A program made the position numbers and the translations under genes. From Bacteroidetes bacterium RIFCSPLOWO2_12_FULL_37_12 (GTDB taxonomy: Bacteria; Bacteroidota; Bacteroidia; 2-12-FULL-37-12), in NCBI GenBank assembly GCA_001769655.1, contig MEPC01000024.1:265572-329571 (forward strand): a stretch of DNA of 64,000 bases, in the 5' to 3' direction. Positions 1 to 64,000 of the stretch are shown here, piece after piece; the first letter of the stretch is position 1; the number at the start of each line of letters is the position of its first letter. The notes under the pieces are model-generated. The model was not told the origin of the DNA. It made no database searches and was given only the letters and a program-made list of their open reading frames with translations.

Positions 1-95
1 TATTTGGAATCGGCGCTGACGGAAGGGATTTTAAGCCATTCAATCAATTCACTGATGAAACGGTCTTTGTGTTTTTGAATATATTGGCTTGCCAT
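1..95 (-). CDS. M20-family dipeptidase, N-terminal fragment cut by window edge
   Basis: Only the first 31 codons are inside the window, read from an ATG at 95 toward position 1. The translation begins MASQYIQKHKDRFISELIEW and continues with a LKIPSVSADSK segment. The IPSVSAD stretch shortly after an amphipathic first helix is characteristic of M20/M25/M40 zinc dipeptidases, which hydrolyse short peptides in the cytoplasm. The metal ligands and dimerisation domain lie outside, so activity cannot be judged. The gene is transcribed away from the tRNA-Leu just upstream. Confidence 0.72.
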   Translation of the reverse strand, partial: MASQYIQKHKDRFISELIEWLKIPSVSADSK

Positions 96-151
96 GGGAG
101 TGGGGTTGGATTGGAAAAGTGCAAATTTACGGAAAAAATGAAGTAAAAAAG

Positions 152-235
152 TGCCCAGAAAGAGACTCGAACTCTTATGACCTTACGGTCGCCACCCCCT
201 CAAGATGGTGCGTCTACCAATTTCGCCACCTGGGC
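152..235 (-). tRNA. tRNA-Leu (anticodon GAG)
   Basis: The reverse complement folds as a class II tRNA. The acceptor arm GCCCAGG pairs with the 3' end before discriminator A, and the D-arm region reads GGCGAAATTGGTAGACGC. The anticodon stem CCATC/GGTGG encloses loop TTGAGGG, giving anticodon GAG. A long variable arm and the T-arm GTTCGAGTC follow. CCA is not encoded. It should decode CUC/CUU leucine codons. A TAAATTTG promoter element sits about 15 bases upstream. Confidence 0.95.
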
Positions 236-250
236 AGGGATAAGGGGGTG

Positions 251-258
251 CAAATTTA
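251..258 (-). promoter_or_regulatory. Bacteroidota -7 element for tRNA-Leu
   Basis: The minus strand reads TAAATTTG, an exact match to TAnnTTTG, 15 bases upstream of the mature tRNA 5' end. No clear -33 TTTG is visible. The match is seen directly; promoter function is inferred. Confidence 0.55.
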
Positions 259-450
259 CATGAAATTTTTTATTTACACATAATTTAAGCTCTTTATAGA
301 ATTGAGTGTGTAAATTTGCAGAACGCTCATTTGTACATTTTTAGCTGTTTGTTTGTCATTGAACATTTTTGGTGTTTGTCACTTTCTTTTCTTGTTTACC
401 CACACAAAATGTTATAGTACCATAATTTAAACTCAGTGCAGTCCCTCCCC

Positions 451-879
451 TTATTCCACCCATCTGTAACTGCCATCGGCAAAGACCTCTTTTTTCCAAA
501 TCGGTACAGTAGTTTTAATCAATTTCACTATTTCTTTTACGGCATTTAATCCCTGTTTGCTGTGTTGTGATGCCACAAGAATAAACAGCGAAGTTTCCCC
601 CGCTTTTATTTTTCCTGTTCCATGAACCATTACAAGATAATCCGGAGCATACTTTTTTTTAACAGCAGAATAAATTTCTTTCATTTTTGTTTTTGCCATC
701 GAACCATAACATTTATATTCAATATAATTGATTTTTTTTCCTGATTTGTCCTTATCATCTCTTACAATTCCGGAAAAGGTACAAATGGCTCCCGGATATC
801 CTGCTTTTTTGAACTTGAGCGTTTTCTTAAATGTTAAGGTGAGAAATTTTTGGGTTATCTTTCCTTTGGTGATATACAT
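451..879 (-). CDS. moaE: Molybdopterin synthase catalytic subunit MoaE
   Basis: This 142-residue protein is the large subunit of molybdopterin synthase. With MoaD thiocarboxylate it inserts the dithiolene sulfurs into cyclic pyranopterin monophosphate in the cytoplasm. Family landmarks are the GAICTFSGIVRD segment near residue 30, the YIEYKCYGSMA segment near residue 52, and PIWKKE at 126-131, which carries the catalytic lysine region, followed by DGSYRW at the C-terminus. The usual HR of the SHR motif is HS here (SQHSKQG), a modest deviation. It is the last gene of a mobA-moaD-moaE run on the minus strand. The 170-base gap to moaD holds an inverted repeat. Confidence 0.93.
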   Translation of the reverse strand: MYITKGKITQKFLTLTFKKTLKFKKAGYPGAICTFSGIVRDDKDKSGKKINYIEYKCYGSMAKTKMKEIYSAVKKKYAPDYLVMVHGTGKIKAGETSLFILVASQHSKQGLNAVKEIVKLIKTTVPIWKKEVFADGSYRWVE

Positions 880-892
880 AGTCGGGTTTTTA

Positions 893-997
893 GTTTCAAG
901 TTTTTAGTTTCAAGTTTTAAGTTACAAGTTATGATAATACTTTACTATAGGTGAAAATCTTTTATCTTACGGCAACTTGAAACCTGAAACTTGAAAC
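893..997. repeat. Inverted repeat built from GTTTCAAGTT units
   Basis: Arms of 24 bases at 893-916 and 974-997 pair with three mismatches and enclose about 57 bases. Each arm is two copies of GTTTCAAG. It fills the moaD-moaE gap and is one of many such hairpins in the window's intergenic spaces. Confidence 0.8.
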
Positions 998-1048
998 AAT
1001 TTTTGCAATTCTGTTTCAGATTGGTATATTTTCTATTAAGCGCAAATG

Positions 1049-1279
1049 TCACCCACCGGCAAAAGGGGGAAGCAGTGCCACTACATCCGATTCCGATAAT
1101 TTTGTATTCTGATTTACAAGTTTTTCGTTTACTGCAATCTTAAATTTCCGTTGCAAAAGTTCTGGGAAGTCATTATACAAACAATCCATAAGTTCCTTCG
1201 TGCTTTTTACCCCCGTGATTTTTGTTTTTTTGCACCGGGTGATGTCGGCAAGGGGACCAAAAAAAAGTAATTGAGGCAT
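1049..1279 (-). CDS. moaD: Molybdopterin synthase sulfur-carrier subunit MoaD
   Basis: This is a 76-residue ubiquitin-like sulfur carrier ending in the required Gly-Gly (LLPPFAGG). The terminus is adenylated and thiocarboxylated before donating sulfur inside the MoaE-MoaD complex. I chose the ATG at 1279, giving MPQLLFFGPLADIT, because family members begin directly with the first beta strand and the longer frame would need a TTG at 1306. It lies between mobA and moaE on the same strand. A 20-bp-stem hairpin at 1333-1377 separates it from mobA. The gene for the first pathway enzyme (moaA) is not in view. Confidence 0.9.
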   Translation of the reverse strand: MPQLLFFGPLADITRCKKTKITGVKSTKELMDCLYNDFPELLQRKFKIAVNEKLVNQNTKLSESDVVALLPPFAGG

Positions 1280-1332
1280 GAATACAAAAGGTTTTTTGAT
1301 TTCCAAAAATCAGAGTGAATTATTGTTAAAAT

Positions 1333-1377
1333 GTTAAATGGTTATATGGTTAGGCGATAACCATTTAACCATTTAAC
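1333..1377. repeat. 20-bp-stem hairpin between mobA and moaD
   Basis: Arms at 1333-1352 and 1358-1377 pair with one mismatch around a 5-base loop (GGCGA). The arms are made of repeated TTAAATGG. On the minus strand it follows mobA and precedes moaD, so it may attenuate or process the transcript. It also fits the dispersed-hairpin class of this genome. Confidence 0.85.
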
Positions 1378-1424
1378 TTTAATTTTCTGAAACCTGAGTT
1401 TGTTTAGCATAGTGTTGTTTTCTA

Positions 1425-2045
1425 CTACTTTAAATAATCTGATACAAATGTTTCGTAGTCATTCATTGTATTCATATTAAGAAACGCATTCCGGGTTGTC
1501 TCTGTAAATTCCGGTTTATTCAGATACAATGTGTTGCTTTGTACAAAAAGATTTTGCAAAGAAAGCTCATTTCTTTTAATTAATGTCTTGATGCGAGTCA
1601 TGCAGGTTTTTCTATAAATTCCCGGGAACGGTTCCGCTCGTTCTTTTTTTCCATACAAAACTATCTCTGTACGATTAATATGGGTTATTAAATGATTTAT
1701 CATTTCCTGGTTTATGGAAGGCATATCGCAGGCGGTGATAATAGTTAATTCGTTGGTAGAATAAAACAACCCTGTATAAATGCCGGCTAAAGGTCCTTTG
1801 TTTTTAATAAGGTCTTCAAACACCGGTAATCCTAATTTTGAATAGCTCGGGTGATTGGCAATTAAAATAATATTTTCAGTAAACTTCCGGGCTATGTTGG
1901 CAATGTGTTCAACACTTGTAAAATTTCCAATCTTTAACAATCCCTTTTCCGTTCCCATCCTGCTACTTTTTCCGCCGGAGAGGATGATAAAAGTAAGAGG
2001 TTGAGTGGATGACATGGAGTTGCTTTGAAAATCAACAAATTTCAT
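1425..2045 (-). CDS. mobA: Molybdenum cofactor guanylyltransferase MobA
   Basis: MobA transfers GMP from GTP to Mo-molybdopterin, giving the guanine dinucleotide cofactor of the DMSO-reductase family. The N-terminal nucleotide-binding signature is LSGGKSSRMG at residues 22-31, followed by a lysine (EKGLLKIG). A TACDMPSI motif supplies the metal-binding aspartate. Length of 206 is normal. The frame opens with ATG at 2045, but an in-frame ATG at 2015 (MSSTQPLTFIILSGG) is the better biological start: it matches family N-termini and leaves room for promoters in the short divergent gap to xseA. The gene leads the moaD-moaE group. Confidence 0.9.
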   Translation of the reverse strand: MKFVDFQSNSMSSTQPLTFIILSGGKSSRMGTEKGLLKIGNFTSVEHIANIARKFTENIILIANHPSYSKLGLPVFEDLIKNKGPLAGIYTGLFYSTNELTIITACDMPSINQEMINHLITHINRTEIVLYGKKERAEPFPGIYRKTCMTRIKTLIKRNELSLQNLFVQSNTLYLNKPEFTETTRNAFLNMNTMNDYETFVSDYLK

Positions 2046-2070
2046 AATTATTTTTTACTTTCGTGGGGAT

Positions 2071-3459
2071 ATGGAAATCAAACCAGAATTTATCCGTTTA
2101 TCGGAATTGAATCAGCAAATACAGGACTTGCTTTATTCGGTGTACGACTGTTATTTCTGGGTTGTGGCTGAGATTGCATCGTTAAAAAATAGCCCTAGAG
2201 GCCATTGTTATATTGAATTAGTTGAAAAGGAAGGGGATTCAGTATTAGCACAAATGCGCGCAAATATCTGGGTTGATAAATACAGGATATTGAATCAAGA
2301 ATTTTTATCTACTACCGGTTCCGTATTGGAAAAAGGAATGAAAATTTTGTTTTGCGCTTCGGTGGATTTTCATCCTGTGTATGGATTAAGTTTGACCATT
2401 ACCGGCATCGAACCCTCATTCACACTGGGGGAGAAAGCCCGGAAAAAAATGGAAATCATGAGCAGATTGGCGCAAGAAGGGTTTTTGGATAAAAATAAAA
2501 ATTTACAATTCCCCATTATACCTCAAAGGGTCGCCGTAATTTCATCCATTTCAGCCGCCGGTTATGGTGACTTCATTAACCATTTAACAAGCAACCCACA
2601 CAGATTTAAATTCAGCGTAAAACTTTTCAACGCTGTCATGCAGGGGGAAAAATCAGCGTTTTCCATCATAAAGCAACTATCATTAATTAATCAAGGAAAT
2701 AAAAACGTTGACCTGGTGGTAATACTACGTGGAGGTGGTTCTCAAATGGACTTGGATTGTTTTGATAATTACGAATTAGCTAAAATAGTCGCCGGGATGA
2801 GGATTCCGGTAATAAGCGCCATAGGACATCACCGGGATGATACTGTGTTGGACCATGTGTCACACACCCGCGTAAAAACTCCTACCGCCGCCGCTGATTT
2901 ATTAATTGAAAAATTCCTGAATTATGAAGTGGGATTAATGGATATTTTAAGTAAAATAAAAAATGAAACTTTATCTTTTGTTCAGCAGGAAAAAAATCGT
3001 ATTTTCCGGATTGAATCGGAACTAACTCAACTTTTTTCAGAAACACTCCGTGATTCACAGAGCAAACTAAAGGAGTTGAATTATCAGATAAGGATTAAAC
3101 CCATCCAAAAAGTTTTTGACTATCAAAAATCCCTTCAGATTATTTTTTCAAATCTTTCTCACACGGTTGAAAGAAATGTCAAAGAAAAAAACGATGCGTT
3201 TAAATTAATCTGCAAAAACCTTCCTGTAAAATTCAAAGAACAATTAGGCAGAATATCACAAAAAATAATCAACGGAGAAAATACGATACGAATGCTTGAC
3301 CCTCAGAAAGTGTTGAAAAGGGGGTATAGTATTACTACAAGTAACGGAAAAATAATAAAGGACATTAGAACTATATCGCCGGGGGAAATGATTGACACAA
3401 AAATATTTTCCGGAAATATTCAGAGCAGGGTGGAGAATAAAATTGAACGTTTAAAATAA
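2071..3459 (+). CDS. xseA: Exodeoxyribonuclease VII large subunit
   Basis: This is the catalytic subunit of exonuclease VII, which degrades single-stranded DNA from both ends to short acid-soluble oligonucleotides in repair. The 462 residues show the N-terminal OB-fold (about 5-110) with the SPRGHCYIELVE segment. The core carries VVILRGGGSQMDLDCFDN near residue 220 and AIGHHRDDTVLDHV followed by TPTAAADLL near 255-280, the conserved catalytic region. A long coiled-coil stretch then leads to the C-terminal LKRGYSITT motif. xseB follows after 10 bases, so the subunits are co-transcribed. A near-consensus TACTTTCG lies at 2056-2063, very close to the start. Confidence 0.96.
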   Translation: MEIKPEFIRLSELNQQIQDLLYSVYDCYFWVVAEIASLKNSPRGHCYIELVEKEGDSVLAQMRANIWVDKYRILNQEFLSTTGSVLEKGMKILFCASVDFHPVYGLSLTITGIEPSFTLGEKARKKMEIMSRLAQEGFLDKNKNLQFPIIPQRVAVISSISAAGYGDFINHLTSNPHRFKFSVKLFNAVMQGEKSAFSIIKQLSLINQGNKNVDLVVILRGGGSQMDLDCFDNYELAKIVAGMRIPVISAIGHHRDDTVLDHVSHTRVKTPTAAADLLIEKFLNYEVGLMDILSKIKNETLSFVQQEKNRIFRIESELTQLFSETLRDSQSKLKELNYQIRIKPIQKVFDYQKSLQIIFSNLSHTVERNVKEKNDAFKLICKNLPVKFKEQLGRISQKIINGENTIRMLDPQKVLKRGYSITTSNGKIIKDIRTISPGEMIDTKIFSGNIQSRVENKIERLK

Positions 3460-3469
3460 TTAAAAAAAC

Positions 3470-3685
3470 ATGGAAAAAAAAATAACCTACGCCAAAGCCA
3501 TGGTTGAGCTTGAAACCATTCTTATCAAAATTGAAAATGATGAACTCGACCTGGAACAGTTAACTGATAAGTTAAAAAGAGCCAATGAATTAATCAGGTT
3601 GTGCAGGGAAAAATTACATACAACCGAGAAAGAAGTTGAAAATATTCTAAAAGAAATGGGGGAAGGAGAAGCGGGCGAAAAATGA
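3470..3685 (+). CDS. xseB: Exodeoxyribonuclease VII small subunit
   Basis: This 71-residue helical protein has the XseB pattern: YAKAMVELETILIKIENDEL, then a second helix with LKRANELIRLCREKL. It binds the coiled coil of XseA to form the multimeric exonuclease VII. Immediate placement after xseA confirms the call. The C-terminal tail (GEGEAGEK) is glycine- and charge-rich and probably disordered. Downstream, a perfect palindrome separates it from the convergent phosphatase gene. Confidence 0.92.
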   Translation: MEKKITYAKAMVELETILIKIENDELDLEQLTDKLKRANELIRLCREKLHTTEKEVENILKEMGEGEAGEK

Positions 3686-3731
3686 AAAATTGGCAACCGG
3701 AATTTCTGGTTTTAAACTGTAGAAACACTGT

Positions 3732-3759
3732 GTAGAAACACGGTGCACCGTGTTTCTAC
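3732..3759. repeat. Perfect 28-base palindrome with GGTGCACC centre
   Basis: GTAGAAACACGGTG (3732-3745) is followed directly by its exact reverse complement (3746-3759). A partial copy of the arm sits just upstream (about 3719-3728). It lies between convergent xseB and the phosphatase gene and overlaps the phosphatase stop codon, where it may terminate both transcripts. Related palindromes with the same centre occur at 36014 and 37308. Confidence 0.9.
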
Positions 3760-4970
3760 TTCCCTATTTTGATTCCCAGCATAGCAACATCATCCGCAAA
3801 GTCATTCCCTTGACAAAATTTTGTGAGCGCTCTTAAGATGTCAGTGATTATGGCATCGGCTGAGTTTTTACAATTTTTAGCAATAAGGGATTTGATATTT
3901 CCGGTTCCAAAAAATTCATCCTTTTTGTTGGTTGCCTCAGAAACGCCATCGGTATAAAGAAAAATAAAATCGCCGGAATTTATAGATATCGTTTGTGCAT
4001 TTATGAACGGCAAATCGTTAAACACCCCAAGCAAGGTAGTGCCGTTTTCAAGTTCTTTCGTTTTATCAGATGAAAAAAAAATAGGCGGGTTATGTCCAGC
4101 GTTTATGTATTGCATCGTTTTATTTTTTCCGTTGATTTGTGCCACAAAAAAAGATACAAAACGTTCCCCTTCTGCATTTCTGAAAACCGTCGAATTTAAT
4201 GCACTGACTATTTCTTTCAGAGTGCGTTTTTCAGCCACCAACGTACGGAATGTTGCCTGAAACACAGCCATGATTATTGCGGCAGGAATCCCTTTGCCAC
4301 TTACATCTGCTATACAAACGATGGAGACCTCGTCATCCAATTCTATAAAATCATAATAATCACCCCCTATACTTTTATGAGGAATGTACCTTGCTGATGC
4401 GGTTATTTTTCCGTGAACCGGCAGATTTTTGGGAATCAATGCGTGCTGAACTTGTACCGCTAATTCCAGATCTTTTTCGATCAGTTTTTTTTCCAACTGA
4501 ATGCCTTGCAATCGCCGGTTATCAATGGCTGTTACCAGAATTTGTGAAAGTGTGGTTAGAAAATCAAGCGTACTTTCATGGGTCTTATCTATGGACTTAT
4601 CAATCCGGATAAAAAGTAATGAAAGCAACTGATTGTTTTCGCTTACCGGAATGATAAAATTAAAATTTTTCAAAAATGGATTTGTTTCCTTTTCATTGAT
4701 GCTCACAGTTTCTTTAATTTTATTTATATAGGTAAATTCTGAAAAGGATGAGATTTTCGTATCCAGTCCCCATGTTAACCTGCATGAAAAACTGGGAAAA
4801 ATACTATACAATGCTAATTTTTGAATTCCCAGATGAGTTCTTACAATGAAACCGAAGATACGGTACAATTCTTCATCGGAATGATTCTGATTCAACGATT
4901 TCGTAATCTCCAACAGTGCATTCAGTTCAAGTTGTTTGCGTTGGAGCAGGAATTCAAATTCGTTTTTCAT
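3756..4970 (-). CDS. GAF-like + SpoIIE/PP2C serine phosphatase (RsbU-like)
   Basis: This 404-residue cytosolic protein has an N-terminal sensory region resembling a GAF domain (about 15-150), a charged linker helix, then a SpoIIE-type PP2C phosphatase domain. The metal-binding signatures are GGDYYDF at 202-208, CIADVSGKGIPAA near 226, FLYTDGVSEATN near 345 and DDVAMLGIK near the end. Such enzymes dephosphorylate anti-sigma-factor antagonists or related regulators. No anti-sigma or STAS gene is nearby. It is the last gene of a five-gene operon and begins 7 bases after the ABC permease stop, so its partner and signal remain unknown. Confidence 0.9.
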   Translation of the reverse strand: MKNEFEFLLQRKQLELNALLEITKSLNQNHSDEELYRIFGFIVRTHLGIQKLALYSIFPSFSCRLTWGLDTKISSFSEFTYINKIKETVSINEKETNPFLKNFNFIIPVSENNQLLSLLFIRIDKSIDKTHESTLDFLTTLSQILVTAIDNRRLQGIQLEKKLIEKDLELAVQVQHALIPKNLPVHGKITASARYIPHKSIGGDYYDFIELDDEVSIVCIADVSGKGIPAAIIMAVFQATFRTLVAEKRTLKEIVSALNSTVFRNAEGERFVSFFVAQINGKNKTMQYINAGHNPPIFFSSDKTKELENGTTLLGVFNDLPFINAQTISINSGDFIFLYTDGVSEATNKKDEFFGTGNIKSLIAKNCKNSADAIITDILRALTKFCQGNDFADDVAMLGIKIGK

Positions 4971-4977
4971 TGATAAA

Positions 4978-6225
4978 CTACTTATCTATCATTCTGGGGT
5001 CAAAGGCATCTCTTAATCCATTACCAAATAAATTAAATGCCAGAACGGTCAGCATGATACAAATCCCGGGAATAAAGGCAAGATACCATCCATGCTGTGT
5101 GCCAATTGAGTCAAAACCATCATGCACCATCATGCCCCAGGAAGGAGTTGGGGGTTGAACACCAAGACCAAGAAAACTTAAACCTGCTTCCACTAAAATA
5201 GAAGTTGCAAAATTTGCTGAAGCAATAACAATCAAAGGACCGATAATATTCGGTATAATGTGTTTTAGAATGATTCTGTAATTATTAAATCCCAACGCCC
5301 TGGCGGCTTCCACAAATTCTTTTTCCCTCAAGCTGAGAATTTGTCCTCTCACCACCCGGGAAACGTCCACCCAGGTTGTCAGACCAACGGCGATAAAAAC
5401 TACCCAGAAGCTCTTGCTTCCCAACGCAATGGAAATGGAAATAACAAGCATAATGGAGGGAATAGACCAGATTACAGTCATTATCCACAAAATGAATGAG
5501 TCAATGGCTCCTCTGAAAAATCCTGCCATCGCTCCCAAAAAAACCCCAATAAAAATTGAAATTAATACCGAAACAAAGCCAATGGATAGTGAAACCCGTG
5601 TGCCATAAATAAGCCGGCTGAGCATATCTCTGCCGTTTTTATCGGTACCAAGAATATAAAATCGTTTTTCAATATTGTTTTTTTCGAATTCTGCGGCAAG
5701 TTCTTTCAGTGTAGTTGTACAAACATTGCTTTCCAAATCCAGATATTTCACAATTTCTCCCTCAGTTTTAAAATTGTTTTTTAGTCCTTCGCCTAATTTG
5801 TTTGATTTAGGAATATATATGGCTTTTACAGCATTGACTAAATAGGTTGAGTCAATTTTCCTGTTCCCACCCCGGGTTCTGTATTCTTCAGTATAAACAA
5901 ATTCTCCTTTAATCCAATATTTGTTCACAGGAGTAATGTTATAAGAACTTTCTCTCCCGAATAACATTTTTTCAAATAAATTTGCTTCAGGTACTTTAAA
6001 ATTTTTTTTCACTTTAAACATCGTAACCTCAAACCCAGGAGGTTGCCCCTGCACCTGAACAGCCCCGTCAGAGGCATCTGGTGTTCCATCTGGCATAATC
6101 AAATAGCCGAAGATGCCTATTAAAAAACATAGAATAATAAAAATCAATCCAAAAATAGCCGGTCTGTTTTTCTTAAACCTTTTTTGGGCGTAATAAGAAG
6201 GCGATTTGGATATTGTTTCTTTCAT
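4978..6225 (-). CDS. Di/oligopeptide ABC transporter permease (DppC/OppC type)
   Basis: This 415-residue inner-membrane permease belongs to the binding-protein-dependent transport family. One TM helix lies near residues 20-45 (FGLIFIILCFLIGIFGYL). A large periplasmic insert of roughly 140 residues follows, then LGTDKNGRDMLSRLIYGTRVSL, the hallmark of DppC/OppC proteins. Five further helices include the EAA loop (EAARALGFNNYRIILKHIIPN) that docks the ATPase. The long insert is typical of Bacteroidota members. Its ATPase may be the double-ATPase gene at 39.5 kb; no DppB or solute-binding protein is adjacent. It is co-transcribed with the genes either side. Confidence 0.93.
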   Translation of the reverse strand: MKETISKSPSYYAQKRFKKNRPAIFGLIFIILCFLIGIFGYLIMPDGTPDASDGAVQVQGQPPGFEVTMFKVKKNFKVPEANLFEKMLFGRESSYNITPVNKYWIKGEFVYTEEYRTRGGNRKIDSTYLVNAVKAIYIPKSNKLGEGLKNNFKTEGEIVKYLDLESNVCTTTLKELAAEFEKNNIEKRFYILGTDKNGRDMLSRLIYGTRVSLSIGFVSVLISIFIGVFLGAMAGFFRGAIDSFILWIMTVIWSIPSIMLVISISIALGSKSFWVVFIAVGLTTWVDVSRVVRGQILSLREKEFVEAARALGFNNYRIILKHIIPNIIGPLIVIASANFATSILVEAGLSFLGLGVQPPTPSWGMMVHDGFDSIGTQHGWYLAFIPGICIMLTVLAFNLFGNGLRDAFDPRMIDK

Positions 6226-6246
6226 TCAAAAATTATCTGTAATAAT

Positions 6247-6513
6247 TTATCTTGAATTATGGGCTAATAAACCATCTTTTGTGGCTAAATAAAAATATGC
6301 TGACGTTTCTTCAGATTTAAAATTTAAATCGTTGTAATATTCATGAGTTACTGGGTCCTGTTTCATGGCTTGCACCCATTTTTTTTTTATCAAACCCTCA
6401 AGCGCTGATTTCAACTCTTTCTCTGATACAAGAATTTCACTTTTCAATTTTTGATAGGGTTCTACAAAATAAAGATTTTCAAGGATTTGCTCTTCCAAAG
6501 TATTTGAAATCAT
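6247..6513 (-). CDS. Small conserved hypothetical protein, winged-helix-like
   Basis: This is an 88-residue soluble protein with no signal or membrane segment. The N-terminal two thirds have a helix pattern (LEEQILENLYF, then SEKELKSALEGLIKKKWVQ) suggestive of a small winged-helix fold, and the C-terminal half contains a SAYFYLATKDGLLAHN segment. I do not recognise a named family with certainty. Its spacing of about 20 bases to the glycosyltransferase and to the permease gene puts it firmly inside the operon. DNA binding is an inference from helix pattern only. Confidence 0.7.
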   Translation of the reverse strand: MISNTLEEQILENLYFVEPYQKLKSEILVSEKELKSALEGLIKKKWVQAMKQDPVTHEYYNDLNFKSEETSAYFYLATKDGLLAHNSR

Positions 6514-6532
6514 GTTTTGTTAGTTGTAATAT

Positions 6533-7714
6533 TTATGTCACCCATCTGTCTTTCCATCTATAAAATCTGAACCGGCTCGCCAATCCTACCACAATAATAT
6601 AAAAAGGATAAATAAACTGCACAGGAATCAACCATAATATTAACTTCCTTTTGTCAAACCAATCTAAAATCGGGTATAAAAATACAAATTCAGCGAATAG
6701 CTTTACAAGAAAAAGTATTAAAAATAGTTTTAGTTCTGCCATTCCAGATAAAACCATAAACCATTGCCAGCCCGTCAAACAATAAAAAACTGATATAAAT
6801 ATGATAAAAAGCAGGGAAAGCGGGGTTTTTCCCGAAAATGCTTTACTTGCCCAGCGGATGCGTTGTTTTAAAAAACCGAGAAATGAATCAGATAAGACCG
6901 TAGTTACAATAGCTGTTTTGTCTTTAATGAACTTTACCTTTCCGGGATCCATTTTGTGCATGTTTCTTAGCAGAAATTCATCATCCCCGCTTGCCAGGTT
7001 CTGTTTATTGCCAAAACCACCGCATTGATAGAAGGCAGATTTTCTGAAACCTATATTTGCACCGTTACACATCAGTGGTATTCCACCCTTTAATCCACCT
7101 GCCCCCATTCCGACAAATCCAAGAAATTCAAGGTGAATTATCTCCTGACAAGCCATTCTTAAAAAAGGTTTTTTTTCTTCACCCTTCACGGGTCCTGTTA
7201 CCATATTCAGCTCTTCAGAAACCATGCAATTTATCATAACGGAAACCCAGTTATCTGCAACTTTACAATCGGCGTCTGTCAACAATATCCAATCTCCTTT
7301 TGCCTGAGTAACGCCGACATTAATAGCTGATTTCTTTCCGGTAATCAAATTATCTTTATCTCTTTCGCTGTTCTTAGACAATTCAGAAAGGCGGATTAAG
7401 GCGAGGTTGGGTAGTTTCTTTTTGAATTCAGTAATTATTTCTGTCGAATTATCGTTTGAATGGTCATCTACTATAATTATCTCAATTTTGCTTTTTTGAT
7501 AGGTTTGATTTTCGAGCGAAGAAAGCAGTTTTGGCAGGTTGCCGGCTTCATTTCTTGCTGGAATAATGATGGTTACAAGAGGAGAATCATTGTTTTTTGG
7601 TGACGAACTATTTAGAATGTCACCGTTTTGGTTACTAGTTGGAATACTGGACCATTTTACGGCTAACCAAATCAGGAGAATGGAATAAATGCAAGTCAGG
7701 AGGAGAAAGGGCAT
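6533..7714 (-). CDS. Family 2 glycosyltransferase, membrane-anchored
   Basis: This 393-residue protein has an N-terminal TM helix (residues 2-18), then a GT-A domain with VTIIIPARNEAGNLPKLL near 48, VDDHSNDNST near 82, LLTDADCKV near 144 (the DXD-type motif) and SGDDEFLLR near 243. The QRIRWASKA motif near 285 is typical of processive family 2 enzymes. Three or four C-terminal TM helices follow. It probably moves a sugar onto a lipid or polysaccharide at the cytoplasmic face. The upstream flippase-like gene in the same operon suggests a shared envelope-lipid role. Substrate cannot be assigned. Confidence 0.9.
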   Translation of the reverse strand: MPFLLLTCIYSILLIWLAVKWSSIPTSNQNGDILNSSSPKNNDSPLVTIIIPARNEAGNLPKLLSSLENQTYQKSKIEIIIVDDHSNDNSTEIITEFKKKLPNLALIRLSELSKNSERDKDNLITGKKSAINVGVTQAKGDWILLTDADCKVADNWVSVMINCMVSEELNMVTGPVKGEEKKPFLRMACQEIIHLEFLGFVGMGAGGLKGGIPLMCNGANIGFRKSAFYQCGGFGNKQNLASGDDEFLLRNMHKMDPGKVKFIKDKTAIVTTVLSDSFLGFLKQRIRWASKAFSGKTPLSLLFIIFISVFYCLTGWQWFMVLSGMAELKLFLILFLVKLFAEFVFLYPILDWFDKRKLILWLIPVQFIYPFYIIVVGLASRFRFYRWKDRWVT

Positions 7715-7731
7715 TGGGTTCGTTTATAAAT

Positions 7732-8697
7732 TCAGTTACTCACTTTTTTTCGTACCATAATAATCATCAAACCTATCAGGGCAGGCATAACCATGTTAAT
7801 TACCCAGATAATAAGACAAACTCCCGCAACTGTTAAACTGCTTTCAGAAAAATGATGGTAAAAATAAATGGAAGCGGCTTCCCGGATTCCTAAATCATTC
7901 AACGCTTTGAAACCGGGTAGCACGGATTTTACCAATAATGCCGCGCTGGTTCCCAGAAAAACCTGTTCTAATGTCAACGTGGAATTCAGAGCGCAGAAAA
8001 CAAAATAAAATTGCAGAATAAAAATAAAATGACGAAACATGGATGCGATTGACAGCAAGAGCACATTGTATAATTTAATTTTTTGCAAAGTATCTAAAAA
8101 ATAAAAAAACTTAGCAAATATTTTATTCCGAAATAATAATAAAGGGATTTTATGAAGATTGAAAATACATAATGTCACTATGAGTAAAACGATAGAAGTA
8201 AAAATAATATTTCCTTCATCCGTTTTAAAAAGATTTCCCTTTAGAAAATAAAATAAAGCAAAACTTCCCGCCCAGATAGTGGTTAACAATTGAGTTAATC
8301 TTACCAAAAACAATAGAGGGATGGCTGACAAGCGGTTTTCTTTTTTTAAGAACGAGATTCTGCCGGCATAGTCGCCAATATTATTCGGAGTAATAAAACC
8401 TACACTTAATCCGGTGAATACCGATTTAACCGTTTTTATGAAAGAGATTTCTTCTAAATTTTTTAGTACCATCTTCCACTTAATTGCTTCAAGTGAATAA
8501 TTCAACGGCATTAAAATTAAAGCTAAAGAAAGGTATAAAATGTTTGGATAATTGAACAATTCCTTTATTCGATCTCCGAATGGAATCCTTTGTTCACCGG
8601 CTAATTCAGCGTGAAACTGCCTGTACAGAAAAAACAGGGTTAGGAATAGTATGATGGATTTTAGTATATGGGAAGTATGAGGTAATTTGATGCGCAT
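7732..8697 (-). CDS. Lysylphosphatidylglycerol synthase TM-region (UPF0104) flippase-like protein
   Basis: This 321-residue polytopic membrane protein has about eight TM helices. It shows the family pattern GLSVGFITPNNIGDYAGR near 105-120 and a GFKALNDLGIREAA segment near 265. The family is the membrane half of MprF and is linked to lipid flipping or sugar-lipid handling. There is no catalytic synthetase domain. It is the first gene of the five-gene operon, 17 bases ahead of the glycosyltransferase. The divergent upstream region contains iterated GTAATACAAT motifs. Confidence 0.85.
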   Translation of the reverse strand: MRIKLPHTSHILKSIILFLTLFFLYRQFHAELAGEQRIPFGDRIKELFNYPNILYLSLALILMPLNYSLEAIKWKMVLKNLEEISFIKTVKSVFTGLSVGFITPNNIGDYAGRISFLKKENRLSAIPLLFLVRLTQLLTTIWAGSFALFYFLKGNLFKTDEGNIIFTSIVLLIVTLCIFNLHKIPLLLFRNKIFAKFFYFLDTLQKIKLYNVLLLSIASMFRHFIFILQFYFVFCALNSTLTLEQVFLGTSAALLVKSVLPGFKALNDLGIREAASIYFYHHFSESSLTVAGVCLIIWVINMVMPALIGLMIIMVRKKVSN

Positions 8698-8758
8698 TTT
8701 AATATTTCTTGTATTGGCACTAAGATTGGTAATTCAATGGGAATACAATAGTATTACA

Positions 8759-8840
8759 TTGGTAATACAATAGTAATACAATGGTAATAAATTGTCATTG
8801 CAACTGTATTACAATTGTGTTACTATCGTATTACTACCAA
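8759..8840. repeat. Iterated GTAATACAAT units forming a quasi-palindrome
   Basis: Between the flippase-like gene and ruvC, GTAATACAAT-type units run on the plus strand (8759-8788) and return on the opposite strand (about 8809-8840), with one more weaker unit upstream near 8730-8758. Similar TGTATTACAA units appear near 15848-15882 before the RecD-like gene. This could be an operator array or another dispersed element. Confidence 0.7.
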
Positions 8841-8912
8841 ATTACAACCGCATAACCATTATATTTATTCCCCCTTAATTCGTAAATTCGTCGGCTAATT
8901 CCTGAATTGCAG

Positions 8913-9491
8913 ATGTCACTTTCTTCCCGTTATATTCTCGGCATTGACCCCGGTACTACTGTAATGGGTTATGGGTTGGTAATCAGCCAGGGGAATGATC
9001 TTACTTTAGGTCCCTGCGGAGTGCTTCGTCTTGAAAAATACAACGGGTACGCCATAAAATTAAAAAAAATATTTGAACGAACGGTTTCCTTAATAGAAGA
9101 GTTTAAACCCGACGAAGTGGCACTCGAAGCGCCCTTCTATGGAAAAAATATTCAATCCATGCTTAAATTAGGACGAGCGCAGGGAGTAGCCATGGCGGCG
9201 GCGCTTCAATTTCAGATTCCTATTTTTGAATACGCGCCTCGCAAAATCAAACAATCGGTCACAGGTCACGGGAATGCTTCCAAAGAACAGGTAGCGGGTA
9301 TTCTTACACGATTATTAAATTTAAAAACCAAACCGGAATTTCTGGACGCCACCGATGCGCTTGCCGTGGCGGTTTGTCATATTTTTCAAAGAACAGGAGG
9401 TATCGCGTCTGCGTCCTCGCGTGGAAGCCGGAAAAATTATTCAGGATGGGCGGATTATGTGAAGGAGAATAAGGGGAAAGCGAAGGGGTGA
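8913..9491 (+). CDS. ruvC: Holliday junction resolvase RuvC
   Basis: RuvC is the dimeric endonuclease that resolves Holliday junctions with RuvAB. The first catalytic aspartate lies in ILGIDPGTTVMGYG. The middle glutamate lies in VALEAPFYGKNIQSMLKLGRA, and the last acidic pair in DATDALAVAVCH near residue 148. I start at ATG 8913 (MSLSSRYILGID), because the longer frame needs TTG at 8907. The C-terminal tail (SSRGSRKNYSGWADYVKENK) is a basic extension seen in Bacteroidota members. A GNAT-like gene follows and may overlap if it uses GTG at 9488. Confidence 0.96.
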   Translation: MSLSSRYILGIDPGTTVMGYGLVISQGNDLTLGPCGVLRLEKYNGYAIKLKKIFERTVSLIEEFKPDEVALEAPFYGKNIQSMLKLGRAQGVAMAAALQFQIPIFEYAPRKIKQSVTGHGNASKEQVAGILTRLLNLKTKPEFLDATDALAVAVCHIFQRTGGIASASSRGSRKNYSGWADYVKENKGKAKG

Positions 9492-9526
9492 TTATTTTTT
9501 TACAAAAATTCAATCTCAATTCTTTT

Positions 9527-10687
9527 ATGACTCCCGAACCCGTAATTTCTTTCGCACAAATAAAGGAATTTCTCGCCCTGCCGGTTTATTTATATAAAAA
9601 CGATCCAAACTGGATACATCCACTTGATAAAGATATAGAAGATGTTTTTGATAAAAATAAAAACAAGTTCTTCCGCCATGGAGAAATTTGCCGCTGGATA
9701 TTGAGGAATGAACATGGAAAGGCAACAGGCAGGGTAGCGGCTTTTATCAATAACAAAACCGCCAATACGTTTGACCAACCCACCGGGGGCATGGGTTTTT
9801 TCGAATGTATAAATGATAAAAATGCCGCTTTTATTTTATTCGACCTCTGTAAAAACTGGTTGACAGAAAGGGGAATGAAAGCCATGGATGGTCCGATTAA
9901 TTTTGGAGAACGTGACCGCTGGTGGGGCTTGCTGACAGAGGGCTATGCTCCTCCCACTTACCGCATGAACTATAATCCAGCGTATTACAAAGAATTTTTT
10001 GAGGCGTATGGATTTAAACCCTATTTTGAGCAATACATCTATGAAATGAAAGTGGCACAAAAACTTCCTGAAAAATATGCAGAAAAAGCCCAACGGATAG
10101 CCAATGACCCCGGATATACTTTTTCTCATTTGAAATTGAAAGAATTGAACAAAGCCATTGATGACTTCAGAATCATATACAACAAAGCGTGGGTAAGGCA
10201 CGATAACTTCAAAGCCATGTCGGAAACGCAGGCACGTTCTATTATTTATTCTTTCAAGCCCATTATAGAGGAAGATTTATTATGGTTTTCCTATTACAAA
10301 GGTGATCCGGTTGGATTCTTTCTGATGTTACCTGAAATCAATCAGATTTTCCGGTATTTTTCCGGAAAATTAAATACATGGAACAAATTGAGATTTTTGT
10401 GGCACCGCTGGAGAAAAACATGCAACAAAATATTTGGTGCCGCTTTTGGAATTGTGCCCGAACACCAGCATAAGGGGTTGGAAGGTGCCATCATTATGGC
10501 GGCGGCTAATGTTCTTCAACATACGAATCGTTATGATAAAATTGAAATTACCTGGATAGGTGATTTTAATCCTAAGATGCTTCATTTATTGGATTCGTTG
10601 GGTGCCACGCGGATTAAAACAATGATAACGTATCGCAAGTTGTTTGATGAGGCGGCAGTATTTAAAAGAGCGCCGGTGATTGGGTAA
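9527..10687 (+). CDS. GNAT-like acyltransferase-fold protein
   Basis: This protein has 386 residues from ATG 9527 (MTPEPVISFAQIKEFL); an upstream GTG at 9488 would overlap ruvC. It contains an N-terminal DPNWIHPLDKDIEDVFD segment, then MGFFECINDKNAAFILFDL and AMDGPINFGERDRWWGLL, typical of a Bacteroidota family resembling acetyltransferases. The C-terminal IVPEHQHKGLEGAII resembles a GNAT acetyl-CoA loop, (Q/R)xxGxx. No membrane segments are seen. The substrate is unknown; automated pipelines give inconsistent names to this family. It is probably co-transcribed with ruvC. Confidence 0.75.
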   Translation: MTPEPVISFAQIKEFLALPVYLYKNDPNWIHPLDKDIEDVFDKNKNKFFRHGEICRWILRNEHGKATGRVAAFINNKTANTFDQPTGGMGFFECINDKNAAFILFDLCKNWLTERGMKAMDGPINFGERDRWWGLLTEGYAPPTYRMNYNPAYYKEFFEAYGFKPYFEQYIYEMKVAQKLPEKYAEKAQRIANDPGYTFSHLKLKELNKAIDDFRIIYNKAWVRHDNFKAMSETQARSIIYSFKPIIEEDLLWFSYYKGDPVGFFLMLPEINQIFRYFSGKLNTWNKLRFLWHRWRKTCNKIFGAAFGIVPEHQHKGLEGAIIMAAANVLQHTNRYDKIEITWIGDFNPKMLHLLDSLGATRIKTMITYRKLFDEAAVFKRAPVIG

Positions 10688-10802
10688 AGGTTATTGTAAA
10701 AAAAATGAAGAAAGGTGGCATTCTAGTAAAACTTACCCTGTGAATGTTTTTCCTTTACAATAACAACACTAAACATAAAACACTTAATAAAAAATGATAA
10801 AG

Positions 10803-11522
10803 TTAAAAATCCCCTCCCATCGGTCGCATTACTACTTCTTCTATAACCGTCCGGGGCGAAGTATTAAAACAATTCCATACCACTTGTGCCACTTCTTCAG
10901 CAGGCATAAATTGTGACACGGGTACTTTTGTTCCCTTCCATGAGTCAGTAAAAGTGGCGCCGGGATAAATGGTTGAAACTTTGACAGAATATTTCTTTAA
11001 TTCTTCTCTCAATCCCAATCCCATGCCTCTTAATGCAAATTTTGAAATTCCATAAGACATACCTTGGGGAAATGATTTTAATCCTGCCACACTGGATATG
11101 TTTATGATATGACCTGCTTTTTGTTTTTTGAATACAGGCAATAATTTATTAGTAAGGTAAAAAGCAGATAAAAGATTTGTGCGAATCAAAAATTCCAGAT
11201 TGTCAACTGAATTATTTTTTGAATCATCTCTCACATACACCCCTGCGTTATTGATTAAGCCGGCTATTCTGCAATTCAGTTTTAGTATCTCTTTTCCATA
11301 AGCCAGTACTTCTTTTTTCTCGGTTAAATCGGTTTTTGTAAAATGAACCAATGGAGCGCCTTTTTCTTTTAACCACTTAGCGGATTCTTTTAAGTCATTC
11401 ATATTGCGTGAACAGATGGATAATGGAAAGCTATGGCACGCAAAAATAGCGGCTATCTCTCTTCCGATACCTTTGGTGGCACCGGTAATGATGATAAGGT
11501 TTTTGGGTTTGATTGAGTTCAA
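10803..11522 (-). CDS. Short-chain dehydrogenase/reductase
   Basis: This is a classical SDR of 239 residues. The NAD(P)-binding TGATKGIGREIA motif is at about 14-25, NNAGVYV near 91 and the catalytic serine in INISSVAGLKS near 141. The YGISKFA motif near 156 gives the Tyr-x-x-x-Lys pair. The arginine after the first strand (CSRNM) favours NADPH. It is predicted cytosolic. The substrate cannot be read from sequence. It converges with the GNAT-like gene, and the 115-base gap holds no clear terminator. Confidence 0.92.
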   Translation of the reverse strand: MNSIKPKNLIIITGATKGIGREIAAIFACHSFPLSICSRNMNDLKESAKWLKEKGAPLVHFTKTDLTEKKEVLAYGKEILKLNCRIAGLINNAGVYVRDDSKNNSVDNLEFLIRTNLLSAFYLTNKLLPVFKKQKAGHIINISSVAGLKSFPQGMSYGISKFALRGMGLGLREELKKYSVKVSTIYPGATFTDSWKGTKVPVSQFMPAEEVAQVVWNCFNTSPRTVIEEVVMRPMGGDF

Positions 11523-11597
11523 AATTTGCTATAATAAAGATGGAAGATCGAAAACCGACGCTTAACTTATGGCTTCCGACTTAAAACCAACCATTTC

Positions 11598-11990
11598 TCA
11601 CTCCTTAACCAACATCCCTCCACCATTCAACACCCAGCTCTCAATTCCCGATTCAAGAAAAAATAATTGTGAGAAACCCATTTGTTCCAATTGTTTGCAT
11701 GCCTTTAAACTGCGTTCACCATTTTTACAGTACACAAGGTAGGGTTTGCTTGGGTCAAGTTTAGAAACATCTTCCCGAAAACCCTGAGCATAAAAATCAA
11801 AATTTTCGGAATTTGAAAGATGACCGGATTTGAATTCATGAGGTGAACGCACATCTAATATCACCGGATTATTTTTTTTTATAAAATCTTCCAATTCGTA
11901 TGTAGTAATCCTTTTAAACCCCGGCGTTGATTTACGAAATCCCAACACCATGATGAAGATGATAAACGAAAAGATGAGAAGAGAGAGCAT
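11598..11990 (-). CDS. Membrane-anchored rhodanese-domain protein
   Basis: This 130-residue protein has an N-terminal hydrophobic helix (LSLLIFSFIIFIMVLGF), then one rhodanese domain. DVRSPHEFKSGHL is near 46-58, and the catalytic cysteine is C88 in VYCKNGERS, followed by SLKACKQLEQMGF. Single-domain rhodaneses move sulfane sulfur or bind thiols. The anchor could place the domain in the periplasm or at the inner face; polarity is uncertain. It is flanked by an octamer repeat region downstream of plsY and by the SDR gene. Confidence 0.9.
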   Translation of the reverse strand: MLSLLIFSFIIFIMVLGFRKSTPGFKRITTYELEDFIKKNNPVILDVRSPHEFKSGHLSNSENFDFYAQGFREDVSKLDPSKPYLVYCKNGERSLKACKQLEQMGFSQLFFLESGIESWVLNGGGMLVKE

Positions 11991-12000
11991 GTGGTAAAGG

Positions 12001-12030
12001 GTATAGGGGTATAGGGGTATAGGGGTATAG
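12001..12030 (+). repeat. Tandem octamer GGGGTATA, about four units
   Basis: Nearly four copies of the 8-base unit GGGGTATA lie between plsY and the rhodanese gene. A C-rich counterpart (CTTATACCC-like, about 12053-12075) follows on the same strand, so a hairpin is possible. The same unit forms a much longer array at 41341-41455. Confidence 0.9.
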
Positions 12031-12089
12031 AAAAATAGAACTTCAATATTTCCTTATACCCAATACCTTATACCTTTATAACCTTATTA

Positions 12090-12752
12090 CTACTCATCAT
12101 CATCCACTTGCTTTTTCCGGCGGATACGGATATCCACTTTTCTTTCCTCCCCTTTGAGCAAGCGTTGAATGTTTTTCTGATGCGTTAAAATTACAATAGC
12201 TGAAATGACCAATCCGAAAATAATAAGCACGGGACTGCCGGCTCTGAAATGCGGGAATAAAAACAGAAGTGGAAAAGTAAGAGAAGCAATGATGGAGCTT
12301 AAAGAAACATATTTTGATATAAACATCACTGATAAAAATACTCCCATGCAAATCAAGGATGCTTCAAGATGAATGGCAAAAGCAACTCCCAGCAGAGTAG
12401 CCACTCCCTTTCCTCCTCTGAAACCTGCAAAAACCGGATAAATATGTCCTGTCACTGCGGCTATCCCGAAAAGTAATTTATAATAAATAACATTGTTCTC
12501 TGATATGGTAACAAATTCCAATAAAAAAACAATAAGATATGCCGCAAAAAAACCTTTAAAAATATCAATAATCATTACCATGATGCCCGGTCTTTTCCCA
12601 AGAATCCGGAACGTGTTGGTTGCGCCAGCATTTCCACTCCCGTATTCACGAACATCTATGTCATATAGAAAACGACCAATCCAGACAGCCGGAGGAATTG
12701 AGCCCAGAAGATATGCCGCAATTACGGAAAGTGTGATATATAAATAATCCAT
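12090..12752 (-). CDS. plsY: Glycerol-3-phosphate acyltransferase PlsY
   Basis: PlsY transfers acyl groups from acyl-phosphate to glycerol-3-phosphate, the first step of phospholipid synthesis, in the inner membrane. The 220 residues form about five TM helices. The three conserved motifs are LLGSIPPAVWIGR near 15, GSGNAGATNTFRILG near 38-52 and FAGFRGGKGVATLLG near 105-120. The C-terminus is long and charged (EERKVDIRIRRKKQVDDDE). A TAAGTTTG promoter element sits at 12769-12776. Confidence 0.97.
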   Translation of the reverse strand: MDYLYITLSVIAAYLLGSIPPAVWIGRFLYDIDVREYGSGNAGATNTFRILGKRPGIMVMIIDIFKGFFAAYLIVFLLEFVTISENNVIYYKLLFGIAAVTGHIYPVFAGFRGGKGVATLLGVAFAIHLEASLICMGVFLSVMFISKYVSLSSIIASLTFPLLFLFPHFRAGSPVLIIFGLVISAIVILTHQKNIQRLLKGEERKVDIRIRRKKQVDDDE

Positions 12753-12768
12753 TCGCTTTGAAGAAAGG

Positions 12769-12776
12769 CAAACTTA
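12769..12776 (-). promoter_or_regulatory. Bacteroidota -7 element for plsY
   Basis: The minus strand reads TAAGTTTG, an exact TAnnTTTG match 17 bases upstream of the plsY ATG. No -33 TTTG is obvious. Confidence 0.5.
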
Positions 12777-12905
12777 CATAAAATTTTTTGATTTCATATA
12801 AGCACAATAAAAAAGTACCAGTGAAAGGTGTGTTGGAGTATCGGTGTGAATGGAACTTTTTTTAAAAAAAATTGCTGTTCACACCTATGTGTTTTCCCTA
12901 TGTAA

Positions 12906-12959
12906 CTATGTGCCTATGTGGTGATAAGATAGTCAAATTTTTACCACATAGGTACATAG
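12906..12959. repeat. Hairpin from CTATGTGCCTATGTGGT arms
   Basis: Arms of 17 bases at 12906-12922 and 12943-12959 pair with one mismatch around a 20-base loop. Further CTATGTG units flank both sides. It lies downstream of the dihydroorotase-type gene on the minus strand and upstream of plsY. Confidence 0.85.
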
Positions 12960-12993
12960 AAATTCACATAGAAAGGGGTGAACCGTAACAAAA

Positions 12994-14340
12994 TTACCGT
13001 ATAAATAATAACGGCTTTCCCGTTTTGCCCGTTTGAATTTTTCCTTCCCTGAAAACAAGATTTCCGTTTACATACGTCATCATTATTTTTCCGGTTAGTG
13101 TTGAATTTTCAAGCGGCGACCAATCGCATTTATACAGAATGTCCTCTTGTTTTACAATAGTATCTTGTTTTAAATCAACTAAAACCAAATCGGCAAAATA
13201 ATTTTTTCTGATAAATCCACGATTGAAAATATTAAAACACGTAGCCGGATGGTGACACATCTTTTCTGCTATTTGTTCAAGTGTAACTATTCCTTCCTTC
13301 CACAGACACAACATCATGTTAAACGAGTGTTGTATTAACGGAAGTCCGCTGGGACAATCGGAATAATTTTTTTGTTTTTCTGAAATAGTGTGTGGAGCAT
13401 GGTCTGTGGAAACAATATCAATGGTTCCGTTTTTCAACGCATTCCTTAGTGCATATTTATGATGTTCATCTTTCACAGAAGGATTGCATTTTAGCTTTCC
13501 ATTTAATTTTTCATACCCCGAATCATCGTACCAGAGATGATGTACGCAAACTTCGGAAAGAATTTTTTTTCTATCCAACGGAGATTGGTTTTCAAATAAC
13601 GATAATTCCTTTTCTGTAGAAAGATGCATGACCATCAACTTAGCATTGCTTTCCCGCGCCAGCTCGACTGCAAATTTCGTTGATATAAAACATACTTCCT
13701 CACTGCGAATAACTGCATGCTGATGAAAGGGAATATTTTCCCCGAATTTCTCAATGGCGGATTGCAGATTAATCTGCACTAATTCGTCATCTTCGCAATG
13801 AGCGGCTATCATCACCGGGCATCGTTCAAAAATTTCACGGATTTGTTTTTTATTATGAAGGGCTAGTCCACCCGTAGTTGTTCCAAGATAAATTTTTAAT
13901 CCGCAACAGGTTTTTGGATCCAATAAAATAATGTCACTCATATTTTTTCCATCGGTTCCAAAATAAAAAGAGTGATTGGCAAGACATTTTTGACCAGCAA
14001 GTAAAAATTTTTCTTCCAGACGATGCAAAGTGGTTACCGGAGGTTGCGTATTGGGCATTTCCATTATGGAAGTTACTCCTCCCGCCACTGCCGCCATGCT
14101 CTCTGTTTTCAAATCCCCTTTATGTATGTTGCCGGGCTCCCTGAAATGAACGTGACTGTCAATGATTCCAGGAAAAAGATAAAGCCCTTTCGCATCAATT
14201 ACATTTATCCCAGTCGTACTTCCCCATTCGGAACCGGCATTCCGGATTTCAGCAATTTTATCATTTTCAATTAAGACATCGGCAGGTTGTATGGTACCTT
14301 CATTAACCATCAATGGGTGGAGGAGGAGGGTTTTGGGCAT
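12994..14340 (-). CDS. pyrC: Dihydroorotase (class I, AllB/PyrC-like)
   Basis: This amidohydrolase has 448 residues from ATG 14340 (MPKTLLLHPLMVNEG); the frame extends to 14376, overlapping the helicase gene. The metal motif GIIDSHVHFREPG and the PNTQPPV substrate loop are present. CGLKIYLGTTTG supplies the lysine expected to be carboxylated, a histidine ligand lies in IAAHCEDD, and DIVSTDHAPHT gives the catalytic aspartate. This set defines dihydroorotase, which interconverts carbamoyl-aspartate and dihydroorotate in pyrimidine synthesis. Allantoinases share the fold, but no purine-degradation genes are near. It follows the RecD-like helicase gene by about 13 bases. Confidence 0.9.
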   Translation of the reverse strand: MPKTLLLHPLMVNEGTIQPADVLIENDKIAEIRNAGSEWGSTTGINVIDAKGLYLFPGIIDSHVHFREPGNIHKGDLKTESMAAVAGGVTSIMEMPNTQPPVTTLHRLEEKFLLAGQKCLANHSFYFGTDGKNMSDIILLDPKTCCGLKIYLGTTTGGLALHNKKQIREIFERCPVMIAAHCEDDELVQINLQSAIEKFGENIPFHQHAVIRSEEVCFISTKFAVELARESNAKLMVMHLSTEKELSLFENQSPLDRKKILSEVCVHHLWYDDSGYEKLNGKLKCNPSVKDEHHKYALRNALKNGTIDIVSTDHAPHTISEKQKNYSDCPSGLPLIQHSFNMMLCLWKEGIVTLEQIAEKMCHHPATCFNIFNRGFIRKNYFADLVLVDLKQDTIVKQEDILYKCDWSPLENSTLTGKIMMTYVNGNLVFREGKIQTGKTGKPLLFIR

Positions 14341-14353
14341 GTGGGTGGAATTT

Positions 14354-15799
14354 TTAATATATATCAGGAACTTCAACCGGATTGCGTTGCATAAAAAATA
14401 TATCCGGAAAATTTACAAGGTACAGTTCGTTAATAGCTCTGGTGACAGCCGTATAAAACCAGCGGTTGAGCCCTTTATCAAATCGTTCGTCTGATAAATA
14501 GCCAGGGTCAATAAATACAAGTTTCCATTGACCACCCTGCGCTTTGTGGCACGTTATGGCGTAAGCGAACTTTATTTGAAGTGCATTAAAGTATGGGTCT
14601 TCATCCAGAATTTTCCGGGAATTATTTTTTTTTGCTGGGTCTGGCCCGTTATGATCAAGCATGATTTGATTCATCAGTTTTGTTACTTGCTCGTTGCTGA
14701 GTGCGGGTGTTTCCGTTCTCAGCGTATCCAGATTAATCATTGCTTCAAAGGGTTCTGTATCGGGATAATCCACTAACCGCAGTCGTGCGGTAGCAAAACG
14801 GAATCCGTATTTTTCTTCTTCGTTGCGGATTTTCATAATTTCAGCGATGTCACCATTGGCAATAAAACCGGCTTCATGTTCCGGCTCCAGCCAGAAATAA
14901 TTATTTTTGACAACCATCACTAAGTCGCCGGTCGTTATCTCGTCTTCAAGATAGAAAACATGTTGGCGTATGTTGCGGTTATATCCATTTGCCCTTTTAT
15001 TGGAGCGGGTTATCACTGCTACATTTTCTCTTCCATATTTTTTATAAGCATAATCCAATCCATCAGAAATTCTATCGCCACTCATTCTGTAAATATCCGG
15101 AAAGCCCGAAGTGCGTAGCGTGGGGATCTGCGCAGGATTAAATCCGGAAATGACGTTGCGTATGGTAGTGGCATTGTGAAGGATACCGGAATCATTCGCC
15201 TGACGTACGACAGTTTTAAGTTCTGTTTCATAAATTTTCAGGTCATAATTATCGCCTAAATAATTTACATTCAGTGCAGGGCTTAATTCCTGTTGAACCG
15301 GCGGCAATTGGGCAGTGTCACCAATTAATAAGAGTTTGTTTCCTTGCCCGGTAAAAACATAATCAATCAGGTCTTTTAATAAATTTCTACCACCAAAATC
15401 CGCTGATCCTGCTATCATGGAGCTTTCATCAACAACGTACAACGTATTTGAACTTTCGTTCCGTTGTAGTTGAAACCGGTATGCCCCTGTATTTGTATTA
15501 AGTTTTGGTTCGTAAATATGGCGATGAATGGTGGATGTTTTCAGGTTGGTATAATTTTTCAGCACTTTAGCCGCTCTTCCTGTAGGAGCTAACAAAAATA
15601 CTTTCAGAGAGAGTTTTTCCAAAGAATTAGTAAGTGCAATTACCGTTGATGTTTTTCCCGTACCGGCATACCCTTTTAATACAAAGGCGCATCGTGGATT
15701 TGTGTCACTGAGAAACTTTTCAAGAAGGATGAAAAGTTTGTCCTGATCGGGAGTGGGTGCATGCGAAAAATTTTTACGCAGAGTGGTTAGGATAGACAT
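14354..15799 (-). CDS. RecD-like AAA helicase (UvrD/Tra family, ATP-dependent)
   Basis: This 481-residue superfamily 1 DNA helicase has Walker A GYAGTGKTS at 43-51, a Walker B-like LYVVDESSMIAG near 120, LLLIGDTAQLPPVQ near 160 and the C-terminal pair ITCHKAQGGQW and YTAVTRAINELYLV. The fold is RecD-like, but it lacks the long N-terminal domain of RecD2. Such stand-alone enzymes are common in Bacteroidota and probably act in repair. A consensus promoter (TTTG, 19 bases, TATGTTTG) lies 17-47 bases upstream. The dihydroorotase gene is likely co-transcribed. Confidence 0.9.
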   Translation of the reverse strand: MSILTTLRKNFSHAPTPDQDKLFILLEKFLSDTNPRCAFVLKGYAGTGKTSTVIALTNSLEKLSLKVFLLAPTGRAAKVLKNYTNLKTSTIHRHIYEPKLNTNTGAYRFQLQRNESSNTLYVVDESSMIAGSADFGGRNLLKDLIDYVFTGQGNKLLLIGDTAQLPPVQQELSPALNVNYLGDNYDLKIYETELKTVVRQANDSGILHNATTIRNVISGFNPAQIPTLRTSGFPDIYRMSGDRISDGLDYAYKKYGRENVAVITRSNKRANGYNRNIRQHVFYLEDEITTGDLVMVVKNNYFWLEPEHEAGFIANGDIAEIMKIRNEEEKYGFRFATARLRLVDYPDTEPFEAMINLDTLRTETPALSNEQVTKLMNQIMLDHNGPDPAKKNNSRKILDEDPYFNALQIKFAYAITCHKAQGGQWKLVFIDPGYLSDERFDKGLNRWFYTAVTRAINELYLVNFPDIFFMQRNPVEVPDIY

Positions 15800-15815
15800 G
15801 GTTATTAAATATTTA

Positions 15816-15846
15816 CAAACATACTAATTTGAATCAGGGTTACAAA
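15816..15846 (-). promoter_or_regulatory. Consensus Bacteroidota promoter for the RecD-like gene
   Basis: On the minus strand TTTG (15843-15846) is separated by exactly 19 bases from TATGTTTG (15816-15823), matching the Bacteroidota -33/-7 consensus. The start codon is 17 bases further downstream. Confidence 0.7.
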
Positions 15847-15910
15847 AATTGTATTACAACAATGTTACAACTGTATTACAACTTTAGGGCGGTTCCAAAA
15901 AATGAATAAC

Positions 15911-16008
15911 GAACATTTGAACATTTGAATAAAGAATGAAGAAGTAAAGAATATTGTTGATTTGAGCTTATTTACTTCGCTATTCTAAATTCAAATGTTC
16001 TATTGTTC
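15911..16008. repeat. Long imperfect hairpin with GAACATTTGAA arms
   Basis: The left arm (GAACATTTGAACATTTGAAT onward, 15911-15952) pairs imperfectly with the right arm ending in TTCAAATGTTCTATTGTTC (15971-16008). It occupies the gap between the RecD-like gene and the thioesterase gene and belongs to the dispersed-hairpin class. Confidence 0.75.
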
Positions 16009-16048
16009 TATTGTTTTTTAATAAAAAATGAATATTTAGAACTGCCCT

Positions 16049-16513
16049 TTATATCACCGCCATAGTCGTTGTTGCTTTTGCTATAATTTTTTTCTCCTTT
16101 TTAAAAATATTCCAGACCTCGGCTTCGCAGAAATGCAACATATTACCTTTTTTAAGCACCCATCCTTTGGCTATAAGTTTTCCATAAAAAGCAGGATTCA
16201 GGTATGAAATTTTAATTTCGGCTGTCACCACGCGTTTTCCTTCCGGGAGCAAGGTTGCGGCGGCTATGCCGGCGGCAATATCCAATAAAGTGGCTGTCAC
16301 CCCTCCGTGGACAAACTCATCATGCCGTTTATGAATTTTCTTTAGGGTAAGATATACTTCCGCTTTTCCGGGAGTTACGTTGGCAATCTTGCAACCGATA
16401 AACCGTAAGAAGTTAGAACCTCTTAGTTTCTGGTGAAGAATTTTTTTAAAGTTTCGGGATTTCATGGGGTAAAGGTAGCTGCTTTTCAATAATATTTCAA
16501 CCAATTTTTGCAA
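16049..16513 (-). CDS. Hotdog-fold thioesterase (PaaI/DUF4442-like)
   Basis: This 154-residue single-domain hotdog protein shows HDEFVHGGVTATLLDIAAGIAAATLL, the PaaI-type catalytic helix with its acidic residue, then VTAEIKISYLNPAF. It probably hydrolyses an acyl-CoA thioester in the cytoplasm. The frame opens at 16513, but the in-frame ATG at 16465 (MKSRNFKKILHQKLRG) fits family N-termini better. It sits between two dispersed hairpins with no operon partner. Confidence 0.85.
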   Translation of the reverse strand: MQKLVEILLKSSYLYPMKSRNFKKILHQKLRGSNFLRFIGCKIANVTPGKAEVYLTLKKIHKRHDEFVHGGVTATLLDIAAGIAAATLLPEGKRVVTAEIKISYLNPAFYGKLIAKGWVLKKGNMLHFCEAEVWNIFKKEKKIIAKATTTMAVI

Positions 16514-16525
16514 AATATTATAAAT

Positions 16526-16603
16526 AATATCGAATATTGAACAAGGAATAATGAATTTCCAAGTACTTCAACATTCGACATTCCTTGTTCAACATTCGAT
16601 ATT
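16526..16603. repeat. 24-bp-stem hairpin with ATATCGAATATTGAACAAGG arms
   Basis: Arms at 16526-16549 and 16580-16603 pair with one mismatch around a 30-base loop. It lies downstream of the alpha-2-macroglobulin gene and just upstream of the thioesterase gene on the minus strand. Confidence 0.9.
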
Positions 16604-16676
16604 ACTATTTTTAGTTGTGGCTCGCCCACATTTGGGATATTTTACTTTTGTTATTCTTACCCGACTGCATCCCCCC

Positions 16677-19600
16677 TCACATCCCCCGCTCCATTCCCAC
16701 CCTCACCCACTTCCCCGGAACTCGTGCATTCACCCCACCATCATACATATCCTCCACAGTCACTGTCGGTAAATAGTATTTTCCTTTATGGGCTGAATTC
16801 AAACGAATGGTGAACGTCTTGCTTTCATTTTTCTTCAAGCCAAAAAAAGTATATACACGGTCATCGCGGAAATCCTGATAATCAGGAACTGAAATATTTT
16901 TTGTTCCCGCGGGGTCTGTTCGTGTATTTCTTATCTCCCATCCCGATGGAAAAATCTGATTTAACGCTATATTCTTGTAATCCCCCTTGTTTCCCGGATT
17001 TTTAATGGTAACTGATGCCATAAAATCAACTCCTTGTTCCAGATCTTCCGGATTTATTTCAGTGCCACTTAAATTCTGATAAGTGACACTAAGCAGAATA
17101 TCATTTGCGGTGCGGGTTTGATCTCCGGTAGCAGGTACTCCCGTGGAAATCAACCGGGCATATACTAAACCACCGCTGTTGTTTTTCAACAGAATTTTTC
17201 CATTAGTTTCTCCTCCCACAACAAGCGGTAAAGTTTTAACCATATATTGTGAGGAAACTTCTTTAGCGTTAGTTCCATTCCAGGTGACACTTGTGTTTAT
17301 GTTTCCTTTTATTGGATTTAATGCTAAATACTTCGCCGCAGCTAGCAAACAGAACGCGGTTGTTTGTGTACTGTACCAACCCTCCTTGCTCATACTTTCC
17401 GAAATTTCCTTGATCAGCTTATTGGCTTTCTCTTTATTTCCCATCATGGCGACTGTCTCCAGCAACATCGCTTTATCTCTCAACGTCGAACCATACGTAT
17501 AGCCCGCCTGTTCTTTGTAATCCTCAGGGTTATCTCCTGCTTTTTGCATCAGTGAGTTAGCGGCTTCCGGTTGTCCTGCTAGTTTATAGGCAAGCGCCAA
17601 CCGCCATTTTGCCTGATTGGAAATATTTTTCATTTCTCTCATTCTGTTCATCGCGCCTAATTCAGATTGTTGTACCATTGCCAGCGTGAAAAGCCGGTAC
17701 GCCTGAATTAAATCATTTCCGGATTTATTGTCCGGTGACCAGGACTGTGCCACACGCCTTTGATAATTTTTAAATTGATTTAATACCGATCCGGAAACTG
17801 CATACCCTTTCTTCTCGGCTTCAAGCAGAAAATGCCCTGCATAAGATGTGCACCAATCATTTCCTTCATGAATTCCGGGCCAGTAAGAAAATCCACCTTC
17901 GCTATTTTGAAAACTGTAAATACGTTGAATAGCGGCATTCACATTGTACTGGATTTCACTTTTTTTATCTTTTGACAAATCAAGCAACGCATCTACAAAG
18001 AGTTGTGGAAAAGCCGAGGACGTGGTTTGCTCTACGCATCCATAAGGATAATGAATCAGAAAATTCAAACGGTTTTCGAGATTCAACGGAGGAATAACTG
18101 AAAGTTCAATCATGCATTTATTGGTGCCACTCATTCCGGAATAAGTAATTTCTTTTTCCCACGATTGGTTTGCATCCAGTTCAGTAGCGTACACATCTGT
18201 AATTTTGGGATTGGGATTCCGTAAAGGGATATCAAATTCCTGCACTGCTTTTTCATTTCCAGAAGTGGCTATCACTTTAATGCGGGAACTTCCGGTAGTG
18301 ACACCGGCTTTCAAACGGAAAATTACCAGCTCATCGCCAGGCGAGGAAAATTGAATGACTTTGTTTTTTTCATATAACACCTGAATATTCTTATCCGTTT
18401 GCACTTCAATGGATACCATTCTTACTTTTTCTGTCATGGCAAAAACCGAAACCGGTAAATCTGTTTCTTCTTCGGGTCCTAATACTCTCGGCGCAGTAGC
18501 AAGAATCATCAGAGGATTTCGTACCGGAGTGGTTTTTTCTGTAGAACCATAAGCGCCCTGATGAGCGGCTACCACCATGGTACGTACAGAACCTATATAT
18601 TGCGGCATGATAAATTCAGTGACACGCTGTTCTCCTTTTTCAAGTAAAAACGGACCGAAAAATTTAACCACCGGTTTAAACCGTTGGGTTTTCTTTCCCA
18701 ATTTTGAATTATCAATGCCATCATCACCACCAAGAGCAAGAAGTTTTTCAAGTGTTTGAGAAAAAGCGCCAATGACATCATCGTACATATCCCATGTTTT
18801 TACACCAAGTGCTTCCCGTGCGTAAAAATGTTCCCAGGGTTCCGGCGTTTTAAAACGAGTGAGGTCGAGCAATCCCTCGTCCACTACTGCGAGTGTATAA
18901 ACCATAGGTAATCCGCTTTGCTCGGAAACCGTAATTTTCACTTTTGATTCGGGACGTAATTCGTCATTCATCTTTAGTATGGGCTTGAGTTTAGTGGCAG
19001 GGTCTTCGGCAAAAATTGGGATTAGTCCATACATTCGTATTGGTAAATCGTTTAAGGTCTGCTGGTGAGGTTGAAGTAAGGTTACGTGAGCATAAAAATT
19101 AGGAACCATTTCGGGTGTCACTGTAAATTTATAGTGTGTGGTCTCTCCTGCTAAAGGAATCCAATCTGCCTTTATTATTTTAGAACCATTTTCCAATGAC
19201 AGCAATGCTCTTGTTGTTTTCCCCGCTGGAATGGATAAGGTTACATCCTCACCCACTTTATACTTTTCTTTGTCAGCAGAAAAAACCAGCATAGTGGCAC
19301 CGCCGGGATTATCTTTCTGTGCTCTGCCTGCCCATCCGGGCCAATCCATATATACAATCTTTCCTGCACAATGTCCGCCGGCTTCATCACAAACCCTTAC
19401 AAGGTATCTGCCCCATTCGGGATATTTCAGAGTAAATTTCCATTGCCCGGTGCCGTTTTTCACTGAAATAGTATCCGATTTCAATAAGTGTAAATAACGT
19501 GCCTGTGAATAATCAGAAAAATCCTCTTCACCTTTTTCCCACCACCAGCGCCAGGATATTTTATAAAATTGAACAACAACTTTGTCTAATGACACAGGGA

Positions 19601-22265
19601 TACCTTGTGAATTTATTACTGCTATATCGGCGGTATGTTCCACATCGGTTAACAACATGCCTCTTTCTTTATCTCCTTTTGGCAAGCGAACGCCCACATA
19701 CAACGGATAAGGGTGATATGGAATGGAATAACGGTCCTGACTGAAAGCACCTCCGTCTTCAAAAACACGAGTGCGGAAATTTGCCATCAATTTACCTGCG
19801 GCATTGATTTTTTCCGGTGTCTCAAAACTAATTTCCGCTTTGCCATTTTCATTCAAATGACCTTCAAAAACCGTATTGCTTTCCGTATTGCATTTACGCA
19901 TGGGGTCATCAAAAGAAAATTCTGAAAATTTAGGGAACGTGGTTTTAGCGGGAGTAAAAAATAGTTCCATGTCGGCTTTAAGATTGCGGGCAGTGGCTCC
20001 ATGAAGCCATGTTGAAGATAATTCGCATTTTATATTTTTAGTGTCACTCATAATTTCCGTCGCGCCGAAATCCAATTTAATTTTCAAACGGTTTGGCATA
20101 ACGGTTTCAATCTTGAGGGATTTTTCAAAAACGGTTCCACCCACTTTAAATTTAGCAGTCCAGTTTCCGGTAGGGGCATCCTCATTGGTAAACGTATGAA
20201 TGGCATACACTCTTGACAGTGACGAAGATGTCCCTTTAACGGATTCAAACAAAGGAGTAGTTTTTACAAGTTGATTCAATGGATTGTACAATTCAAAATG
20301 CACGGGATGATTTGGTGGTAATTTGTTCATTTTATCTTCAAGGATAAATGTGAGAAACAAGGAGTCACCGGGTCTCCAGACGCCACGCTCTCCATATATA
20401 AATCCTTTCAACCCCGAAGGAACGCCAGCGCCGTCCACATCAAAACGGCTAAGGGAAAGAGATGTGCCATTGTCGAGACGCAGGTAACCCCGTTCTTCTC
20501 CGTTTTTCGCAACTAACAAATAAGGTTTTTTTGTTAATGTAAAATTTATTTTTCCATTATTATCGGTAGTTGCTTTTCCCAGAAGTTGATTCTGAAAATC
20601 ATAAATTTCCACTTCGGCACCCGGAATGGTTTCCGTATTTCCAAGATTATTTATAAATACAATTAGCCGGTTATCTAAGCCCTTTTTAGCGGTAATTCCG
20701 ATGTCAGAAAGCAAAATATTCTTAGCGATTTTTCGTTCACTCCGGCTGTAGTAGGTGTTATGGCAAGGATTATCCCTCTGGTCCCAACTGTAATCATCGC
20801 TATAATCATAATAATAATCCCAATAGCTCGATTCATTTTCTTCGGAGGCATCTTCTGCTTCTGCCGATACTGTTTCCATGGATTCATTTTCGTTTTTAGT
20901 GTCACCGCATGGATAGATGGCATGTTTTTTTTGCATTTTCATAAAAATACGATAGATGGCTCCTTTGTCGGCAAAAATTTTATTATCTAAATCAATAAAA
21001 TAACGGGTCCATTTGTAATAATCCATAGGATTATCGGGTTTCAGTTCCATAGTTTTTTTAAAAACAGTTTGCCCCACCCGATAAAGTTGTTCATCGCCCC
21101 CCAGGGTGTTTACCTGTAAAAACTGGGAAATATTATTCTCAAAAATTTTCATGATTTTGATATCCACTGCCTTTAAGCTTACCGCTTCAAAAGGGAGTGA
21201 AATTTTTTCGGTGGAAGTGGGAAGAATAATACCGGAAGAAGTAAAGCGAACCTGGGGTTTCAGATTGTCAAAGGCAATCTCGTAGGTGTAATTCAAAGAA
21301 AGTTTCCTGCCTATGATGTTTTTAACACCTTCATAGATATTCAGAGTTTGAGTGCCACTTAAATGAAAGGGCGGATAGATCCGCAATTGATTGGCATCCA
21401 CTGAAAATTTAAGTGGTTCCGTTGAACCAAGTTTTACAAGCCCTGTGAGTAATTGTCCTGATAGAAGAGGATCTGAAAATGTCACGGAGATATATTCATC
21501 TTCTTGTTTAACCACGCGGTAGTCCACAATGGTAAAATTATTTTTAGAAGGAATTTTAATGTATTTGAAGCCGGTGTTTTGCACTTGTAGAGAAGTGCCA
21601 TCCCACGCTATCTTCACACTGTCTTCAGTGTCACTCCTGCGCACGCTGTCAATCTCAAACGCATGTAGGTAACGAGTGGAATTGTGGTTCCAACGCAATG
21701 CAAGGCGTTCATTATTTTGTTGGGAAACCGAAAGAATTTTTTCAGCGTCAGATCCATTGAGCACATCGGCAAAACGGATTGTGCCCGTGATTTTGTACCA
21801 GGAGAGTGTGGTAAAATCAATGGAGCGTGTGTTTTCGATATTAACTTCAAAATTTTGTTTAAGCGTGCTGATTTTAAAGGTAAATGTTTTCATGTCATCT
21901 GCTAAATCAGAAAATAGTTTTTGCAGATTCAAATGAATGGTATATTCTTTTCCTGGTTCGAGGTCTTTTTCGGGTCGGAATTCAATGCTCCGGTTATCGG
22001 TCATCACCGAAGTGCCTTTCACTGCGGGCTCCAGTTCAAAAAATCCTCCGTCTTCAGCGAATTTTGCGTCTTTGAGCAGTAAGGCAGGAATTTCTCTTGC
22101 GAGAATTACACGCACGGGACTTTCTACGGAAAGGAAACCAGTGGAGAAAGAGGAAATGACACTTGCCCATTGAGATTCATTGAGCGGGGTGTTTATTTTT
22201 TTCCGGGAGCAGGAAGGGATAGCGAGGGCTATGCCTAAAAGCAGAGTGACAGTGATATTGCGCAT
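16677..22265 (-). CDS. Alpha-2-macroglobulin family lipoprotein with thioester
   Basis: At 1862 residues this is the largest gene. It starts with a lipoprotein signal (MRNITVTLLLGIALAIPSCS, lipobox cysteine at residue 19), so it is exported and lipid-anchored. MG-type beta domains follow. An acidic, Tyr/Asp-rich insert near residues 465-500 is unusual. The bait/ANA region reaches FIMPQYIGSVRTMVVAAHQGAYGS near 1220. The thioester motif GCVEQTTSSAFP has Cys1410, followed by an alpha-helical thioester domain and C-terminal domain. Bacterial homologues trap proteases in the periplasm. The frequent partner gene for penicillin-binding protein 1C is not adjacent. Confidence 0.95.
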   Translation of the reverse strand: MRNITVTLLLGIALAIPSCSRKKINTPLNESQWASVISSFSTGFLSVESPVRVILAREIPALLLKDAKFAEDGGFFELEPAVKGTSVMTDNRSIEFRPEKDLEPGKEYTIHLNLQKLFSDLADDMKTFTFKISTLKQNFEVNIENTRSIDFTTLSWYKITGTIRFADVLNGSDAEKILSVSQQNNERLALRWNHNSTRYLHAFEIDSVRRSDTEDSVKIAWDGTSLQVQNTGFKYIKIPSKNNFTIVDYRVVKQEDEYISVTFSDPLLSGQLLTGLVKLGSTEPLKFSVDANQLRIYPPFHLSGTQTLNIYEGVKNIIGRKLSLNYTYEIAFDNLKPQVRFTSSGIILPTSTEKISLPFEAVSLKAVDIKIMKIFENNISQFLQVNTLGGDEQLYRVGQTVFKKTMELKPDNPMDYYKWTRYFIDLDNKIFADKGAIYRIFMKMQKKHAIYPCGDTKNENESMETVSAEAEDASEENESSYWDYYYDYSDDYSWDQRDNPCHNTYYSRSERKIAKNILLSDIGITAKKGLDNRLIVFINNLGNTETIPGAEVEIYDFQNQLLGKATTDNNGKINFTLTKKPYLLVAKNGEERGYLRLDNGTSLSLSRFDVDGAGVPSGLKGFIYGERGVWRPGDSLFLTFILEDKMNKLPPNHPVHFELYNPLNQLVKTTPLFESVKGTSSSLSRVYAIHTFTNEDAPTGNWTAKFKVGGTVFEKSLKIETVMPNRLKIKLDFGATEIMSDTKNIKCELSSTWLHGATARNLKADMELFFTPAKTTFPKFSEFSFDDPMRKCNTESNTVFEGHLNENGKAEISFETPEKINAAGKLMANFRTRVFEDGGAFSQDRYSIPYHPYPLYVGVRLPKGDKERGMLLTDVEHTADIAVINSQGIPVSLDKVVVQFYKISWRWWWEKGEEDFSDYSQARYLHLLKSDTISVKNGTGQWKFTLKYPEWGRYLVRVCDEAGGHCAGKIVYMDWPGWAGRAQKDNPGGATMLVFSADKEKYKVGEDVTLSIPAGKTTRALLSLENGSKIIKADWIPLAGETTHYKFTVTPEMVPNFYAHVTLLQPHQQTLNDLPIRMYGLIPIFAEDPATKLKPILKMNDELRPESKVKITVSEQSGLPMVYTLAVVDEGLLDLTRFKTPEPWEHFYAREALGVKTWDMYDDVIGAFSQTLEKLLALGGDDGIDNSKLGKKTQRFKPVVKFFGPFLLEKGEQRVTEFIMPQYIGSVRTMVVAAHQGAYGSTEKTTPVRNPLMILATAPRVLGPEEETDLPVSVFAMTEKVRMVSIEVQTDKNIQVLYEKNKVIQFSSPGDELVIFRLKAGVTTGSSRIKVIATSGNEKAVQEFDIPLRNPNPKITDVYATELDANQSWEKEITYSGMSGTNKCMIELSVIPPLNLENRLNFLIHYPYGCVEQTTSSAFPQLFVDALLDLSKDKKSEIQYNVNAAIQRIYSFQNSEGGFSYWPGIHEGNDWCTSYAGHFLLEAEKKGYAVSGSVLNQFKNYQRRVAQSWSPDNKSGNDLIQAYRLFTLAMVQQSELGAMNRMREMKNISNQAKWRLALAYKLAGQPEAANSLMQKAGDNPEDYKEQAGYTYGSTLRDKAMLLETVAMMGNKEKANKLIKEISESMSKEGWYSTQTTAFCLLAAAKYLALNPIKGNINTSVTWNGTNAKEVSSQYMVKTLPLVVGGETNGKILLKNNSGGLVYARLISTGVPATGDQTRTANDILLSVTYQNLSGTEINPEDLEQGVDFMASVTIKNPGNKGDYKNIALNQIFPSGWEIRNTRTDPAGTKNISVPDYQDFRDDRVYTFFGLKKNESKTFTIRLNSAHKGKYYLPTVTVEDMYDGGVNARVPGKWVRVGMERGM

Positions 22266-22435
22266 TGGAATAGTAGTGAAAATAATATTTATAATTCAGG
22301 GAGATAGTTTTTTAAAAAATCGTTTAAATTTTCAACAAAGATAATTCTTTTTCTTATAACTCCATCGACTCAAGCTCTCATGGTAAAGAACCAATTCGCC
22401 CCTCGCTCTGTAACAAGAAAAATGATAATTATCCT

Positions 22436-22443
22436 TATATTTG
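22436..22443 (+). promoter_or_regulatory. Bacteroidota -7 element for hsdM
   Basis: TATATTTG matches TAnnTTTG exactly and lies 31 bases before the hsdM ATG. It is the likely promoter of the whole restriction island. No clean -33 TTTG is visible. Confidence 0.55.
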
Positions 22444-22474
22444 AAACTTAATTATAAATAATTAATAACTCAAA

Positions 22475-23935
22475 ATGTTTGAACAAACTTTTAAAAACAT
22501 AGACGATATCCTGTATAAAGATTCAGGCGCTGACAGCGAACTGGATTACATCGGGCAGACAAGTTGGGTGATGTTTCTTCGCTATCTGAATGAGTTAGAG
22601 CAGGACAAAGCAGACGAAGCCGCATTGCAAGGAAAAAAATACAAGAACATTATTGACGAAGAATTTCATTGGGGCAAATGGGCAATGCCTAAAGGCAAAG
22701 ACGGAAAACTTGACCACCATAAAGCAATGACTGGACCTGATTTGGTTCAGTTTGTCGACCTCAAACTATTCCCTTATTTATCGGGATTCAAATTAAAACA
22801 CAGCGACAACCCCCAGACGATTGAATATAAGATTGGAGAAATTTTCAGTGAACTAAAAAACAAAATTCAAAGCGGTTACAACCTTCGGGAGATTTTAGAT
22901 TATGCTGATGAACTTCCTTTTCGCTCTACAAAAGACAAACACGAGTTGAGCCATTTGTATGAAAGCAAAATAAAAAACATGGGTAATGCCGGCAGAAATG
23001 GCGGACAGTATTACACTCCACGCCCTTTAATTCGTGCAATGATTGAAGTGGTGAAACCGAAAATCGGTGAACGCATTTATGACGGTGCATGCGGGAGTTG
23101 CGGTTTCTTATGCGAATCTTATGAATATCTCACACGGAACAGAGAAAAACTTAGCACCACCGATTTAAAAACTTTACAGGAAAAAACCTTTTTCGGAAAA
23201 GAGAAAAAAAATCTTGCTTACATCATTGCCGTAATGAACATGATTTTGCACGGCATTGAAGCACCGAACATCATTCACACAAACACACTCAGCGAAAACA
23301 TACGCGACATACAAGAGAAAGACCGCTATAATGTAATACTTGCAAACCCACCCTTTGGAGGAAAAGAAAGACCAGAAGTTCAGCAGAACTTTGATATTAA
23401 AACAGGCGAAACCGCATTTCTTTTTTTACAGCACTTTATTAAAAACCTCAAGGCAGGAGGCAGAGCGGGAATTGTAATTAAGAATACTTTTTTAAGCAAC
23501 AGCGATAACGCTTCTGTTTCCTTGCGAAAATATTTATTAGAGAGTTGCAACTTGCATACCATATTGGATATGCCGGGAGGAACTTTTTTAGGTGCAGGTG
23601 TAAAAACAGTTGTATTATTTTTTACAAAAGGTGAACCGACTAAAAATATTTGGTATTACCAACTTGACCCGAAAAGAAACATGGGCAAAACAAATCCGCT
23701 GAACGATGACGATATGAAAGAATTTATTGCCCTGCAAAAATCAAAACCTGAAACTGAAAGAAGTTGGAATGTAAGGGTATCCCTTGCGGATACCCAGTAT
23801 GACCTAAGCGTAAAAAACCCGAACACACCCGAAGAAGTAGCTCTGCGGACACCGCAACAAATCTTGAAAGAAATACAATTGCTGGATACAGAAACAACCA
23901 ATATTTTACAAAAGGTAAAAGAAATTATATTATGA
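22475..23935 (+). CDS. hsdM: Type I restriction-modification methyltransferase subunit
   Basis: HsdM methylates adenine in the asymmetric site chosen by HsdS. The 486 residues carry an N-terminal helical HsdM_N domain (FEQTFKNIDDILYKDSGADS, residues 2-21 onward), then GGQYYTPRPLIRAMIEVV. The SAM-binding motif is DGACGSCGFL at 203-212, and the catalytic motif is NPPFGG at 291. Motif I departs from the common DPACGSGGF form (Gly for Pro, Cys for Gly), which occurs in some HsdM subfamilies. The last bases overlap the DUF1016 gene by 4. Confidence 0.96.
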   Translation: MFEQTFKNIDDILYKDSGADSELDYIGQTSWVMFLRYLNELEQDKADEAALQGKKYKNIIDEEFHWGKWAMPKGKDGKLDHHKAMTGPDLVQFVDLKLFPYLSGFKLKHSDNPQTIEYKIGEIFSELKNKIQSGYNLREILDYADELPFRSTKDKHELSHLYESKIKNMGNAGRNGGQYYTPRPLIRAMIEVVKPKIGERIYDGACGSCGFLCESYEYLTRNREKLSTTDLKTLQEKTFFGKEKKNLAYIIAVMNMILHGIEAPNIIHTNTLSENIRDIQEKDRYNVILANPPFGGKERPEVQQNFDIKTGETAFLFLQHFIKNLKAGGRAGIVIKNTFLSNSDNASVSLRKYLLESCNLHTILDMPGGTFLGAGVKTVVLFFTKGEPTKNIWYYQLDPKRNMGKTNPLNDDDMKEFIALQKSKPETERSWNVRVSLADTQYDLSVKNPNTPEEVALRTPQQILKEIQLLDTETTNILQKVKEIIL

Positions 23936-25077
23936 AAGGATTGCAAAAAAATCAATACCACCAATTTTTATCGGAAGTAGTTGCCTTAGTGCAACAACAC
24001 AGAACTATTGCCGTGCATAGTGTTCAAACTATTGCAAACCGGCTATACTGGAATATCGGGGAATTAATCATTAAAAAACAACAACAATTTGGTTGGGGGA
24101 AATCTATCGTGGAAAAACTTAGTCATGATTTACAAAATGAAATCGGAAAAGGAATGAGTTGGTCTGCCCGTAACCTGTGGTCTATGAGGCAGTTGGTGGA
24201 TGAATATTCAAATCTGAAACAACCTGTTTCAGAATTAACAATTATGAACCAAGCCGGTTCAGAATTAGAAAAACGTAAGAAAGCCGGTTCAAAAACAAAA
24301 CTGAAGCAGCTTGTTTCAGAATTAGAAAAAGTGAAACAACTTGTTTCAGAAATACCATGGGGACACAATATTTTAATTCTTCAGAAAGTAAAAGACCACA
24401 AAGCCCGTATTTTTTATTTACAAAGCACCATCAAAAACAGGTATAGCCGTTCGGTGTTGATGCATCAGATAAAAGCCGATGCTTACAGTAATTATCTTTT
24501 GAACCCTGCACAACATAATTTTTCAACCGCCTTGCCCGAACATTTAATTGAACAAACCCGTGAGAGTATAAAAAGTGTATATAGTTTGGATTTTTTGGAC
24601 ATCAACAAACCTATGACTGAAAGGGAGTTGGAAAACAAAATGGTAGAAAAGGTTAAAAGGTTGATTATGGAAATGGGCTACGGTTTTTGCTTTATCGGTA
24701 ATCAGTATCCGATTACTTTGGGTAAAAAAGAATATTCCATTGATTTACTGTTTTACCATCGTATCTTAAAATGTTTGGTTGCAGTAGAATTGAAAGTAAC
24801 GGAATTTGAACCGGAATTTGTAGGAAAACTTGATTTTTATTTACAGATTATTGATGAGCAATTGAAACAGCCCGATGACAAACCAAGCATAGGTATTCTT
24901 CTGGTACCGCACAAGGATCAGTTGGAAGTAGAATACGCCCTTCGTACGGCAAATAAACCCATTGGTGTAGCTCAATACACTATCAGTAAGAAATTGCCAA
25001 AAGAATTAAAAGGCAAATTACCAACAGCCGATGATTTAAAATCTATTTTGGAAATTAATACAGAGGATGAATTATGA
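23932..25077 (+). CDS. DUF1016 (YhcG-type) PD-(D/E)XK nuclease-domain protein with repeated linker
   Basis: This 381-residue protein has an N-terminal DUF1016 helical domain (about 1-90, TIANRLYWNIGELIIKKQQQ and WSARNLWSMRQLV) and a C-terminal nuclease domain. YSIDLLFYHRILKC and VAVELKVTEFEPEFVGKLDFYL give the D...ExK core. Between them (residues 94-143) is a linker of four tandem units, each reading roughly KQ(P/L)VSELEK, ending in IPWGHNILIL. The DNA of each unit is a small palindrome. Such proteins often accompany type I systems, though their role is unclear. Overlaps of 4 bases with hsdM and hsdS show tight coupling. Confidence 0.9.
   Translation: MKGLQKNQYHQFLSEVVALVQQHRTIAVHSVQTIANRLYWNIGELIIKKQQQFGWGKSIVEKLSHDLQNEIGKGMSWSARNLWSMRQLVDEYSNLKQPVSELTIMNQAGSELEKRKKAGSKTKLKQLVSELEKVKQLVSEIPWGHNILILQKVKDHKARIFYLQSTIKNRYSRSVLMHQIKADAYSNYLLNPAQHNFSTALPEHLIEQTRESIKSVYSLDFLDINKPMTERELENKMVEKVKRLIMEMGYGFCFIGNQYPITLGKKEYSIDLLFYHRILKCLVAVELKVTEFEPEFVGKLDFYLQIIDEQLKQPDDKPSIGILLVPHKDQLEVEYALRTANKPIGVAQYTISKKLPKELKGKLPTADDLKSILEINTEDEL
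24213..24348 (+). repeat. In-frame tandem palindromes in the DUF1016 linker
   Basis: Four palindromic units lie in frame. TCTGAAACA/TGTTTCAGA is at 24213-24233, TGAACC/GGTTCA at 24245-24261, CTGAAGCA/TGTTTCAG at 24301-24319 with one mismatch, and TGAAACAA-C-TTGTTTCA at 24332-24348. Three are followed by AGAATTAGAAAA-like spacers. They encode the repeated linker and leave both flanking domains intact. Confidence 0.85.
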
Positions 25078-26297
25078 AAAAAGGTTGGGAAATAAAAAGT
25101 TTGGGAGAAGTAGCGGAATTTGAAAGAGGGCTTACCTACTCTAAAAATGATGAAGTAGAATTTTCATCAAATGTTGTATTGCGTTCAAACAATGTTGATT
25201 TGATTGGTAGCAAACTTGACTTTACTGAATTAAAATATATCCATGACAAAATAAAAATTCCTGCAAGCAAAAAAGTTTCTAAGGGTTCGTTAATTATTTG
25301 CACAGCAAATGGAAGCAAATCTCATTTGGGAAAAGTTGCATTGATTGAGGATGATTGCGATTATGCATTTGGTGGTTTCATGGGATTGATAAGACCTAAA
25401 AAGGAAATTATTTCAAAATATCTTTTTTACTTGATGATTTCCGATACATACAAAACATTTATAAGCGAATTATCTGATGGTGCAAACATTAACAACTTAA
25501 AATTCTCACAGCTTACAGAGTTCGAGATTCCAGTTCCTTCAATTCCAATTCAACAACAAATCGTTTCCATTTTAGATGAAGCATTTACAGCCATTAATAA
25601 AGCAAAAATAAATCTGCAACGCAATTTGCAAAATGCAAAAGAACTTTTTCGGAGTGAGTTGAATGGGATTTTTACAAGTAAAGGCGAAGGTTGGGTTGAA
25701 AAAAGTTTGGAAGAAATTTGTGATATAGAATATGGATATACAGATAAATCAACACACAAAGGAGATTACAGATATGTTAGAATAACGGACATTGACAAAA
25801 ACGGAGAATTAATTTTAGAAGATAAAAAATACATCAACCATTCAAAAGAAGCAGAGGCATTTCTCATAAACGATAATGATTTGTTGATGGCAAGAACAGG
25901 AGCAACATTTGCAAAAGTTCTGCTTTTCAATGGTGACGAACCTTCCGTCTTTGCTTCTTATCTCATTCGTATTAAGTTCAAAGAGAAATTTGAAAATAAA
26001 CTCTATTGGTATTTTACAAAAACACCAAACTATTGGGAACAAGCAAATAGTTTGTCGTCAGGTGCAGCACAACCACATTTTAATGGTGCAGCTTTAAAGC
26101 AAGTAATTTTCTCTTATCCAAAATCTATTATTGAACAAAAATTATTGATAGAAAAGTTTGACACCCTTTCCACCGAAACAAAAAACTTAGAGAATATTTA
26201 TCAAAAAAAATTAAATTTGTTAGAAGATTTAAAAAAGAGTATATTGCAAAAGGCGTTCAGGGGGGAATTAACGAAAAAAGAAAAAAATAAATCTTAA
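25074..26297 (+). CDS. hsdS: Type I restriction-modification specificity subunit
   Basis: HsdS (407 residues) has two target-recognition domains, each followed by a conserved helix. TRD1 starts at GWEIKSLGEVAEFERGLTY and ends with IPIQQQIVSILDEAFTAINKAK (about 160-185). TRD2 starts at GWVEKSLEEICDIEYGYT and ends with IIEQKLLIEKFDTLSTETKNLE and LKKSILQKAFRGEL. The two helices set the spacer of the bipartite DNA site. The site itself cannot be predicted here. It overlaps the DUF1016 gene by 4 bases, and the TcmP gene follows after 6. Confidence 0.95.
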   Translation: MKKGWEIKSLGEVAEFERGLTYSKNDEVEFSSNVVLRSNNVDLIGSKLDFTELKYIHDKIKIPASKKVSKGSLIICTANGSKSHLGKVALIEDDCDYAFGGFMGLIRPKKEIISKYLFYLMISDTYKTFISELSDGANINNLKFSQLTEFEIPVPSIPIQQQIVSILDEAFTAINKAKINLQRNLQNAKELFRSELNGIFTSKGEGWVEKSLEEICDIEYGYTDKSTHKGDYRYVRITDIDKNGELILEDKKYINHSKEAEAFLINDNDLLMARTGATFAKVLLFNGDEPSVFASYLIRIKFKEKFENKLYWYFTKTPNYWEQANSLSSGAAQPHFNGAALKQVIFSYPKSIIEQKLLIEKFDTLSTETKNLENIYQKKLNLLEDLKKSILQKAFRGELTKKEKNKS

Positions 26298-26303
26298 TGA
26301 TTT

Positions 26304-27443
26304 ATGAGTATAGGGAAAAATCTTTTAGAACATTCAGAAGCAAAAGTGAAATTGTATTCACGGTATCTTTCTATTTACCTGAATGTTCTTGCACGAAGTT
26401 TTGTCAACAATATTCATCTGTTCGATTTATTCTGCGGTGAAGGAATTTACGAGGATGGAGGTAAAGGAAGTCCGATTGCAGCGTTGGAGTGTATTAAGCA
26501 ACACTATTACAGCAATGGGGAGAAATGCCCGAACCTTTTTATTACTTTCAATGATAATGGTTTTTCTGAAATAGAAAAAGAGAGATTAAAAACCGACAGA
26601 GTAAAAGAGTTTGCCGATAAAATTTACAAACCCGAAAATGTAAAAGTTGGTTACACCAACATTGACTATTCTAAAATTATAGAAATGATAATTGAACGGA
26701 CAGGAAAACTCAAAAATGATGAAAGGGCTTTGATTTTTATTGATCCGTGTGGATACAAAGAAATTAACCCAAACGACATAAAGCGGTTACTTGAAAACAG
26801 AAAGACAGAGGTGATTTTGTTTCTTCCTATTTATTTCATGTCACGGTTCGCAGTTAAAGCAAAAGACGAAGAATACAGAGGAGGCGAAGCACTAAGAAAT
26901 TTTTTGGGAGAACTTTTCGGTTCAATAGATAATTTGCCCGACTACAAAAACCAAAACGAATTTATCTATCTCATACAGGAAGAATTTAAAAAGTATTTAA
27001 AGTTAAGATATGTTGATTCGTTTAAGATTGAGAGAGAAAACAATCAGTGGTTCTCACTTTATTTTTTCACAAACCACTCAAAGGGATTTTTAAAAATGTT
27101 GGAAAACAAATGGGCTTTGGATAAAAAACACGGAACAGGGTTCAAGCACGGTGACGAGTACATTCTTGATATGTTTGATGAAATTTCGTTGACACATTAT
27201 GACCAAAAGGTTTTAGAATTTCTTAAACAAAAATCTACTGCTACAAATAAAGATTTACGTAACTTTGGAATTGAAAATAATTTTCTACCAAAGCATACCA
27301 AACAAGTTTTAGACCGGTTGAGGAAAGAATATGAGATAGAAATTGTTCCGTTAGATGAAAAAGCTGCATTAAGTTACTACCTTTCAGACGAAAAAAGGTT
27401 AGTAAATATAAAACTGAAACATCATGGCACAATCAAACATTGA
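26304..27443 (+). CDS. tcmP: Three-Cys-motif partner protein TcmP
   Basis: This 379-residue protein matches the TcmP family. It has IHLFDLFCGEGIYEDGGKGSPIAAL near 35-60, which resembles a methyltransferase nucleotide-binding loop. IFIDPCGYKEINPNDIKRLL near 150 and the FLPIYFMSRF segment follow, with a C-terminal winged-helix-like region. TcmP is known only as the obligate neighbour of the three-Cys-motif protein encoded next, and its biochemical role is not established. The start of that gene lies inside the last 20 bases of this one, so the two are translationally coupled within the restriction operon. Confidence 0.88.
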   Translation: MSIGKNLLEHSEAKVKLYSRYLSIYLNVLARSFVNNIHLFDLFCGEGIYEDGGKGSPIAALECIKQHYYSNGEKCPNLFITFNDNGFSEIEKERLKTDRVKEFADKIYKPENVKVGYTNIDYSKIIEMIIERTGKLKNDERALIFIDPCGYKEINPNDIKRLLENRKTEVILFLPIYFMSRFAVKAKDEEYRGGEALRNFLGELFGSIDNLPDYKNQNEFIYLIQEEFKKYLKLRYVDSFKIERENNQWFSLYFFTNHSKGFLKMLENKWALDKKHGTGFKHGDEYILDMFDEISLTHYDQKVLEFLKQKSTATNKDLRNFGIENNFLPKHTKQVLDRLRKEYEIEIVPLDEKAALSYYLSDEKRLVNIKLKHHGTIKH

Positions 27444-28149
27444 ATGGACTGAAATGACATGGAATCCCACAACGGGGTGCAACAAGGTATCAACCGGCTG
27501 CAAATTCTGTTACGCAGAAGTGATGTCAAGGCGATTGAAGGCAATGGGAGTGGCAAAATATGCAAACGATTTTAAACTCACTCTGCACGAAGATGAATTA
27601 CAAACTCCTTATTCATGGAAGAAACCGAAAATTGTTTTCGTGAATTCCATGAGCGATTTGTTTCACAAAGATGTTCCTGTAAAATTTATTCAACAAGTTT
27701 TTCAAGTGATGAAAGAAAACCCGCAACATGTTTTTCAGATATTAACAAAACGGGCGGATGTGCTTTTATACTACGACAAAGAAGGTTGGCTGGAATGGGC
27801 ACACAATATCTGGATGGGGGTTTCAGTGGAAAATGAAAAAACAATGAAGCGAATGGATTTACTGATACAAACAAATGCAAGAACAAAATTTTTAAGCTGC
27901 GAACCTTTGCTCGGTGAATTACCAAACATGAAATTGAAAGGTATTGATTGGGTGATTGTAGGAGGGGAAAGCGGAAGATCACCAAGACCAATGAAAAAGG
28001 AATGGGTGATGGATATTAAAGCCCAATGCAAAAAAGCAGATGTTGCCTTCTTCTTTAAGCAATGGGGAGGAACTAATAAAAAGAAAAATGGAAGAAAAAT
28101 TAATGGAAAAACATACAGCGAAATGCCTGAAGTTATTGAAACAGCATGA
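27424..28149 (+). CDS. Three-Cys-motif Gp37/Gp68 (DUF5131) family protein
   Basis: The 241 residues start MAQSNIEWTEMTWNPTTGCN. The three cysteines form C-x6-C-x2-C (CNKVSTGCKFCYAE, residues 19-32), resembling a radical SAM cluster-binding pattern. VNSMSDLFHKDVP, WMGVSVEN, LSCEPLL and WVIVGGESG follow, all typical of the phage Gp37/Gp68 family. The family is seen in phages and next to TcmP. The reaction is unknown; iron-sulfur chemistry is an inference from the cysteines. Position between hsdS and hsdR ties it to defence. Confidence 0.9.
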   Translation: MAQSNIEWTEMTWNPTTGCNKVSTGCKFCYAEVMSRRLKAMGVAKYANDFKLTLHEDELQTPYSWKKPKIVFVNSMSDLFHKDVPVKFIQQVFQVMKENPQHVFQILTKRADVLLYYDKEGWLEWAHNIWMGVSVENEKTMKRMDLLIQTNARTKFLSCEPLLGELPNMKLKGIDWVIVGGESGRSPRPMKKEWVMDIKAQCKKADVAFFFKQWGGTNKKKNGRKINGKTYSEMPEVIETA

Positions 28150-28191
28150 CCCATTCAAGAATAAATTAGCGATGAAGAACTTGGGATTTAC

Positions 28192-28212
28192 CTGGGGACA
28201 AATTGTCCCCAG
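28192..28212. repeat. Perfect palindrome CTGGGGACAA-A-TTGTCCCCAG
   Basis: Ten-base arms with a single central A. It lies in the gap between the three-Cys gene and hsdR. Its centre CAA-A-TTG resembles the CAA-C-TTG centre of the linker palindrome at 24332. Confidence 0.9.
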
Positions 28213-28243
28213 ATAGAAATGTTGACAAGGACAGGAAATAAAA

Positions 28244-28279
28244 GGAAAATATTGGCAGATAATACAAAGGATATTTTCC
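28244..28279. repeat. Inverted repeat GGAAAATAT / ATATTTTCC
   Basis: Nine-base arms at 28244-28252 and 28271-28279 enclose 18 bases, directly before the larger palindrome at 28282. It is the middle of three consecutive inverted repeats upstream of hsdR. Confidence 0.75.
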
Positions 28280-28281
28280 AA

Positions 28282-28316
28282 ATTTCAGATGTACCCAAAT
28301 TGGGTACATCTGAAAT
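28282..28316. repeat. Perfect 35-base palindrome upstream of hsdR
   Basis: Seventeen-base arms (ATTTCAGATGTACCCAA and its exact reverse complement) surround one central A, again giving a CAA-A-TTG centre. It ends 53 bases before the hsdR ATG and could act as a hairpin in the leader or as an operator. Confidence 0.92.
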
Positions 28317-28369
28317 TACAAAAAAGAATTTTTTTGTATAGACGGTACATTAAAATTAGAAGAATAATC

Positions 28370-30736
28370 ATGAACGAACAAGAAACACGAACCGAATACA
28401 TTTTACCTGCCCTGCAAAAAGCAGGATGGGGTATTATTGAAGGTAGTAAAATACGAGAGGAGTTTCCTATTTCAAAAGGTCGTTTGATTGGTCACGGACA
28501 AAGAAGCAAACCCGACAAAGCAGATTATGTTTTGCAATATCGCAACCGTAACTTAGCAATAGTTGAAGCGAAGAAAAGGGACTCGGATTATACCGAAGGC
28601 GTTGCACAGGCAAAGGATTACGCAGGTAAATTGCAAGTCCGTTTCACATACAGCACAAACGGTTTAAAGATTTACGGAATGGATATGAGTAAAGGTGCGG
28701 AAGGTGATGTAACTGTTTACCCTTCGCCTGACGAATTATGGGAAATGACTTTTGGTGAGCAAAATAAATTGCAACCGCAATCGCAACTTGTAATTGATAA
28801 ATTACTTTCTGTTCCTTATGAAACCAAAAGCGGAACTAAACCTCCAAGATTCTACCAGGAAAATGCAGTTGCCAATGTTCTGTCAGCTATGGCACAGGGG
28901 AAACACAGAATTTTATTAACGCTTGCAACCGGTACAGGAAAAACAGATATAGCTTTTCAAATCACCTGGAAACTTTTTAAGAGTAAATGGAATATTAAAG
29001 GGGATGGTGAACGAAGTCCGAGAATATTATTTCTAACAGATCGTAATTATTTAGCCAACCAGGCAATCAGTAAATTCAATGAGTACGGTGCCTTTGAAGA
29101 AGATGCTTTAGTGCGGATAAATCCTGAAAGCATAAGACAGAGAGGTAGAGTTCCAACCAATGGGAGCATATTCTTTACTATCTTTCAGACATTCATGACT
29201 AATGTGCATGGGCAACCACCAGGAGTTGTCCCAACATTTAATTTTGGAGAATACCCTAAAGATTTTTTTGACATCATCATTATTGATGAGTGTCACAGAG
29301 GTGGTGCCAGTGATGAGAGCACTTGGCGGGCAATATTGGAGCACTTTAGTCCAGCTGTACAGTTGGGTATGACCGCAACACCCAAAAGAGATAATAATAT
29401 TGACACTTACAAATACTTCGGCGAACCGGTTTATGTATATTCTCTGAAAGAAGGCATTAATGACGGTTTTTTAACCCCATTTAAAGTAAGACAGATTGAT
29501 ACCACCATTGACGAATATGTTTATACTTCTGACGATGAGGTTTTAGAAGGAGAAATTGAAGAAGGAAAACAATATACAGAAGCCGAAATGAACCGGGTAA
29601 TTTCAATTGAGGAACGGGAAAAATACCGCGTTAAAATATTTATGGATTTGATAGACCAGTCAGAAAAGACACTGGTTTTTTGTGCTACACAGCTTCATGC
29701 ACTCGCTATAAGGAATCTAATCAATCAAATTGCAAAGAGTAAAAATCCGGATTATTGCCATAGGGTTACGGCAGATGAAGGGAAGTTGGGAGAACAATAT
29801 TTGAAATATTTCCAGGATAATGAAAAAAGTATCCCGACCATTCTTACTACATCACAGAAGTTAAGCACCGGAGTAGATGCACCTGAGGTAAGAAATATTG
29901 TTTTATTACGACCTGTAAATTCCATGATTGAGTTTAAACAAATCATTGGGAGAGGTACGCGATTATTTGATGGTAAAGATTATTTTACCATTTATGATTT
30001 TGTAAAATCGCACCATCATTTCAGCGACACGGAATGGGATGGTGAACCATTAGAACCCGATACCCAAAAAGAAAAACAGTCCAAAGTTTATCCTCTGCCA
30101 AGCGGCCGAAAGAAATTTGACGATCCTCCTACTCCTGAACCTTATTATGAAATGATTAAAATAAAACTTGCGGATGGAAAAGTCAGGGAATTGCAACACA
30201 TAGTCAGTACTTCGTTTTACAGCCCTGACGGCAAACCGATTTCAGCAGAAGAATTTTTACAAACCATGTTCGGCACATTGCCTGAGTTCTTCAAAGATGA
30301 AAATGAGTTGCGGACAATTTGGAGCAAACCTGATACACGGAAAAAATTACTGGAAGAACTAAGTGAAAAGGGCTTTACAAAAAGCCAGTTGAATGATTTA
30401 CAAAAGATGATTTGTGCCGAGAAAAGCGATTTATACGATGTGCTGGCTTATGTTGCTTTTCATTCTAAACTCATTAAAAGAAGCATAAGAGCGGAGAAAG
30501 CAAAAATTCATTTTAATAATTACAATTCCAAACAACAGGAATTTTTGAATTTTGTTTTAATGCAGTATGTAAATTCAGGTGTTGAAGAATTGAGCGAAGA
30601 AAAACTGACACCCTTATTGATTTTAAAATATAAAGCGATTCCCGATGCGAAACAGGAATTGGGTGATATTTCCTCAATACGCAATTTATTTATCGAATTT
30701 CAGCCGTTTTTGTATGATTACGGGATTGCTGTGTAA
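28370..30736 (+). CDS. hsdR: Type I restriction subunit R (EcoEI-like)
   Basis: HsdR translocates DNA and cleaves it when the target is unmethylated. I start at ATG 28370 (MNEQETRTEYILPAL, 788 residues), because the upstream codons of the open frame run through a palindrome and do not look coding. The N-terminal nuclease has KADYVLQYRNRNLAIVEAKK (D...ExK). The motor domain has TLATGTGKTDIAFQ near 215, DIIIIDECHRGG near 303, GMTATPKR near 335 and QIIGRGTRLFDGKDYF near 525. The C-terminal region matches the EcoEI R C-terminal domain. It lies 220 bases after the three-Cys gene. Confidence 0.96.
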   Translation: MNEQETRTEYILPALQKAGWGIIEGSKIREEFPISKGRLIGHGQRSKPDKADYVLQYRNRNLAIVEAKKRDSDYTEGVAQAKDYAGKLQVRFTYSTNGLKIYGMDMSKGAEGDVTVYPSPDELWEMTFGEQNKLQPQSQLVIDKLLSVPYETKSGTKPPRFYQENAVANVLSAMAQGKHRILLTLATGTGKTDIAFQITWKLFKSKWNIKGDGERSPRILFLTDRNYLANQAISKFNEYGAFEEDALVRINPESIRQRGRVPTNGSIFFTIFQTFMTNVHGQPPGVVPTFNFGEYPKDFFDIIIIDECHRGGASDESTWRAILEHFSPAVQLGMTATPKRDNNIDTYKYFGEPVYVYSLKEGINDGFLTPFKVRQIDTTIDEYVYTSDDEVLEGEIEEGKQYTEAEMNRVISIEEREKYRVKIFMDLIDQSEKTLVFCATQLHALAIRNLINQIAKSKNPDYCHRVTADEGKLGEQYLKYFQDNEKSIPTILTTSQKLSTGVDAPEVRNIVLLRPVNSMIEFKQIIGRGTRLFDGKDYFTIYDFVKSHHHFSDTEWDGEPLEPDTQKEKQSKVYPLPSGRKKFDDPPTPEPYYEMIKIKLADGKVRELQHIVSTSFYSPDGKPISAEEFLQTMFGTLPEFFKDENELRTIWSKPDTRKKLLEELSEKGFTKSQLNDLQKMICAEKSDLYDVLAYVAFHSKLIKRSIRAEKAKIHFNNYNSKQQEFLNFVLMQYVNSGVEELSEEKLTPLLILKYKAIPDAKQELGDISSIRNLFIEFQPFLYDYGIAV

Positions 30737-30761
30737 GTCAAAAAGCTAACTCTATTTAATT

Positions 30762-30769
30762 TACTTTTG
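30762..30769 (+). promoter_or_regulatory. Bacteroidota -7 element for the GH3 gene
   Basis: TACTTTTG matches TAnnTTTG exactly and lies 84 bases before the GH3 ATG, which marks a new transcription unit after the restriction island. Confidence 0.5.
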
Positions 30770-30853
30770 TGCTGGCAGACAGTGACGAGCATTTTAATCC
30801 GCGTTATCTGTGGCAAAAAAACTCATCACTAAACAGTAACCAATCTTTTATAA

Positions 30854-32374
30854 ATGGGTCTTCTGAATTCCATCATTTCCTGGACTATGAAAAAGCGATT
30901 CCACCAGATGGAACTTTTCATAAAATATCCTCACGAAGTTCAACGGGAAGTGTTAAAATCATTATTAACCAGAGCTCAGGATACGGAGTTTGGAAAAAAA
31001 CATCGTTTTAAATCCATAACCCGTCAGGATGATTTCTGTAAACAGGTTCCTGTGTCCACGTATGAAAAATTTTTTCCCTATATAGAACGGGTGATGAAAG
31101 GGGAGCAGAACGTAACCTGGATTAGTGACATTCATTGGTTTTCAAAATCCTCCGGAACCACTAACTCGAAGAGTAAATTTATTCCAGTTTCCGCAGAATC
31201 TCTGGAGGACTGTCATTTTAAAGCCGGGAAGGATTTGTTGTCTGTGTATGTAAACAATCATCCCGAAACAAAACTCTTTTCCGGAAAAGGATTAATGATG
31301 GGTGGAACTCTCTATTCCAACCCGCACCGCAACGATTCACAGATAGGCGATGTTAGCGCTGTGATGATGCAGAATTTGCCCTTATGGGTGGAATACATGC
31401 GTGTTCCTGATTTAACCATTGCTTTGATGGATAACTGGGAAGAGAAATTAGACAGAATGATAAAATCAACAGTGCACGAAGATATTTCCAGCGTTTCCGG
31501 TGTCCCTACGTGGACCCTTGTTTTATTTAGAAAAATTTTAGAATTCACCGGAAAGAATCATATTCAGGAAGTATGGCCTAATCTCGAGCTCTTGGTTCAT
31601 GGTGGCGTTGACTTTAAACCCTACAAACAACCTTTTCAGAATATCATTTCTTCTCCTGACATGAATTTTCTGGAAACCTACAATGCTTCGGAAGGATTTT
31701 TTGGATTGCAAAATGAACATGGGAAAGACGATATGCTTTTAATGCTCGATTATGGAATATATTATGAATTTATTCCCATGCAGGAAATTGAAAACGAAAA
31801 TCCAAAAACAGTGACACTTGACAAGGTGAATTGCCAGGAGAATTATGCGATGGTAATTTCCACCAATGCAGGATTATGGAGATACCTGATTGGTGACACC
31901 ATTCGTTTTACTTCTTTATCACCCTATAAAATTAAATTAACCGGCAGAACTAAAAACTTCATCAATGCGTTCGGAGAGGAGTTAATTGTAGAAAACGCAG
32001 AAACAGCTATATGCAATGCCTGTTTGAAAACGGGAGCTATCGTGAGAGATTTTACTGCCGCTCCATTATATTTTGGCGATAAAACCAATGGAGCACATGA
32101 ATGGCTCATTGAATTTGAAGTGCCACCCGGTGACATTGATTTTTTTACGTATCTGCTGGATGATTCCCTGAAACAGCAGAATTCCGATTATGAAACCAAA
32201 CGATTCAAAGATATAGCACTCAAATTACCGGTGCTACAAATACTTAAAAACGGTGTTTTTAACGAATGGCTGAAACGTGGTAATAAACTGGGTGGGCAGA
32301 ATAAAATCCCAAGATTGTGTAATGACCGGCGATTCGTGGAAGAAATTCTTGAAATACAAAAAAATATTTTGTAA
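30854..32374 (+). CDS. GH3-family (auxin-responsive promoter-like) acyl-adenylate enzyme
   Basis: This 506-residue GH3-type member of the adenylate-forming superfamily has SSGTTNSKSKFIPVS near residue 96-110, the ATP-binding loop. YNASEGFFGLQ near 275 and YLIGDTIRFTS near 345 follow, then KLTGRTKNFINAFGEELIVENAE near 358. Plant GH3 enzymes conjugate amino acids to acyl hormones. Bacteroidota homologues are common but their substrates are unknown. No synthetase partner is adjacent. It ends convergently with the HTH gene across a short hairpin. Confidence 0.92.
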   Translation: MGLLNSIISWTMKKRFHQMELFIKYPHEVQREVLKSLLTRAQDTEFGKKHRFKSITRQDDFCKQVPVSTYEKFFPYIERVMKGEQNVTWISDIHWFSKSSGTTNSKSKFIPVSAESLEDCHFKAGKDLLSVYVNNHPETKLFSGKGLMMGGTLYSNPHRNDSQIGDVSAVMMQNLPLWVEYMRVPDLTIALMDNWEEKLDRMIKSTVHEDISSVSGVPTWTLVLFRKILEFTGKNHIQEVWPNLELLVHGGVDFKPYKQPFQNIISSPDMNFLETYNASEGFFGLQNEHGKDDMLLMLDYGIYYEFIPMQEIENENPKTVTLDKVNCQENYAMVISTNAGLWRYLIGDTIRFTSLSPYKIKLTGRTKNFINAFGEELIVENAETAICNACLKTGAIVRDFTAAPLYFGDKTNGAHEWLIEFEVPPGDIDFFTYLLDDSLKQQNSDYETKRFKDIALKLPVLQILKNGVFNEWLKRGNKLGGQNKIPRLCNDRRFVEEILEIQKNIL

Positions 32375-32389
32375 TTGTAAATGAATAAT

Positions 32390-32410
32390 GGGCAACCGCG
32401 AGGGTTGCCC
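32390..32410. terminator. GGGCAACC hairpin between convergent genes
   Basis: An 8-bp stem GGGCAACC/GGTTGCCC with a 5-base loop (GCGAG) lies in the 36-base gap between the GH3 gene and the convergent HTH gene. There is no T-run, so termination is inferred from position. GGGCAACCGCGAGGGTTGCCC is also a familiar dispersed repeat type. Confidence 0.6.
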
Positions 32411-32806
32411 CTACCTAATGCCCGCCTCACCCTTTTCGTCCATTTTCTCCACCAATGTTTGAATGATTATATCTTTCCCTTTTAATTGTTTGCGAAGAGA
32501 ATCTACTTCGCCCTTGCATGCCGCTAATTCTTTAGGCAGATTTATGCCAGATGGCATTACTTTGTATATTTCCGGGCTTTCGGTTACCGATCCGGTTTTT
32601 ATAAAAATATTTTCGGATAGAAATCTGAAAAAATCAAAGTCCAATGTCATGGAAATTTTATGCAACAGCCCGCTATTGATGGTTTCTCTTTCAAAAATTC
32701 GATAGATGTTTTGCCTTACCGTTCCTATGCGTTCTGCAAATTCCGATAATTTAATTCCTCTATCCAGGTATATTTCCTGAATCTTTTCCCCTATGTGAAC
32801 TTTCAT
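32411..32806 (-). CDS. HTH regulator with C-terminal coiled coil
   Basis: This 131-residue protein has an XRE-like helix-turn-helix: IGEKIQEIYLDRGIKLSEFAERIGTVRQNIYRIFERETI at residues 5-43. The C-terminal part (LAACKGEVDSLRKQLKGKDIIIQTLVEKM) has heptad leucines suggesting a dimerising coiled coil. It probably binds DNA as a dimer. The start lies 4 bases from a -7-like CGAAAGTA (read on the opposite strand) and a dyad AGTCAT-N6-ATGACT at 32818-32835, which could be an autoregulatory operator. Its targets are not evident. Confidence 0.85.
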   Translation of the reverse strand: MKVHIGEKIQEIYLDRGIKLSEFAERIGTVRQNIYRIFERETINSGLLHKISMTLDFDFFRFLSENIFIKTGSVTESPEIYKVMPSGINLPKELAACKGEVDSLRKQLKGKDIIIQTLVEKMDEKGEAGIR

Positions 32807-33160
32807 GTTACGAAAGTAGTCATACTTTGATGACTTAAGATACGGATTTATTTACAATTAGATAGACATAATAAAACAATTATTTTGACGATATAAAAAA
32901 CCATTGCGTTTTAATAATATTCTAAAATATATAAGAATAAACAAATTAAATAATGAATGTTTGCGTTTTATTACATAAAAATAAAATTGAATGACAAAAG
33001 TCATTTTATTATTAATTTATTCAATCACGAAAGTAACATTTTTGACTACAATAAATACTAATAATATGTAAATATTTATTTACAACATTAAAAAAGAATT
33101 GAAGCGGAAAGGTTAGAAAATCTTATTTATGTGCTTTTCTAAAAGAAAAAAAATAGGAAT
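32807..33160. promoter_or_regulatory. AT-rich gap with possible HTH operator
   Basis: This 354-base gap has no credible gene. Next to the HTH start lie a near-consensus -7 element (TACTTTCG on the minus strand, 32811-32818) and the dyad AGTCAT-N6-ATGACT (32818-32835). The remaining roughly 300 bases are very AT-rich and I see no further structure. Confidence 0.45.
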
Positions 33161-34099
33161 TCAAGAATGTTCCCCCATATTGAACGTCCGTTGCACCAGA
33201 TACAGTGGTCTGTTTTTCACTTCCAGATAGATGTTTGCCAGGTAGCGTCCAATAATCCCAAGAATGGTTATAATCATACTGCCGAAGAAAAAGAGCGTTA
33301 GAATAATACTAGTGTATCCAGGCGTTACATCTCCTATAAAAAAATACAGAAATAAATAATAACAACTAATCAGAAGAGTAATCATCAAAATTAACAGTCC
33401 GAAATATATCATGATATTGAGGGGTTGGTAGGTAAGATTGAAAATCAAATCGGTCATCAGGTTCAGGCGTTTTTTCAACGTGGATTTGCTTTTCCCGGAA
33501 GGGCGTTTCTTATTTTCTACATCTATAACTGTATAGTTCATTCCTATATCCTGCGTTATTCCGGCAACGGCTCTCGTTAGTTCGTTGTAGGAATTAAAAT
33601 ACGAAACAAAGCGGGAGTTCATCATGCGAAGCATCAATTGATGGCGGATAATTTTTACATGTAAAATGGTTGACACAATGAACCAAAACAATGCAGAAAA
33701 CCATTCGGCGAAAAAATTATTTCTCACCTTGGAACGCGTATAGACAATATCATACCCTTCTTTTATTTTTTTATAGAGTGTGGGAATTGCTTCGGGTGGA
33801 TTCTGCAAATCCCCATCCATTAATACAATATATTCACCTTTGGCGTATCTAAGCCCTGCGCTGGCGGCTATCTGCTGACCAAAATTACGTGAAAGAGAAA
33901 CTGCCCTGACAAAGGAATATTTGTGGCACTGTTCTTCAATTATTTTTTCACTGTCATCCGTACTTCCATCATTGGATAGAATGATTTCGAATGGAATCTG
34001 CAAGGGTTCGACGTGCTCGCGTATTTTCTCAACGAGTGGTGAAACGAGATTAGCGTCATTATAAACTGTGGCAACAATGGATAGGGCTGGGGTGGGCAT
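33161..34099 (-). CDS. GT2 glycosyltransferase, DPM1/GtrB-like, two C-terminal TM helices
   Basis: This is a 312-residue GT-A enzyme with LSIVATVYNDANLVSPLVEKI at the N-terminus. ILSNDGSTDDSEKIIEE is near 40, SLSRNFGQQIAASAGLRYAKGEYIVLMDGDLQNPPEAIP near 70-105 (DXD-type MDGDLQ) and NELTRAVAGI near 173. Two TM helices lie at about 230-255 and 265-295, as in polyprenyl-phosphate glucosyl or mannosyl transferases (GtrB, DPM1). It likely loads a sugar on undecaprenyl phosphate. A TATTTTTG promoter element sits 17 bases upstream. Confidence 0.9.
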   Translation of the reverse strand: MPTPALSIVATVYNDANLVSPLVEKIREHVEPLQIPFEIILSNDGSTDDSEKIIEEQCHKYSFVRAVSLSRNFGQQIAASAGLRYAKGEYIVLMDGDLQNPPEAIPTLYKKIKEGYDIVYTRSKVRNNFFAEWFSALFWFIVSTILHVKIIRHQLMLRMMNSRFVSYFNSYNELTRAVAGITQDIGMNYTVIDVENKKRPSGKSKSTLKKRLNLMTDLIFNLTYQPLNIMIYFGLLILMITLLISCYYLFLYFFIGDVTPGYTSIILTLFFFGSMIITILGIIGRYLANIYLEVKNRPLYLVQRTFNMGEHS

Positions 34100-34115
34100 G
34101 GGTTTAAATTTTTAT

Positions 34116-34123
34116 CAAAAATA
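34116..34123 (-). promoter_or_regulatory. Bacteroidota -7 element for the GtrB-like gene
   Basis: The minus strand reads TATTTTTG, an exact TAnnTTTG match 17 bases upstream of the glycosyltransferase start. Confidence 0.5.
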
Positions 34124-34192
34124 CTATGAATATTGTTTATTTAACGGTTTTTTCTTTAATTTGCCTAATATTAAAAATCAATTAATTCCCCC

Positions 34193-34936
34193 ATGAATCT
34201 CACTCTTAAAATCTGGAGACAAGCCAATGCCCAAGCCGCGGGTGTCTTTCACAATTATCCTTTAAGCGATGTATCTCCGGATATGTCGTTTTTAGAAATG
34301 CTCGACGTTCTCAACGAAACACTCACCAAAAAAGGAGAAGAACCGGTTGCATTTGACCATGACTGCCGAGAAGGGATTTGCGGTATGTGCAGTTTGTACA
34401 TCAATGGACGGGCGCATGGACCCATGCACGGCATTACTACCTGTCAGTTACATATGCGGCATTTCAGGGAGGGCAACACCATTGTGATTGAGCCGTGGAG
34501 AGCCAGACCTTTTCCGGTTATCAAAGACCTTATAGTGGACCGCAGTGGATTTGATAAAATCATGCAAGTCGGTGGGTTTGTTTCGGTAAATACCGGTGGC
34601 ACTCCGGATGCCAATGCCATTCCAATACCTAAAGAAATTTCAGATACTGCAATGGATGCGGCGGCATGTATAGGGTGCGGTGCCTGTGTTGCCAAATGTA
34701 AAAATGCATCCGCCATGTTGTTTGTAAGCGCTAAAGTGTCACAACTTGCCCTTCTGCCTCAAGGAAAACCCGAACGGGAGCGTCGCGTGATGGCAATGGT
34801 GGAAACCATGGACGGACTTGGATTTGGAAATTGCACCAACGAAGGAGAATGTGAGGCAGAATGTCCCAAGGAAATTTCCATTTCACACATTGCGCGGATG
34901 AACAGGGAGTATATGCGAGCGATGGTAGTGGGGTGA
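34193..34936 (+). CDS. sdhB: Succinate dehydrogenase/fumarate reductase iron-sulfur subunit
   Basis: This subunit carries electrons from the flavoprotein to quinone in complex II. The 247 residues have the [2Fe-2S] set C58, C63, C66, C84 (CREGICGMC...TTC), then C159, C162, C165, C169 ([11 protein letters not shown]) and C214, C220, C224 ([11 protein letters not shown]). These serve the [4Fe-4S] and [3Fe-4S] centres. All ligands are present. Unusually, no flavoprotein (sdhA) or cytochrome b (sdhC) gene flanks it: a minus-strand glycosyltransferase and a minus-strand flippase-like gene do. The other subunits must lie elsewhere. Confidence 0.95.
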
Positions 34937-34949
34937 GGGGAAAATTATT

Positions 34950-35981
34950 TTAACTGGCTGGTTCCTTAGCGTTTGTTTCTGAAACACTTTTTGTCTTCCT
35001 CAAAAATACCACACCCAACCCAATTAATCCCAGCACAATCACTAATATCATCTGACTCCCATGTAACAGAGTGGCATACACCAGACCATCTTCCTGCGAA
35101 ATGCCATAAAAAACGAGTGTCTGTTTCACAAAATAATGAAATGCTCCGATTCCACCTTGTACCGGAATAACCATCCCCACACTTCCAACTACTAATACGA
35201 CTAATGCTTTGTATAATCCAAGATTTTCAATGAATGGTAATGCAAAGAGCGCTACATACGTCATCAGAAAATATAAAAACCATATTGCAAAAGTATAAAG
35301 TAAAAAAGTCCACTTTCGTTTCATTTTTCCTATACTGCTGATTCCTTTCCAGAATCCTTTTAACATCGTTGTTGTTTTTCTGAAAAAAGAATTTCCTTCC
35401 TTGCCTTTTTTCAGGATATAAAAAATAATGCTGATTCCAGCTATAACTACCACCAATGAGATAAGAAGTACAAGAGGATTCGAAAAAATATTTTTTAATT
35501 TAACTGCCGCCTGATAAATTACTTCTGTCACAAATGAATGTTCCTTGGGCAGTTCTACCATAAAAACAAAAAGGGTTATTCCCACAAGACATAAAAAATC
35601 AATCGTTCGCTCTACCAATACAGTGCCTGCTGATTCCGTCACCGGAATTTTGTCGGTCTTGGTTAAAATGGCACAACGGGTTATTTCTCCCATCCTTGGA
35701 AAAGCAAGATTGGCAAAATAACCGATTAGCAACGCATGAAATGTATTCCAGAAATTAGGGTGATGTTCCATAGGCGCTAGTAATAATTGCCAGCGTAATG
35801 ACCGAACAATGTGTGCAAGTATCCCAATAAATATGCTGAGAAGTATCCATGAAAATTCTGCATGCTGAAGGTCTTCTTTGAATTTTGAAAATTCCAGTCC
35901 TTCAAAAGACAGCATCATCATCCACACCGCAAGCCCAAGCAGGAGGAGGTATTTGGTGATATTCAGAAATTTTTTTATCAT
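34950..35981 (-). CDS. Lysylphosphatidylglycerol synthase TM-region (UPF0104) protein
   Basis: This 343-residue polytopic membrane protein has about eight TM helices. The family motif is LLIGYFANLAFPRMGEITRCAIL near 88-108, with a second conserved region GMVIPVQGGIGAFHYFVKQT near 275. It is a paralogue, by family, of the gene at 7.7 kb. In many Bacteroidota this family follows panC-panD; here panC is the next gene upstream, but a repeat-filled gap takes the place of panD. The role is inferred as a lipid flippase-like transporter. Confidence 0.88.
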   Translation of the reverse strand: MIKKFLNITKYLLLLGLAVWMMMLSFEGLEFSKFKEDLQHAEFSWILLSIFIGILAHIVRSLRWQLLLAPMEHHPNFWNTFHALLIGYFANLAFPRMGEITRCAILTKTDKIPVTESAGTVLVERTIDFLCLVGITLFVFMVELPKEHSFVTEVIYQAAVKLKNIFSNPLVLLISLVVVIAGISIIFYILKKGKEGNSFFRKTTTMLKGFWKGISSIGKMKRKWTFLLYTFAIWFLYFLMTYVALFALPFIENLGLYKALVVLVVGSVGMVIPVQGGIGAFHYFVKQTLVFYGISQEDGLVYATLLHGSQMILVIVLGLIGLGVVFLRKTKSVSETNAKEPAS

Positions 35982-36013
35982 GTATGCGCTGAATGTATTA
36001 TCTTCTTTAAAAT

Positions 36014-36041
36014 GTAGCGAATCGGTGCACCGTTTCGCTAC
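36014..36041. repeat. 28-base palindrome with GGTGCACC centre (one mismatch)
   Basis: The left arm GTAGCGAATCGGTG pairs with CACCGTTTCGCTAC except at one position. It shares the CGGTGCACCG centre with the palindromes at 3732 and 37308, while the outer arms differ in sequence yet stay self-complementary. Confidence 0.85.
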
Positions 36042-36059
36042 ACTACTTTAAAATTTAAA

Positions 36060-36330
36060 AGTGCCCCTTCCTCCGTCAGGGTAAACTCCGGCACGATTTA
36101 ATTTTGTAAGTATGGACTTTCGTCCGTACTTCAAATCTATTCGTTGTTTAGCAAAAAGTGCCGTAGGCACGACTCATATTCAGAAATAGTTTTGTTTTCT
36201 TTACGATTCGTTCCTACGGAACTTAATTGTCTGAAGTCAGACGTTGTAACAACGGACTGAAGTCCGTTGTTACAACATAGTTCGTTCCTACGGAACTCAA
36301 ATGCGAAGATATGTCCTTTCTAACATTATT
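36060..36330. repeat. Cluster of short palindromic repeats in the panC - flippase gap
   Basis: This stretch has no gene. It contains AGTGCCGTAGGCACGACT near 36159, two copies of TTCGTTCCTACGGAACT near 36208 and 36282, and a hairpin of TAACAACGGACT / AGTCCGTTGTTA near 36246-36275. A GACTTTCGTCCGTAC segment lies near 36116. These are palindromic words of the kind dispersed in Bacteroidota genomes, packed here into about 270 bases. Confidence 0.75.
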
Positions 36331-36363
36331 TGTAGCATCTCAAAATAAGAATTAGCCGTGTCG

Positions 36364-37212
36364 TTACATTTTCAAAAAAACATTATCAATCAACCGCACC
36401 TTTCCCAAAAATGCGGCAATGCATAGTGCTACATTTTCATGGTCATTGAGGTTTTTCACTTCCGCCAATGTTTTATGATCAGCAATTTCAAAATATTGCA
36501 AACGGATAAACGAGTGATTACGAAATATACCCTGTACTGTTTTTTTTGCCTGCGAAATGCTTTGTCCTTTCATTAATAAATTTCTAGCATTACAAAGACC
36601 TTTGTAAAGTTCAGGTGCGGCTTTTCGTTCATCATTACTTAAAAGAACATTACGGGAGGATAAAGCAAGACCGTCTTTATCTCTGATGATTGGACAACAA
36701 TTTAATTTTATATTGAATCCAAGGTCTGACACCATTTTTTTTATGATCAGAAATTGTTGCAAATCCTTCTGACCAAAGTAAGCAGTATCGGGTGTCACTA
36801 AATTAAACAGTTTGCTTACCACCAGTGCCACTCCATTAAAATGACCGGGGCGATGAGCGCCTTCCATCACTTGTTCCAACGTCCCAAAAGAAAATTTCAA
36901 AAGCGGTGGTTCTGGATAAATAGTTTTTTCATCCGGGCAAAAAACTGCAGTACATCCCTTTTCTTTAAATAATTTTAAATCGGCTGATTCCGTTCTGGGA
37001 TATTTCTTATAATCGGATAAATCGTTAAATTGCTGTGGATTTACAAATATACTTGCTATGGTGACAGGATTGTTTTTTTTGCATTCACTGATGAGAGATA
37101 GATGTCCCCTGTGCAAGGCGCCCATCGTTGGAACAAACCCGACTTTTTTTTTGTCCGCTTTTTGTTTTTCAACAAATTTACGGAGTTCAGAAATTTTGCG
37201 AAGGATGAGCAT
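36364..37212 (-). CDS. panC: Pantothenate synthetase
   Basis: PanC joins pantoate and beta-alanine with ATP in coenzyme A synthesis. In the 282 residues, the HIGH-type motif is GALHRGHL at 31-38. VNPQQFNDLSDYKKYPRT near 60-77, EGAHRPGHFNGVALVVSKLFN near 120, FGQKDLQQFLII near 150 and the KMSKS-like LALSSRN near 185 are all intact. A near-consensus promoter (TTTG, 18 bases, TAAATTTG) lies 15-45 bases upstream. panD, the usual neighbour, is missing from the downstream gap. Confidence 0.96.
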   Translation of the reverse strand: MLILRKISELRKFVEKQKADKKKVGFVPTMGALHRGHLSLISECKKNNPVTIASIFVNPQQFNDLSDYKKYPRTESADLKLFKEKGCTAVFCPDEKTIYPEPPLLKFSFGTLEQVMEGAHRPGHFNGVALVVSKLFNLVTPDTAYFGQKDLQQFLIIKKMVSDLGFNIKLNCCPIIRDKDGLALSSRNVLLSNDERKAAPELYKGLCNARNLLMKGQSISQAKKTVQGIFRNHSFIRLQYFEIADHKTLAEVKNLNDHENVALCIAAFLGKVRLIDNVFLKM

Positions 37213-37227
37213 GAAGGATTATAAACA

Positions 37228-37257
37228 CAAATTTACAGGAAAATTTTAATTTGCAAA
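37228..37257 (-). promoter_or_regulatory. Bacteroidota promoter for panC
   Basis: On the minus strand TTTG (37254-37257) is followed after 18 bases by TAAATTTG (37228-37235). The panC ATG lies 16 bases downstream. Confidence 0.65.
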
Positions 37258-37307
37258 TTATGCAGGATAAAAATTATATGCAGAGACACGGTGGAGTGTG
37301 TGAAAGA

Positions 37308-37335
37308 GTATAGACACGGTGCACCGTGTCTATAC
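37308..37335. repeat. Perfect 28-base palindrome with GGTGCACC centre
   Basis: GTATAGACACGGTG (37308-37321) is followed by its exact reverse complement (37322-37335). It sits 5 bases beyond the rnr stop codon, so it may work as the rnr terminator. A degenerate half-copy (AGAGACACGGTG) lies at about 37282-37293. Confidence 0.9.
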
Positions 37336-37340
37336 ATTCC

Positions 37341-39317
37341 CTACACCTTGCTCAACTCTATCGCTCTCAGTGCCACATTAGCAGATTTAACTATCACGGA
37401 AACCGCATCACCTAAGCGTATTACTTTTCCCCACCTGCGACCCACTACCTGATATTTTTCTTTCATGGAAAAATAAAAATCATCTTTTAATTCGGAAAGA
37501 CGCAAAAAACCTTCGCAATGCGTCTCCGGAATTTCTATATAAAGACCTTTTTCAGCAATGCCACTTACCACCCCCTGATAAATTTTCCCAATAAAATTTT
37601 TCATGTATTCCACTTGCTTGTATTTTACAGAATCCCTCTCAGCATCCATCGCTTCCTTTTCCTGCAAAGAACAATGGTGACACATTTTTTTTAATTCTGC
37701 TTTTTTAAGAGGAATAGGTTTGTTTTTTAAATGATTAAAAAGTATTCTGTGTGCAATAATATCGGGGTATCTCCTGATGGGAGAAGTGAAATGACTGTAA
37801 TAGTCAAACGCAAGTCCGTAATGACCAATGGGCTCGGTATCATAAATGGCTTTAGCCATGGTACGTATTGCCAATTGCTGAAGTACTCCCGCTTCGGGTT
37901 TTCCAGAGCTATCCTGACGAAGCTGATTGAGTGTTTTTGAAATCCTGTTCCGGTCGTTAAATGAAATGAAATAACCAAATTGCTCCGCAAAACGGGCAAA
38001 ATTGCGGAGTTTTTCTCTATCAGGAGAATCATGCACCCGGTAAATCATCAGATTATTTTTATTTGTTTTTCCAACTTCTTCGGCAACCGCCCGGTTTGCC
38101 AGTAACATAAATTCTTCCACAAGAAGGTGGGTTGATTTTCTTTCTTTGACTAAAAGCTCAAGCGGTTTTCCTTCAGAGTCAAGCCGGAATTTTACTTCCT
38201 GTGTTTCGAAATCAATGGCACAGTTTTTAAATCGCTCGCTTCTCAACTTTTCCGCCATACGGTTTAAAACAGATAATTCTTTCATAAAAACTCCCTGATT
38301 TGTATCCAATGTTTTCTGGGCTTCTTCGTATGAATACCGTTTGGCAGAACGAATGACCGTTTTTCCAAACCAGGATTTATGAACTACTGCATTTTCATCC
38401 ATTTCAAAAACTACGGAGAACGTCAACCGGTCCTCGTTAGGTACGAGTGAGCAAAGATGATTCGATAATTTTTCCGGTAACATAGGAACGGTTCTGTCAA
38501 CCAAGTAAACAGAAGTGGCACGATGAAACGCTTCCTTGTCTAAGGCTGTGCCGGAACGAATATAATGAGAAGCGTCTGCGATATGTACTCCAACTTCCCA
38601 CCGGTTATCTGAAATTTTTCTAAGGGATAAAGCATCGTCAAAGTCCTTTGCATCTTCGGGGTCAATGGTAAACGTAGGTGTCTTGCGAAAATCACGTCTT
38701 TTATTAATTTCAGAATCCGGAATTATATCTGGTATATGTTTCGATTCATCTTCCACTTCTTTTGGAAACACCGGCGGAAAACCATAGTTGTAAAGGATGG
38801 ATTGCATTTCGGTGTTATGCTCACCGGATTTACCAAAGATTTTTACCACTTTTCCTTCCGCCAATTCTCCCGGATCCGGAAATCGGGTTATCCTGCATAA
38901 AACCTTCTGCCCATTTACAGCACCCATCGAAAGTTTTATAGGAACACGGATTTGAAAACTTTGTTTTTTCTGGTCAGTAGTAATTATCGCAAAATCTGCA
39001 TGTAATTCAACTGCGCCTGGAAATTCAGTTTGAGAACGTTTGATAATTTTTGTCACCATGCCGACATGCCTTCCACGGTGATCTCTGGAACGTACTTCCA
39101 CCTGAACAAAATCCTTGTGAAGGGCATTTGAAAGACATTTCCCGGGGATAAAGACATCTTCATGGAAATTTTCACTTACTAAGTAAGCGTCACCAAAAGC
39201 AGTCATATCAATTTTACCTTCGAGGGAAAATTTTGATGTTTTGCGGGAAACCCCCGGCTGGTTAGTGCGGCGAGATTGTGAACGGAAATGTGATTGTCCG
39301 GAATGTGGTTTTTTCAA
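37341..39317 (-). CDS. rnr: Ribonuclease R
   Basis: RNase R is a processive 3'-to-5' exoribonuclease able to unwind structured RNA. The 658 residues comprise a basic N-terminal tail, two cold-shock-type OB domains, the RNB catalytic domain (TFTIDPEDAKDFDDALSL near 215-232 carries the metal-binding aspartates; HYGLAFDYYSHFTSPIRRYPDI near 530) and a C-terminal S1 domain. The frame begins at a TTG (39317), since an in-frame stop lies just upstream and the next ATG (39206) would delete the basic tail. It lacks the N-terminal helical domain of the E. coli enzyme. Confidence 0.94.
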   Translation of the reverse strand: MKKPHSGQSHFRSQSRRTNQPGVSRKTSKFSLEGKIDMTAFGDAYLVSENFHEDVFIPGKCLSNALHKDFVQVEVRSRDHRGRHVGMVTKIIKRSQTEFPGAVELHADFAIITTDQKKQSFQIRVPIKLSMGAVNGQKVLCRITRFPDPGELAEGKVVKIFGKSGEHNTEMQSILYNYGFPPVFPKEVEDESKHIPDIIPDSEINKRRDFRKTPTFTIDPEDAKDFDDALSLRKISDNRWEVGVHIADASHYIRSGTALDKEAFHRATSVYLVDRTVPMLPEKLSNHLCSLVPNEDRLTFSVVFEMDENAVVHKSWFGKTVIRSAKRYSYEEAQKTLDTNQGVFMKELSVLNRMAEKLRSERFKNCAIDFETQEVKFRLDSEGKPLELLVKERKSTHLLVEEFMLLANRAVAEEVGKTNKNNLMIYRVHDSPDREKLRNFARFAEQFGYFISFNDRNRISKTLNQLRQDSSGKPEAGVLQQLAIRTMAKAIYDTEPIGHYGLAFDYYSHFTSPIRRYPDIIAHRILFNHLKNKPIPLKKAELKKMCHHCSLQEKEAMDAERDSVKYKQVEYMKNFIGKIYQGVVSGIAEKGLYIEIPETHCEGFLRLSELKDDFYFSMKEKYQVVGRRWGKVIRLGDAVSVIVKSANVALRAIELSKV

Positions 39318-39415
39318 GATTTGTTTTATTTGATGTTAAGGGGAAAACTGTTTACCCTTATATAATTGTAATTCAATCGTAAATTTTTCCTTATTTTTCT
39401 CTTTTTTTCTAATAC

Positions 39416-39467
39416 AAACCTTCAAGGTTATCCGGCGCCTCAAATCTATACTAAACCTTGAAGGTTT
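39416..39467. terminator. 14-bp-stem hairpin after the double ABC ATPase gene
   Basis: AAACCTTCAAGGTT (39416-39429) pairs perfectly with AACCTTGAAGGTTT (39454-39467). It lies 18 bases past the ABC ATPase stop on the minus strand and upstream of rnr. A seven-T run follows on the plus strand. Termination is inferred, and the arm is also a common dispersed repeat word. Confidence 0.65.
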
Positions 39468-39484
39468 TTTTCTTTCTCCTTCTT

Positions 39485-41284
39485 TCAAACATGAATTCCT
39501 CTTTTTTCCTGCGCTTTACGGATAGCATTGAGATTGCCTACCGGAATTGCTTGTATTAACTTTCGGGTATAGGCAGTTTTAGGATATGCATAAATATCAT
39601 CGGCATAACCCATTTCTTCAATTTGCCCTTTATTCATGACCAACATGCGGTCCGACATGAATTTTACGACTGACAGGTCGTGAGAAATAAATATATATGT
39701 AAAATTAAATTCCTTGCGTAAATCATTCAGAAGATTCAACACCTGCGCCTGCACCGAAACGTCTAAGGCGGAAACCGATTCATCACAAATAATAAATTTT
39801 GGATTCAGTGACAGTGCCCGTGCAATGCAAATCCGTTGACGTTGTCCACCGGAAAATTCGTGTGGATACCGGTTAAAATGATTGGCACTCAAGGTAACTT
39901 TTTGCAACAGTTCATACGTTTTCTCTCTTCTGATTTTATCATTTTCATATATTCCATGAACCTTCATCGGTTCCAGTATGGCTTCCCCAACGGTCATTCG
40001 GGGATTCAGAGAAGAGTAAGGATCTTGAAAAATAATCTGGATTTCTTTTCTAACTTCTCTCATTTCATCAGTGTTCAAATCATTGATGCGATTCCCTTTG
40101 AAAATAATATCCCCCTCTGTGGGTTCCACCAAACGGATAATCGTTCTCCCCAGTGTAGTTTTTCCGCATCCGGATTCACCCACAAGCCCTAACGTCTCAC
40201 CGGGAAAAACATCAAAGGTGACATCATCCACTGCTTTCACATAGTCCTGGATTTTCCCGAAAAGACCATGACGTATTGGAAAGAAAGTTTTTAAATTTTT
40301 AATGGAGAGTAGCGGCTGTTGTTTTTCCAGAAATTCTCTGCGGGCTTTTGTTTCTTCGTCTGATACCACAACAGCTTTAATAGCGTCTTCAACGGTATTG
40401 GGGACTTCAACCATTTCGCCCCGTTCGTTTTCTTTCATGAAATCGGCAACCGTAGGAAGTATTTTAAGACGTAAATCAAGACGGGGACGACAGGCAAGCA
40501 AACCCTTGGTATAGGGATGTTTCGGGTCTGAAAAAATATCATAAACAGTTCCTTGTTCCACTATTTTACCACGATACATTACTGCTACTTTATCGGCAAT
40601 TTCGGCAATGACTCCTAAGTCGTGTGTGATGAAAATAATGCTCATGTCGTGAGTGTCACGCAATTCACGCATGAGATCCAGGATGGTTGATTGCACAGTG
40701 ACATCGAGTGCAGTAGTAGGTTCGTCGGCAATAAGTAATTTCGGGTTGCAGGACATTGCCATGGCAATCATCACCCGCTGTTTTTGTCCTCCGGAAATTT
40801 GGTGAGGGTATGAACGCAGAATGCTTTCGGGACGTGGAAGCTGAACTTTTTTGAATAATTCCAGCGTTTTTTCTTTGGCTTCTTTCGATTTTACTTTCTG
40901 ATGAAGCATGATTGCTTCCATGACTTGTTCTCCGCAGGTATAAACGGGATTGAGAGAGGTCATGGGTTCCTGAAAAATCATGGCAATTTCATTTCCGCGG
41001 ATTTTTCGTATCTCATTTTTAGAAAGTTTTAATAAATCGGTATTGCCAAAATGGGTAGAATTGAATATGATTTCACCGTTTAAAATTTTTCCGGGTGGCT
41101 CCTGGATAAGACGCATTACTGATAGCGACGTGACTGATTTTCCTGAGCCGGATTCACCTACTATTCCTACCGTTTCCCCTCTATGAATTTTCATACTAAT
41201 GTCATCCACCGCACGCACAACGCTTTCATCGGTTTGAAATTCTGTAATAAGGTTTTTGATTTCTAAAATTACCTCCTGGGTCAT
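39485..41284 (-). CDS. Double-ATPase ABC transporter protein for peptides (DppD-DppF fusion type)
   Basis: This protein has two complete ABC ATPase domains in 599 residues. Domain 1 has [40 protein letters not shown] and the oligopeptide C-terminal extension ([13 protein letters not shown]). Domain 2 has [24 protein letters not shown] and [11 protein letters not shown]. This layout is typical of Bacteroidota dipeptide/oligopeptide importers. I start at ATG 41284 (MTQEVILEI) because a TACATTTG promoter overlaps the alternative GTG at 41305. It probably powers the permease at 5 kb, though they are far apart. Confidence 0.94.
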
Positions 41285-41304
41285 GGGACGGGGATTGGAA
41301 AACA

Positions 41305-41312
41305 CAAATGTA
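41305..41312 (-). promoter_or_regulatory. Bacteroidota -7 element that decides the ABC ATPase start
   Basis: The minus strand reads TACATTTG, an exact TAnnTTTG match. Its position covers the alternative GTG start at 41305, so translation must begin at ATG 41284. Confidence 0.55.
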
Positions 41313-41340
41313 CTTGAAATTTTTTAAATGACACGAGGTG

Positions 41341-41455
41341 GTGGGGGGTAGAGGGGTATAGGGGTATGGGGGTATAGGGGTATAGGGGTATGGGGGTAAG
41401 GGTATAGGGGTATAGGGGTATAGGGGTATAGAGGAGGGGTATAGAGGTATAGATG
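41341..41455 (+). repeat. Long tandem array of G-rich octamer GGGGTATA and variants
   Basis: About 115 bases consist of GGGGTATA units with variants (GGGGTATG, GGGGTAAG, GAGGTATA). Runs of four or more G recur at roughly 8-base spacing, so G-quadruplex formation is plausible. It separates the ABC ATPase gene from the DUF433 gene. The same unit occurs at 12001-12030. Confidence 0.92.
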
Positions 41456-41525
41456 AATGAGGGTATTGGGTAACGGGGTATCGGGATTTACAAAGCGATA
41501 AAATGATGCATAACTAATTTTTTTG

Positions 41526-41533
41526 TACCTTTG
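41526..41533 (+). promoter_or_regulatory. Bacteroidota -7 element for the DUF433 gene
   Basis: TACCTTTG matches TAnnTTTG exactly, 26 bases before the DUF433 ATG. Confidence 0.55.
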
Positions 41534-41558
41534 TATAGTAACGTGTAATTTATTTTTT

Positions 41559-41783
41559 ATGGGAAACACTCTAATCACTACCAATCCGGAAATTTTAAAT
41601 GGAAAACCCATAGTAAAAGGAACGCGCATTTCTGTTGCTTTAATATTACAATGTGTTGCATCCGGTATGACAAGAGAAGAAATCCTTAAAGGGTATCCTA
41701 CCCTATCCTGGAAGGGATTAGAAGCGGCTCTTGATTTTGCCGCAAGACAGTTTCAAGGAGAGGAAGTGAAAATTCTACATTAA
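41559..41783 (+). CDS. DUF433 family antitoxin-like protein
   Basis: This 74-residue DUF433 protein has ITTNPEILNGKPIVKGTRISVALILQ then GMTREEILKGYPTLSWKGLEAALDFAA, the full family pattern. It has an HTH-like fold related to VapB-type antitoxins. I start at ATG 41559 (MGNTLITTNPEIL) because the TACCTTTG promoter at 41526 excludes upstream codons. The DUF5615 gene follows after 8 bases, the standard pairing. It presumably binds and neutralises that partner and represses the promoter. Confidence 0.9.
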   Translation: MGNTLITTNPEILNGKPIVKGTRISVALILQCVASGMTREEILKGYPTLSWKGLEAALDFAARQFQGEEVKILH

Positions 41784-41791
41784 AATTAACA

Positions 41792-42202
41792 ATGCATATT
41801 TTGGCAGATGAAAATGTTCACACGGATATAATCCAGAATCTCCGTAATGAGAACTATAAAGTTTTATTTGCTCCTGAAATCGGCTTATCGGGAAAATCAG
41901 ATAAAGAGATACTTGATTATGCAGAAAAAAAAGATTTTATTCTTTTAACAGGTGACAAGGACTTTGGCGCACTTATAGAATTTGGAACATTGTGGGGAAA
42001 AGGGAAAGTGATTTTATTACGTCATCATATTATCAAACCGCAATATATTGCATTCGAAATAATGAAAGTACTAAATATTGAGAAAAAATTTTTTAGCAAA
42101 GAAATCATTTATAATTGTTTTATCAGAAGGAAGATACCGGATTCATACACCCTAAGTCGGGTATATATTATTATCTTAAAAGTTTTTTCTCCCATTTTTT
42201 GA
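41792..42202 (+). CDS. DUF5615 PIN-like toxin candidate
   Basis: This 136-residue protein matches DUF5615, a PIN-like family paired with DUF433. MHILADENVHTDIIQNLRNENYKV carries the first acidic pair (D6, E7), DKEILDYAEKKDFILLTGDKDFGALI carries the second set, and KVILLRHHI closes the core. It is a likely ribonuclease toxin. The C-terminus is longer and more hydrophobic than usual (SRVYIIILKVFSPIF), possibly a drifted end. No stop-adjacent terminator is evident. Confidence 0.88.
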   Translation: MHILADENVHTDIIQNLRNENYKVLFAPEIGLSGKSDKEILDYAEKKDFILLTGDKDFGALIEFGTLWGKGKVILLRHHIIKPQYIAFEIMKVLNIEKKFFSKEIIYNCFIRRKIPDSYTLSRVYIIILKVFSPIF

Positions 42203-42343
42203 AAAATCATTTATATTTTCCGAGTGAAAATAGAAATTGGAAAATTGTAATGGAAATTAGAGAATAGAAATTTGATTGGATAAATTCGCTGTCGATTTTT
42301 TAATATCTATTTTCCAAATGGTAGCTTCAGAGGTGCCCATAAT

Positions 42344-43849
42344 CTAAAACCTACCAGCCAGCCCTTCATATATCGCACCTTTTATTTCAAATGCCTCAAG
42401 CAACATGGGCTGTGAAATTATTTTATTGGGATTCAAGCGAGGAGTGTCGCCTTTAGTAATCAAGGTGCGCACATCCTCATCTTTCAGCAGGATATTTATT
42501 GCCTGGTTTAAATACAAAACAGCATTTTCAGTTTCGTTTTTAGCATAAAAGAGTGTGCTGAAATGTAAAAGCGACTTGGCATAAGAAACATTTTCAGTGC
42601 CTAAAAATTGCTTTTTTATAGTAAGATCTAAATGGATAAAATAATATGATAAATTTAACAAACTATCTGCGGAATTTTTATTTTTCTCTTTTTCAAGCTT
42701 CGCCATCATTTTGTAATTTTCAGAGAGATTTTCATAAAGCAATGCTAATCCTATAGTGGAATCGCCTAATGCTTTTGCGCGTAAATCAATACCCGTTTTA
42801 TAAAATTGTACTGCTTTCAAATAATTTTTTTGCTTTTGGTAGCAGTTTGCTATATTAACATAAGAACTTACTAACCCGGGATTTTCTTCTCCCAGTAATT
42901 CTTTAAGATTTTCCAGCACGTTGAAGTTAACTTCCAATGCTTTATCACTCTCATTTTTATATAAAAAGACATTAGCCATATTATTCAAAACTGTCAGTGT
43001 CTCTACATTTTTTAATCCCAAAATACGTAAACGTATATTGAATGATTCTGTATAATTTAACAAGGCGGCATCGTAATCGCTTTTTTCAATGTAAATATTG
43101 CCAAGATTCAAATAGCAGGTAGCTACGTTGAGATTATTGTTGCCAAGCGAGATGATTTGCATGTTTAACGCAGTGGAAAAATATTTTTCTGCATTATCAA
43201 AATCTGTAGTTTTATAACTTATCAATCCCAGATTATTAAGGATTGAGGCAATTTCAAGGTGATTCGGCGGATAGCATTTTTGCCTGATATTATAACATGC
43301 ATTATAATAATATAAGGCGCTATCAAAGTTTTCTTTCATTATCCAGCAGTTACCTATATTTATGTAATTGTGTGCCCTAAATTTCAGATTTTTACAATCT
43401 TCCCCCACATTTGATTGAAGTGATAATCTTAAGTAATAAAGTGCTGAATCAATCTCAGACAATTGAAATAAATATCTTCCATATAATTGATAACCCAAAC
43501 TAAGAATGGGATCTTTCATTCCTAAAATTTTTTTAGTTTCACGCAAAGAAATCTTAAACAAGCTGTCTGCTTTTTTGTTCATACCCTTCATAGCATATAA
43601 ATTTGCAGTGTAAAAACGGGTGTGAAAATATCTTCCTTTTATTCCTGCTTTCAAAAAAATGCCTCCTGCCTGATTGTAATAATACTCTGCAGAGTCCAAC
43701 CGGGATTCGATAAGATGTTTCTCACCCGTGAGAAATAAATTCATGGCAATGGTAGAATCGGTCTGCGCTGTGAGGTCGGATGAAAAGAAAAAAATTCTTA
43801 CAACCGCAAAAAAAAAGCACGTAAGAATTTTGTGATTATCAAAATACAT
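42344..43849 (-). CDS. Exported TPR-repeat protein, possibly truncated TPR-CHAT protein
   Basis: The 501 residues start with a hydrophobic signal (ILTCFFFAVVRIFFFSSDLTAQ), then ten or so tetratricopeptide repeats of the kinesin-light-chain-like 42-residue type. Examples are NHLEIASILNNLGLISYKTTDFDNAEKYFSTAL and LNVATCYLNLGNIYIEKSDYDAALLNYTESF. Bacteroidota proteins with this layout usually continue into a caspase-like CHAT domain. Here the frame stops right after the last repeat (IKGAIYEGLAGRF), and the next 140 bases code for nothing recognisable. It may be a natural short form or a truncated remnant. Predicted periplasmic or surface scaffold. Confidence 0.83.
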   Translation of the reverse strand: MYFDNHKILTCFFFAVVRIFFFSSDLTAQTDSTIAMNLFLTGEKHLIESRLDSAEYYYNQAGGIFLKAGIKGRYFHTRFYTANLYAMKGMNKKADSLFKISLRETKKILGMKDPILSLGYQLYGRYLFQLSEIDSALYYLRLSLQSNVGEDCKNLKFRAHNYINIGNCWIMKENFDSALYYYNACYNIRQKCYPPNHLEIASILNNLGLISYKTTDFDNAEKYFSTALNMQIISLGNNNLNVATCYLNLGNIYIEKSDYDAALLNYTESFNIRLRILGLKNVETLTVLNNMANVFLYKNESDKALEVNFNVLENLKELLGEENPGLVSSYVNIANCYQKQKNYLKAVQFYKTGIDLRAKALGDSTIGLALLYENLSENYKMMAKLEKEKNKNSADSLLNLSYYFIHLDLTIKKQFLGTENVSYAKSLLHFSTLFYAKNETENAVLYLNQAINILLKDEDVRTLITKGDTPRLNPNKIISQPMLLEAFEIKGAIYEGLAGRF

Positions 43850-43902
43850 TAATGAATAAATTTTTTTCTAAATTTACAAAAAATTAATCAACTCAACTAT
43901 TC

Positions 43903-44400
43903 ATGGCTATAAAATTATTTGTTACCGGCGGAACGTTTGATAAAGAATATAACGAGCTGGACGGTACGTTATATTTTAAGGATTCTCATATCAACGAAAT
44001 GCTTTTGCTGGGAAGGAGCCGGTTGGATATTTCCATACGAACCTTAATGCTGGTTGATAGTTTGGAAATGACAGAAGCTGACCGTCAACTTATTGTACAA
44101 AACTGCAAACGTGCCAAAGAAGACAGGATAGTAATTACACACGGAACAGATACTATGGTTGAAACTGCAAAAATACTTGCATCCGCAAACGTTCCTAAAA
44201 CCATAATACTAACGGGTGCTATGATTCCTTATAAGTTCGGAAGTTCTGATGGATTATTCAATCTTGGGGCATCGTTGGCTTATGTACAGGTTCTCCCTAA
44301 CGGAGTATATGTAGTAATGAATGGAAAATATTTCAATTGGGACAGGGTGAGGAAAAATAAAGGGACGGGTTTGTTTGAAGGGTTCGGCGGGAATGAGTAG
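43903..44400 (+). CDS. Small asparaginase-domain protein
   Basis: This 165-residue protein has the N-terminal L-asparaginase fold only: IKLFVTGGTFDKEYNELDGTL (first catalytic threonine in TGGTFD) and VITHGTDTMVETAKIL near 87 (THGTDT motif). GAMIPYKFGSSDGLFNLGASLAYV follows, and the C-terminal domain of full-length enzymes is absent. Short forms of this kind exist in several phyla. It may hydrolyse asparagine or a related amide. The start lies in a short divergent gap with the TPR gene that contains TAAATTTA, weakly promoter-like on both strands. Confidence 0.88.
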   Translation: MAIKLFVTGGTFDKEYNELDGTLYFKDSHINEMLLLGRSRLDISIRTLMLVDSLEMTEADRQLIVQNCKRAKEDRIVITHGTDTMVETAKILASANVPKTIILTGAMIPYKFGSSDGLFNLGASLAYVQVLPNGVYVVMNGKYFNWDRVRKNKGTGLFEGFGGNE

Positions 44401-44453
44401 GGGGAGTTGGTAGAAGCATTAAATTACAAATTACTACTCAAGTGGTCTTTATG

Positions 44454-44548
44454 TCACGCAAAGGCGCAATGCTCGCAAAGTATTAAGTTCGCAGAGGAAA
44501 AAAAATCATTAATGATTTTTTTCTTAGCGCCTTAGCGTCTTTGCGTGA
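44454..44548. repeat. Hairpin with TCACGCAAAGGCGC arms and inner AT palindrome
   Basis: Left arm TCACGCAAAGGCGC (44454-44467) pairs with the outer parts of GCGCCTTAGCGTCTTTGCGTGA (44527-44548). Inside lies AAAAAATCATT/AATGATTTTTT, a perfect palindrome. It separates the convergent asparaginase-like and M48 genes and could terminate both. Confidence 0.8.
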
Positions 44549-44583
44549 TAATTTTTAATAGTGCTGTGCAGTTGCAATGACAA

Positions 44584-45369
44584 TTAAAGCTCCTCTTTGA
44601 TTTCCTCCCATTGTGCTTCTTCAAATTTTCTTTCTTTAAAATCTTCCGGTAAATGAAAATTTTTTGAATTTTCAATTCTTTTATCATCATGTGGATGTGA
44701 TAGGATGAATTCCAATTCTCCGGGGAACGTAGCATGTGTTTTTTTCAATCTTTCGAAGAATTCGGCAAAATATTCCGGGCTTATTCCGGATTTTGCCATC
44801 AACTCAAATGCATAATTATCAGCTTCAACCTCTTGTTCGCGGTCAAAAACCGAAGAGAGTATGCGTTGGATTAATTCCCTGATTACCCCGGGGTCTCCTC
44901 CTCCAACCGAAAACAAAATACCAAGCCCTACATGACGAATGATTCTTTTAGTTATATGACCTTTCTGCAAATGCCCGATTTCATGTGCCATTACAGCGGC
45001 AACTTCTTCGTGGTTATTGCTGAATTTTATAAGTTCCGAAAAAATTACAATATGGTTTCCCGGCAAAGCAAAAGCATTAATTGTCTGGCTGTTGATTACG
45101 ATGATATTGAAATCCGCTGTATCCAATCCTGCTGAATTAAGTAACCTGCGTTTTATCTCATTTATAGCAGAGTCCATTTTGGGGTTATGAATAACCGGAA
45201 TTGCATTTTTAATTTTTGAAACAATTATTTTTCCGATTTTCTTTTGTTTAAACTCGTTGATTTTTTGTATTGGCTTCTCTGCGAATGAAAAAAAATAGGA
45301 TGACACGCCCCATAACCCAAGAAAGAGGAGGAAAGAAATAAAAAATTCGTAAAATAATTTCCGGGACAT
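44584..45369 (-). CDS. M48 family zinc metalloprotease
   Basis: This 261-residue membrane-anchored protease has one N-terminal TM helix (FFISFLLFLGLWGVSSYFF, 9-27), then the catalytic domain. The zinc motif is HEIGH (H129, E130, H133) in AVMAHEIGHLQKGHI. The third ligand lies in FDREQEVEADNYAFELMAKSG near 190. It resembles the BepA/LoiP group of periplasmic proteases that act on outer-membrane proteins. It follows a repeat-filled gap after the DUF4870-type gene. Confidence 0.93.
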   Translation of the reverse strand: MSRKLFYEFFISFLLFLGLWGVSSYFFSFAEKPIQKINEFKQKKIGKIIVSKIKNAIPVIHNPKMDSAINEIKRRLLNSAGLDTADFNIIVINSQTINAFALPGNHIVIFSELIKFSNNHEEVAAVMAHEIGHLQKGHITKRIIRHVGLGILFSVGGGDPGVIRELIQRILSSVFDREQEVEADNYAFELMAKSGISPEYFAEFFERLKKTHATFPGELEFILSHPHDDKRIENSKNFHLPEDFKERKFEEAQWEEIKEEL

Positions 45370-45425
45370 TTGAAGTAGTGAAATTAATCGCGAAACCCCA
45401 TAGCGACTGCGAGTAAACTTTAAAA

Positions 45426-45588
45426 GACCTCACCCCAGCCCCTCTCCAAAAAAATGGAGAGGGGGTAGAGATTTGTTATGTGTAATTTAAAGTTTGTGAA
45501 AAACATTGATAAATTGAACTCAATTTATAGTTTTCACTTTACGGATTTTTTGCCCCTCTCCACCTTGGAGAGGGGTTGGGGTGAGGTC
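45426..45588. repeat. Inverted repeat with GACCTCACCCC arms
   Basis: GACCTCACCCCAGCCCCTCT (45426 onward, 22 bases) and GGAGAGGGGTTGGGGTGAGG (45567 onward, 22 bases) face each other across about 120 bases, each next to a small CTCTCC/GGAGAG hairpin. A further single copy of the GGGGCTGGGGTGAGGTC end is at 61264-61280. It fills the gap between the M48 and DUF4870 genes. Confidence 0.85.
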
Positions 45589-45603
45589 TTTAAGTAAGGG
45601 AGA

Positions 45604-46038
45604 TTATCCCTTAATTTTACGCGTATACCCCATAGCGACTGCGAGTTTCCCAAAGAACGTAAAATAATAATACTCTCCTTTTTTCGCTTTTATCGCGGCA
45701 ATTATGTTGAATATGAAATCTACCAGATTGAAAATAAAAATAGTAAACAAATACCCGAAATAGTATGGAGTAAAAGAAACTCCATAAAAAATTATCCGGA
45801 TGGTCCAGAACAGTGCCACTGCATTTAAAAGAACAATGGCGCTCTGTGAAGTTAATGCCTGAAAACAATGAAATTGTACAAATGAACTCCGCTTTCTTAC
45901 ATTGAAATAATAAATGAGCATTACGATGAGATTAATTACTGGCAATGGCAAACCGGCAATCAGAGTAACTAAGGAAATAAGATAGGCGAGAGATGCTTCG
46001 TCACGATCACGTTCGGTGGGCAGGGCGGGGTTGTTCAT
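45604..46038 (-). CDS. DUF4870-type small membrane protein
   Basis: The protein has 144 residues from ATG 46038 (MNNPALPTERDRDEASL). The frame can be opened to 46107, but that would run into the upstream gene. Three to four TM helices include LAYLISLVTLIAGLPLPVINLIVMLIYYF and the family feature RKRSSFVQFHCFQALTSQ, with FIFNLVDFIFNIIAAIKAKKGEYYYFTFFG at the end. The family is common and uncharacterised. It forms a compact operon with the DUF2752 and TM2 genes. Confidence 0.85.
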   Translation of the reverse strand: MNNPALPTERDRDEASLAYLISLVTLIAGLPLPVINLIVMLIYYFNVRKRSSFVQFHCFQALTSQSAIVLLNAVALFWTIRIIFYGVSFTPYYFGYLFTIFIFNLVDFIFNIIAAIKAKKGEYYYFTFFGKLAVAMGYTRKIKG

Positions 46039-46079
46039 GACGGATAAAATTTTTTTACTTCCGCATATTTTGAAAAAAC

Positions 46080-46472
46080 TTAAAATTTCCATATGTTCCA
46101 AGCCCAATTAATTCCAAGTAAAAAAAACAATATTACCTGAACTTTTCTGGACCATGGTTTATGTAAAAAAGATTCCAGGGTGCGTTTTCTTTTTAAATAA
46201 TCATAAATAATCCACAAAGGAATCATCCCTCCGGCAAATAGCAACACAAACGAAAAAGGGTTCATGTTCCATGCATGTATGACCTCGCCATGTAATAAAA
46301 AGATTATGCCTCTTCCGGTGCCACAACCCGGGCAAGGAATGCCACTTAACCAGCGAAAAATACAATGGGAATCAGCGGAAGTTTCTCCTCCTTCAGGAAA
46401 AAAATACAAATACAATGCGGCTGATATAATTGCCGAAAGGTAAAAGATATATTTTCTCTCCATCACCCACAT
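46080..46472 (-). CDS. DUF2752 membrane protein
   Basis: This 130-residue protein with three TM helices carries the DUF2752 signature CIFRWLSGIPCPGCGTGRGIIFLLHGE and HAWNMNPFSFVLLF, with a paired-cysteine CPGCG motif. The family is widespread in Bacteroidota. Its function is unknown, though the cysteine motif suggests a metal or redox role. It overlaps the TM2 gene end by 10 bases, which indicates translational coupling. Confidence 0.9.
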   Translation of the reverse strand: MWVMERKYIFYLSAIISAALYLYFFPEGGETSADSHCIFRWLSGIPCPGCGTGRGIIFLLHGEVIHAWNMNPFSFVLLFAGGMIPLWIIYDYLKRKRTLESFLHKPWSRKVQVILFFLLGINWAWNIWKF

Positions 46473-46801
46473 GCCTGAAGAAACCGTTGAAAATTAATTT
46501 CCCGTGTTTTTCCCATGATGATAAACCAATCAATAATTGCCCAGATCCCAAGCCCACCGCAAGTAAGCAATTTGGCAACGCCCAAACCGGTTTCACCGAG
46601 CATAAAACGGTCTATTCCAATATTTCCGGCAAGAATGGAAATAATCAACAACATGGTTGGGTCTTTGTAAGACATGGAGTTTATCATTAAAAATTTGGAA
46701 TCATCCATTTTTTCAAGTTGCGCTTTTATAAGCGTCAGGTTTTCCGGTGGAAAAAATTTATTGTTTGACATGAGGAACATGTCTACTTTTTGTGAGTCCA
46801 T
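46463..46801 (-). CDS. TM2 domain protein
   Basis: This 112-residue protein has a soluble N-terminal part and a TM2 domain: DPTMLLIISILAGNIGIDRFMLGETGLGVAKLLTCGGLGIWAIIDWFII. The DRF motif between the two helices and the GG-W-ID pattern are intact. The TM2 family is found from bacteria to animals with no settled bacterial role. It is the first gene of the TM2-DUF2752-DUF4870 operon. Confidence 0.93.
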   Translation of the reverse strand: MDSQKVDMFLMSNNKFFPPENLTLIKAQLEKMDDSKFLMINSMSYKDPTMLLIISILAGNIGIDRFMLGETGLGVAKLLTCGGLGIWAIIDWFIIMGKTREINFQRFLQACG

Positions 46802-46948
46802 AGTTAAAGGGGTTAAGGGTTAAAATTATAAAAGCAAAAGTTTGTACTACTCCGCAGATTTCTCACTACAAATATAACACAAAATATTTAACAAAAAATA
46901 TTAAATAACAAACGAAAAGCCAAGATATTATATGAACTATGTGCACTT

Positions 46949-47006
46949 AGACATTTTTGGTTTAGTGTTTTATGTTTAGTGTTATTTTTTTAAAATAAAA
47001 ATGTCT
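46949..47006. repeat. Hairpin AGACATTTTT / AAAAATGTCT
   Basis: Ten-base arms enclose a loop containing TTTAGTGTTTTATGTTTAGTG. A related word (AACACTAAACATAAAACAC) lies near 10767. It occupies the gap upstream of the TM2 operon and downstream of the exonuclease gene. Confidence 0.75.
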
Positions 47007-47053
47007 GTATGCTGAGTAGTAACGAAAAATTAAACGTATAATAGAAAGTACCA

Positions 47054-47860
47054 TCATCCCTTCATCCGTTCTCTCAATATTTTTTTTGTAGTTAACGGAA
47101 AGTCGGAACGTAAAATCCAATCAATATATCCTGGGTTTGTTTCGATAAGGGTTTTGAGGGGAGTGCCTTTGTATTTTCCAAGATTAATAACCTCTACTCC
47201 GTTTTTGTCGAGCACTATTACTCCGCCAAGGTCAATTTTTTTTGCAATTCCCGAAATGCCGTGAAGTTGTTCTATGTTCTCCATGAAAGAATCATCGGAG
47301 GGTTTAAAAACGGGCTCCGGCTTCCTGTTCCGGTACTGATTTGCCTGAGCCAGAAAAACTTCGAGAGTCGCTTTTGCATCGGCTTCGGCTGAGTGAGCAT
47401 TTTCCAATTCCTTTTGACAATAAAAACGCAAAGCCGCTTTCAAATCTCTTGGCTCCATCAAATGGAAAATTTTTTGTACATCAATTACCCGCCTGTTGGT
47501 TAAATCAAAATCGGTTCCGGCTCTTAGCAGTTCCTCAGCCAGAAGAGGAATATCAAAGTGCACGCAATTAAATCCACCAAGGTCACATCCTTCAATAAAC
47601 TGAAGGATTTCAACGGCAATGTCTTTGAATGTTGGAGCATCCTTCACATGATGGTCATAGATTCCATGTATCCTGCTGACCTCAGGGGGAATGGGAATAG
47701 TTGGATTTACTCTCCGCGTGAGTGACACTGTTCGTGAAAAATCTTTTTCCGCCTTTACCAATGAAATTTCAACAATCCGGTCTTTGGAAAGATTGATGCC
47801 TGTGGTCTCAAGGTCAAAAAATACCAAGGGGCGGGAAAGGGGAATGTTGTTGGGGGTCAT
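47054..47860 (-). CDS. DnaQ-like 3'-5' exonuclease (DEDDh)
   Basis: This protein has 268 residues from ATG 47860 (MTPNNIPLSRPLVFFDLET); the longer frame adds an implausible AT-rich tail. The exonuclease motifs are VFFDLETTGI (ExoI), GFNCVHFDIPLLAEEL (ExoII) and AHSAEADAKATLEV (ExoIII, DEDDh histidine). The C-terminal part (GKYKGTPLKTLIETNPGYIDWILRSDFP) is an extra domain found in Bacteroidota homologues. Such enzymes proofread or trim DNA or RNA ends. It is not a polymerase fusion. Confidence 0.93.
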   Translation of the reverse strand: MTPNNIPLSRPLVFFDLETTGINLSKDRIVEISLVKAEKDFSRTVSLTRRVNPTIPIPPEVSRIHGIYDHHVKDAPTFKDIAVEILQFIEGCDLGGFNCVHFDIPLLAEELLRAGTDFDLTNRRVIDVQKIFHLMEPRDLKAALRFYCQKELENAHSAEADAKATLEVFLAQANQYRNRKPEPVFKPSDDSFMENIEQLHGISGIAKKIDLGGVIVLDKNGVEVINLGKYKGTPLKTLIETNPGYIDWILRSDFPLTTKKILRERMKG

Positions 47861-48015
47861 GAGAGCAGTACGCTGATTATAAATATTAACATATAACACT
47901 AAACAAAAAATAAAAAATGTATAAGGACTTGCACTTTATCATTATTCATTTCTTGTTTTATGTTTTTTATTCCTTTGAAATATCCTGCTTGATTCCGGTT
48001 TGTTCAGATTAGAAA

Positions 48016-49398
48016 TTATTTTTGTATTTCATAGGGTCTAATAATCCTCTCCCCCAACTCCCGCATATCCAACCCCCCGAAATTTCCGGAGCTCATCATT
48101 AAAAGGCATTTTTCTTTCCAGCTAATTTGTCCGAGGTCACTTTTAAGTTTTAACGTATCCGTATATATTTTCAGGTGTTTATTGCCAATGGCTGACATAA
48201 TTTCATTTTCCGATAAAGGGGGTAAATTTTTATGTTTAATAGTTTCGGGATTAAAATACAAAAGCGGAAAATCGGCTGAATCGAAAGTTCCATGATATTG
48301 TTTGATAAAATTTTTATTTAAACTGCTAAACGTATGCAGTTCAAGACAGGCAACTAATTTTCGTTTTGGATATAATTCTTTGACGGCTGAACAACTTGCT
48401 TTGAGTTTTGAAGGAGCATGGGCAAAATCATGAAAAAAAACGGTGTCACTGTTCTCAGTAATTTTTTGTAATCGTCTGGCGGCTCCTTTGAAAGAACGGA
48501 TGGTCTCATAAAAAGCGGTGTCTTCTATCCCAAGCTGACGGCAAATCGTCATTGCGGCAGATATATTTTTCATATTATGCTCACCAAAAATCTTCATTTC
48601 AAAATCACCCATGGGGGTCTTCAGATAACAACTACCATTTTTAATGAAATAGGGGTGTTTTCTGTATGGATGGTTTTTTACACAATATCTTTCCTGAGCG
48701 CCGATTTGGTTTGCATTTTTATCATCCTCCGAGAAAATTAATGTGCCACTAACCGGAGTTTGGTCTGCAAAAATCTGAAATTGTTTTTTATAATCGTCAA
48801 AAGTCGGAAATACATTAAAATGGTCCCAGGCAACGCCGGTGATTACCCCAATATGATGATGAAATAAATGAAATTTCGGAATGTTATTTTCACAATGGCT
48901 TGGATATTCATCTCCTTCAATGATTATTACGGGTGCATTTTCTGATAATTTTACAGTATCCTCAAACCCCTCCAGGGAAGAACCCACCAGATAATCAAAT
49001 GATTTATTCAACTGATTAAGTACATGCATAATCATAGCGGTGACAGTTGTTTTACCATGAGATCCGGCAATAACCACTCTTTGTTTATGCCGTGAATTTT
49101 CAAACACGTATTCCGGAAAAGAATAAATTTTTATTCCTTTTTCCTTGGCTTTCAACAGTTCGGGATTATCTTTCCGGGCGTGCATTCCAAGGATAACCGC
49201 ATCCAATTCATTATTAATTTTCGAAGAATCCCACCCCATTTTTTCGGGAAGCAACCCATTTTGTTTTAACCGGGAATACGAAGGTTCATTAATTTCATCA
49301 TCAGAGCCGGAAATCATGAATCCTTTTTTTTTCAGGGCAATGGCAAGATTATGCATGACAGCGCCGCCGATGGCTATGAGGTGGATTTTGGGTGGCAT
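48016..49398 (-). CDS. mpl: UDP-N-acetylmuramate:L-alanyl-gamma-D-glutamyl-meso-DAP ligase
   Basis: Mpl reattaches recycled murein tripeptide to UDP-MurNAc in cell-wall recycling. The 460 residues begin with the MurC-like Rossmann domain (KIHLIAIGGAVMHNLAIAL, GSDDEINEP). The ATP loop is GSHGKTTVTA at 112-121, and IIEGDEYPSH, GVAWDHFNVF and FHDFAHAPSKL follow. MurC has a similar fold, but GSDDE and DFAHAP suit Mpl better. It probably has its own promoter in the short gap to the radical SAM gene. Confidence 0.92.
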   Translation of the reverse strand: MPPKIHLIAIGGAVMHNLAIALKKKGFMISGSDDEINEPSYSRLKQNGLLPEKMGWDSSKINNELDAVILGMHARKDNPELLKAKEKGIKIYSFPEYVFENSRHKQRVVIAGSHGKTTVTAMIMHVLNQLNKSFDYLVGSSLEGFEDTVKLSENAPVIIIEGDEYPSHCENNIPKFHLFHHHIGVITGVAWDHFNVFPTFDDYKKQFQIFADQTPVSGTLIFSEDDKNANQIGAQERYCVKNHPYRKHPYFIKNGSCYLKTPMGDFEMKIFGEHNMKNISAAMTICRQLGIEDTAFYETIRSFKGAARRLQKITENSDTVFFHDFAHAPSKLKASCSAVKELYPKRKLVACLELHTFSSLNKNFIKQYHGTFDSADFPLLYFNPETIKHKNLPPLSENEIMSAIGNKHLKIYTDTLKLKSDLGQISWKEKCLLMMSSGNFGGLDMRELGERIIRPYEIQK

Positions 49399-49442
49399 GG
49401 GAATTATGGGATAAACTTACAGGAAATTTTTGAATTATACAG

Positions 49443-50417
49443 TTACCCCAGCTTTTCCACTAACATTTTTTTCCCATATTTCAATGTTGAGGGCAATGCT
49501 TTCCAGAAATATGAATTCATTTCCACCGCAAAAGAGGGTTGAAAGTAACAATTAATGGTACATCCCTCACATTCCTGGTATCTTCCTTCCAGCTTTATCT
49601 GTCTATGTATTTCAGTTGAATGCCATAAATTGTATAAATTATTTTGAATCGGATATTTTTCTTTTCCCAAGTGATAACAAGGCAATAAAAGCATATTATC
49701 AGGAGAAATAACCACACAACTGCTTGCCGCTTTGCAAACAGGATTTGAAATATGATTACCCCCATCCTTTCGTAATTGAACGAATGCCTCATTGAGATAA
49801 ACCCCTTTTTTTTGCCCCCACTCAGACAAGATTTTCAGATGTTCCGTATTCAATTGATTTTTTATTTCCAATCCCGGATATGAAAATATCGGATTCAGGA
49901 GCAACATCAGTTTACGGGGCTTGGTAATGTTTTCATAAACGTTTTCAATATGAAAAATATTTTCAGAAGTGACTGTAAAAAGAATATCCGGTTTCTCTCC
50001 TAAATGTTGTGCGATATCTAAGGAGGTCATCACAGCAGAAAAACAAGGAACACCCCGCAAATGATCATGAAAATCTTTGTCATGAGAATCCAGAGAAAAA
50101 TGAAGCATATTCACTAAGCCATTTATTTCATCGCTATGTTTAGGATATAATAATCCGTTAGTGGTGACCGTGGTAATAAAACCTAATCCTTTAGCAAGTT
50201 TCAGAAATTCAGGCAATGCACGGTTCAGTAAAGGTTCTCCACCTGTGAAGTCAATAACCTTTACACCGAGTTTTTTCAGGTCACGGAGATTGTGAGTGGC
50301 ATTTTCAAGCGTGGCATACTGCGAAGGTTTTTCCCAGATATCACAAAAAGGGCAAGTGGCATTACATCGGTAGGTCAGGTAATAATTGCAGAGGATGGGG
50401 TGGCTGAGGAGGCGCAT
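49443..50417 (-). CDS. Radical SAM protein with C-terminal cysteine motif
   Basis: This 324-residue protein has the [4Fe-4S] radical SAM motif C18-x3-C22-x2-C25 (CNATCPFC) and GGEP at 59-62. The C-terminal part has a CYHLGKEKYPIQNNLYNLW segment and CEGCTINCYF, partly like a SPASM domain. It resembles hopanoid or peptide-modifying radical SAM proteins, but the substrate is not evident and no precursor peptide or hopanoid gene is adjacent. It is the last backbone gene before the plus-strand island. Confidence 0.88.
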   Translation of the reverse strand: MRLLSHPILCNYYLTYRCNATCPFCDIWEKPSQYATLENATHNLRDLKKLGVKVIDFTGGEPLLNRALPEFLKLAKGLGFITTVTTNGLLYPKHSDEINGLVNMLHFSLDSHDKDFHDHLRGVPCFSAVMTSLDIAQHLGEKPDILFTVTSENIFHIENVYENITKPRKLMLLLNPIFSYPGLEIKNQLNTEHLKILSEWGQKKGVYLNEAFVQLRKDGGNHISNPVCKAASSCVVISPDNMLLLPCYHLGKEKYPIQNNLYNLWHSTEIHRQIKLEGRYQECEGCTINCYFQPSFAVEMNSYFWKALPSTLKYGKKMLVEKLG

Positions 50418-50481
50418 GGGGGCAGGTGCAAAAGTGCGAAAAAAAATATTAAATCACCTTTTTATGATTTTTAATTGATCA

Positions 50482-50593
50482 GGTTGATACCAAATTTATA
50501 ATTTTCATTCCGGTCTATTTTTTTTTACTTCCGTAAATCGCTTCTATCACATCCGGTTTTTGTGTATTTTTGCTGGTGAAAGGTAGTTTTTTC
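50482..50593 (+). repeat. Direct repeat, copy A (partial)
   Basis: From GGTTGATACC to GGTAGTTTTTT this 110-base stretch matches the right-hand third of the 337-base repeats at 51333 and 53951, including ACATCCGGTTTTTGTGTATT. The copy lies upstream of the PIN toxin gene. It is followed by CTACCGTTTGCAG, where similarity ends. Confidence 0.85.
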
Positions 50594-50644
50594 ACAAGCT
50601 ACCGTTTGCAGATATACTATGGGGACATCGAAAATTCCCGCGGT

Positions 50645-50677
50645 TTTGACGAAAGACAGAAACTTTTGGTATCTTTG
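50645..50677 (+). promoter_or_regulatory. Promoter for the PIN gene, nearly leaderless
   Basis: TTTG (50645-50648), 21 bases, then TATCTTTG (50670-50677), a full TAnnTTTG match, with the ATG only 4 bases further on. If used, transcription would begin at or very near the start codon. Confidence 0.55.
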
Positions 50678-50681
50678 AACT

Positions 50682-51149
50682 ATGAAAATTTATTCAGACA
50701 CATCAACAATCGGGGGTTGCTTTGACGAAGAGTTTCAACAATGGTCTAACGAACTTTTTGACGAGTTTAAGAAAGGAATTGAAACATTAGTTCTCTCCGA
50801 TTTGACGATTCAGGAATTGGAACTTGCGAAAGAAGAAGTTAGAAATAAAGTGAATGAAATTCCTAAGGCAAACATAATTCACCTTGGTATTACAGACGAG
50901 GCAATACATCTTGCCGAGACATACATTTTGGAAGGTGCATTGACAAACAAAAGTTACAACGATGCTCTACACATTGCACTTGCGACAATTTTTAACTCTG
51001 ATGTTTTAGCGAGTTGGAATTTCAAACACATTGTAAATCTTCAAAGGATACGACTTTACAACTCTATTAATTTACGACTTGGTTACAGAATTATTGAAAT
51101 ACGTACACCGAGAGAAATTATAAAATCAAAAGACAATGAAAAAGAATAA
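50682..51149 (+). CDS. PIN-domain toxin candidate (VapC-like)
   Basis: This 155-residue protein resembles PIN ribonucleases: MKIYSDTSTIGGCFDEEF with the first acidic residue D6, TIQELELA with E45, and SYNDALHIALATIFNSDVLASWNFKHIVN with D94. The C-terminus (GYRIIEIRTPREI) is typical of this subfamily. It is probably the toxin of a type II pair, with the small downstream gene as antitoxin. That toxin-first order is less usual, but I know it for this subfamily. It has its own near-leaderless promoter and sits between repeat copies A and B. Confidence 0.85.
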   Translation: MKIYSDTSTIGGCFDEEFQQWSNELFDEFKKGIETLVLSDLTIQELELAKEEVRNKVNEIPKANIIHLGITDEAIHLAETYILEGALTNKSYNDALHIALATIFNSDVLASWNFKHIVNLQRIRLYNSINLRLGYRIIEIRTPREIIKSKDNEKE

Positions 51150-51294
51150 AAAATTTGACGCAGTTCAAATGATGCGGGATATTCGGGAAAAGTTAAGTGA
51201 AAAATATTGGAGACATCCCGACATTTTGAAAAAAGAAATGGAAGTCATCCGCAAAAAGTATAACATCAAACTGCATACAATGGAAACTGCATGA
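51136..51294 (+). CDS. Small antitoxin candidate overlapping the PIN gene
   Basis: This is a 52-residue frame starting MKKNKKFDAVQMMRDIREKL, overlapping the PIN gene end by 14 bases. It continues SEKYWRHPDILKKEMEVIRKKY. It is helical, highly charged and matches the pattern of short antitoxins that follow this PIN subfamily. Overlap and size support coupled expression. DNA-binding ability is not evident, so it may neutralise by direct binding only. Confidence 0.72.
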   Translation: MKKNKKFDAVQMMRDIREKLSEKYWRHPDILKKEMEVIRKKYNIKLHTMETA

Positions 51295-51332
51295 CGGACG
51301 GGCAAACAGAACTTCTGCAAACAATTAAAACT

Positions 51333-51669
51333 TTGTTGCGTCCTTATGACAAGCTATTCAGCCACTGTTGCACTGAATCTGCTCTGGTTGAAGTTTTTTT
51401 CCCCCTTGATTGTTGAGTTCTTTTTCTCTATGGGGATTCCGTTAAAAGGTAGAGTGGCAATGTTAAAAGAAATGTGTTCAAGAAGTTTCTTAGAGAATTA
51501 ATTTTTTTATTTTTCTAATTTTTGGCTTCCCTAAAAACAAAATAAACCCTCCGGTTGATAACAAATTTTTAATTTTTATTTCGCTCTATTTTTTTTCTTT
51601 GGTTTATTGCTTCTTATACATCCGGTTTTTGTGTATTTTTGTTGGTGAAATGTAGTTTTTAGACGGACT
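51333..51669 (+). repeat. Direct repeat, copy B (full length, about 337 bases)
   Basis: It begins near GTTGCGTCCTTATGACAAGC and ends at TAGTTTTTAGACGGACT. It closely matches the copy at 53951-54287 from end to end, with about 50 nearly identical bases at the left end. It separates the PIN/antitoxin pair from the ATPase pair. A frame reading LRPYDKLFSHCCTES is open in both copies but ends quickly, so it is probably not coding. After the end come GAAGTTATAGCC and unrelated sequence; 51295-51332 and 51670-51850 hold no gene. Confidence 0.9.
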
Positions 51670-51850
51670 GAAGTTATAGCCAATAGTATTTTACAGGCGA
51701 GTACTTTTTGACACTTTTTACCCTCTGGACATGGGCTACTGTTAGACAATTTATAAGGACACCTGAACACAATCCAGCACGAAAAAAGAAGATTTAATTT
51801 TTGCGCCCATGTACTTTTAAAAAAAATACTTATGCGTTGACTGTTTTACA

Positions 51851-51881
51851 TTTGTTATTTATTAATTATTTCATACTTTTG
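51851..51881 (+). promoter_or_regulatory. Consensus Bacteroidota promoter for the ATPase-PIN pair
   Basis: TTTG (51851-51854), exactly 19 bases, then TACTTTTG (51874-51881). The ATG is 27 bases downstream. This is one of the two perfect -33/-7 arrangements in the window. Confidence 0.72.
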
Positions 51882-51908
51882 GCTTTTTTAAATTGAATTT
51901 TAAATTAG

Positions 51909-53294
51909 ATGAAACTTTTTCTTGATAACTTAAGGGGGTTTAACAACTGCTTTATTGATATAAATCAGGTGAATTTTTTAGTGGGCGAAAATAGCACAGG
52001 TAAGTCCTCTTTCTTATCTATTCTTTCTTTATTTTCAGACACGCAGTTTAACTTCTCTGGTGAATTCAGAAACTCTTTTGTCAATTTCGGTTTGTTTGAA
52101 GACATAATAAATAAAAACAGTTCTAATAATGAAACATTTCATATTGGATTTATTAAGAATGGAAAACAAACACTGCTTGATTCAAATTTTACTTATGATT
52201 CCCTATTATTAGTTTTTAAGGAAAAGGATGGATTCCCCAATATTAGTACAATATTATGTAGAGCAAAAACATCTTTTTTAAAAGTTGAAGTTGGAAAAAC
52301 TGAATTAAATTATTCTCTTTTTTCAGTTAATACATCTTTATATTCAGATAAGCAATTATTTTCAGATATTATTATTAATAAAGAATTCGAGCTAAAGAAT
52401 ATCATTGATAACGGAAATGTAAGTATAAAAGGAATTTCTGGAGAGTTGTTAAGATATATAATAAATGACATTGGTAATATTCCTTTCATGTTTAGGTTCA
52501 GTGAGCATTCTATAAAAGAAACTGAAATTGACAAGAAAAGAAAACTTTATTCTGATTTTAGAAAGAATCAAAGAATGCTTTTTCCAAGAGAAAGAAACTT
52601 GCTAGGAAATACTATTTGGATTGACCCAATAAGGTCAAAGCCTCAACCACTTTACCAACCAACAGACAAGCAATATTCAGCAGAAGGGGAACATATTCCA
52701 ACTATCCTCAGAGATATTTTTGATGATAAAGAATCTCCGAATTCGAAAAGTATTATCAGGTTATTAGAAAGTTTTGGAAATGCATCGGGATTGTTTGATA
52801 AGATTTATATTTCTAAATTACAAAAACAAAAGAAAAATTCTCCGTTTGAAATTAATTTTTCTCTACATGGTAACACGATCAAAATATCTAATATAGGGTA
52901 TGGCGTTTCACAAATCTTACCAATACTCACTGAGATAGCAAGAAACCCAAAAGAAAGTATTTTTTTTATTCAACAAGCGGAGGTTCATTTACATCCGCGT
53001 TCACAGGCATTTTTTGGAGAATTTATTTTCACTCAATTTAAGGAAGAAAACAAAAGTTTTTTTATTGAAACACATAGCGACTATGTAATTGATAGGTTCA
53101 GATTACTAATTCGTAAATCTAAAAGTGAGGAGATTCATAAGAAAGTTAATTTTCTTTTCTTTGAATCAAATAAAGACAATACTGTAACAACGATTTCAAT
53201 AGATAAAAATGGAGATTATGGAGAAGGTCAACCTGAAAATTTCAGAAACTTCTTTTTGAAAGAAGAATTAGATATACTCGGATTTTCAGATTAG
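51909..53294 (+). CDS. AAA/ABC-type ATPase of defence type (OLD-like, no TOPRIM)
   Basis: This 461-residue SMC/ABC-like ATPase starts directly at its first strand. Walker A is GENSTGKS at 26-33. An ABC-signature-like GYGVSQILPIL is near 330, a Walker B-like FIQQAEVHLHPRS near 353, and a switch histidine in ETHSDYVIDRFRLL near 387. In the Walker B region the usual IEQPELHLHP is IQQAEVHLHP, with Gln and Ala replacing Glu and Pro. No TOPRIM nuclease domain follows, unlike true OLD proteins. A PIN-like gene begins 6 bases later, so the nuclease is probably supplied in trans. Phage defence is inferred. Confidence 0.85.
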   Translation: MKLFLDNLRGFNNCFIDINQVNFLVGENSTGKSSFLSILSLFSDTQFNFSGEFRNSFVNFGLFEDIINKNSSNNETFHIGFIKNGKQTLLDSNFTYDSLLLVFKEKDGFPNISTILCRAKTSFLKVEVGKTELNYSLFSVNTSLYSDKQLFSDIIINKEFELKNIIDNGNVSIKGISGELLRYIINDIGNIPFMFRFSEHSIKETEIDKKRKLYSDFRKNQRMLFPRERNLLGNTIWIDPIRSKPQPLYQPTDKQYSAEGEHIPTILRDIFDDKESPNSKSIIRLLESFGNASGLFDKIYISKLQKQKKNSPFEINFSLHGNTIKISNIGYGVSQILPILTEIARNPKESIFFIQQAEVHLHPRSQAFFGEFIFTQFKEENKSFFIETHSDYVIDRFRLLIRKSKSEEIHKKVNFLFFESNKDNTVTTISIDKNGDYGEGQPENFRNFFLKEELDILGFSD

Positions 53295-53300
53295 TAGAAT

Positions 53301-53774
53301 ATGCTATTAATAATAGATACCTGCATTCTTCATAAGGTCTTTAATTCCCAAAGTCCTTACTTTCCTGAATATAAATCTGTGCATAAGTGTATTACAAATT
53401 GCAAAGGTGTAATGATTTATGGAGGGGAAACATTTAAAAAAGAATATAAGGATTTTCTAAGTAGCAAAGAAAATAAAAACAGAAAACTATTTATAGAACT
53501 AAATAACAAAAAAAAAATCAAAGAATTACCAAAAGATGAAGTAGATACTTTAGAAGCAAAGTTATATTTAATTGAAAGATACGGCAAAAATAAGTTTAAT
53601 GATGCACATTTAATTGCTTGTTGTATAATAGGAAAATGCAAACTTATTTGTACTGATGATAGTAGGGCTGATAAATATTTAAAGAACAAAAAATTTTATT
53701 CTAAATCTACAATGCGACCAAGTATTTATAGGAATATTAAGCATCAGCACTTATTATCCAAATGTTGGTCTTAA
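53301..53774 (+). CDS. PIN-like nuclease partner of the ATPase
   Basis: This 157-residue protein starts MLLIIDTCILHKVF with the first acidic residue at D6. E43 in GGETFKKEY, D101 in FNDAHLIACCIIGKCKL and the D119/D120 pair in ICTDDSRADKY complete a plausible PIN active site. Lysine content is high, which suits nucleic-acid binding. It does not look like a plain VapC, because it lacks a paired antitoxin and instead follows an ATPase in one transcript. It probably cuts RNA or DNA when the ATPase senses infection; that is inference. Confidence 0.78.
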   Translation: MLLIIDTCILHKVFNSQSPYFPEYKSVHKCITNCKGVMIYGGETFKKEYKDFLSSKENKNRKLFIELNNKKKIKELPKDEVDTLEAKLYLIERYGKNKFNDAHLIACCIIGKCKLICTDDSRADKYLKNKKFYSKSTMRPSIYRNIKHQHLLSKCWS

Positions 53775-53950
53775 AAACTAACTGTACATAATAAGAAAAA
53801 AATAAAAAGTCATCTATCAAAAATTAAATCTATCAGCGCACACAACGCTACACCTTTTTAGCTCCGTGGCAATTATTTCCGTTCAGACACAGTTCACAAG
53901 TAACAATCGTAATAACAAGAGAACCTCTGGCAATAAAACAACCAAGGTTT

Positions 53951-54287
53951 CGTTGCGTCCTTATGACAAGCTATTCAGCCACTGTTGCACCGAATCTGCC
54001 TCTATCGGAAGTTTTTTTTCCCATTGATTGTTGAGTTTTTTTCTCTATGGGGATTTCGTTAAAAAGATAGTGTGGCAATATTTATAAAAATGTGTTCAAG
54101 AAGTACCTGAGAGAACTTATTTTTTATTTTCTGAATTTTTGACTTCCCTAAAAGTAAAATACTGCCTCTGGTTGATACCAAATTTTTAAATTTCATTCCG
54201 CTCTATTTTTTTTTCTTTGGTATATCGCTTCTAATACATCCGGTTTTTGTGTATTTTTGCTGTTGAAAGGTAGTTTTTAGACGGACT
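53951..54287 (+). repeat. Direct repeat, copy C (full length, about 337 bases)
   Basis: It starts near CGTTGCGTCCTTATGACAAG and ends TAGTTTTTAGACGGACT, matching copy B closely over the whole length. It lies between the ATPase-PIN pair and the DinB-like gene. The flank before it (53775-53950) has no gene, only AGCGCACACAACGCTACACC near 53835. After it come ACTGTTACCAGC and unrelated sequence. Confidence 0.9.
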
Positions 54288-54325
54288 ACTGTTACCAGCA
54301 ATCCTAAAAATCGACATAGCAACCG

Positions 54326-54424
54326 ATGAAACTTTATAAATCATTATACGACCGATTAAAAAATCAATACGAAACAATTGAAAATATAACTTCGGACACA
54401 GATATAAAACATCCAAACGCATGA
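54326..54424 (+). CDS. 32-residue ORF coupled to the DinB-like gene
   Basis: An ATG opens MKLYKSLYDRLKNQYETIEN and stops after 32 codons. The TGA overlaps the DinB-like ATG as ATGA, which looks like translational coupling. The peptide is charged and helical with no family I recognise. It may be a real small leader gene or the truncated front of a former gene. Confidence 0.4.
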   Translation: MKLYKSLYDRLKNQYETIENITSDTDIKHPNA

Positions 54425-54867
54425 TAACTCAAAGCATAAACCGCCTGCAATATCTTTGCGAAATAATCCCGTCATTGCTGAATAAAATTCAGGAGGAAGA
54501 TTTTTCACGCAAACTCCACCCGGGAAAATGGTGCAAAAAAGAAATTTTAGGCCACCTGATTGATAGTGCCACTAACAATCATCAAAGATTTATCCGTATC
54601 CAATACGAAGATGTTCCAACAATAATTTATCATACAGACAATTGGGTGAGATTAACAGATTACAAAAATATCGAAACAGAACATTTAATAAACCTTTGGG
54701 AAGGATATAACAGACATCTTATTTTTATTATAAAGTTCCTATCTGAAGAAAACCTACGGCGAAAATGTAAAACAAACGAGCCAGAGCCAGTATCACTCCA
54801 ATGGTTAATTGATGATTATGTAAAGCACTTGGAGCATCATTTAAAACAACTCGTAGAATATAAATAA
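54421..54867 (+). CDS. DinB-like four-helix protein
   Basis: This 148-residue DinB/YfiT-type protein has FSRKLHPGKWCKKEILGHLIDSATNNHQRFI with the first conserved histidine (about H41), NRHLIFIIKFL and VKHLEHHLKQLVEY with the last histidines. The three-histidine pattern fits a metal-binding DinB fold, often a thiol-dependent transferase. The substrate is unknown. It is the cargo following repeat copy C, and its end abuts a racemase remnant by one base. Confidence 0.87.
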   Translation: MITQSINRLQYLCEIIPSLLNKIQEEDFSRKLHPGKWCKKEILGHLIDSATNNHQRFIRIQYEDVPTIIYHTDNWVRLTDYKNIETEHLINLWEGYNRHLIFIIKFLSEENLRRKCKTNEPEPVSLQWLIDDYVKHLEHHLKQLVEYK

Positions 54868-54868
54868 A

Positions 54869-54976
54869 ATGAAAACATTGGGAATTATCGGGGGACTAAG
54901 TTGGTTTTCCACAACAGTTTTTGACACAACAGCAATTCACTCAAAATCAGCGGTGGACTTTGCACTGGCAAATTAG
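54869..54976 (+). pseudogene. N-terminal remnant of an aspartate/glutamate racemase gene
   Basis: A 35-codon frame starts MKTLGIIGGLSWFSTTVFDT, matching the N-terminus of aspartate/glutamate racemases (GIIGGLSW-ST), and then loses similarity and stops. Real members are over 200 residues long, so this is a truncated copy. It marks the junction between the plus-strand island and the minus-strand RmlD-like gene, 3 bases away. Confidence 0.6.
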
Positions 54977-54979
54977 TAA

Positions 54980-55936
54980 TTACCGACTGACACGAACGTC
55001 AACAGCGCTGGGCATATCATCGGATTTAAAAAATAATTGTTTTTTCACAATAGCAAGCCCTTCCACTAAGGGTGTGGGCTTAAACTTCAATTCATTTATA
55101 GCTTTTGAAATAGTAAATCCTCCCAGTAACGGGCGTTTGGCAATAGGTTTCAGAAATTCAGTAGATACGGGTACAAGCAATTTTTTATCTAACCCAAATA
55201 CATCGGCTGTTCGTTCGGCAAAGTCGAAGATACTAATGTATTCTGCGCCGGCAATATGAAAAATACCCGTTCTACCGGATTCATAAACCAGCCGGATGCC
55301 CTCAATGAAGTCCTCTGCAAGCGTAGGAGTTCTGAACTGATCTGTAACGACTTGCAATTTTTTTTTCTTTTCAAGATTCTCTTTTACCATGAGTAAAAAA
55401 TTTGTCCGCGAAACCGTATCCGAAATTCCATACACCAATACTGTTCGTAGAATGGAATATCGGACGCTTGATTCCATGATTTTCCGTTCCGCCGTCCATT
55501 TTGAATATCCATAAAACGATAAAGGCGATGGAGTGTCACTCTCGGAATACAATCCTTTTTTTCCATCAAAAATCAAGTCGGTGGAGAGATGTATTAAATG
55601 AACAGAGGTATTTTTTATAGCGTGAAGAATGTTTTCAACCCCAGTGACATTAACTTTCCAGCAAAGCTCCTGTTCCTGCTCACAAAAGTCGGTAAGGGTA
55701 ATCGCGGCTGTATTAATAATATGTGTGGGAGAAAATTTTTTTATAATTGCCTCCGTTTTTTTTGCCTCCGTAATATCCAATATCTCAAATTCATATCCCT
55801 CAGAATTTTTAATTTTATTGGCACTTTTGGAAACCGCAAGAACACTAACCCCTTTCATTCCAGCGAAAAGTCCCACCAACTTGCTTCCGGTTAATCCATT
55901 ACTGCCGGTGATGAGAATGCGTTGATGGTTGGACAT
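54980..55936 (-). CDS. RmlD-like dTDP-4-dehydrorhamnose reductase family protein
   Basis: This 318-residue extended SDR has the NAD(P) loop in ILITGSNGLTGSKLVGLF at 8-25 and a VNVTGVENILHA segment near 95. HLSTDLIFDGKKGLYSESD is near 116-134, YGYSKWTAERKI near 141 (Tyr-x-x-x-Lys) and FHIAGAEYISIFDFAERTADVFG near 245. It is related to RmlD, which makes dTDP-rhamnose, but rmlABC are not nearby. A role in nucleotide-sugar or related reductase chemistry is likely. It is convergent with the island genes. Confidence 0.9.
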   Translation of the reverse strand: MSNHQRILITGSNGLTGSKLVGLFAGMKGVSVLAVSKSANKIKNSEGYEFEILDITEAKKTEAIIKKFSPTHIINTAAITLTDFCEQEQELCWKVNVTGVENILHAIKNTSVHLIHLSTDLIFDGKKGLYSESDTPSPLSFYGYSKWTAERKIMESSVRYSILRTVLVYGISDTVSRTNFLLMVKENLEKKKKLQVVTDQFRTPTLAEDFIEGIRLVYESGRTGIFHIAGAEYISIFDFAERTADVFGLDKKLLVPVSTEFLKPIAKRPLLGGFTISKAINELKFKPTPLVEGLAIVKKQLFFKSDDMPSAVDVRVSR

Positions 55937-55966
55937 GTTTTTATTAACGTTAGTTTTTCTTAGTGA

Positions 55967-58636
55967 CTAATTTCCCTTCGCTCCCTCTGCCGATAAACTC
56001 GGAATATCTTTCTTAGTAATTTTAAATTTGGTTTCTTCTTCTTTATATTTTTGTACGATGGATAACGCTTCGGGCACGTTGTCACATAAAAACGCAATAA
56101 AAGAACCGGGTTCAGCCGTTTCTATGGCTTTTTTAAAAGCATCGGCTTCTTTCGGGATGGATTCCCATGGTAATTCCGGATTAACGGAAGAAATTCCTTC
56201 TGTCACCAATTGAACAATGTTCTCAGTTGTTCTGCCTCTTAAGTCCTTATCCTGACGGATAAAAATTTTATCAAACATTTTGGCGCCGATTTCACCGATT
56301 CTGCGAATATCCTGATCTCTCCGGTCTCCCACTGCCGCAATGATTCCCACTTTTGGTTTTGCTTCTACTTTCTCTAAGAAATTTGCAATGGCAAGCATAC
56401 CGGCTGGGTTGTGTGCGAAATCCACCAGCACTGTGAAATTTTTAAATTCAAAAATATTTAACCTGCCGGGGGTCTGTGATGCCGAAGGAATAAATGTTTC
56501 CAGTGCAAGTTTTAAATCGGAAACCTTAACCTGCTGAACAAATCCTGCTAACGTTGCCGCCAGAATATTCTGAATCATGAAGGTTGCTTTACTTTCTAAT
56601 GTTAATGGAATATTCAACACTTTATCAATACGTATTTTCCATGTACCCTTGCAAATAGTGATATAACCGTTTTCATAGACAGCGGCAATGCTACCTTCTT
56701 CCGTATGTTTTTTTATAATCGGATTCCGTTCATTCATGCTGAAATAAGCAATCTTGCATGAAAGCCCTTTTGACATACCTGAAACCAAAGGGTCATCTGC
56801 ATTCAATACGGCATATCCGTCTTTGGAAACTGACTCTACCACAACAGATTTTACTCTTGCCAGTTCATCCAATGTATCAATATCTTTTAACCCGAGATGG
56901 TCTTCAGCCACGTTGGTTACGATGCCTACATCACATCTTGAAAATCCTAATCCTGCTCTGAGAATTCCGCCTCTCGCCGTTTCAAGAACTGCATAATCCA
57001 CTCCGGGGTCTGTCAAAACAAACTTAGCGGATTGAGGACCCGTGCAATCGCCTCTGACAAGCATTCGGTTTTGAATATAAATCCCATCGGTGGTAGTAAA
57101 TCCTACTTTATGACCAATGGTTCTCATAATATGCGCAATCAAACGGGTAGTGGTTGTTTTACCATTAGTGCCTGTAATGGCGATAATGGGAATACGTGCA
57201 TTAGTACCAGCAGGATAAAGCATATCAATCACGGGTTCAGCCACATTTCTTGGCAACCCGCTTGCCGGCGCCAGGTGCATGCGGAAACCGGGTGCGGCAT
57301 TTACTTCGAGAATGGCTCCACCGTTTTCTTCTATAGGAACAGAAAGATCCGGCGCCATAATGTCAATGCCACAAATGTCGAGGTCAATAATCCGCGAAAT
57401 GCGTTCAAACATGAAAACATTAGAGGGGTGAACCAATTCAGTGACATCAATGGAAGTGCCACCGGTGCTGAGATTGGCGGTTGCCTTGAGATAAAATATT
57501 TCGTTTTCAGGAAGGATTGTATTTAGTGTCACTCCTTTTTGTTTTAAAATATTTTTGGTCATTTTATCCACCATAATCTCGGTAAGAACATTTTCATGAC
57601 CGTATCCTCTGCGTGGGTCTGAGTTTACTTTCTTAATCAAATCACGCATGGAAGATTTTCCATCGCCGATGATATGCGCAGGTGTGCGTTGAGCGGCGGC
57701 AATAAATTTATGATTCACTACCAGCGCCCGGAAATCCACCCCCGTAATATATTTTTCAACCAACACGTCCCGGGAAAATTTCTGCGCCGCTCTTAAGGCG
57801 CTTCGTGCTATTTTATAGTCAGTAATATTAATCGTGGCACCTTTTCCATGATTTCCATTTACTGGTTTTATGACCAACGGAAATTGTAATTGTTCGATCA
57901 CTGATTTTAATTCTTTTTCAGTTTTTACAACATCTCCTTTGGGAACTGGAATGTTTCCGTTTTCCAGCAATTCTTTTGTTTCGTTTTTAGAACATGCTAT
58001 TTCAACGGCGATACTGCTTGTTTTACTCGTCTGTGTTGCCTGAATACGTTGTTGATTACATCCGTATCCGAGTTGCACCAATGAAAAGCGATTCAGCCGC
58101 ATGTGAGGAATATCACGCCGGATGGCTTCTTCCACTATAGAATAAGTACTCGGTCCCAATCGTTCTTCCTCCCTTATTTCCCGCATTGTTTTTATATCAA
58201 GCGTTAAATCATATTTTACATTTTTGATAAGTGCGTCCACAACTTTTACTGCTGTTTTTGCTGTGTAAACGCCAACCCTTTCCTCCATATAGGCAAAAAC
58301 CACATTGTAAATACCTTTATGATTTGTTTCGCGTGTGCGTCCGAAACCCACATCCATTCCGGCAAGCGTTTGTAATTCAAGCGCTACATGTTCTACCACA
58401 TGACCCATCCAGGTACCTTCATGAACGCGGTGAAAAAATCCGCCTTCATAGTTTTCGGAACAGCGGTGGCTATAAAGGGTGGGAAACATTTTTTCGAGCC
58501 GTTCAGGGAATCCTTCTACTTTATTTGTGGGAAAATCTTCCATTCCTTCGAGGTCAAGCCGCATGACGATGAGCTTATGTCTGCGGATACTCCAGATATT
58601 GGGTCCGCGCATAACATTGATGTCGAGAATTTTCAT
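55967..58636 (-). CDS. cphA: Cyanophycin synthetase
   Basis: CphA polymerises aspartate and arginine into the storage polymer multi-L-arginyl-poly-L-aspartate. The 889 residues match the family length. An N-terminal domain is followed by an ATP-grasp domain (FPLVIKPVNGNHGKGATINI near 253, GGAILEVNAAPGFRMHLAP near 445) and a Mur ligase-like domain (IAITGTNGKTTTTRLIAHIMR near 486, VDFAHNPAGM near 740). Both active sites appear intact. A cyanophycinase gene (cphB), the frequent partner, is not adjacent. A small asparaginase-domain gene exists 12 kb away. A near-consensus TAAATTCG lies upstream. Confidence 0.96.
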   Translation of the reverse strand: MKILDINVMRGPNIWSIRRHKLIVMRLDLEGMEDFPTNKVEGFPERLEKMFPTLYSHRCSENYEGGFFHRVHEGTWMGHVVEHVALELQTLAGMDVGFGRTRETNHKGIYNVVFAYMEERVGVYTAKTAVKVVDALIKNVKYDLTLDIKTMREIREEERLGPSTYSIVEEAIRRDIPHMRLNRFSLVQLGYGCNQQRIQATQTSKTSSIAVEIACSKNETKELLENGNIPVPKGDVVKTEKELKSVIEQLQFPLVIKPVNGNHGKGATINITDYKIARSALRAAQKFSRDVLVEKYITGVDFRALVVNHKFIAAAQRTPAHIIGDGKSSMRDLIKKVNSDPRRGYGHENVLTEIMVDKMTKNILKQKGVTLNTILPENEIFYLKATANLSTGGTSIDVTELVHPSNVFMFERISRIIDLDICGIDIMAPDLSVPIEENGGAILEVNAAPGFRMHLAPASGLPRNVAEPVIDMLYPAGTNARIPIIAITGTNGKTTTTRLIAHIMRTIGHKVGFTTTDGIYIQNRMLVRGDCTGPQSAKFVLTDPGVDYAVLETARGGILRAGLGFSRCDVGIVTNVAEDHLGLKDIDTLDELARVKSVVVESVSKDGYAVLNADDPLVSGMSKGLSCKIAYFSMNERNPIIKKHTEEGSIAAVYENGYITICKGTWKIRIDKVLNIPLTLESKATFMIQNILAATLAGFVQQVKVSDLKLALETFIPSASQTPGRLNIFEFKNFTVLVDFAHNPAGMLAIANFLEKVEAKPKVGIIAAVGDRRDQDIRRIGEIGAKMFDKIFIRQDKDLRGRTTENIVQLVTEGISSVNPELPWESIPKEADAFKKAIETAEPGSFIAFLCDNVPEALSIVQKYKEEETKFKITKKDIPSLSAEGAKGN

Positions 58637-58722
58637 GATATTATTTTATGGGTACGAATTTATATAAAATAATTTGGAAACTACTCCACCGGGTACTATT
58701 TTCTACACCCTCCTATCCCTTC

Positions 58723-59688
58723 CTATCCCTTATCATCACTTGCCTTAAACAACGCTTCCTTTTCATCGCGGGATAAACTCTCGTAACCGGATTTTGAAAT
58801 TTTATCCAGAATGCGATCCACTATTTCCTGGGAAGGTTTTTCCTGCGTGACATTCGAATTTTTTTTCGCAGTAGTATTGCTTGCCGTTTGATTCTTGTGA
58901 ACTTTCATTTTGCTTTTGTAGCGTTGTTCAGAGGAACTTTCTTTAAAAGCCGATGCAATATATTCCAATATAACGGTCACGGGTTTACCCAGGTCATTTC
59001 CCTTACGTAATTGCCATACAAACAGAAATCCCATGAGGGCGCCTCCCAGATGTGCTGTTTCCCCTCCGGCATTCCAATCGGTTAAACCGGCTACCGCCAG
59101 GATGATGTAAAAACCGGCAATGTATTTTATTTTTACCGGTCCTAAAAAAATCATAAAAAAAGTATAATCGGGTGAAAGCACTGCCGCGCCCACAACGATA
59201 GCCATGACCGATGCAGATGCACCCAGAAGATAGGTACTATCAGCGATAGGTTTAAAATAGGGCACCGAATTAAATAAAAGAAGGTACAAAATTCCGCCGG
59301 ATAATCCTCCCAATATATATAGGTTTATGAGACGTTTGTTACCAAGCAGGTCTTTGATAATCATTCCAAACCAATACAGGAACAACAGGTTGAATAAAAT
59401 ATGAAAAATCCGTTCATGTAGAAAAAAATAGGTGAACAATGTCCATGGTTTTTTTATAAAATGATTATAGGAAGCCGGCAACATCAGGTAATTCATAAAT
59501 TTATCGAAAGCCGATGAGTAACCCGATAGAACAAGAATGGTTTTTGACAACAGAATGACACCAAATATGATTGCATTAATTACAATTATCTGGTTCAATC
59601 CATTGTTTGGTTTACTGAAGGTGCCGCGGAATTCTTCCTGAAGGTTTTTGAGCATTTGTCGGGTAGGGGTTACATTTTGATAATGCAA
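58723..59688 (-). CDS. Rhomboid family intramembrane serine protease
   Basis: This 321-residue protein has six or so TM helices. The serine motif is GASASVMAI near 152-160 (GxSx, with Ala for the usual second Gly), and the histidine is in GGETAHLGGALMGF near 207-220. Both catalytic residues are therefore present. A soluble C-terminal tail of about 75 residues is Lys/Ser/Asn-rich (KNQTASNTTAKKNSNVTQEK) and ends in a helix with SRDEKEALFKASDDKG. It cleaves TM proteins; targets are unknown. Confidence 0.92.
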   Translation of the reverse strand: MHYQNVTPTRQMLKNLQEEFRGTFSKPNNGLNQIIVINAIIFGVILLSKTILVLSGYSSAFDKFMNYLMLPASYNHFIKKPWTLFTYFFLHERIFHILFNLLFLYWFGMIIKDLLGNKRLINLYILGGLSGGILYLLLFNSVPYFKPIADSTYLLGASASVMAIVVGAAVLSPDYTFFMIFLGPVKIKYIAGFYIILAVAGLTDWNAGGETAHLGGALMGFLFVWQLRKGNDLGKPVTVILEYIASAFKESSSEQRYKSKMKVHKNQTASNTTAKKNSNVTQEKPSQEIVDRILDKISKSGYESLSRDEKEALFKASDDKG

Positions 59689-59737
59689 ATATCCGTGAAA
59701 ATTTTAATTATCTGCAAACATGATGAAAATCCTATTA

Positions 59738-59814
59738 AGCCACTAATTAACACTAATTAATTCGTACTAATTCGTGGCTACGTAATTCGTACTATTTTGT
59801 GTTAATTTGTGGCT
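59738..59814. repeat. Hairpin AGCCACTAATTAACAC / GTGTTAATTTGTGGCT
   Basis: Sixteen-base arms at 59738-59753 and 59799-59814 pair with one mismatch. Between them TTCGTACTAATTCGTGGCTACG repeats the same words. It lies in the divergent gap between the rhomboid and DUF1697 genes. Confidence 0.82.
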
Positions 59815-59853
59815 AATTAACAAACTTCAACAAATCCATTTCTGAAAACAACC

Positions 59854-60417
59854 TTGAAAACAACCCCCACCCACTATCTTGCCTTACTACGCGGCATCAA
59901 TGTCGGTGGAAAAAACATCATCAAAATGCCGGCGTTGAAAGCAAGTTTTGAAAAAATGGGGTTCAGCAACGTGATTACTTACATTCAGAGCGGGAATGTG
60001 TTGTTTAGTTCCGGTGAAAAAGATAAGACAAAACTTACATATCATATCGAACAAAACTTATCCTCAGCATTTAATTACAAATCAAAAGTGGTAGTGGTAT
60101 CAGAAAACCAATTAAAGAATGTGGTGCAAAAAGCGCCTGGAGGTTTTGGCAAAAACCCGGACGAATACCGTTACGATGTTGTGTTCTTAAAAGAACCACT
60201 TACTTCCAAAGAAGTCATGAAAAGTGTCACTCCAAAAAAAGGGGTTGATAGTGTTTATGAAGGGAAAAATGTCATTTACTTTTCACGGCTGATTCGCAAG
60301 AAAACCCAAAGCCATCTGATTAAAATTATTACGCTCCCCTTTTATCAAAACATGACTATTCGTAATTGGAATACGACGAGCAAGGTGTTGGAGTTGATGA
60401 TGGGAGGAGAGAACTGA
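59854..60417 (+). CDS. DUF1697 family protein
   Basis: This 187-residue DUF1697 protein has YLALLRGINVGGKNIIKMPALKASFEKMGFSNVITYIQSGNVLF, the full family signature, then VVSENQLKNVVQKAPGGFG and FSRLIRKKTQSHL near 150. The function is unknown; it is a single soluble domain. The start is a TTG at 59854 (MKTTPTHYLALL when initiated), because no in-frame ATG exists upstream within the gap. It converges with the MNT/HepT pair. Confidence 0.9.
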   Translation: MKTTPTHYLALLRGINVGGKNIIKMPALKASFEKMGFSNVITYIQSGNVLFSSGEKDKTKLTYHIEQNLSSAFNYKSKVVVVSENQLKNVVQKAPGGFGKNPDEYRYDVVFLKEPLTSKEVMKSVTPKKGVDSVYEGKNVIYFSRLIRKKTQSHLIKIITLPFYQNMTIRNWNTTSKVLELMMGGEN

Positions 60418-60434
60418 TTTAAGAACAAGGAGTA

Positions 60435-60827
60435 TTATTCCATTAAACTCTTTAACAATTTCAGTAACCTTTCCATTTCAGGTAAATAATGCTTGCTGAT
60501 TCTCTGAAAAATGAGAATCGCTTCTTCTTCATTGTAAACATGGGTAGTGATGTTCCTGTCTTCAAGCATTTCAAGAACCAATTCTTCATTGATGACCCAC
60601 TGTTTTCTGAACGCCGCAACAAATACCTCGCGGGGAGAGTCCGAATTTATTCCCTCATGCTTTAAAAACATCTTAATTGTTTTCCATAGTAATTCAAACG
60701 TGAACTCATATCGCTGAATAACTCCATCCCTGTCTAATTCATCCTTAACAGAAATTAATCCCTCTTCTAATCGGAGATAAGCCCTTTCCAGCTTTTTCAG
60801 AGACAAAATAAGTTCACTTTTTTTCAT
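60435..60827 (-). CDS. hepT: HepT-like HEPN protein (HI0074 family)
   Basis: This 130-residue four-helix protein of the nucleotidyltransferase substrate-binding family has YEFTFELLWKTIKMFLKHEGI near 40 and SPREVFVAAFRKQWV near 64. The HEPN ribonuclease motif R-x4-H-x-Y is complete at R91, H96, Y98 (RNITTHVY). In characterised pairs HepT is the toxin RNase, and the MNT partner inactivates it by adding AMP to the motif tyrosine. Here the gene overlaps the upstream MNT gene by 14 bases. Confidence 0.9.
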   Translation of the reverse strand: MKKSELILSLKKLERAYLRLEEGLISVKDELDRDGVIQRYEFTFELLWKTIKMFLKHEGINSDSPREVFVAAFRKQWVINEELVLEMLEDRNITTHVYNEEEAILIFQRISKHYLPEMERLLKLLKSLME

Positions 60828-61125
60828 AAATTATTTTTCCGGTTTCCTCGACAATAGTTCTGAATTCATGTTCAATGCTTTTCAAAAAAATCAGGTCAAC
60901 ATGATGCAAGCCCGATACCCTGTTAATCTGATAAATGAGATCATTTAAGGTTTTTGCATCCGGCTTTTTCATTTCCAATGCAAAATCAAAATCAGACCCC
61001 ATTTTATTTTCGCTTTTTGCGCGTGACCCAAAAAGATAAATTAATGAAGGATTAAATTGTTGAACTAAAATCTTTTTGACATGTTCAATTATGAAATGAG
61101 CCCGTTTTGCAGTGTTTGATTTCAT
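60814..61125 (-). CDS. mntA: Minimal nucleotidyltransferase (MNT) antitoxin candidate
   Basis: This 103-residue pol-beta-type nucleotidyltransferase has LIYLFGSRAKSENKMGSDFDFAL: GSRAK at 33-37 and the catalytic GSDFD at 43-47. A third acidic residue lies in HHVDLIFL near 76. It is the first gene of the pair and precedes hepT with a 14-base overlap. It probably adenylylates HepT to neutralise it. The assignment rests on motif and partner. Confidence 0.9.
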   Translation of the reverse strand: MKSNTAKRAHFIIEHVKKILVQQFNPSLIYLFGSRAKSENKMGSDFDFALEMKKPDAKTLNDLIYQINRVSGLHHVDLIFLKSIEHEFRTIVEETGKIIYEKK

Positions 61126-61242
61126 ACTAAAAGTTTAACCGTTGTGACCAATCAGTGGTAATAAAAATATTTCAATCTAAACAAATTTATATGAAAATTT
61201 TGACTTACAGATAAATGGCATATAAATCCAAGCTCTCTTTAA

Positions 61243-61280
61243 CCCTCTCCATTTTTTTCGAGAGGGGCTGGGGTGAGGTC
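61243..61280. repeat. CCCTCTC/GAGAGGG hairpin with GGGGCTGGGGTGAGGTC tail
   Basis: CCCTCTC (61243-61249) pairs with GAGAGGG (61260-61266). The right side continues as GGGGCTGGGGTGAGGTC (61264-61280), the same word as in the inverted repeat at 45426-45588. It lies between the MNT gene and the ABC exporter operon. Confidence 0.8.
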
Positions 61281-61386
61281 GGATTTATAAAGCAAATTTA
61301 ATAACTTGTTTCAAGTTTATTTTCCCACCAAAGATACTCATAAAAAATACAAATAAAAGATTTTTAACATATTTTTACAAAAAATA

Positions 61387-62121
61387 ATGCCCTCCCCTCC
61401 CGTCATACAAGCTGAAAATCTCACCAAGCGATTCGGCAATTTTACTGCCGTTGATGCCATATCCTTTGAGGTAGGAAAGGGAGAAATTTTTGGCTTTCTC
61501 GGCGCTAACGGAGCCGGTAAGACCACCGCCATAAAAATGCTCTGCGGACTTTCAAATCCTACCAGTGGAAGTGCAACAGTTGCCGGATTTGATATTTTCA
61601 AACAACAGGAGAAAATAAAAAAACATATCGGTTACATGAGCCAGCGGTTTTCGCTATACGATGACCTTACGGTTCGTGAAAATATCCGGTTTTATGGAGG
61701 GATTTATGGTTTGAGCCGGTTGAAAATAATTGAAAAAACTGAACAACTTCTGAAAAAACTGAACATGGAAGAAATCAGCAATAAACTCATCCGGGATATA
61801 CCGCTGGGATGGAAACAAAAATTAGCTTTTTCCATTGCTGTTCTGCATGAACCTGAGATTGTCTTTCTTGATGAACCAACGAGCGGCGTTGACCCGGTGA
61901 CACGAAGACAATTCTGGGATCTGATTTATGAAACAGCCGCCAATGGCATTACAGCATTCGTCACCACGCATTACATGGACGAAGCGGAATATTGTGATAG
62001 AATTTCCATCATGGTGGATGGTAAGATAAAAGCCCTCAATACTCCTTCGTTGTTGAAAAAATCTTTTGATACAGCTTCCATGGATGAGGTGTTTGTGAAA
62101 TTAGCACGAGGGGGCGATTGA
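61387..62121 (+). CDS. ABC-2 type exporter ATP-binding protein
   Basis: This 244-residue ATPase has FGFLGANGAGKTTAIKMLCGL with Walker A GANGAGKTT near 39-47. A Q-loop region reads MSQRFSLYDDLTVRENIRFYGG, the signature region is IPLGWKQKLAFSIAVLHEPEIVFLDEPTSGVDP, and the switch is VTTHYMDEAEYCD. It matches ATPases of drug or lipid exporters that pair with ABC-2 permeases. Two permeases follow after a 344-base gap. No membrane fusion protein precedes it in this window. Confidence 0.93.
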   Translation: MPSPPVIQAENLTKRFGNFTAVDAISFEVGKGEIFGFLGANGAGKTTAIKMLCGLSNPTSGSATVAGFDIFKQQEKIKKHIGYMSQRFSLYDDLTVRENIRFYGGIYGLSRLKIIEKTEQLLKKLNMEEISNKLIRDIPLGWKQKLAFSIAVLHEPEIVFLDEPTSGVDPVTRRQFWDLIYETAANGITAFVTTHYMDEAEYCDRISIMVDGKIKALNTPSLLKKSFDTASMDEVFVKLARGGD

Positions 62122-62159
62122 GAAAGGGAGAAAGGGAGAAAGGGAGAAAGGGAGAAAGG
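62120..62159 (+). repeat. Tandem octamer GAGAAAGG, five exact units
   Basis: Five exact copies of GAGAAAGG start at the stop codon of the ABC ATPase gene. The array is purine-only on this strand. It shares the 8-base period, but not the sequence, of the GGGGTATA arrays. Confidence 0.93.
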
Positions 62160-62465
62160 TATTTTTCTTAAAAACATCCGATTGTAAAAAAGGCATGCTA
62201 TTTTTACAAAATTTGTATAAAAATTATATTTAACAACACTGCGCACAGCGGCGCTAAATTAAACAATATAACAAATTTTAATTTGGTAAGCCCAAAATGA
62301 AAAAATAAAAATTTTGCCACTGATTACACGGATTAATGTTATAAAAAATCTTAAAATCGTGTTTAATCAGTGTAATCAGTGGCTAAATTTTTTTTTCTTG
62401 TTCAATTAGTGGTTTAATTAATTTGGATACTGAACAGTAACGAATTATATTAATAAATTCTGTAA
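62122..62465. other. 344-base gap inside the exporter operon
   Basis: The gap between the ATPase and first permease genes has no credible gene. It holds the end of the GAGAAAGG array, an AT-rich stretch, and a hairpin at 62316-62383. A gap this large is unusual within an ABC exporter operon and suggests repeats have expanded it. Confidence 0.7.
62316..62383. repeat. Hairpin GCCACTGATTACACGGATTAA and its complement
   Basis: Arms of 21 bases at 62316-62336 and 62363-62383 pair with one mismatch around a 26-base loop. The same kind of word (GCCACTAATTAACAC) forms the hairpin at 59738. Confidence 0.88.
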
Positions 62466-63572
62466 ATGAATCGTTTTTTCGGTTTTGTCCTTAAGGAAAT
62501 TTATCATATCATCCGTGACCAGCGGACGCTTGTCATCCTTTTCGGGATGCCGGTGATACAAATATTTCTCTTCGGGTATGCGCTGACCAATGAAATAAAA
62601 AATGCACGGATTGCCGTTTATGATCCCTCTAAAGATTATGTGACACAGGGAATTATTAACAAATTGGTTTCTTCCGGATATTTCATTCTTCAGCAATATT
62701 TAGAGACACCAGCGGAAACAGACCACGTTTTCCGTAAAACAAAAACAAAGGAGGTCTTGATTTTTGAAAGTCAATTCAGTGAAAAACTTTTTAAAAACGG
62801 AAAAGCATCCGTTCAGATTATCGGCGATGCCACTGACCCTAATGAAGCCAACGTATTAGCAAATTATACTTCCGCCATTTTGCAGGATTATCAGCAGGAA
62901 TTGAATAAGACCTCTGCAAAACCTGTTTTGATTTTGCCGGAAGTTAAAATGTTATTCAACCCCGGTTTAAAAGGGGTCTATATGTTTATTCCCGGTTTAA
63001 TGGCACTCATTCTCATTCTTATTTCAGCATTGATGACTTCCATTTCCATTGCCCGTGAAAAAGAGTTGGGAACCATGGAAGTTTTACTTGCCTCCCCGTT
63101 AAACCCGCTTCAGATAATTCTTGGCAAAGTCCTGCCCTATTTGGTTCTATCGTTTGTTATCGCACTCATCATTCTCGGTCTGGGCATGACGGTCTTTGGG
63201 GTTCCGGTAAAAGGTAGTTTTGTACTGCTTCTCGGAGAATGTCTGTTATTTACGTTAATGTCACTCTCTCTTGGAATTTTAATTTCTACGGTGGCAAATT
63301 CCCAGCAAACCGCCATGATGATGTCCATGTTCGGGTTAATGCTTCCAACGGTTTTACTATCAGGGTTTGTGTTCCCCATCGAAAACATGCCGGTAATTCT
63401 TCAATGGCTGAGCGTTTTAAGTCCGGCGCGTTGGTTTATAGCCATTATAAAAGGCATCATGCACAAAGGGGTTGGAATCGAATTTCTCTGGAAAGAGACC
63501 GGTATTATTTTATTGATGACACTGTTTTTTATCTGGCAGAGTATCCGGAAATTTAAAATACGATTAGAATGA
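62466..63572 (+). CDS. ABC-2 type exporter permease (YhhJ/YbhR-like), first
   Basis: This 368-residue permease has one N-terminal TM helix (TLVILFGMPVIQIFLFGYAL), a periplasmic domain of about 130 residues, then five C-terminal TM helices. SIAREKELGTMEVLLASPLNPLQIILGKVLPYL, the coupling-helix hallmark of the family, is near 195-225, and GFVFPIENMPVILQWLSVLSPARWF near 305. It exports a drug, lipid or similar compound with the upstream ATPase. Its TGA overlaps the ATG of the next permease (ATGA). Confidence 0.93.
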   Translation: MNRFFGFVLKEIYHIIRDQRTLVILFGMPVIQIFLFGYALTNEIKNARIAVYDPSKDYVTQGIINKLVSSGYFILQQYLETPAETDHVFRKTKTKEVLIFESQFSEKLFKNGKASVQIIGDATDPNEANVLANYTSAILQDYQQELNKTSAKPVLILPEVKMLFNPGLKGVYMFIPGLMALILILISALMTSISIAREKELGTMEVLLASPLNPLQIILGKVLPYLVLSFVIALIILGLGMTVFGVPVKGSFVLLLGECLLFTLMSLSLGILISTVANSQQTAMMMSMFGLMLPTVLLSGFVFPIENMPVILQWLSVLSPARWFIAIIKGIMHKGVGIEFLWKETGIILLMTLFFIWQSIRKFKIRLE

Positions 63573-64000
63573 GAACCATCCTATACATATTACAAAAAGA
63601 ATTCATTCAAATCTTCCGCAACCGGATGATGTTACCAATTATTTTTGTGGCACCGGTCGTTCAACTGTTGATTCTTTCCAATGCGGCTACTTTTGAAATC
63701 AGAAAAGCAAACATGGTAGTGGTGGATAGTGATCACAGTATATTATCCCGCGAAATGGTTTCACATTTTAGTGGCACTACTTTTTTCAATATTCTGCGTT
63801 ATTGTGATTCTTATCCGCAAGCTGAAAAAGAACTAATAAAGAATAATGCAAAAATCATTTTATTGATTCCACGCGGGTTGGAGAAAAATTTTTTAACCCG
63901 GCAAAAACCGCAGGTTCAGTTTATCATTCATGCCGAAGATGGCGCGGCGGCAGGTGTTCTTTACAGTTATGCCGGCGGCATACTTGCCAATTTCAATAAA
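63569..64000 (+). CDS. ABC-2 type exporter permease, second, cut by window end
   Basis: The first 144 codons are inside the window: MRTILYILQKEFIQIFRNRM, a first TM helix (LPIIFVAPVVQLLILSNAAT) and the start of the periplasmic domain (ANMVVVDSDHSILSREMVSH). It is a homologue of the previous gene, and the two probably form a heterodimer. The 4-base ATGA overlap shows translational coupling. The C-terminal membrane domain lies outside. Confidence 0.9.
   Translation, partial: MRTILYILQKEFIQIFRNRMMLPIIFVAPVVQLLILSNAATFEIRKANMVVVDSDHSILSREMVSHFSGTTFFNILRYCDSYPQAEKELIKNNAKIILLIPRGLEKNFLTRQKPQVQFIIHAEDGAAAGVLYSYAGGILANFNK

Follow-up and report, generated by a model that had tools for sequence, protein, structure and literature searches.

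Two adjacent genes in the window, which is the whole 64,000-nucleotide stretch of the Bacteroidetes bacterium RIFCSPLOWO2_12_FULL_37_12 genome analysed here, encode an ABC/OLD-type ATPase and a small PIN-domain protein. The pair is probably a two-gene module directed against viruses or mobile elements, in which the ATPase would control a PIN RNase (probability about 0.55), and the genomic context makes a role in defence likely. The ATPase gene (51909-53294, + strand) codes for 461 aa with an AAA_15, NsnB/DUF3696-like head and no nuclease domain. It is followed on the same strand, with 6 bases from stop to ATG, by the gene of a predicted VapC-like nuclease of 157 aa (53301-53774) with acids at D6, E48, D101 and D120. 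These open reading frames agree in spacing and length with those given in an earlier note on this DNA, which had proposed an undescribed defence pair. The idea of a defence pair gains support from the obligate association of the two genes, from the fold and catalytic residues of the PIN protein and from the neighbouring defence genes, whereas the word "undescribed" holds only in part, as discussed below. The consensus promoter said to precede the genes was not recovered: no + strand site above threshold lies just upstream of 51909, and the promoter-like sites in the region are no more numerous than expected by chance (15, against 16.0 +/- 4.7 in shuffles).

The ATPase matches the Pfam families AAA_15 (E=2.3e-23) and AAA_21 (E=1.8e-15). 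All the motifs noted earlier are present, namely a Walker A (GENSTGKS, including K32), a signature-like motif (GYGVSQ, residues 330-335), a Walker-B region (QQAEVHLHP, residues 355-363) and a switch histidine (H389, within ETHSD). No TOPRIM or other nuclease domain was detected with Pfam, and the protein ends about 70 residues past the switch histidine. In the family alignment, G26, N28, S29, G31, K32, G330, G332 and Q335 are kept in 33/33 sequences, as are Q355, Q356, E358, H360-H362 and E387-D391. The Walker B is therefore truly altered, but it is not the oddity of the window copy that had been supposed, since only A357 is private to that copy (P in 32/33). QQPE is also found in the ATPase copies embedded in Hma operons or neighbouring AbiE genes, and related DUF3696 ATPases carry EQPE (L101-L104) or ENPE (L105); a PARIS-like one has DEPE. 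Judged from these alignments, Gln at the Walker-B aspartate position marks the window ATPase family, and the catalytic-glutamate position is occupied by a residue other than Glu in the relatives examined. Such a QQ Walker B may slow or abolish ATP hydrolysis. The AlphaFold model of the ATPase has a pLDDT of 80, with residues 157-206 unreliable, and its structural matches are PtuA of retron-Septu and SMC/Rad50 heads.

The 157-aa protein is a true PIN protein, because Pfam (PF01850, E=4.4e-6, above the gathering score), structure comparison and four conserved acids all identify it as such. Its AlphaFold model, built from 37 relatives, has a pLDDT of 89, and most of the best PDB matches obtained with Foldseek are to VapC toxins or archaeal PIN proteins (TM about 0.5-0.66; best E 1.7e-3, probability 1.0), whereas a PIN profile searched against PDB sequences gave spurious matches only. 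D6 and D101 are conserved in 37/37 sequences, E48 in 36/37 (D once) and D120 in 33/37 (E in the remainder). The window protein thus has the fold and the conserved acidic site of a PIN/VapC-like nuclease, which bears out the PIN-like acidic set read earlier from the sequence; the absence of a PIN fold, named in the earlier note as a refutation, does not apply. It is this fold that suggests a specificity for RNA. The window copy lacks the C-terminal tail of about 20 residues typical of most relatives, and carries a private L2 (C2 in relatives) and a C8 (4/37 overall, mostly N8 in relatives). Together with P357A in the ATPase, these differences might indicate a weakened copy.

The resemblance of the ATPase head to Rad50/SMC/OLD proteins would also suit a DNA-targeting nuclease, in which the ATPase, in a Rad50- or RecF-like manner, would place the PIN protein on DNA that is foreign or damaged, and DNA would be nicked instead of RNA; a DNA methylase adjoining the Hma-embedded copies points the same way. 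We consider this quite improbable, given that most of the nearest structural matches to the PIN protein are VapC toxins, which are known RNases, and that an RNA ligase gene comes after the analogous HEC-03 pair.

Relatives of the pair were gathered with the PIN protein or the PIN alignment only as query. This yielded 42 other loci (41 once two near-identical MAG loci are merged), and in 42/42 of them the gene immediately upstream of the PIN gene, in the same orientation, codes for a related ATPase, so that the two genes co-occur more than by chance, as had been proposed for checking. The gap between them ranges from -32 to 13 bases, with a median of 2, across 43 pairs in which some loci are counted twice, and the ATPase is split into two frames at two loci (L032 and L043). 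Pairwise distances of the ATPases and PIN proteins are correlated (r=0.86 overall, r=0.66 in 28 core pairs), and 0/2000 permutations reached as high a value. A single-protein ATPase query gave no match in genome contigs, whereas the PIN alignment did find loci. The hosts comprise Bacteroidota, Acidobacteriota, Thermodesulfobacteriota, Nitrospirota, Pseudomonadota, Poribacteria, Saccharibacteria and an Altarchaeum MAG, although MAG contigs may be misbinned, and intact pairs are present in named Flavobacterium, Pedobacter, Chryseobacterium and Roseivirga genomes. Among 395 genomes sampled evenly across the window's phylum, 7 have the pair, and phyla are mixed among the branches of the ATPase tree. 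Mobility of the pair is not evident, because the PIN family has no match in phage, plasmid and viral-contig collections.

A recognisable defence gene lies within about 5 kb at about 12/41 distinct loci (by inspection, with no control set). In three genomes of one genus (L015-L017), the pair is held in an Hma operon between HmaB and HmaC, one of these genomes harboring two tandem ATPase-PIN pairs. AbiE-like genes adjoin the pair at L018 and L037 (by inspection), and other neighbours are an AriA-like ATPase with a DUF4435/AriB protein (L031), SIR2 with HerA (L027) and a type IIG restriction-modification (R-M) enzyme (L042). Most loci, again by inspection, stand among ordinary chromosomal genes, as would be expected if the two genes had a housekeeping role in RNA processing or the stress response, with no link to phages. 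Such a role is nevertheless very improbable in view of the sporadic distribution, the phylum-spanning mixture in the ATPase tree, the nesting in defence operons and the repeat-bounded cassette found beside R-M and toxin-antitoxin (TA) cassettes in the window's host.

A four-gene cassette coding for a small protein with an MGSTG start, a PfkB-like/nucleoside deoxyribosyltransferase, QueC and an OGG-like protein was also observed after the pair. It lies downstream in five Bacteroidota loci (L026, L027, L033, L035 and L036), which form one clade of the ATPase tree (support 100/99). The MGSTG start recalls the MGTS and MGGS N-termini of QatB and CD-NTases, respectively (PMC13279940), and the context of the cassette suggests defence; a survey assigns QueC "cluster 4", which has a PfkB/NDT neighbour of this sort, to metabolism (PMC13329287). 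The cassette was rejected as an obligate partner, being confined to these five loci and also occurring on plasmids where the pair is absent (L115-L117).

In the host genome, the ATPase-PIN pair lies between two same-direction copies of a dispersed repeat of about 358 bp, one upstream (51319-51676, + strand) and one downstream (53936-54294, + strand), which are 86% identical and form the cassette boundaries. The repeat has 27 matches in its own genome, about a dozen of them near full length, with sharp ends (TAACAAC...GTTA), and gave trivial matches only in 59 relatives. Among 12 intervals of less than 5 kb between neighbouring copies, 11 contain R-M, TA-like, PIN or NTPase genes or the pair itself, the lone exception containing a serine-hydrolase-like gene. 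The R-M genes are of SacI, MvaI/BcnI, MjaI and HindIII type, with a lone methylase in addition, and the others code for PIN, HTH/HigB-like, KAP NTPase and nSTAND NTPase proteins; most are oriented along the repeat (own-genome loci L077-L085 and the window at 50.5-54.3 kb). The repeats and their intervals resemble a system of cassettes that carry defence genes. Genes around the segment are housekeeping-like (radical SAM, DinB-like), and nearby Mpl- and cyanophycin-synthetase-like genes presumably are as well. The TAAC...GTTA-like ends led us to consider classical integron attC sites, which we rejected because attC sites are far shorter than this repeat of about 358 bp, no hairpin was found (z -0.6 and -0.2), no IntI passed the cut-off and the repeat had no Rfam match.

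The neighbouring cassette, outside the pair, begins with a partial repeat copy at its left edge (50479-50619, + strand) and contains a small VapC-like PIN gene of 155 aa (50682-51149, + strand). This gene looks similar to the one at L078:8325-8774, and both are repeat-bounded with no obvious antitoxin. Two proteins with no Pfam match, encoded at L084:664-1179 (172 aa) and L085:4637-5173 (179 aa), are apparently related, and each adjoins a repeat copy.

The presence of ordinary TA-like and PIN genes in the repeat-bounded intervals raises the alternative that the pair is itself a TA-like addiction module, with the PIN protein as a free toxin, the ATPase as its antitoxin and any phage protection incidental. 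The VapC-like fold, the two-gene operon with its gap of about 2 bases and the upstream position of the ATPase, where antitoxins are often found, would agree with this. We regard it as unlikely, since no DNA-binding antitoxin domain is recognised in the ATPase by Pfam, and the nesting in Hma operons and the PARIS/Septu-type architecture of the ATPase favour a sensor; the boundary between TA and defence is, moreover, blurred.

An ATPase-PIN candidate is already catalogued as HEC-03, and sequence comparison indicates that the pair in the window forms its own branch within this kind of system. The HEC name denotes candidates embedded in Hma operons (PMC12111858, PMC12988326), HEC-03 being candidate 3 in PADLOC-DB, as described by papers citing the preprint of Payne et al. 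2024 (doi 10.1101/2024.01.29.577857). For example, a small protein encoded on an Aeromonas plasmid matches HEC-03A (3e-23) and the adjoining DUF3696 ATPase matches HEC-03B (1e-133); the small protein starts MMRAVIDTNVLLVA and keeps PIN-like acids. In both kinds of pair, the gene of a small PIN protein comes immediately after that of a DUF3696/NsnB-type ATPase, and the window family is likewise found inside Hma operons. The window PIN, however, has no match among PADLOC models at E<=1, the HEC-03A model matches neither it (E<=1) nor 14 relatives, and hhalign aligned the window-family PIN with HEC-03A at a probability of only 26% over 42 columns, so that a single PIN family is not supported. The window ATPase aligns with HEC-03B examples at 99.9% over 401 columns (hhalign), but its best PADLOC model is NsnB (2.4e-41) and not HEC-03B (2.5e-23), the window family falls outside the HEC-03B clade (support 100/99), and it has QQPE where the HEC-03B proteins examined have EQPE. 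An RNA ligase gene comes next after the HEC-03 pair in 4/5 lineages (Aeromonas, Azotobacter, Tistrella and Rhodococcus), with HNH in its place in Acinetobacter, a trait as seen in these lineages and not a published criterion, whereas an RNA-ligase profile found nothing at the loci of the window family. These differences are why we treat the window pair as a separate branch. The other refutation named in the earlier note, a clear match of the pair to a named system, thus holds for the kind of system, since HEC-03 is in PADLOC-DB, and not for the branch, whose PIN protein matches no PADLOC model.

The ligase gene hints that the HEC-03 PIN protein may cut RNA. Because HEC-03B groups in the ATPase tree with ATPases having other partners (DUF262, DUF2325 or unassigned), the association of an ATPase with a PIN protein may have had more than one origin, or the partner may have been replaced, in what is a long-branched tree. 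Plasmid operons of HEC-03 type at L102, L106, L108 and L109 have an RNA ligase family gene next. At L101, L103 and L104, uncharacterised proteins of 288-335 aa lie directly 3' of DUF3696 ATPases, and their starts (MLEIIVDSSLF / MKLLLDPRLL) are possibly those of degenerate PIN-like proteins.

The comparison with OLD, Gabija and Septu drawn in the earlier note is apt as an analogy. Menshen (NsnA/NsnB/NsnC) provides the closest model of the ATPase, NsnB, but that system includes an OLD-type TOPRIM nuclease together with a DUF262 gene (PMC10952713), and the window pair is accompanied by neither of them; membership was rejected, as the ATPase match stands alone beside a PIN gene and housekeeping genes. 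PARIS (AriA/AriB) likewise combines an AAA_15 ATPase (AriA model match 1.8e-23) with a small nuclease, yet AriB is a TOPRIM nuclease (DUF4435) and the window partner is a PIN protein, so that PARIS was also set aside. Septu and retron-Septu (PtuA/PtuB), Gabija and OLD have the same ATPase head fold with HNH or TOPRIM nucleases in place of PIN. The window pair has no HNH PtuB, which excludes it from Septu, and its ATPase has no C-terminal TOPRIM (Pfam), which excludes it from OLD and Gabija. A PtuA-like ATPase with a PIN-containing partner is known in ptuXYZ, which differs in having three genes including DUF262, its PIN lacking catalytic residues and being fused to a YoeB-like RNase (PMC11980606), in contrast to a two-gene pair that keeps the PIN acids. 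VapBC shares the PIN fold and acids, but has a small DNA-binding VapB antitoxin; the neighbour of the window PIN is a 461-aa ATPase and not VapB, and VapBC was therefore rejected.

In the anti-virus reading that we prefer, the ABC/OLD-type ATPase would act as a sensor and as a scaffold that keeps the small PIN protein in an inactive state. On an infection cue the nucleotide-bound state of the ATPase would change and the PIN protein would be released or activated, cutting RNA of the cell, with tRNA as the likeliest target by analogy with VapC toxins; the resulting shutdown of translation would stop phage production. We infer mutual binding of the two proteins, control of the PIN protein by the ATPase, the nature of the trigger, RNA as the target and protection against phages. 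RNA cutting is proposed because comparable ATPases are coupled to tRNA-cutting nucleases in PARIS and Septu, AriB cleaving tRNA (PMC12409363) and Septu tRNA-Tyr (PMC13096335), and also because of the RNA ligase gene after the HEC-03 pair. By analogy, a PARIS-like logic, with an ATPase controlling an RNA-cutting effector, is likely in the window pair. Defence by DS-3 and DS-5, both validated systems, requires PIN catalytic residues (PMC13092281); no phage challenge of the present ATPase-PIN family was found in the literature searched. More tentatively, the family may be a distinct phylum-spanning defence system and not an HEC-03 variant, its QQ ATPase being a slow or non-hydrolysing, ATP-bound guard that holds the PIN RNase until nucleotide levels, or the guard itself, are perturbed by infection, with the host-genome copy as one of the repeat-bounded defence cassettes.

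PADLOC-DB 2.0.0 has no model for the PIN partner, so that the pair goes unreported by PADLOC. Being small, and intact in several named genomes, the family lends itself to cloning and testing, and the QQPE motif offers a diagnostic signature as well as a biochemical question, namely whether the ATPase hydrolyses ATP at all. If its role in defence is confirmed, the pair would extend the ATPase-plus-effector immunity represented by PARIS, Septu, Gabija and Menshen by a branch whose nuclease is a PIN protein.
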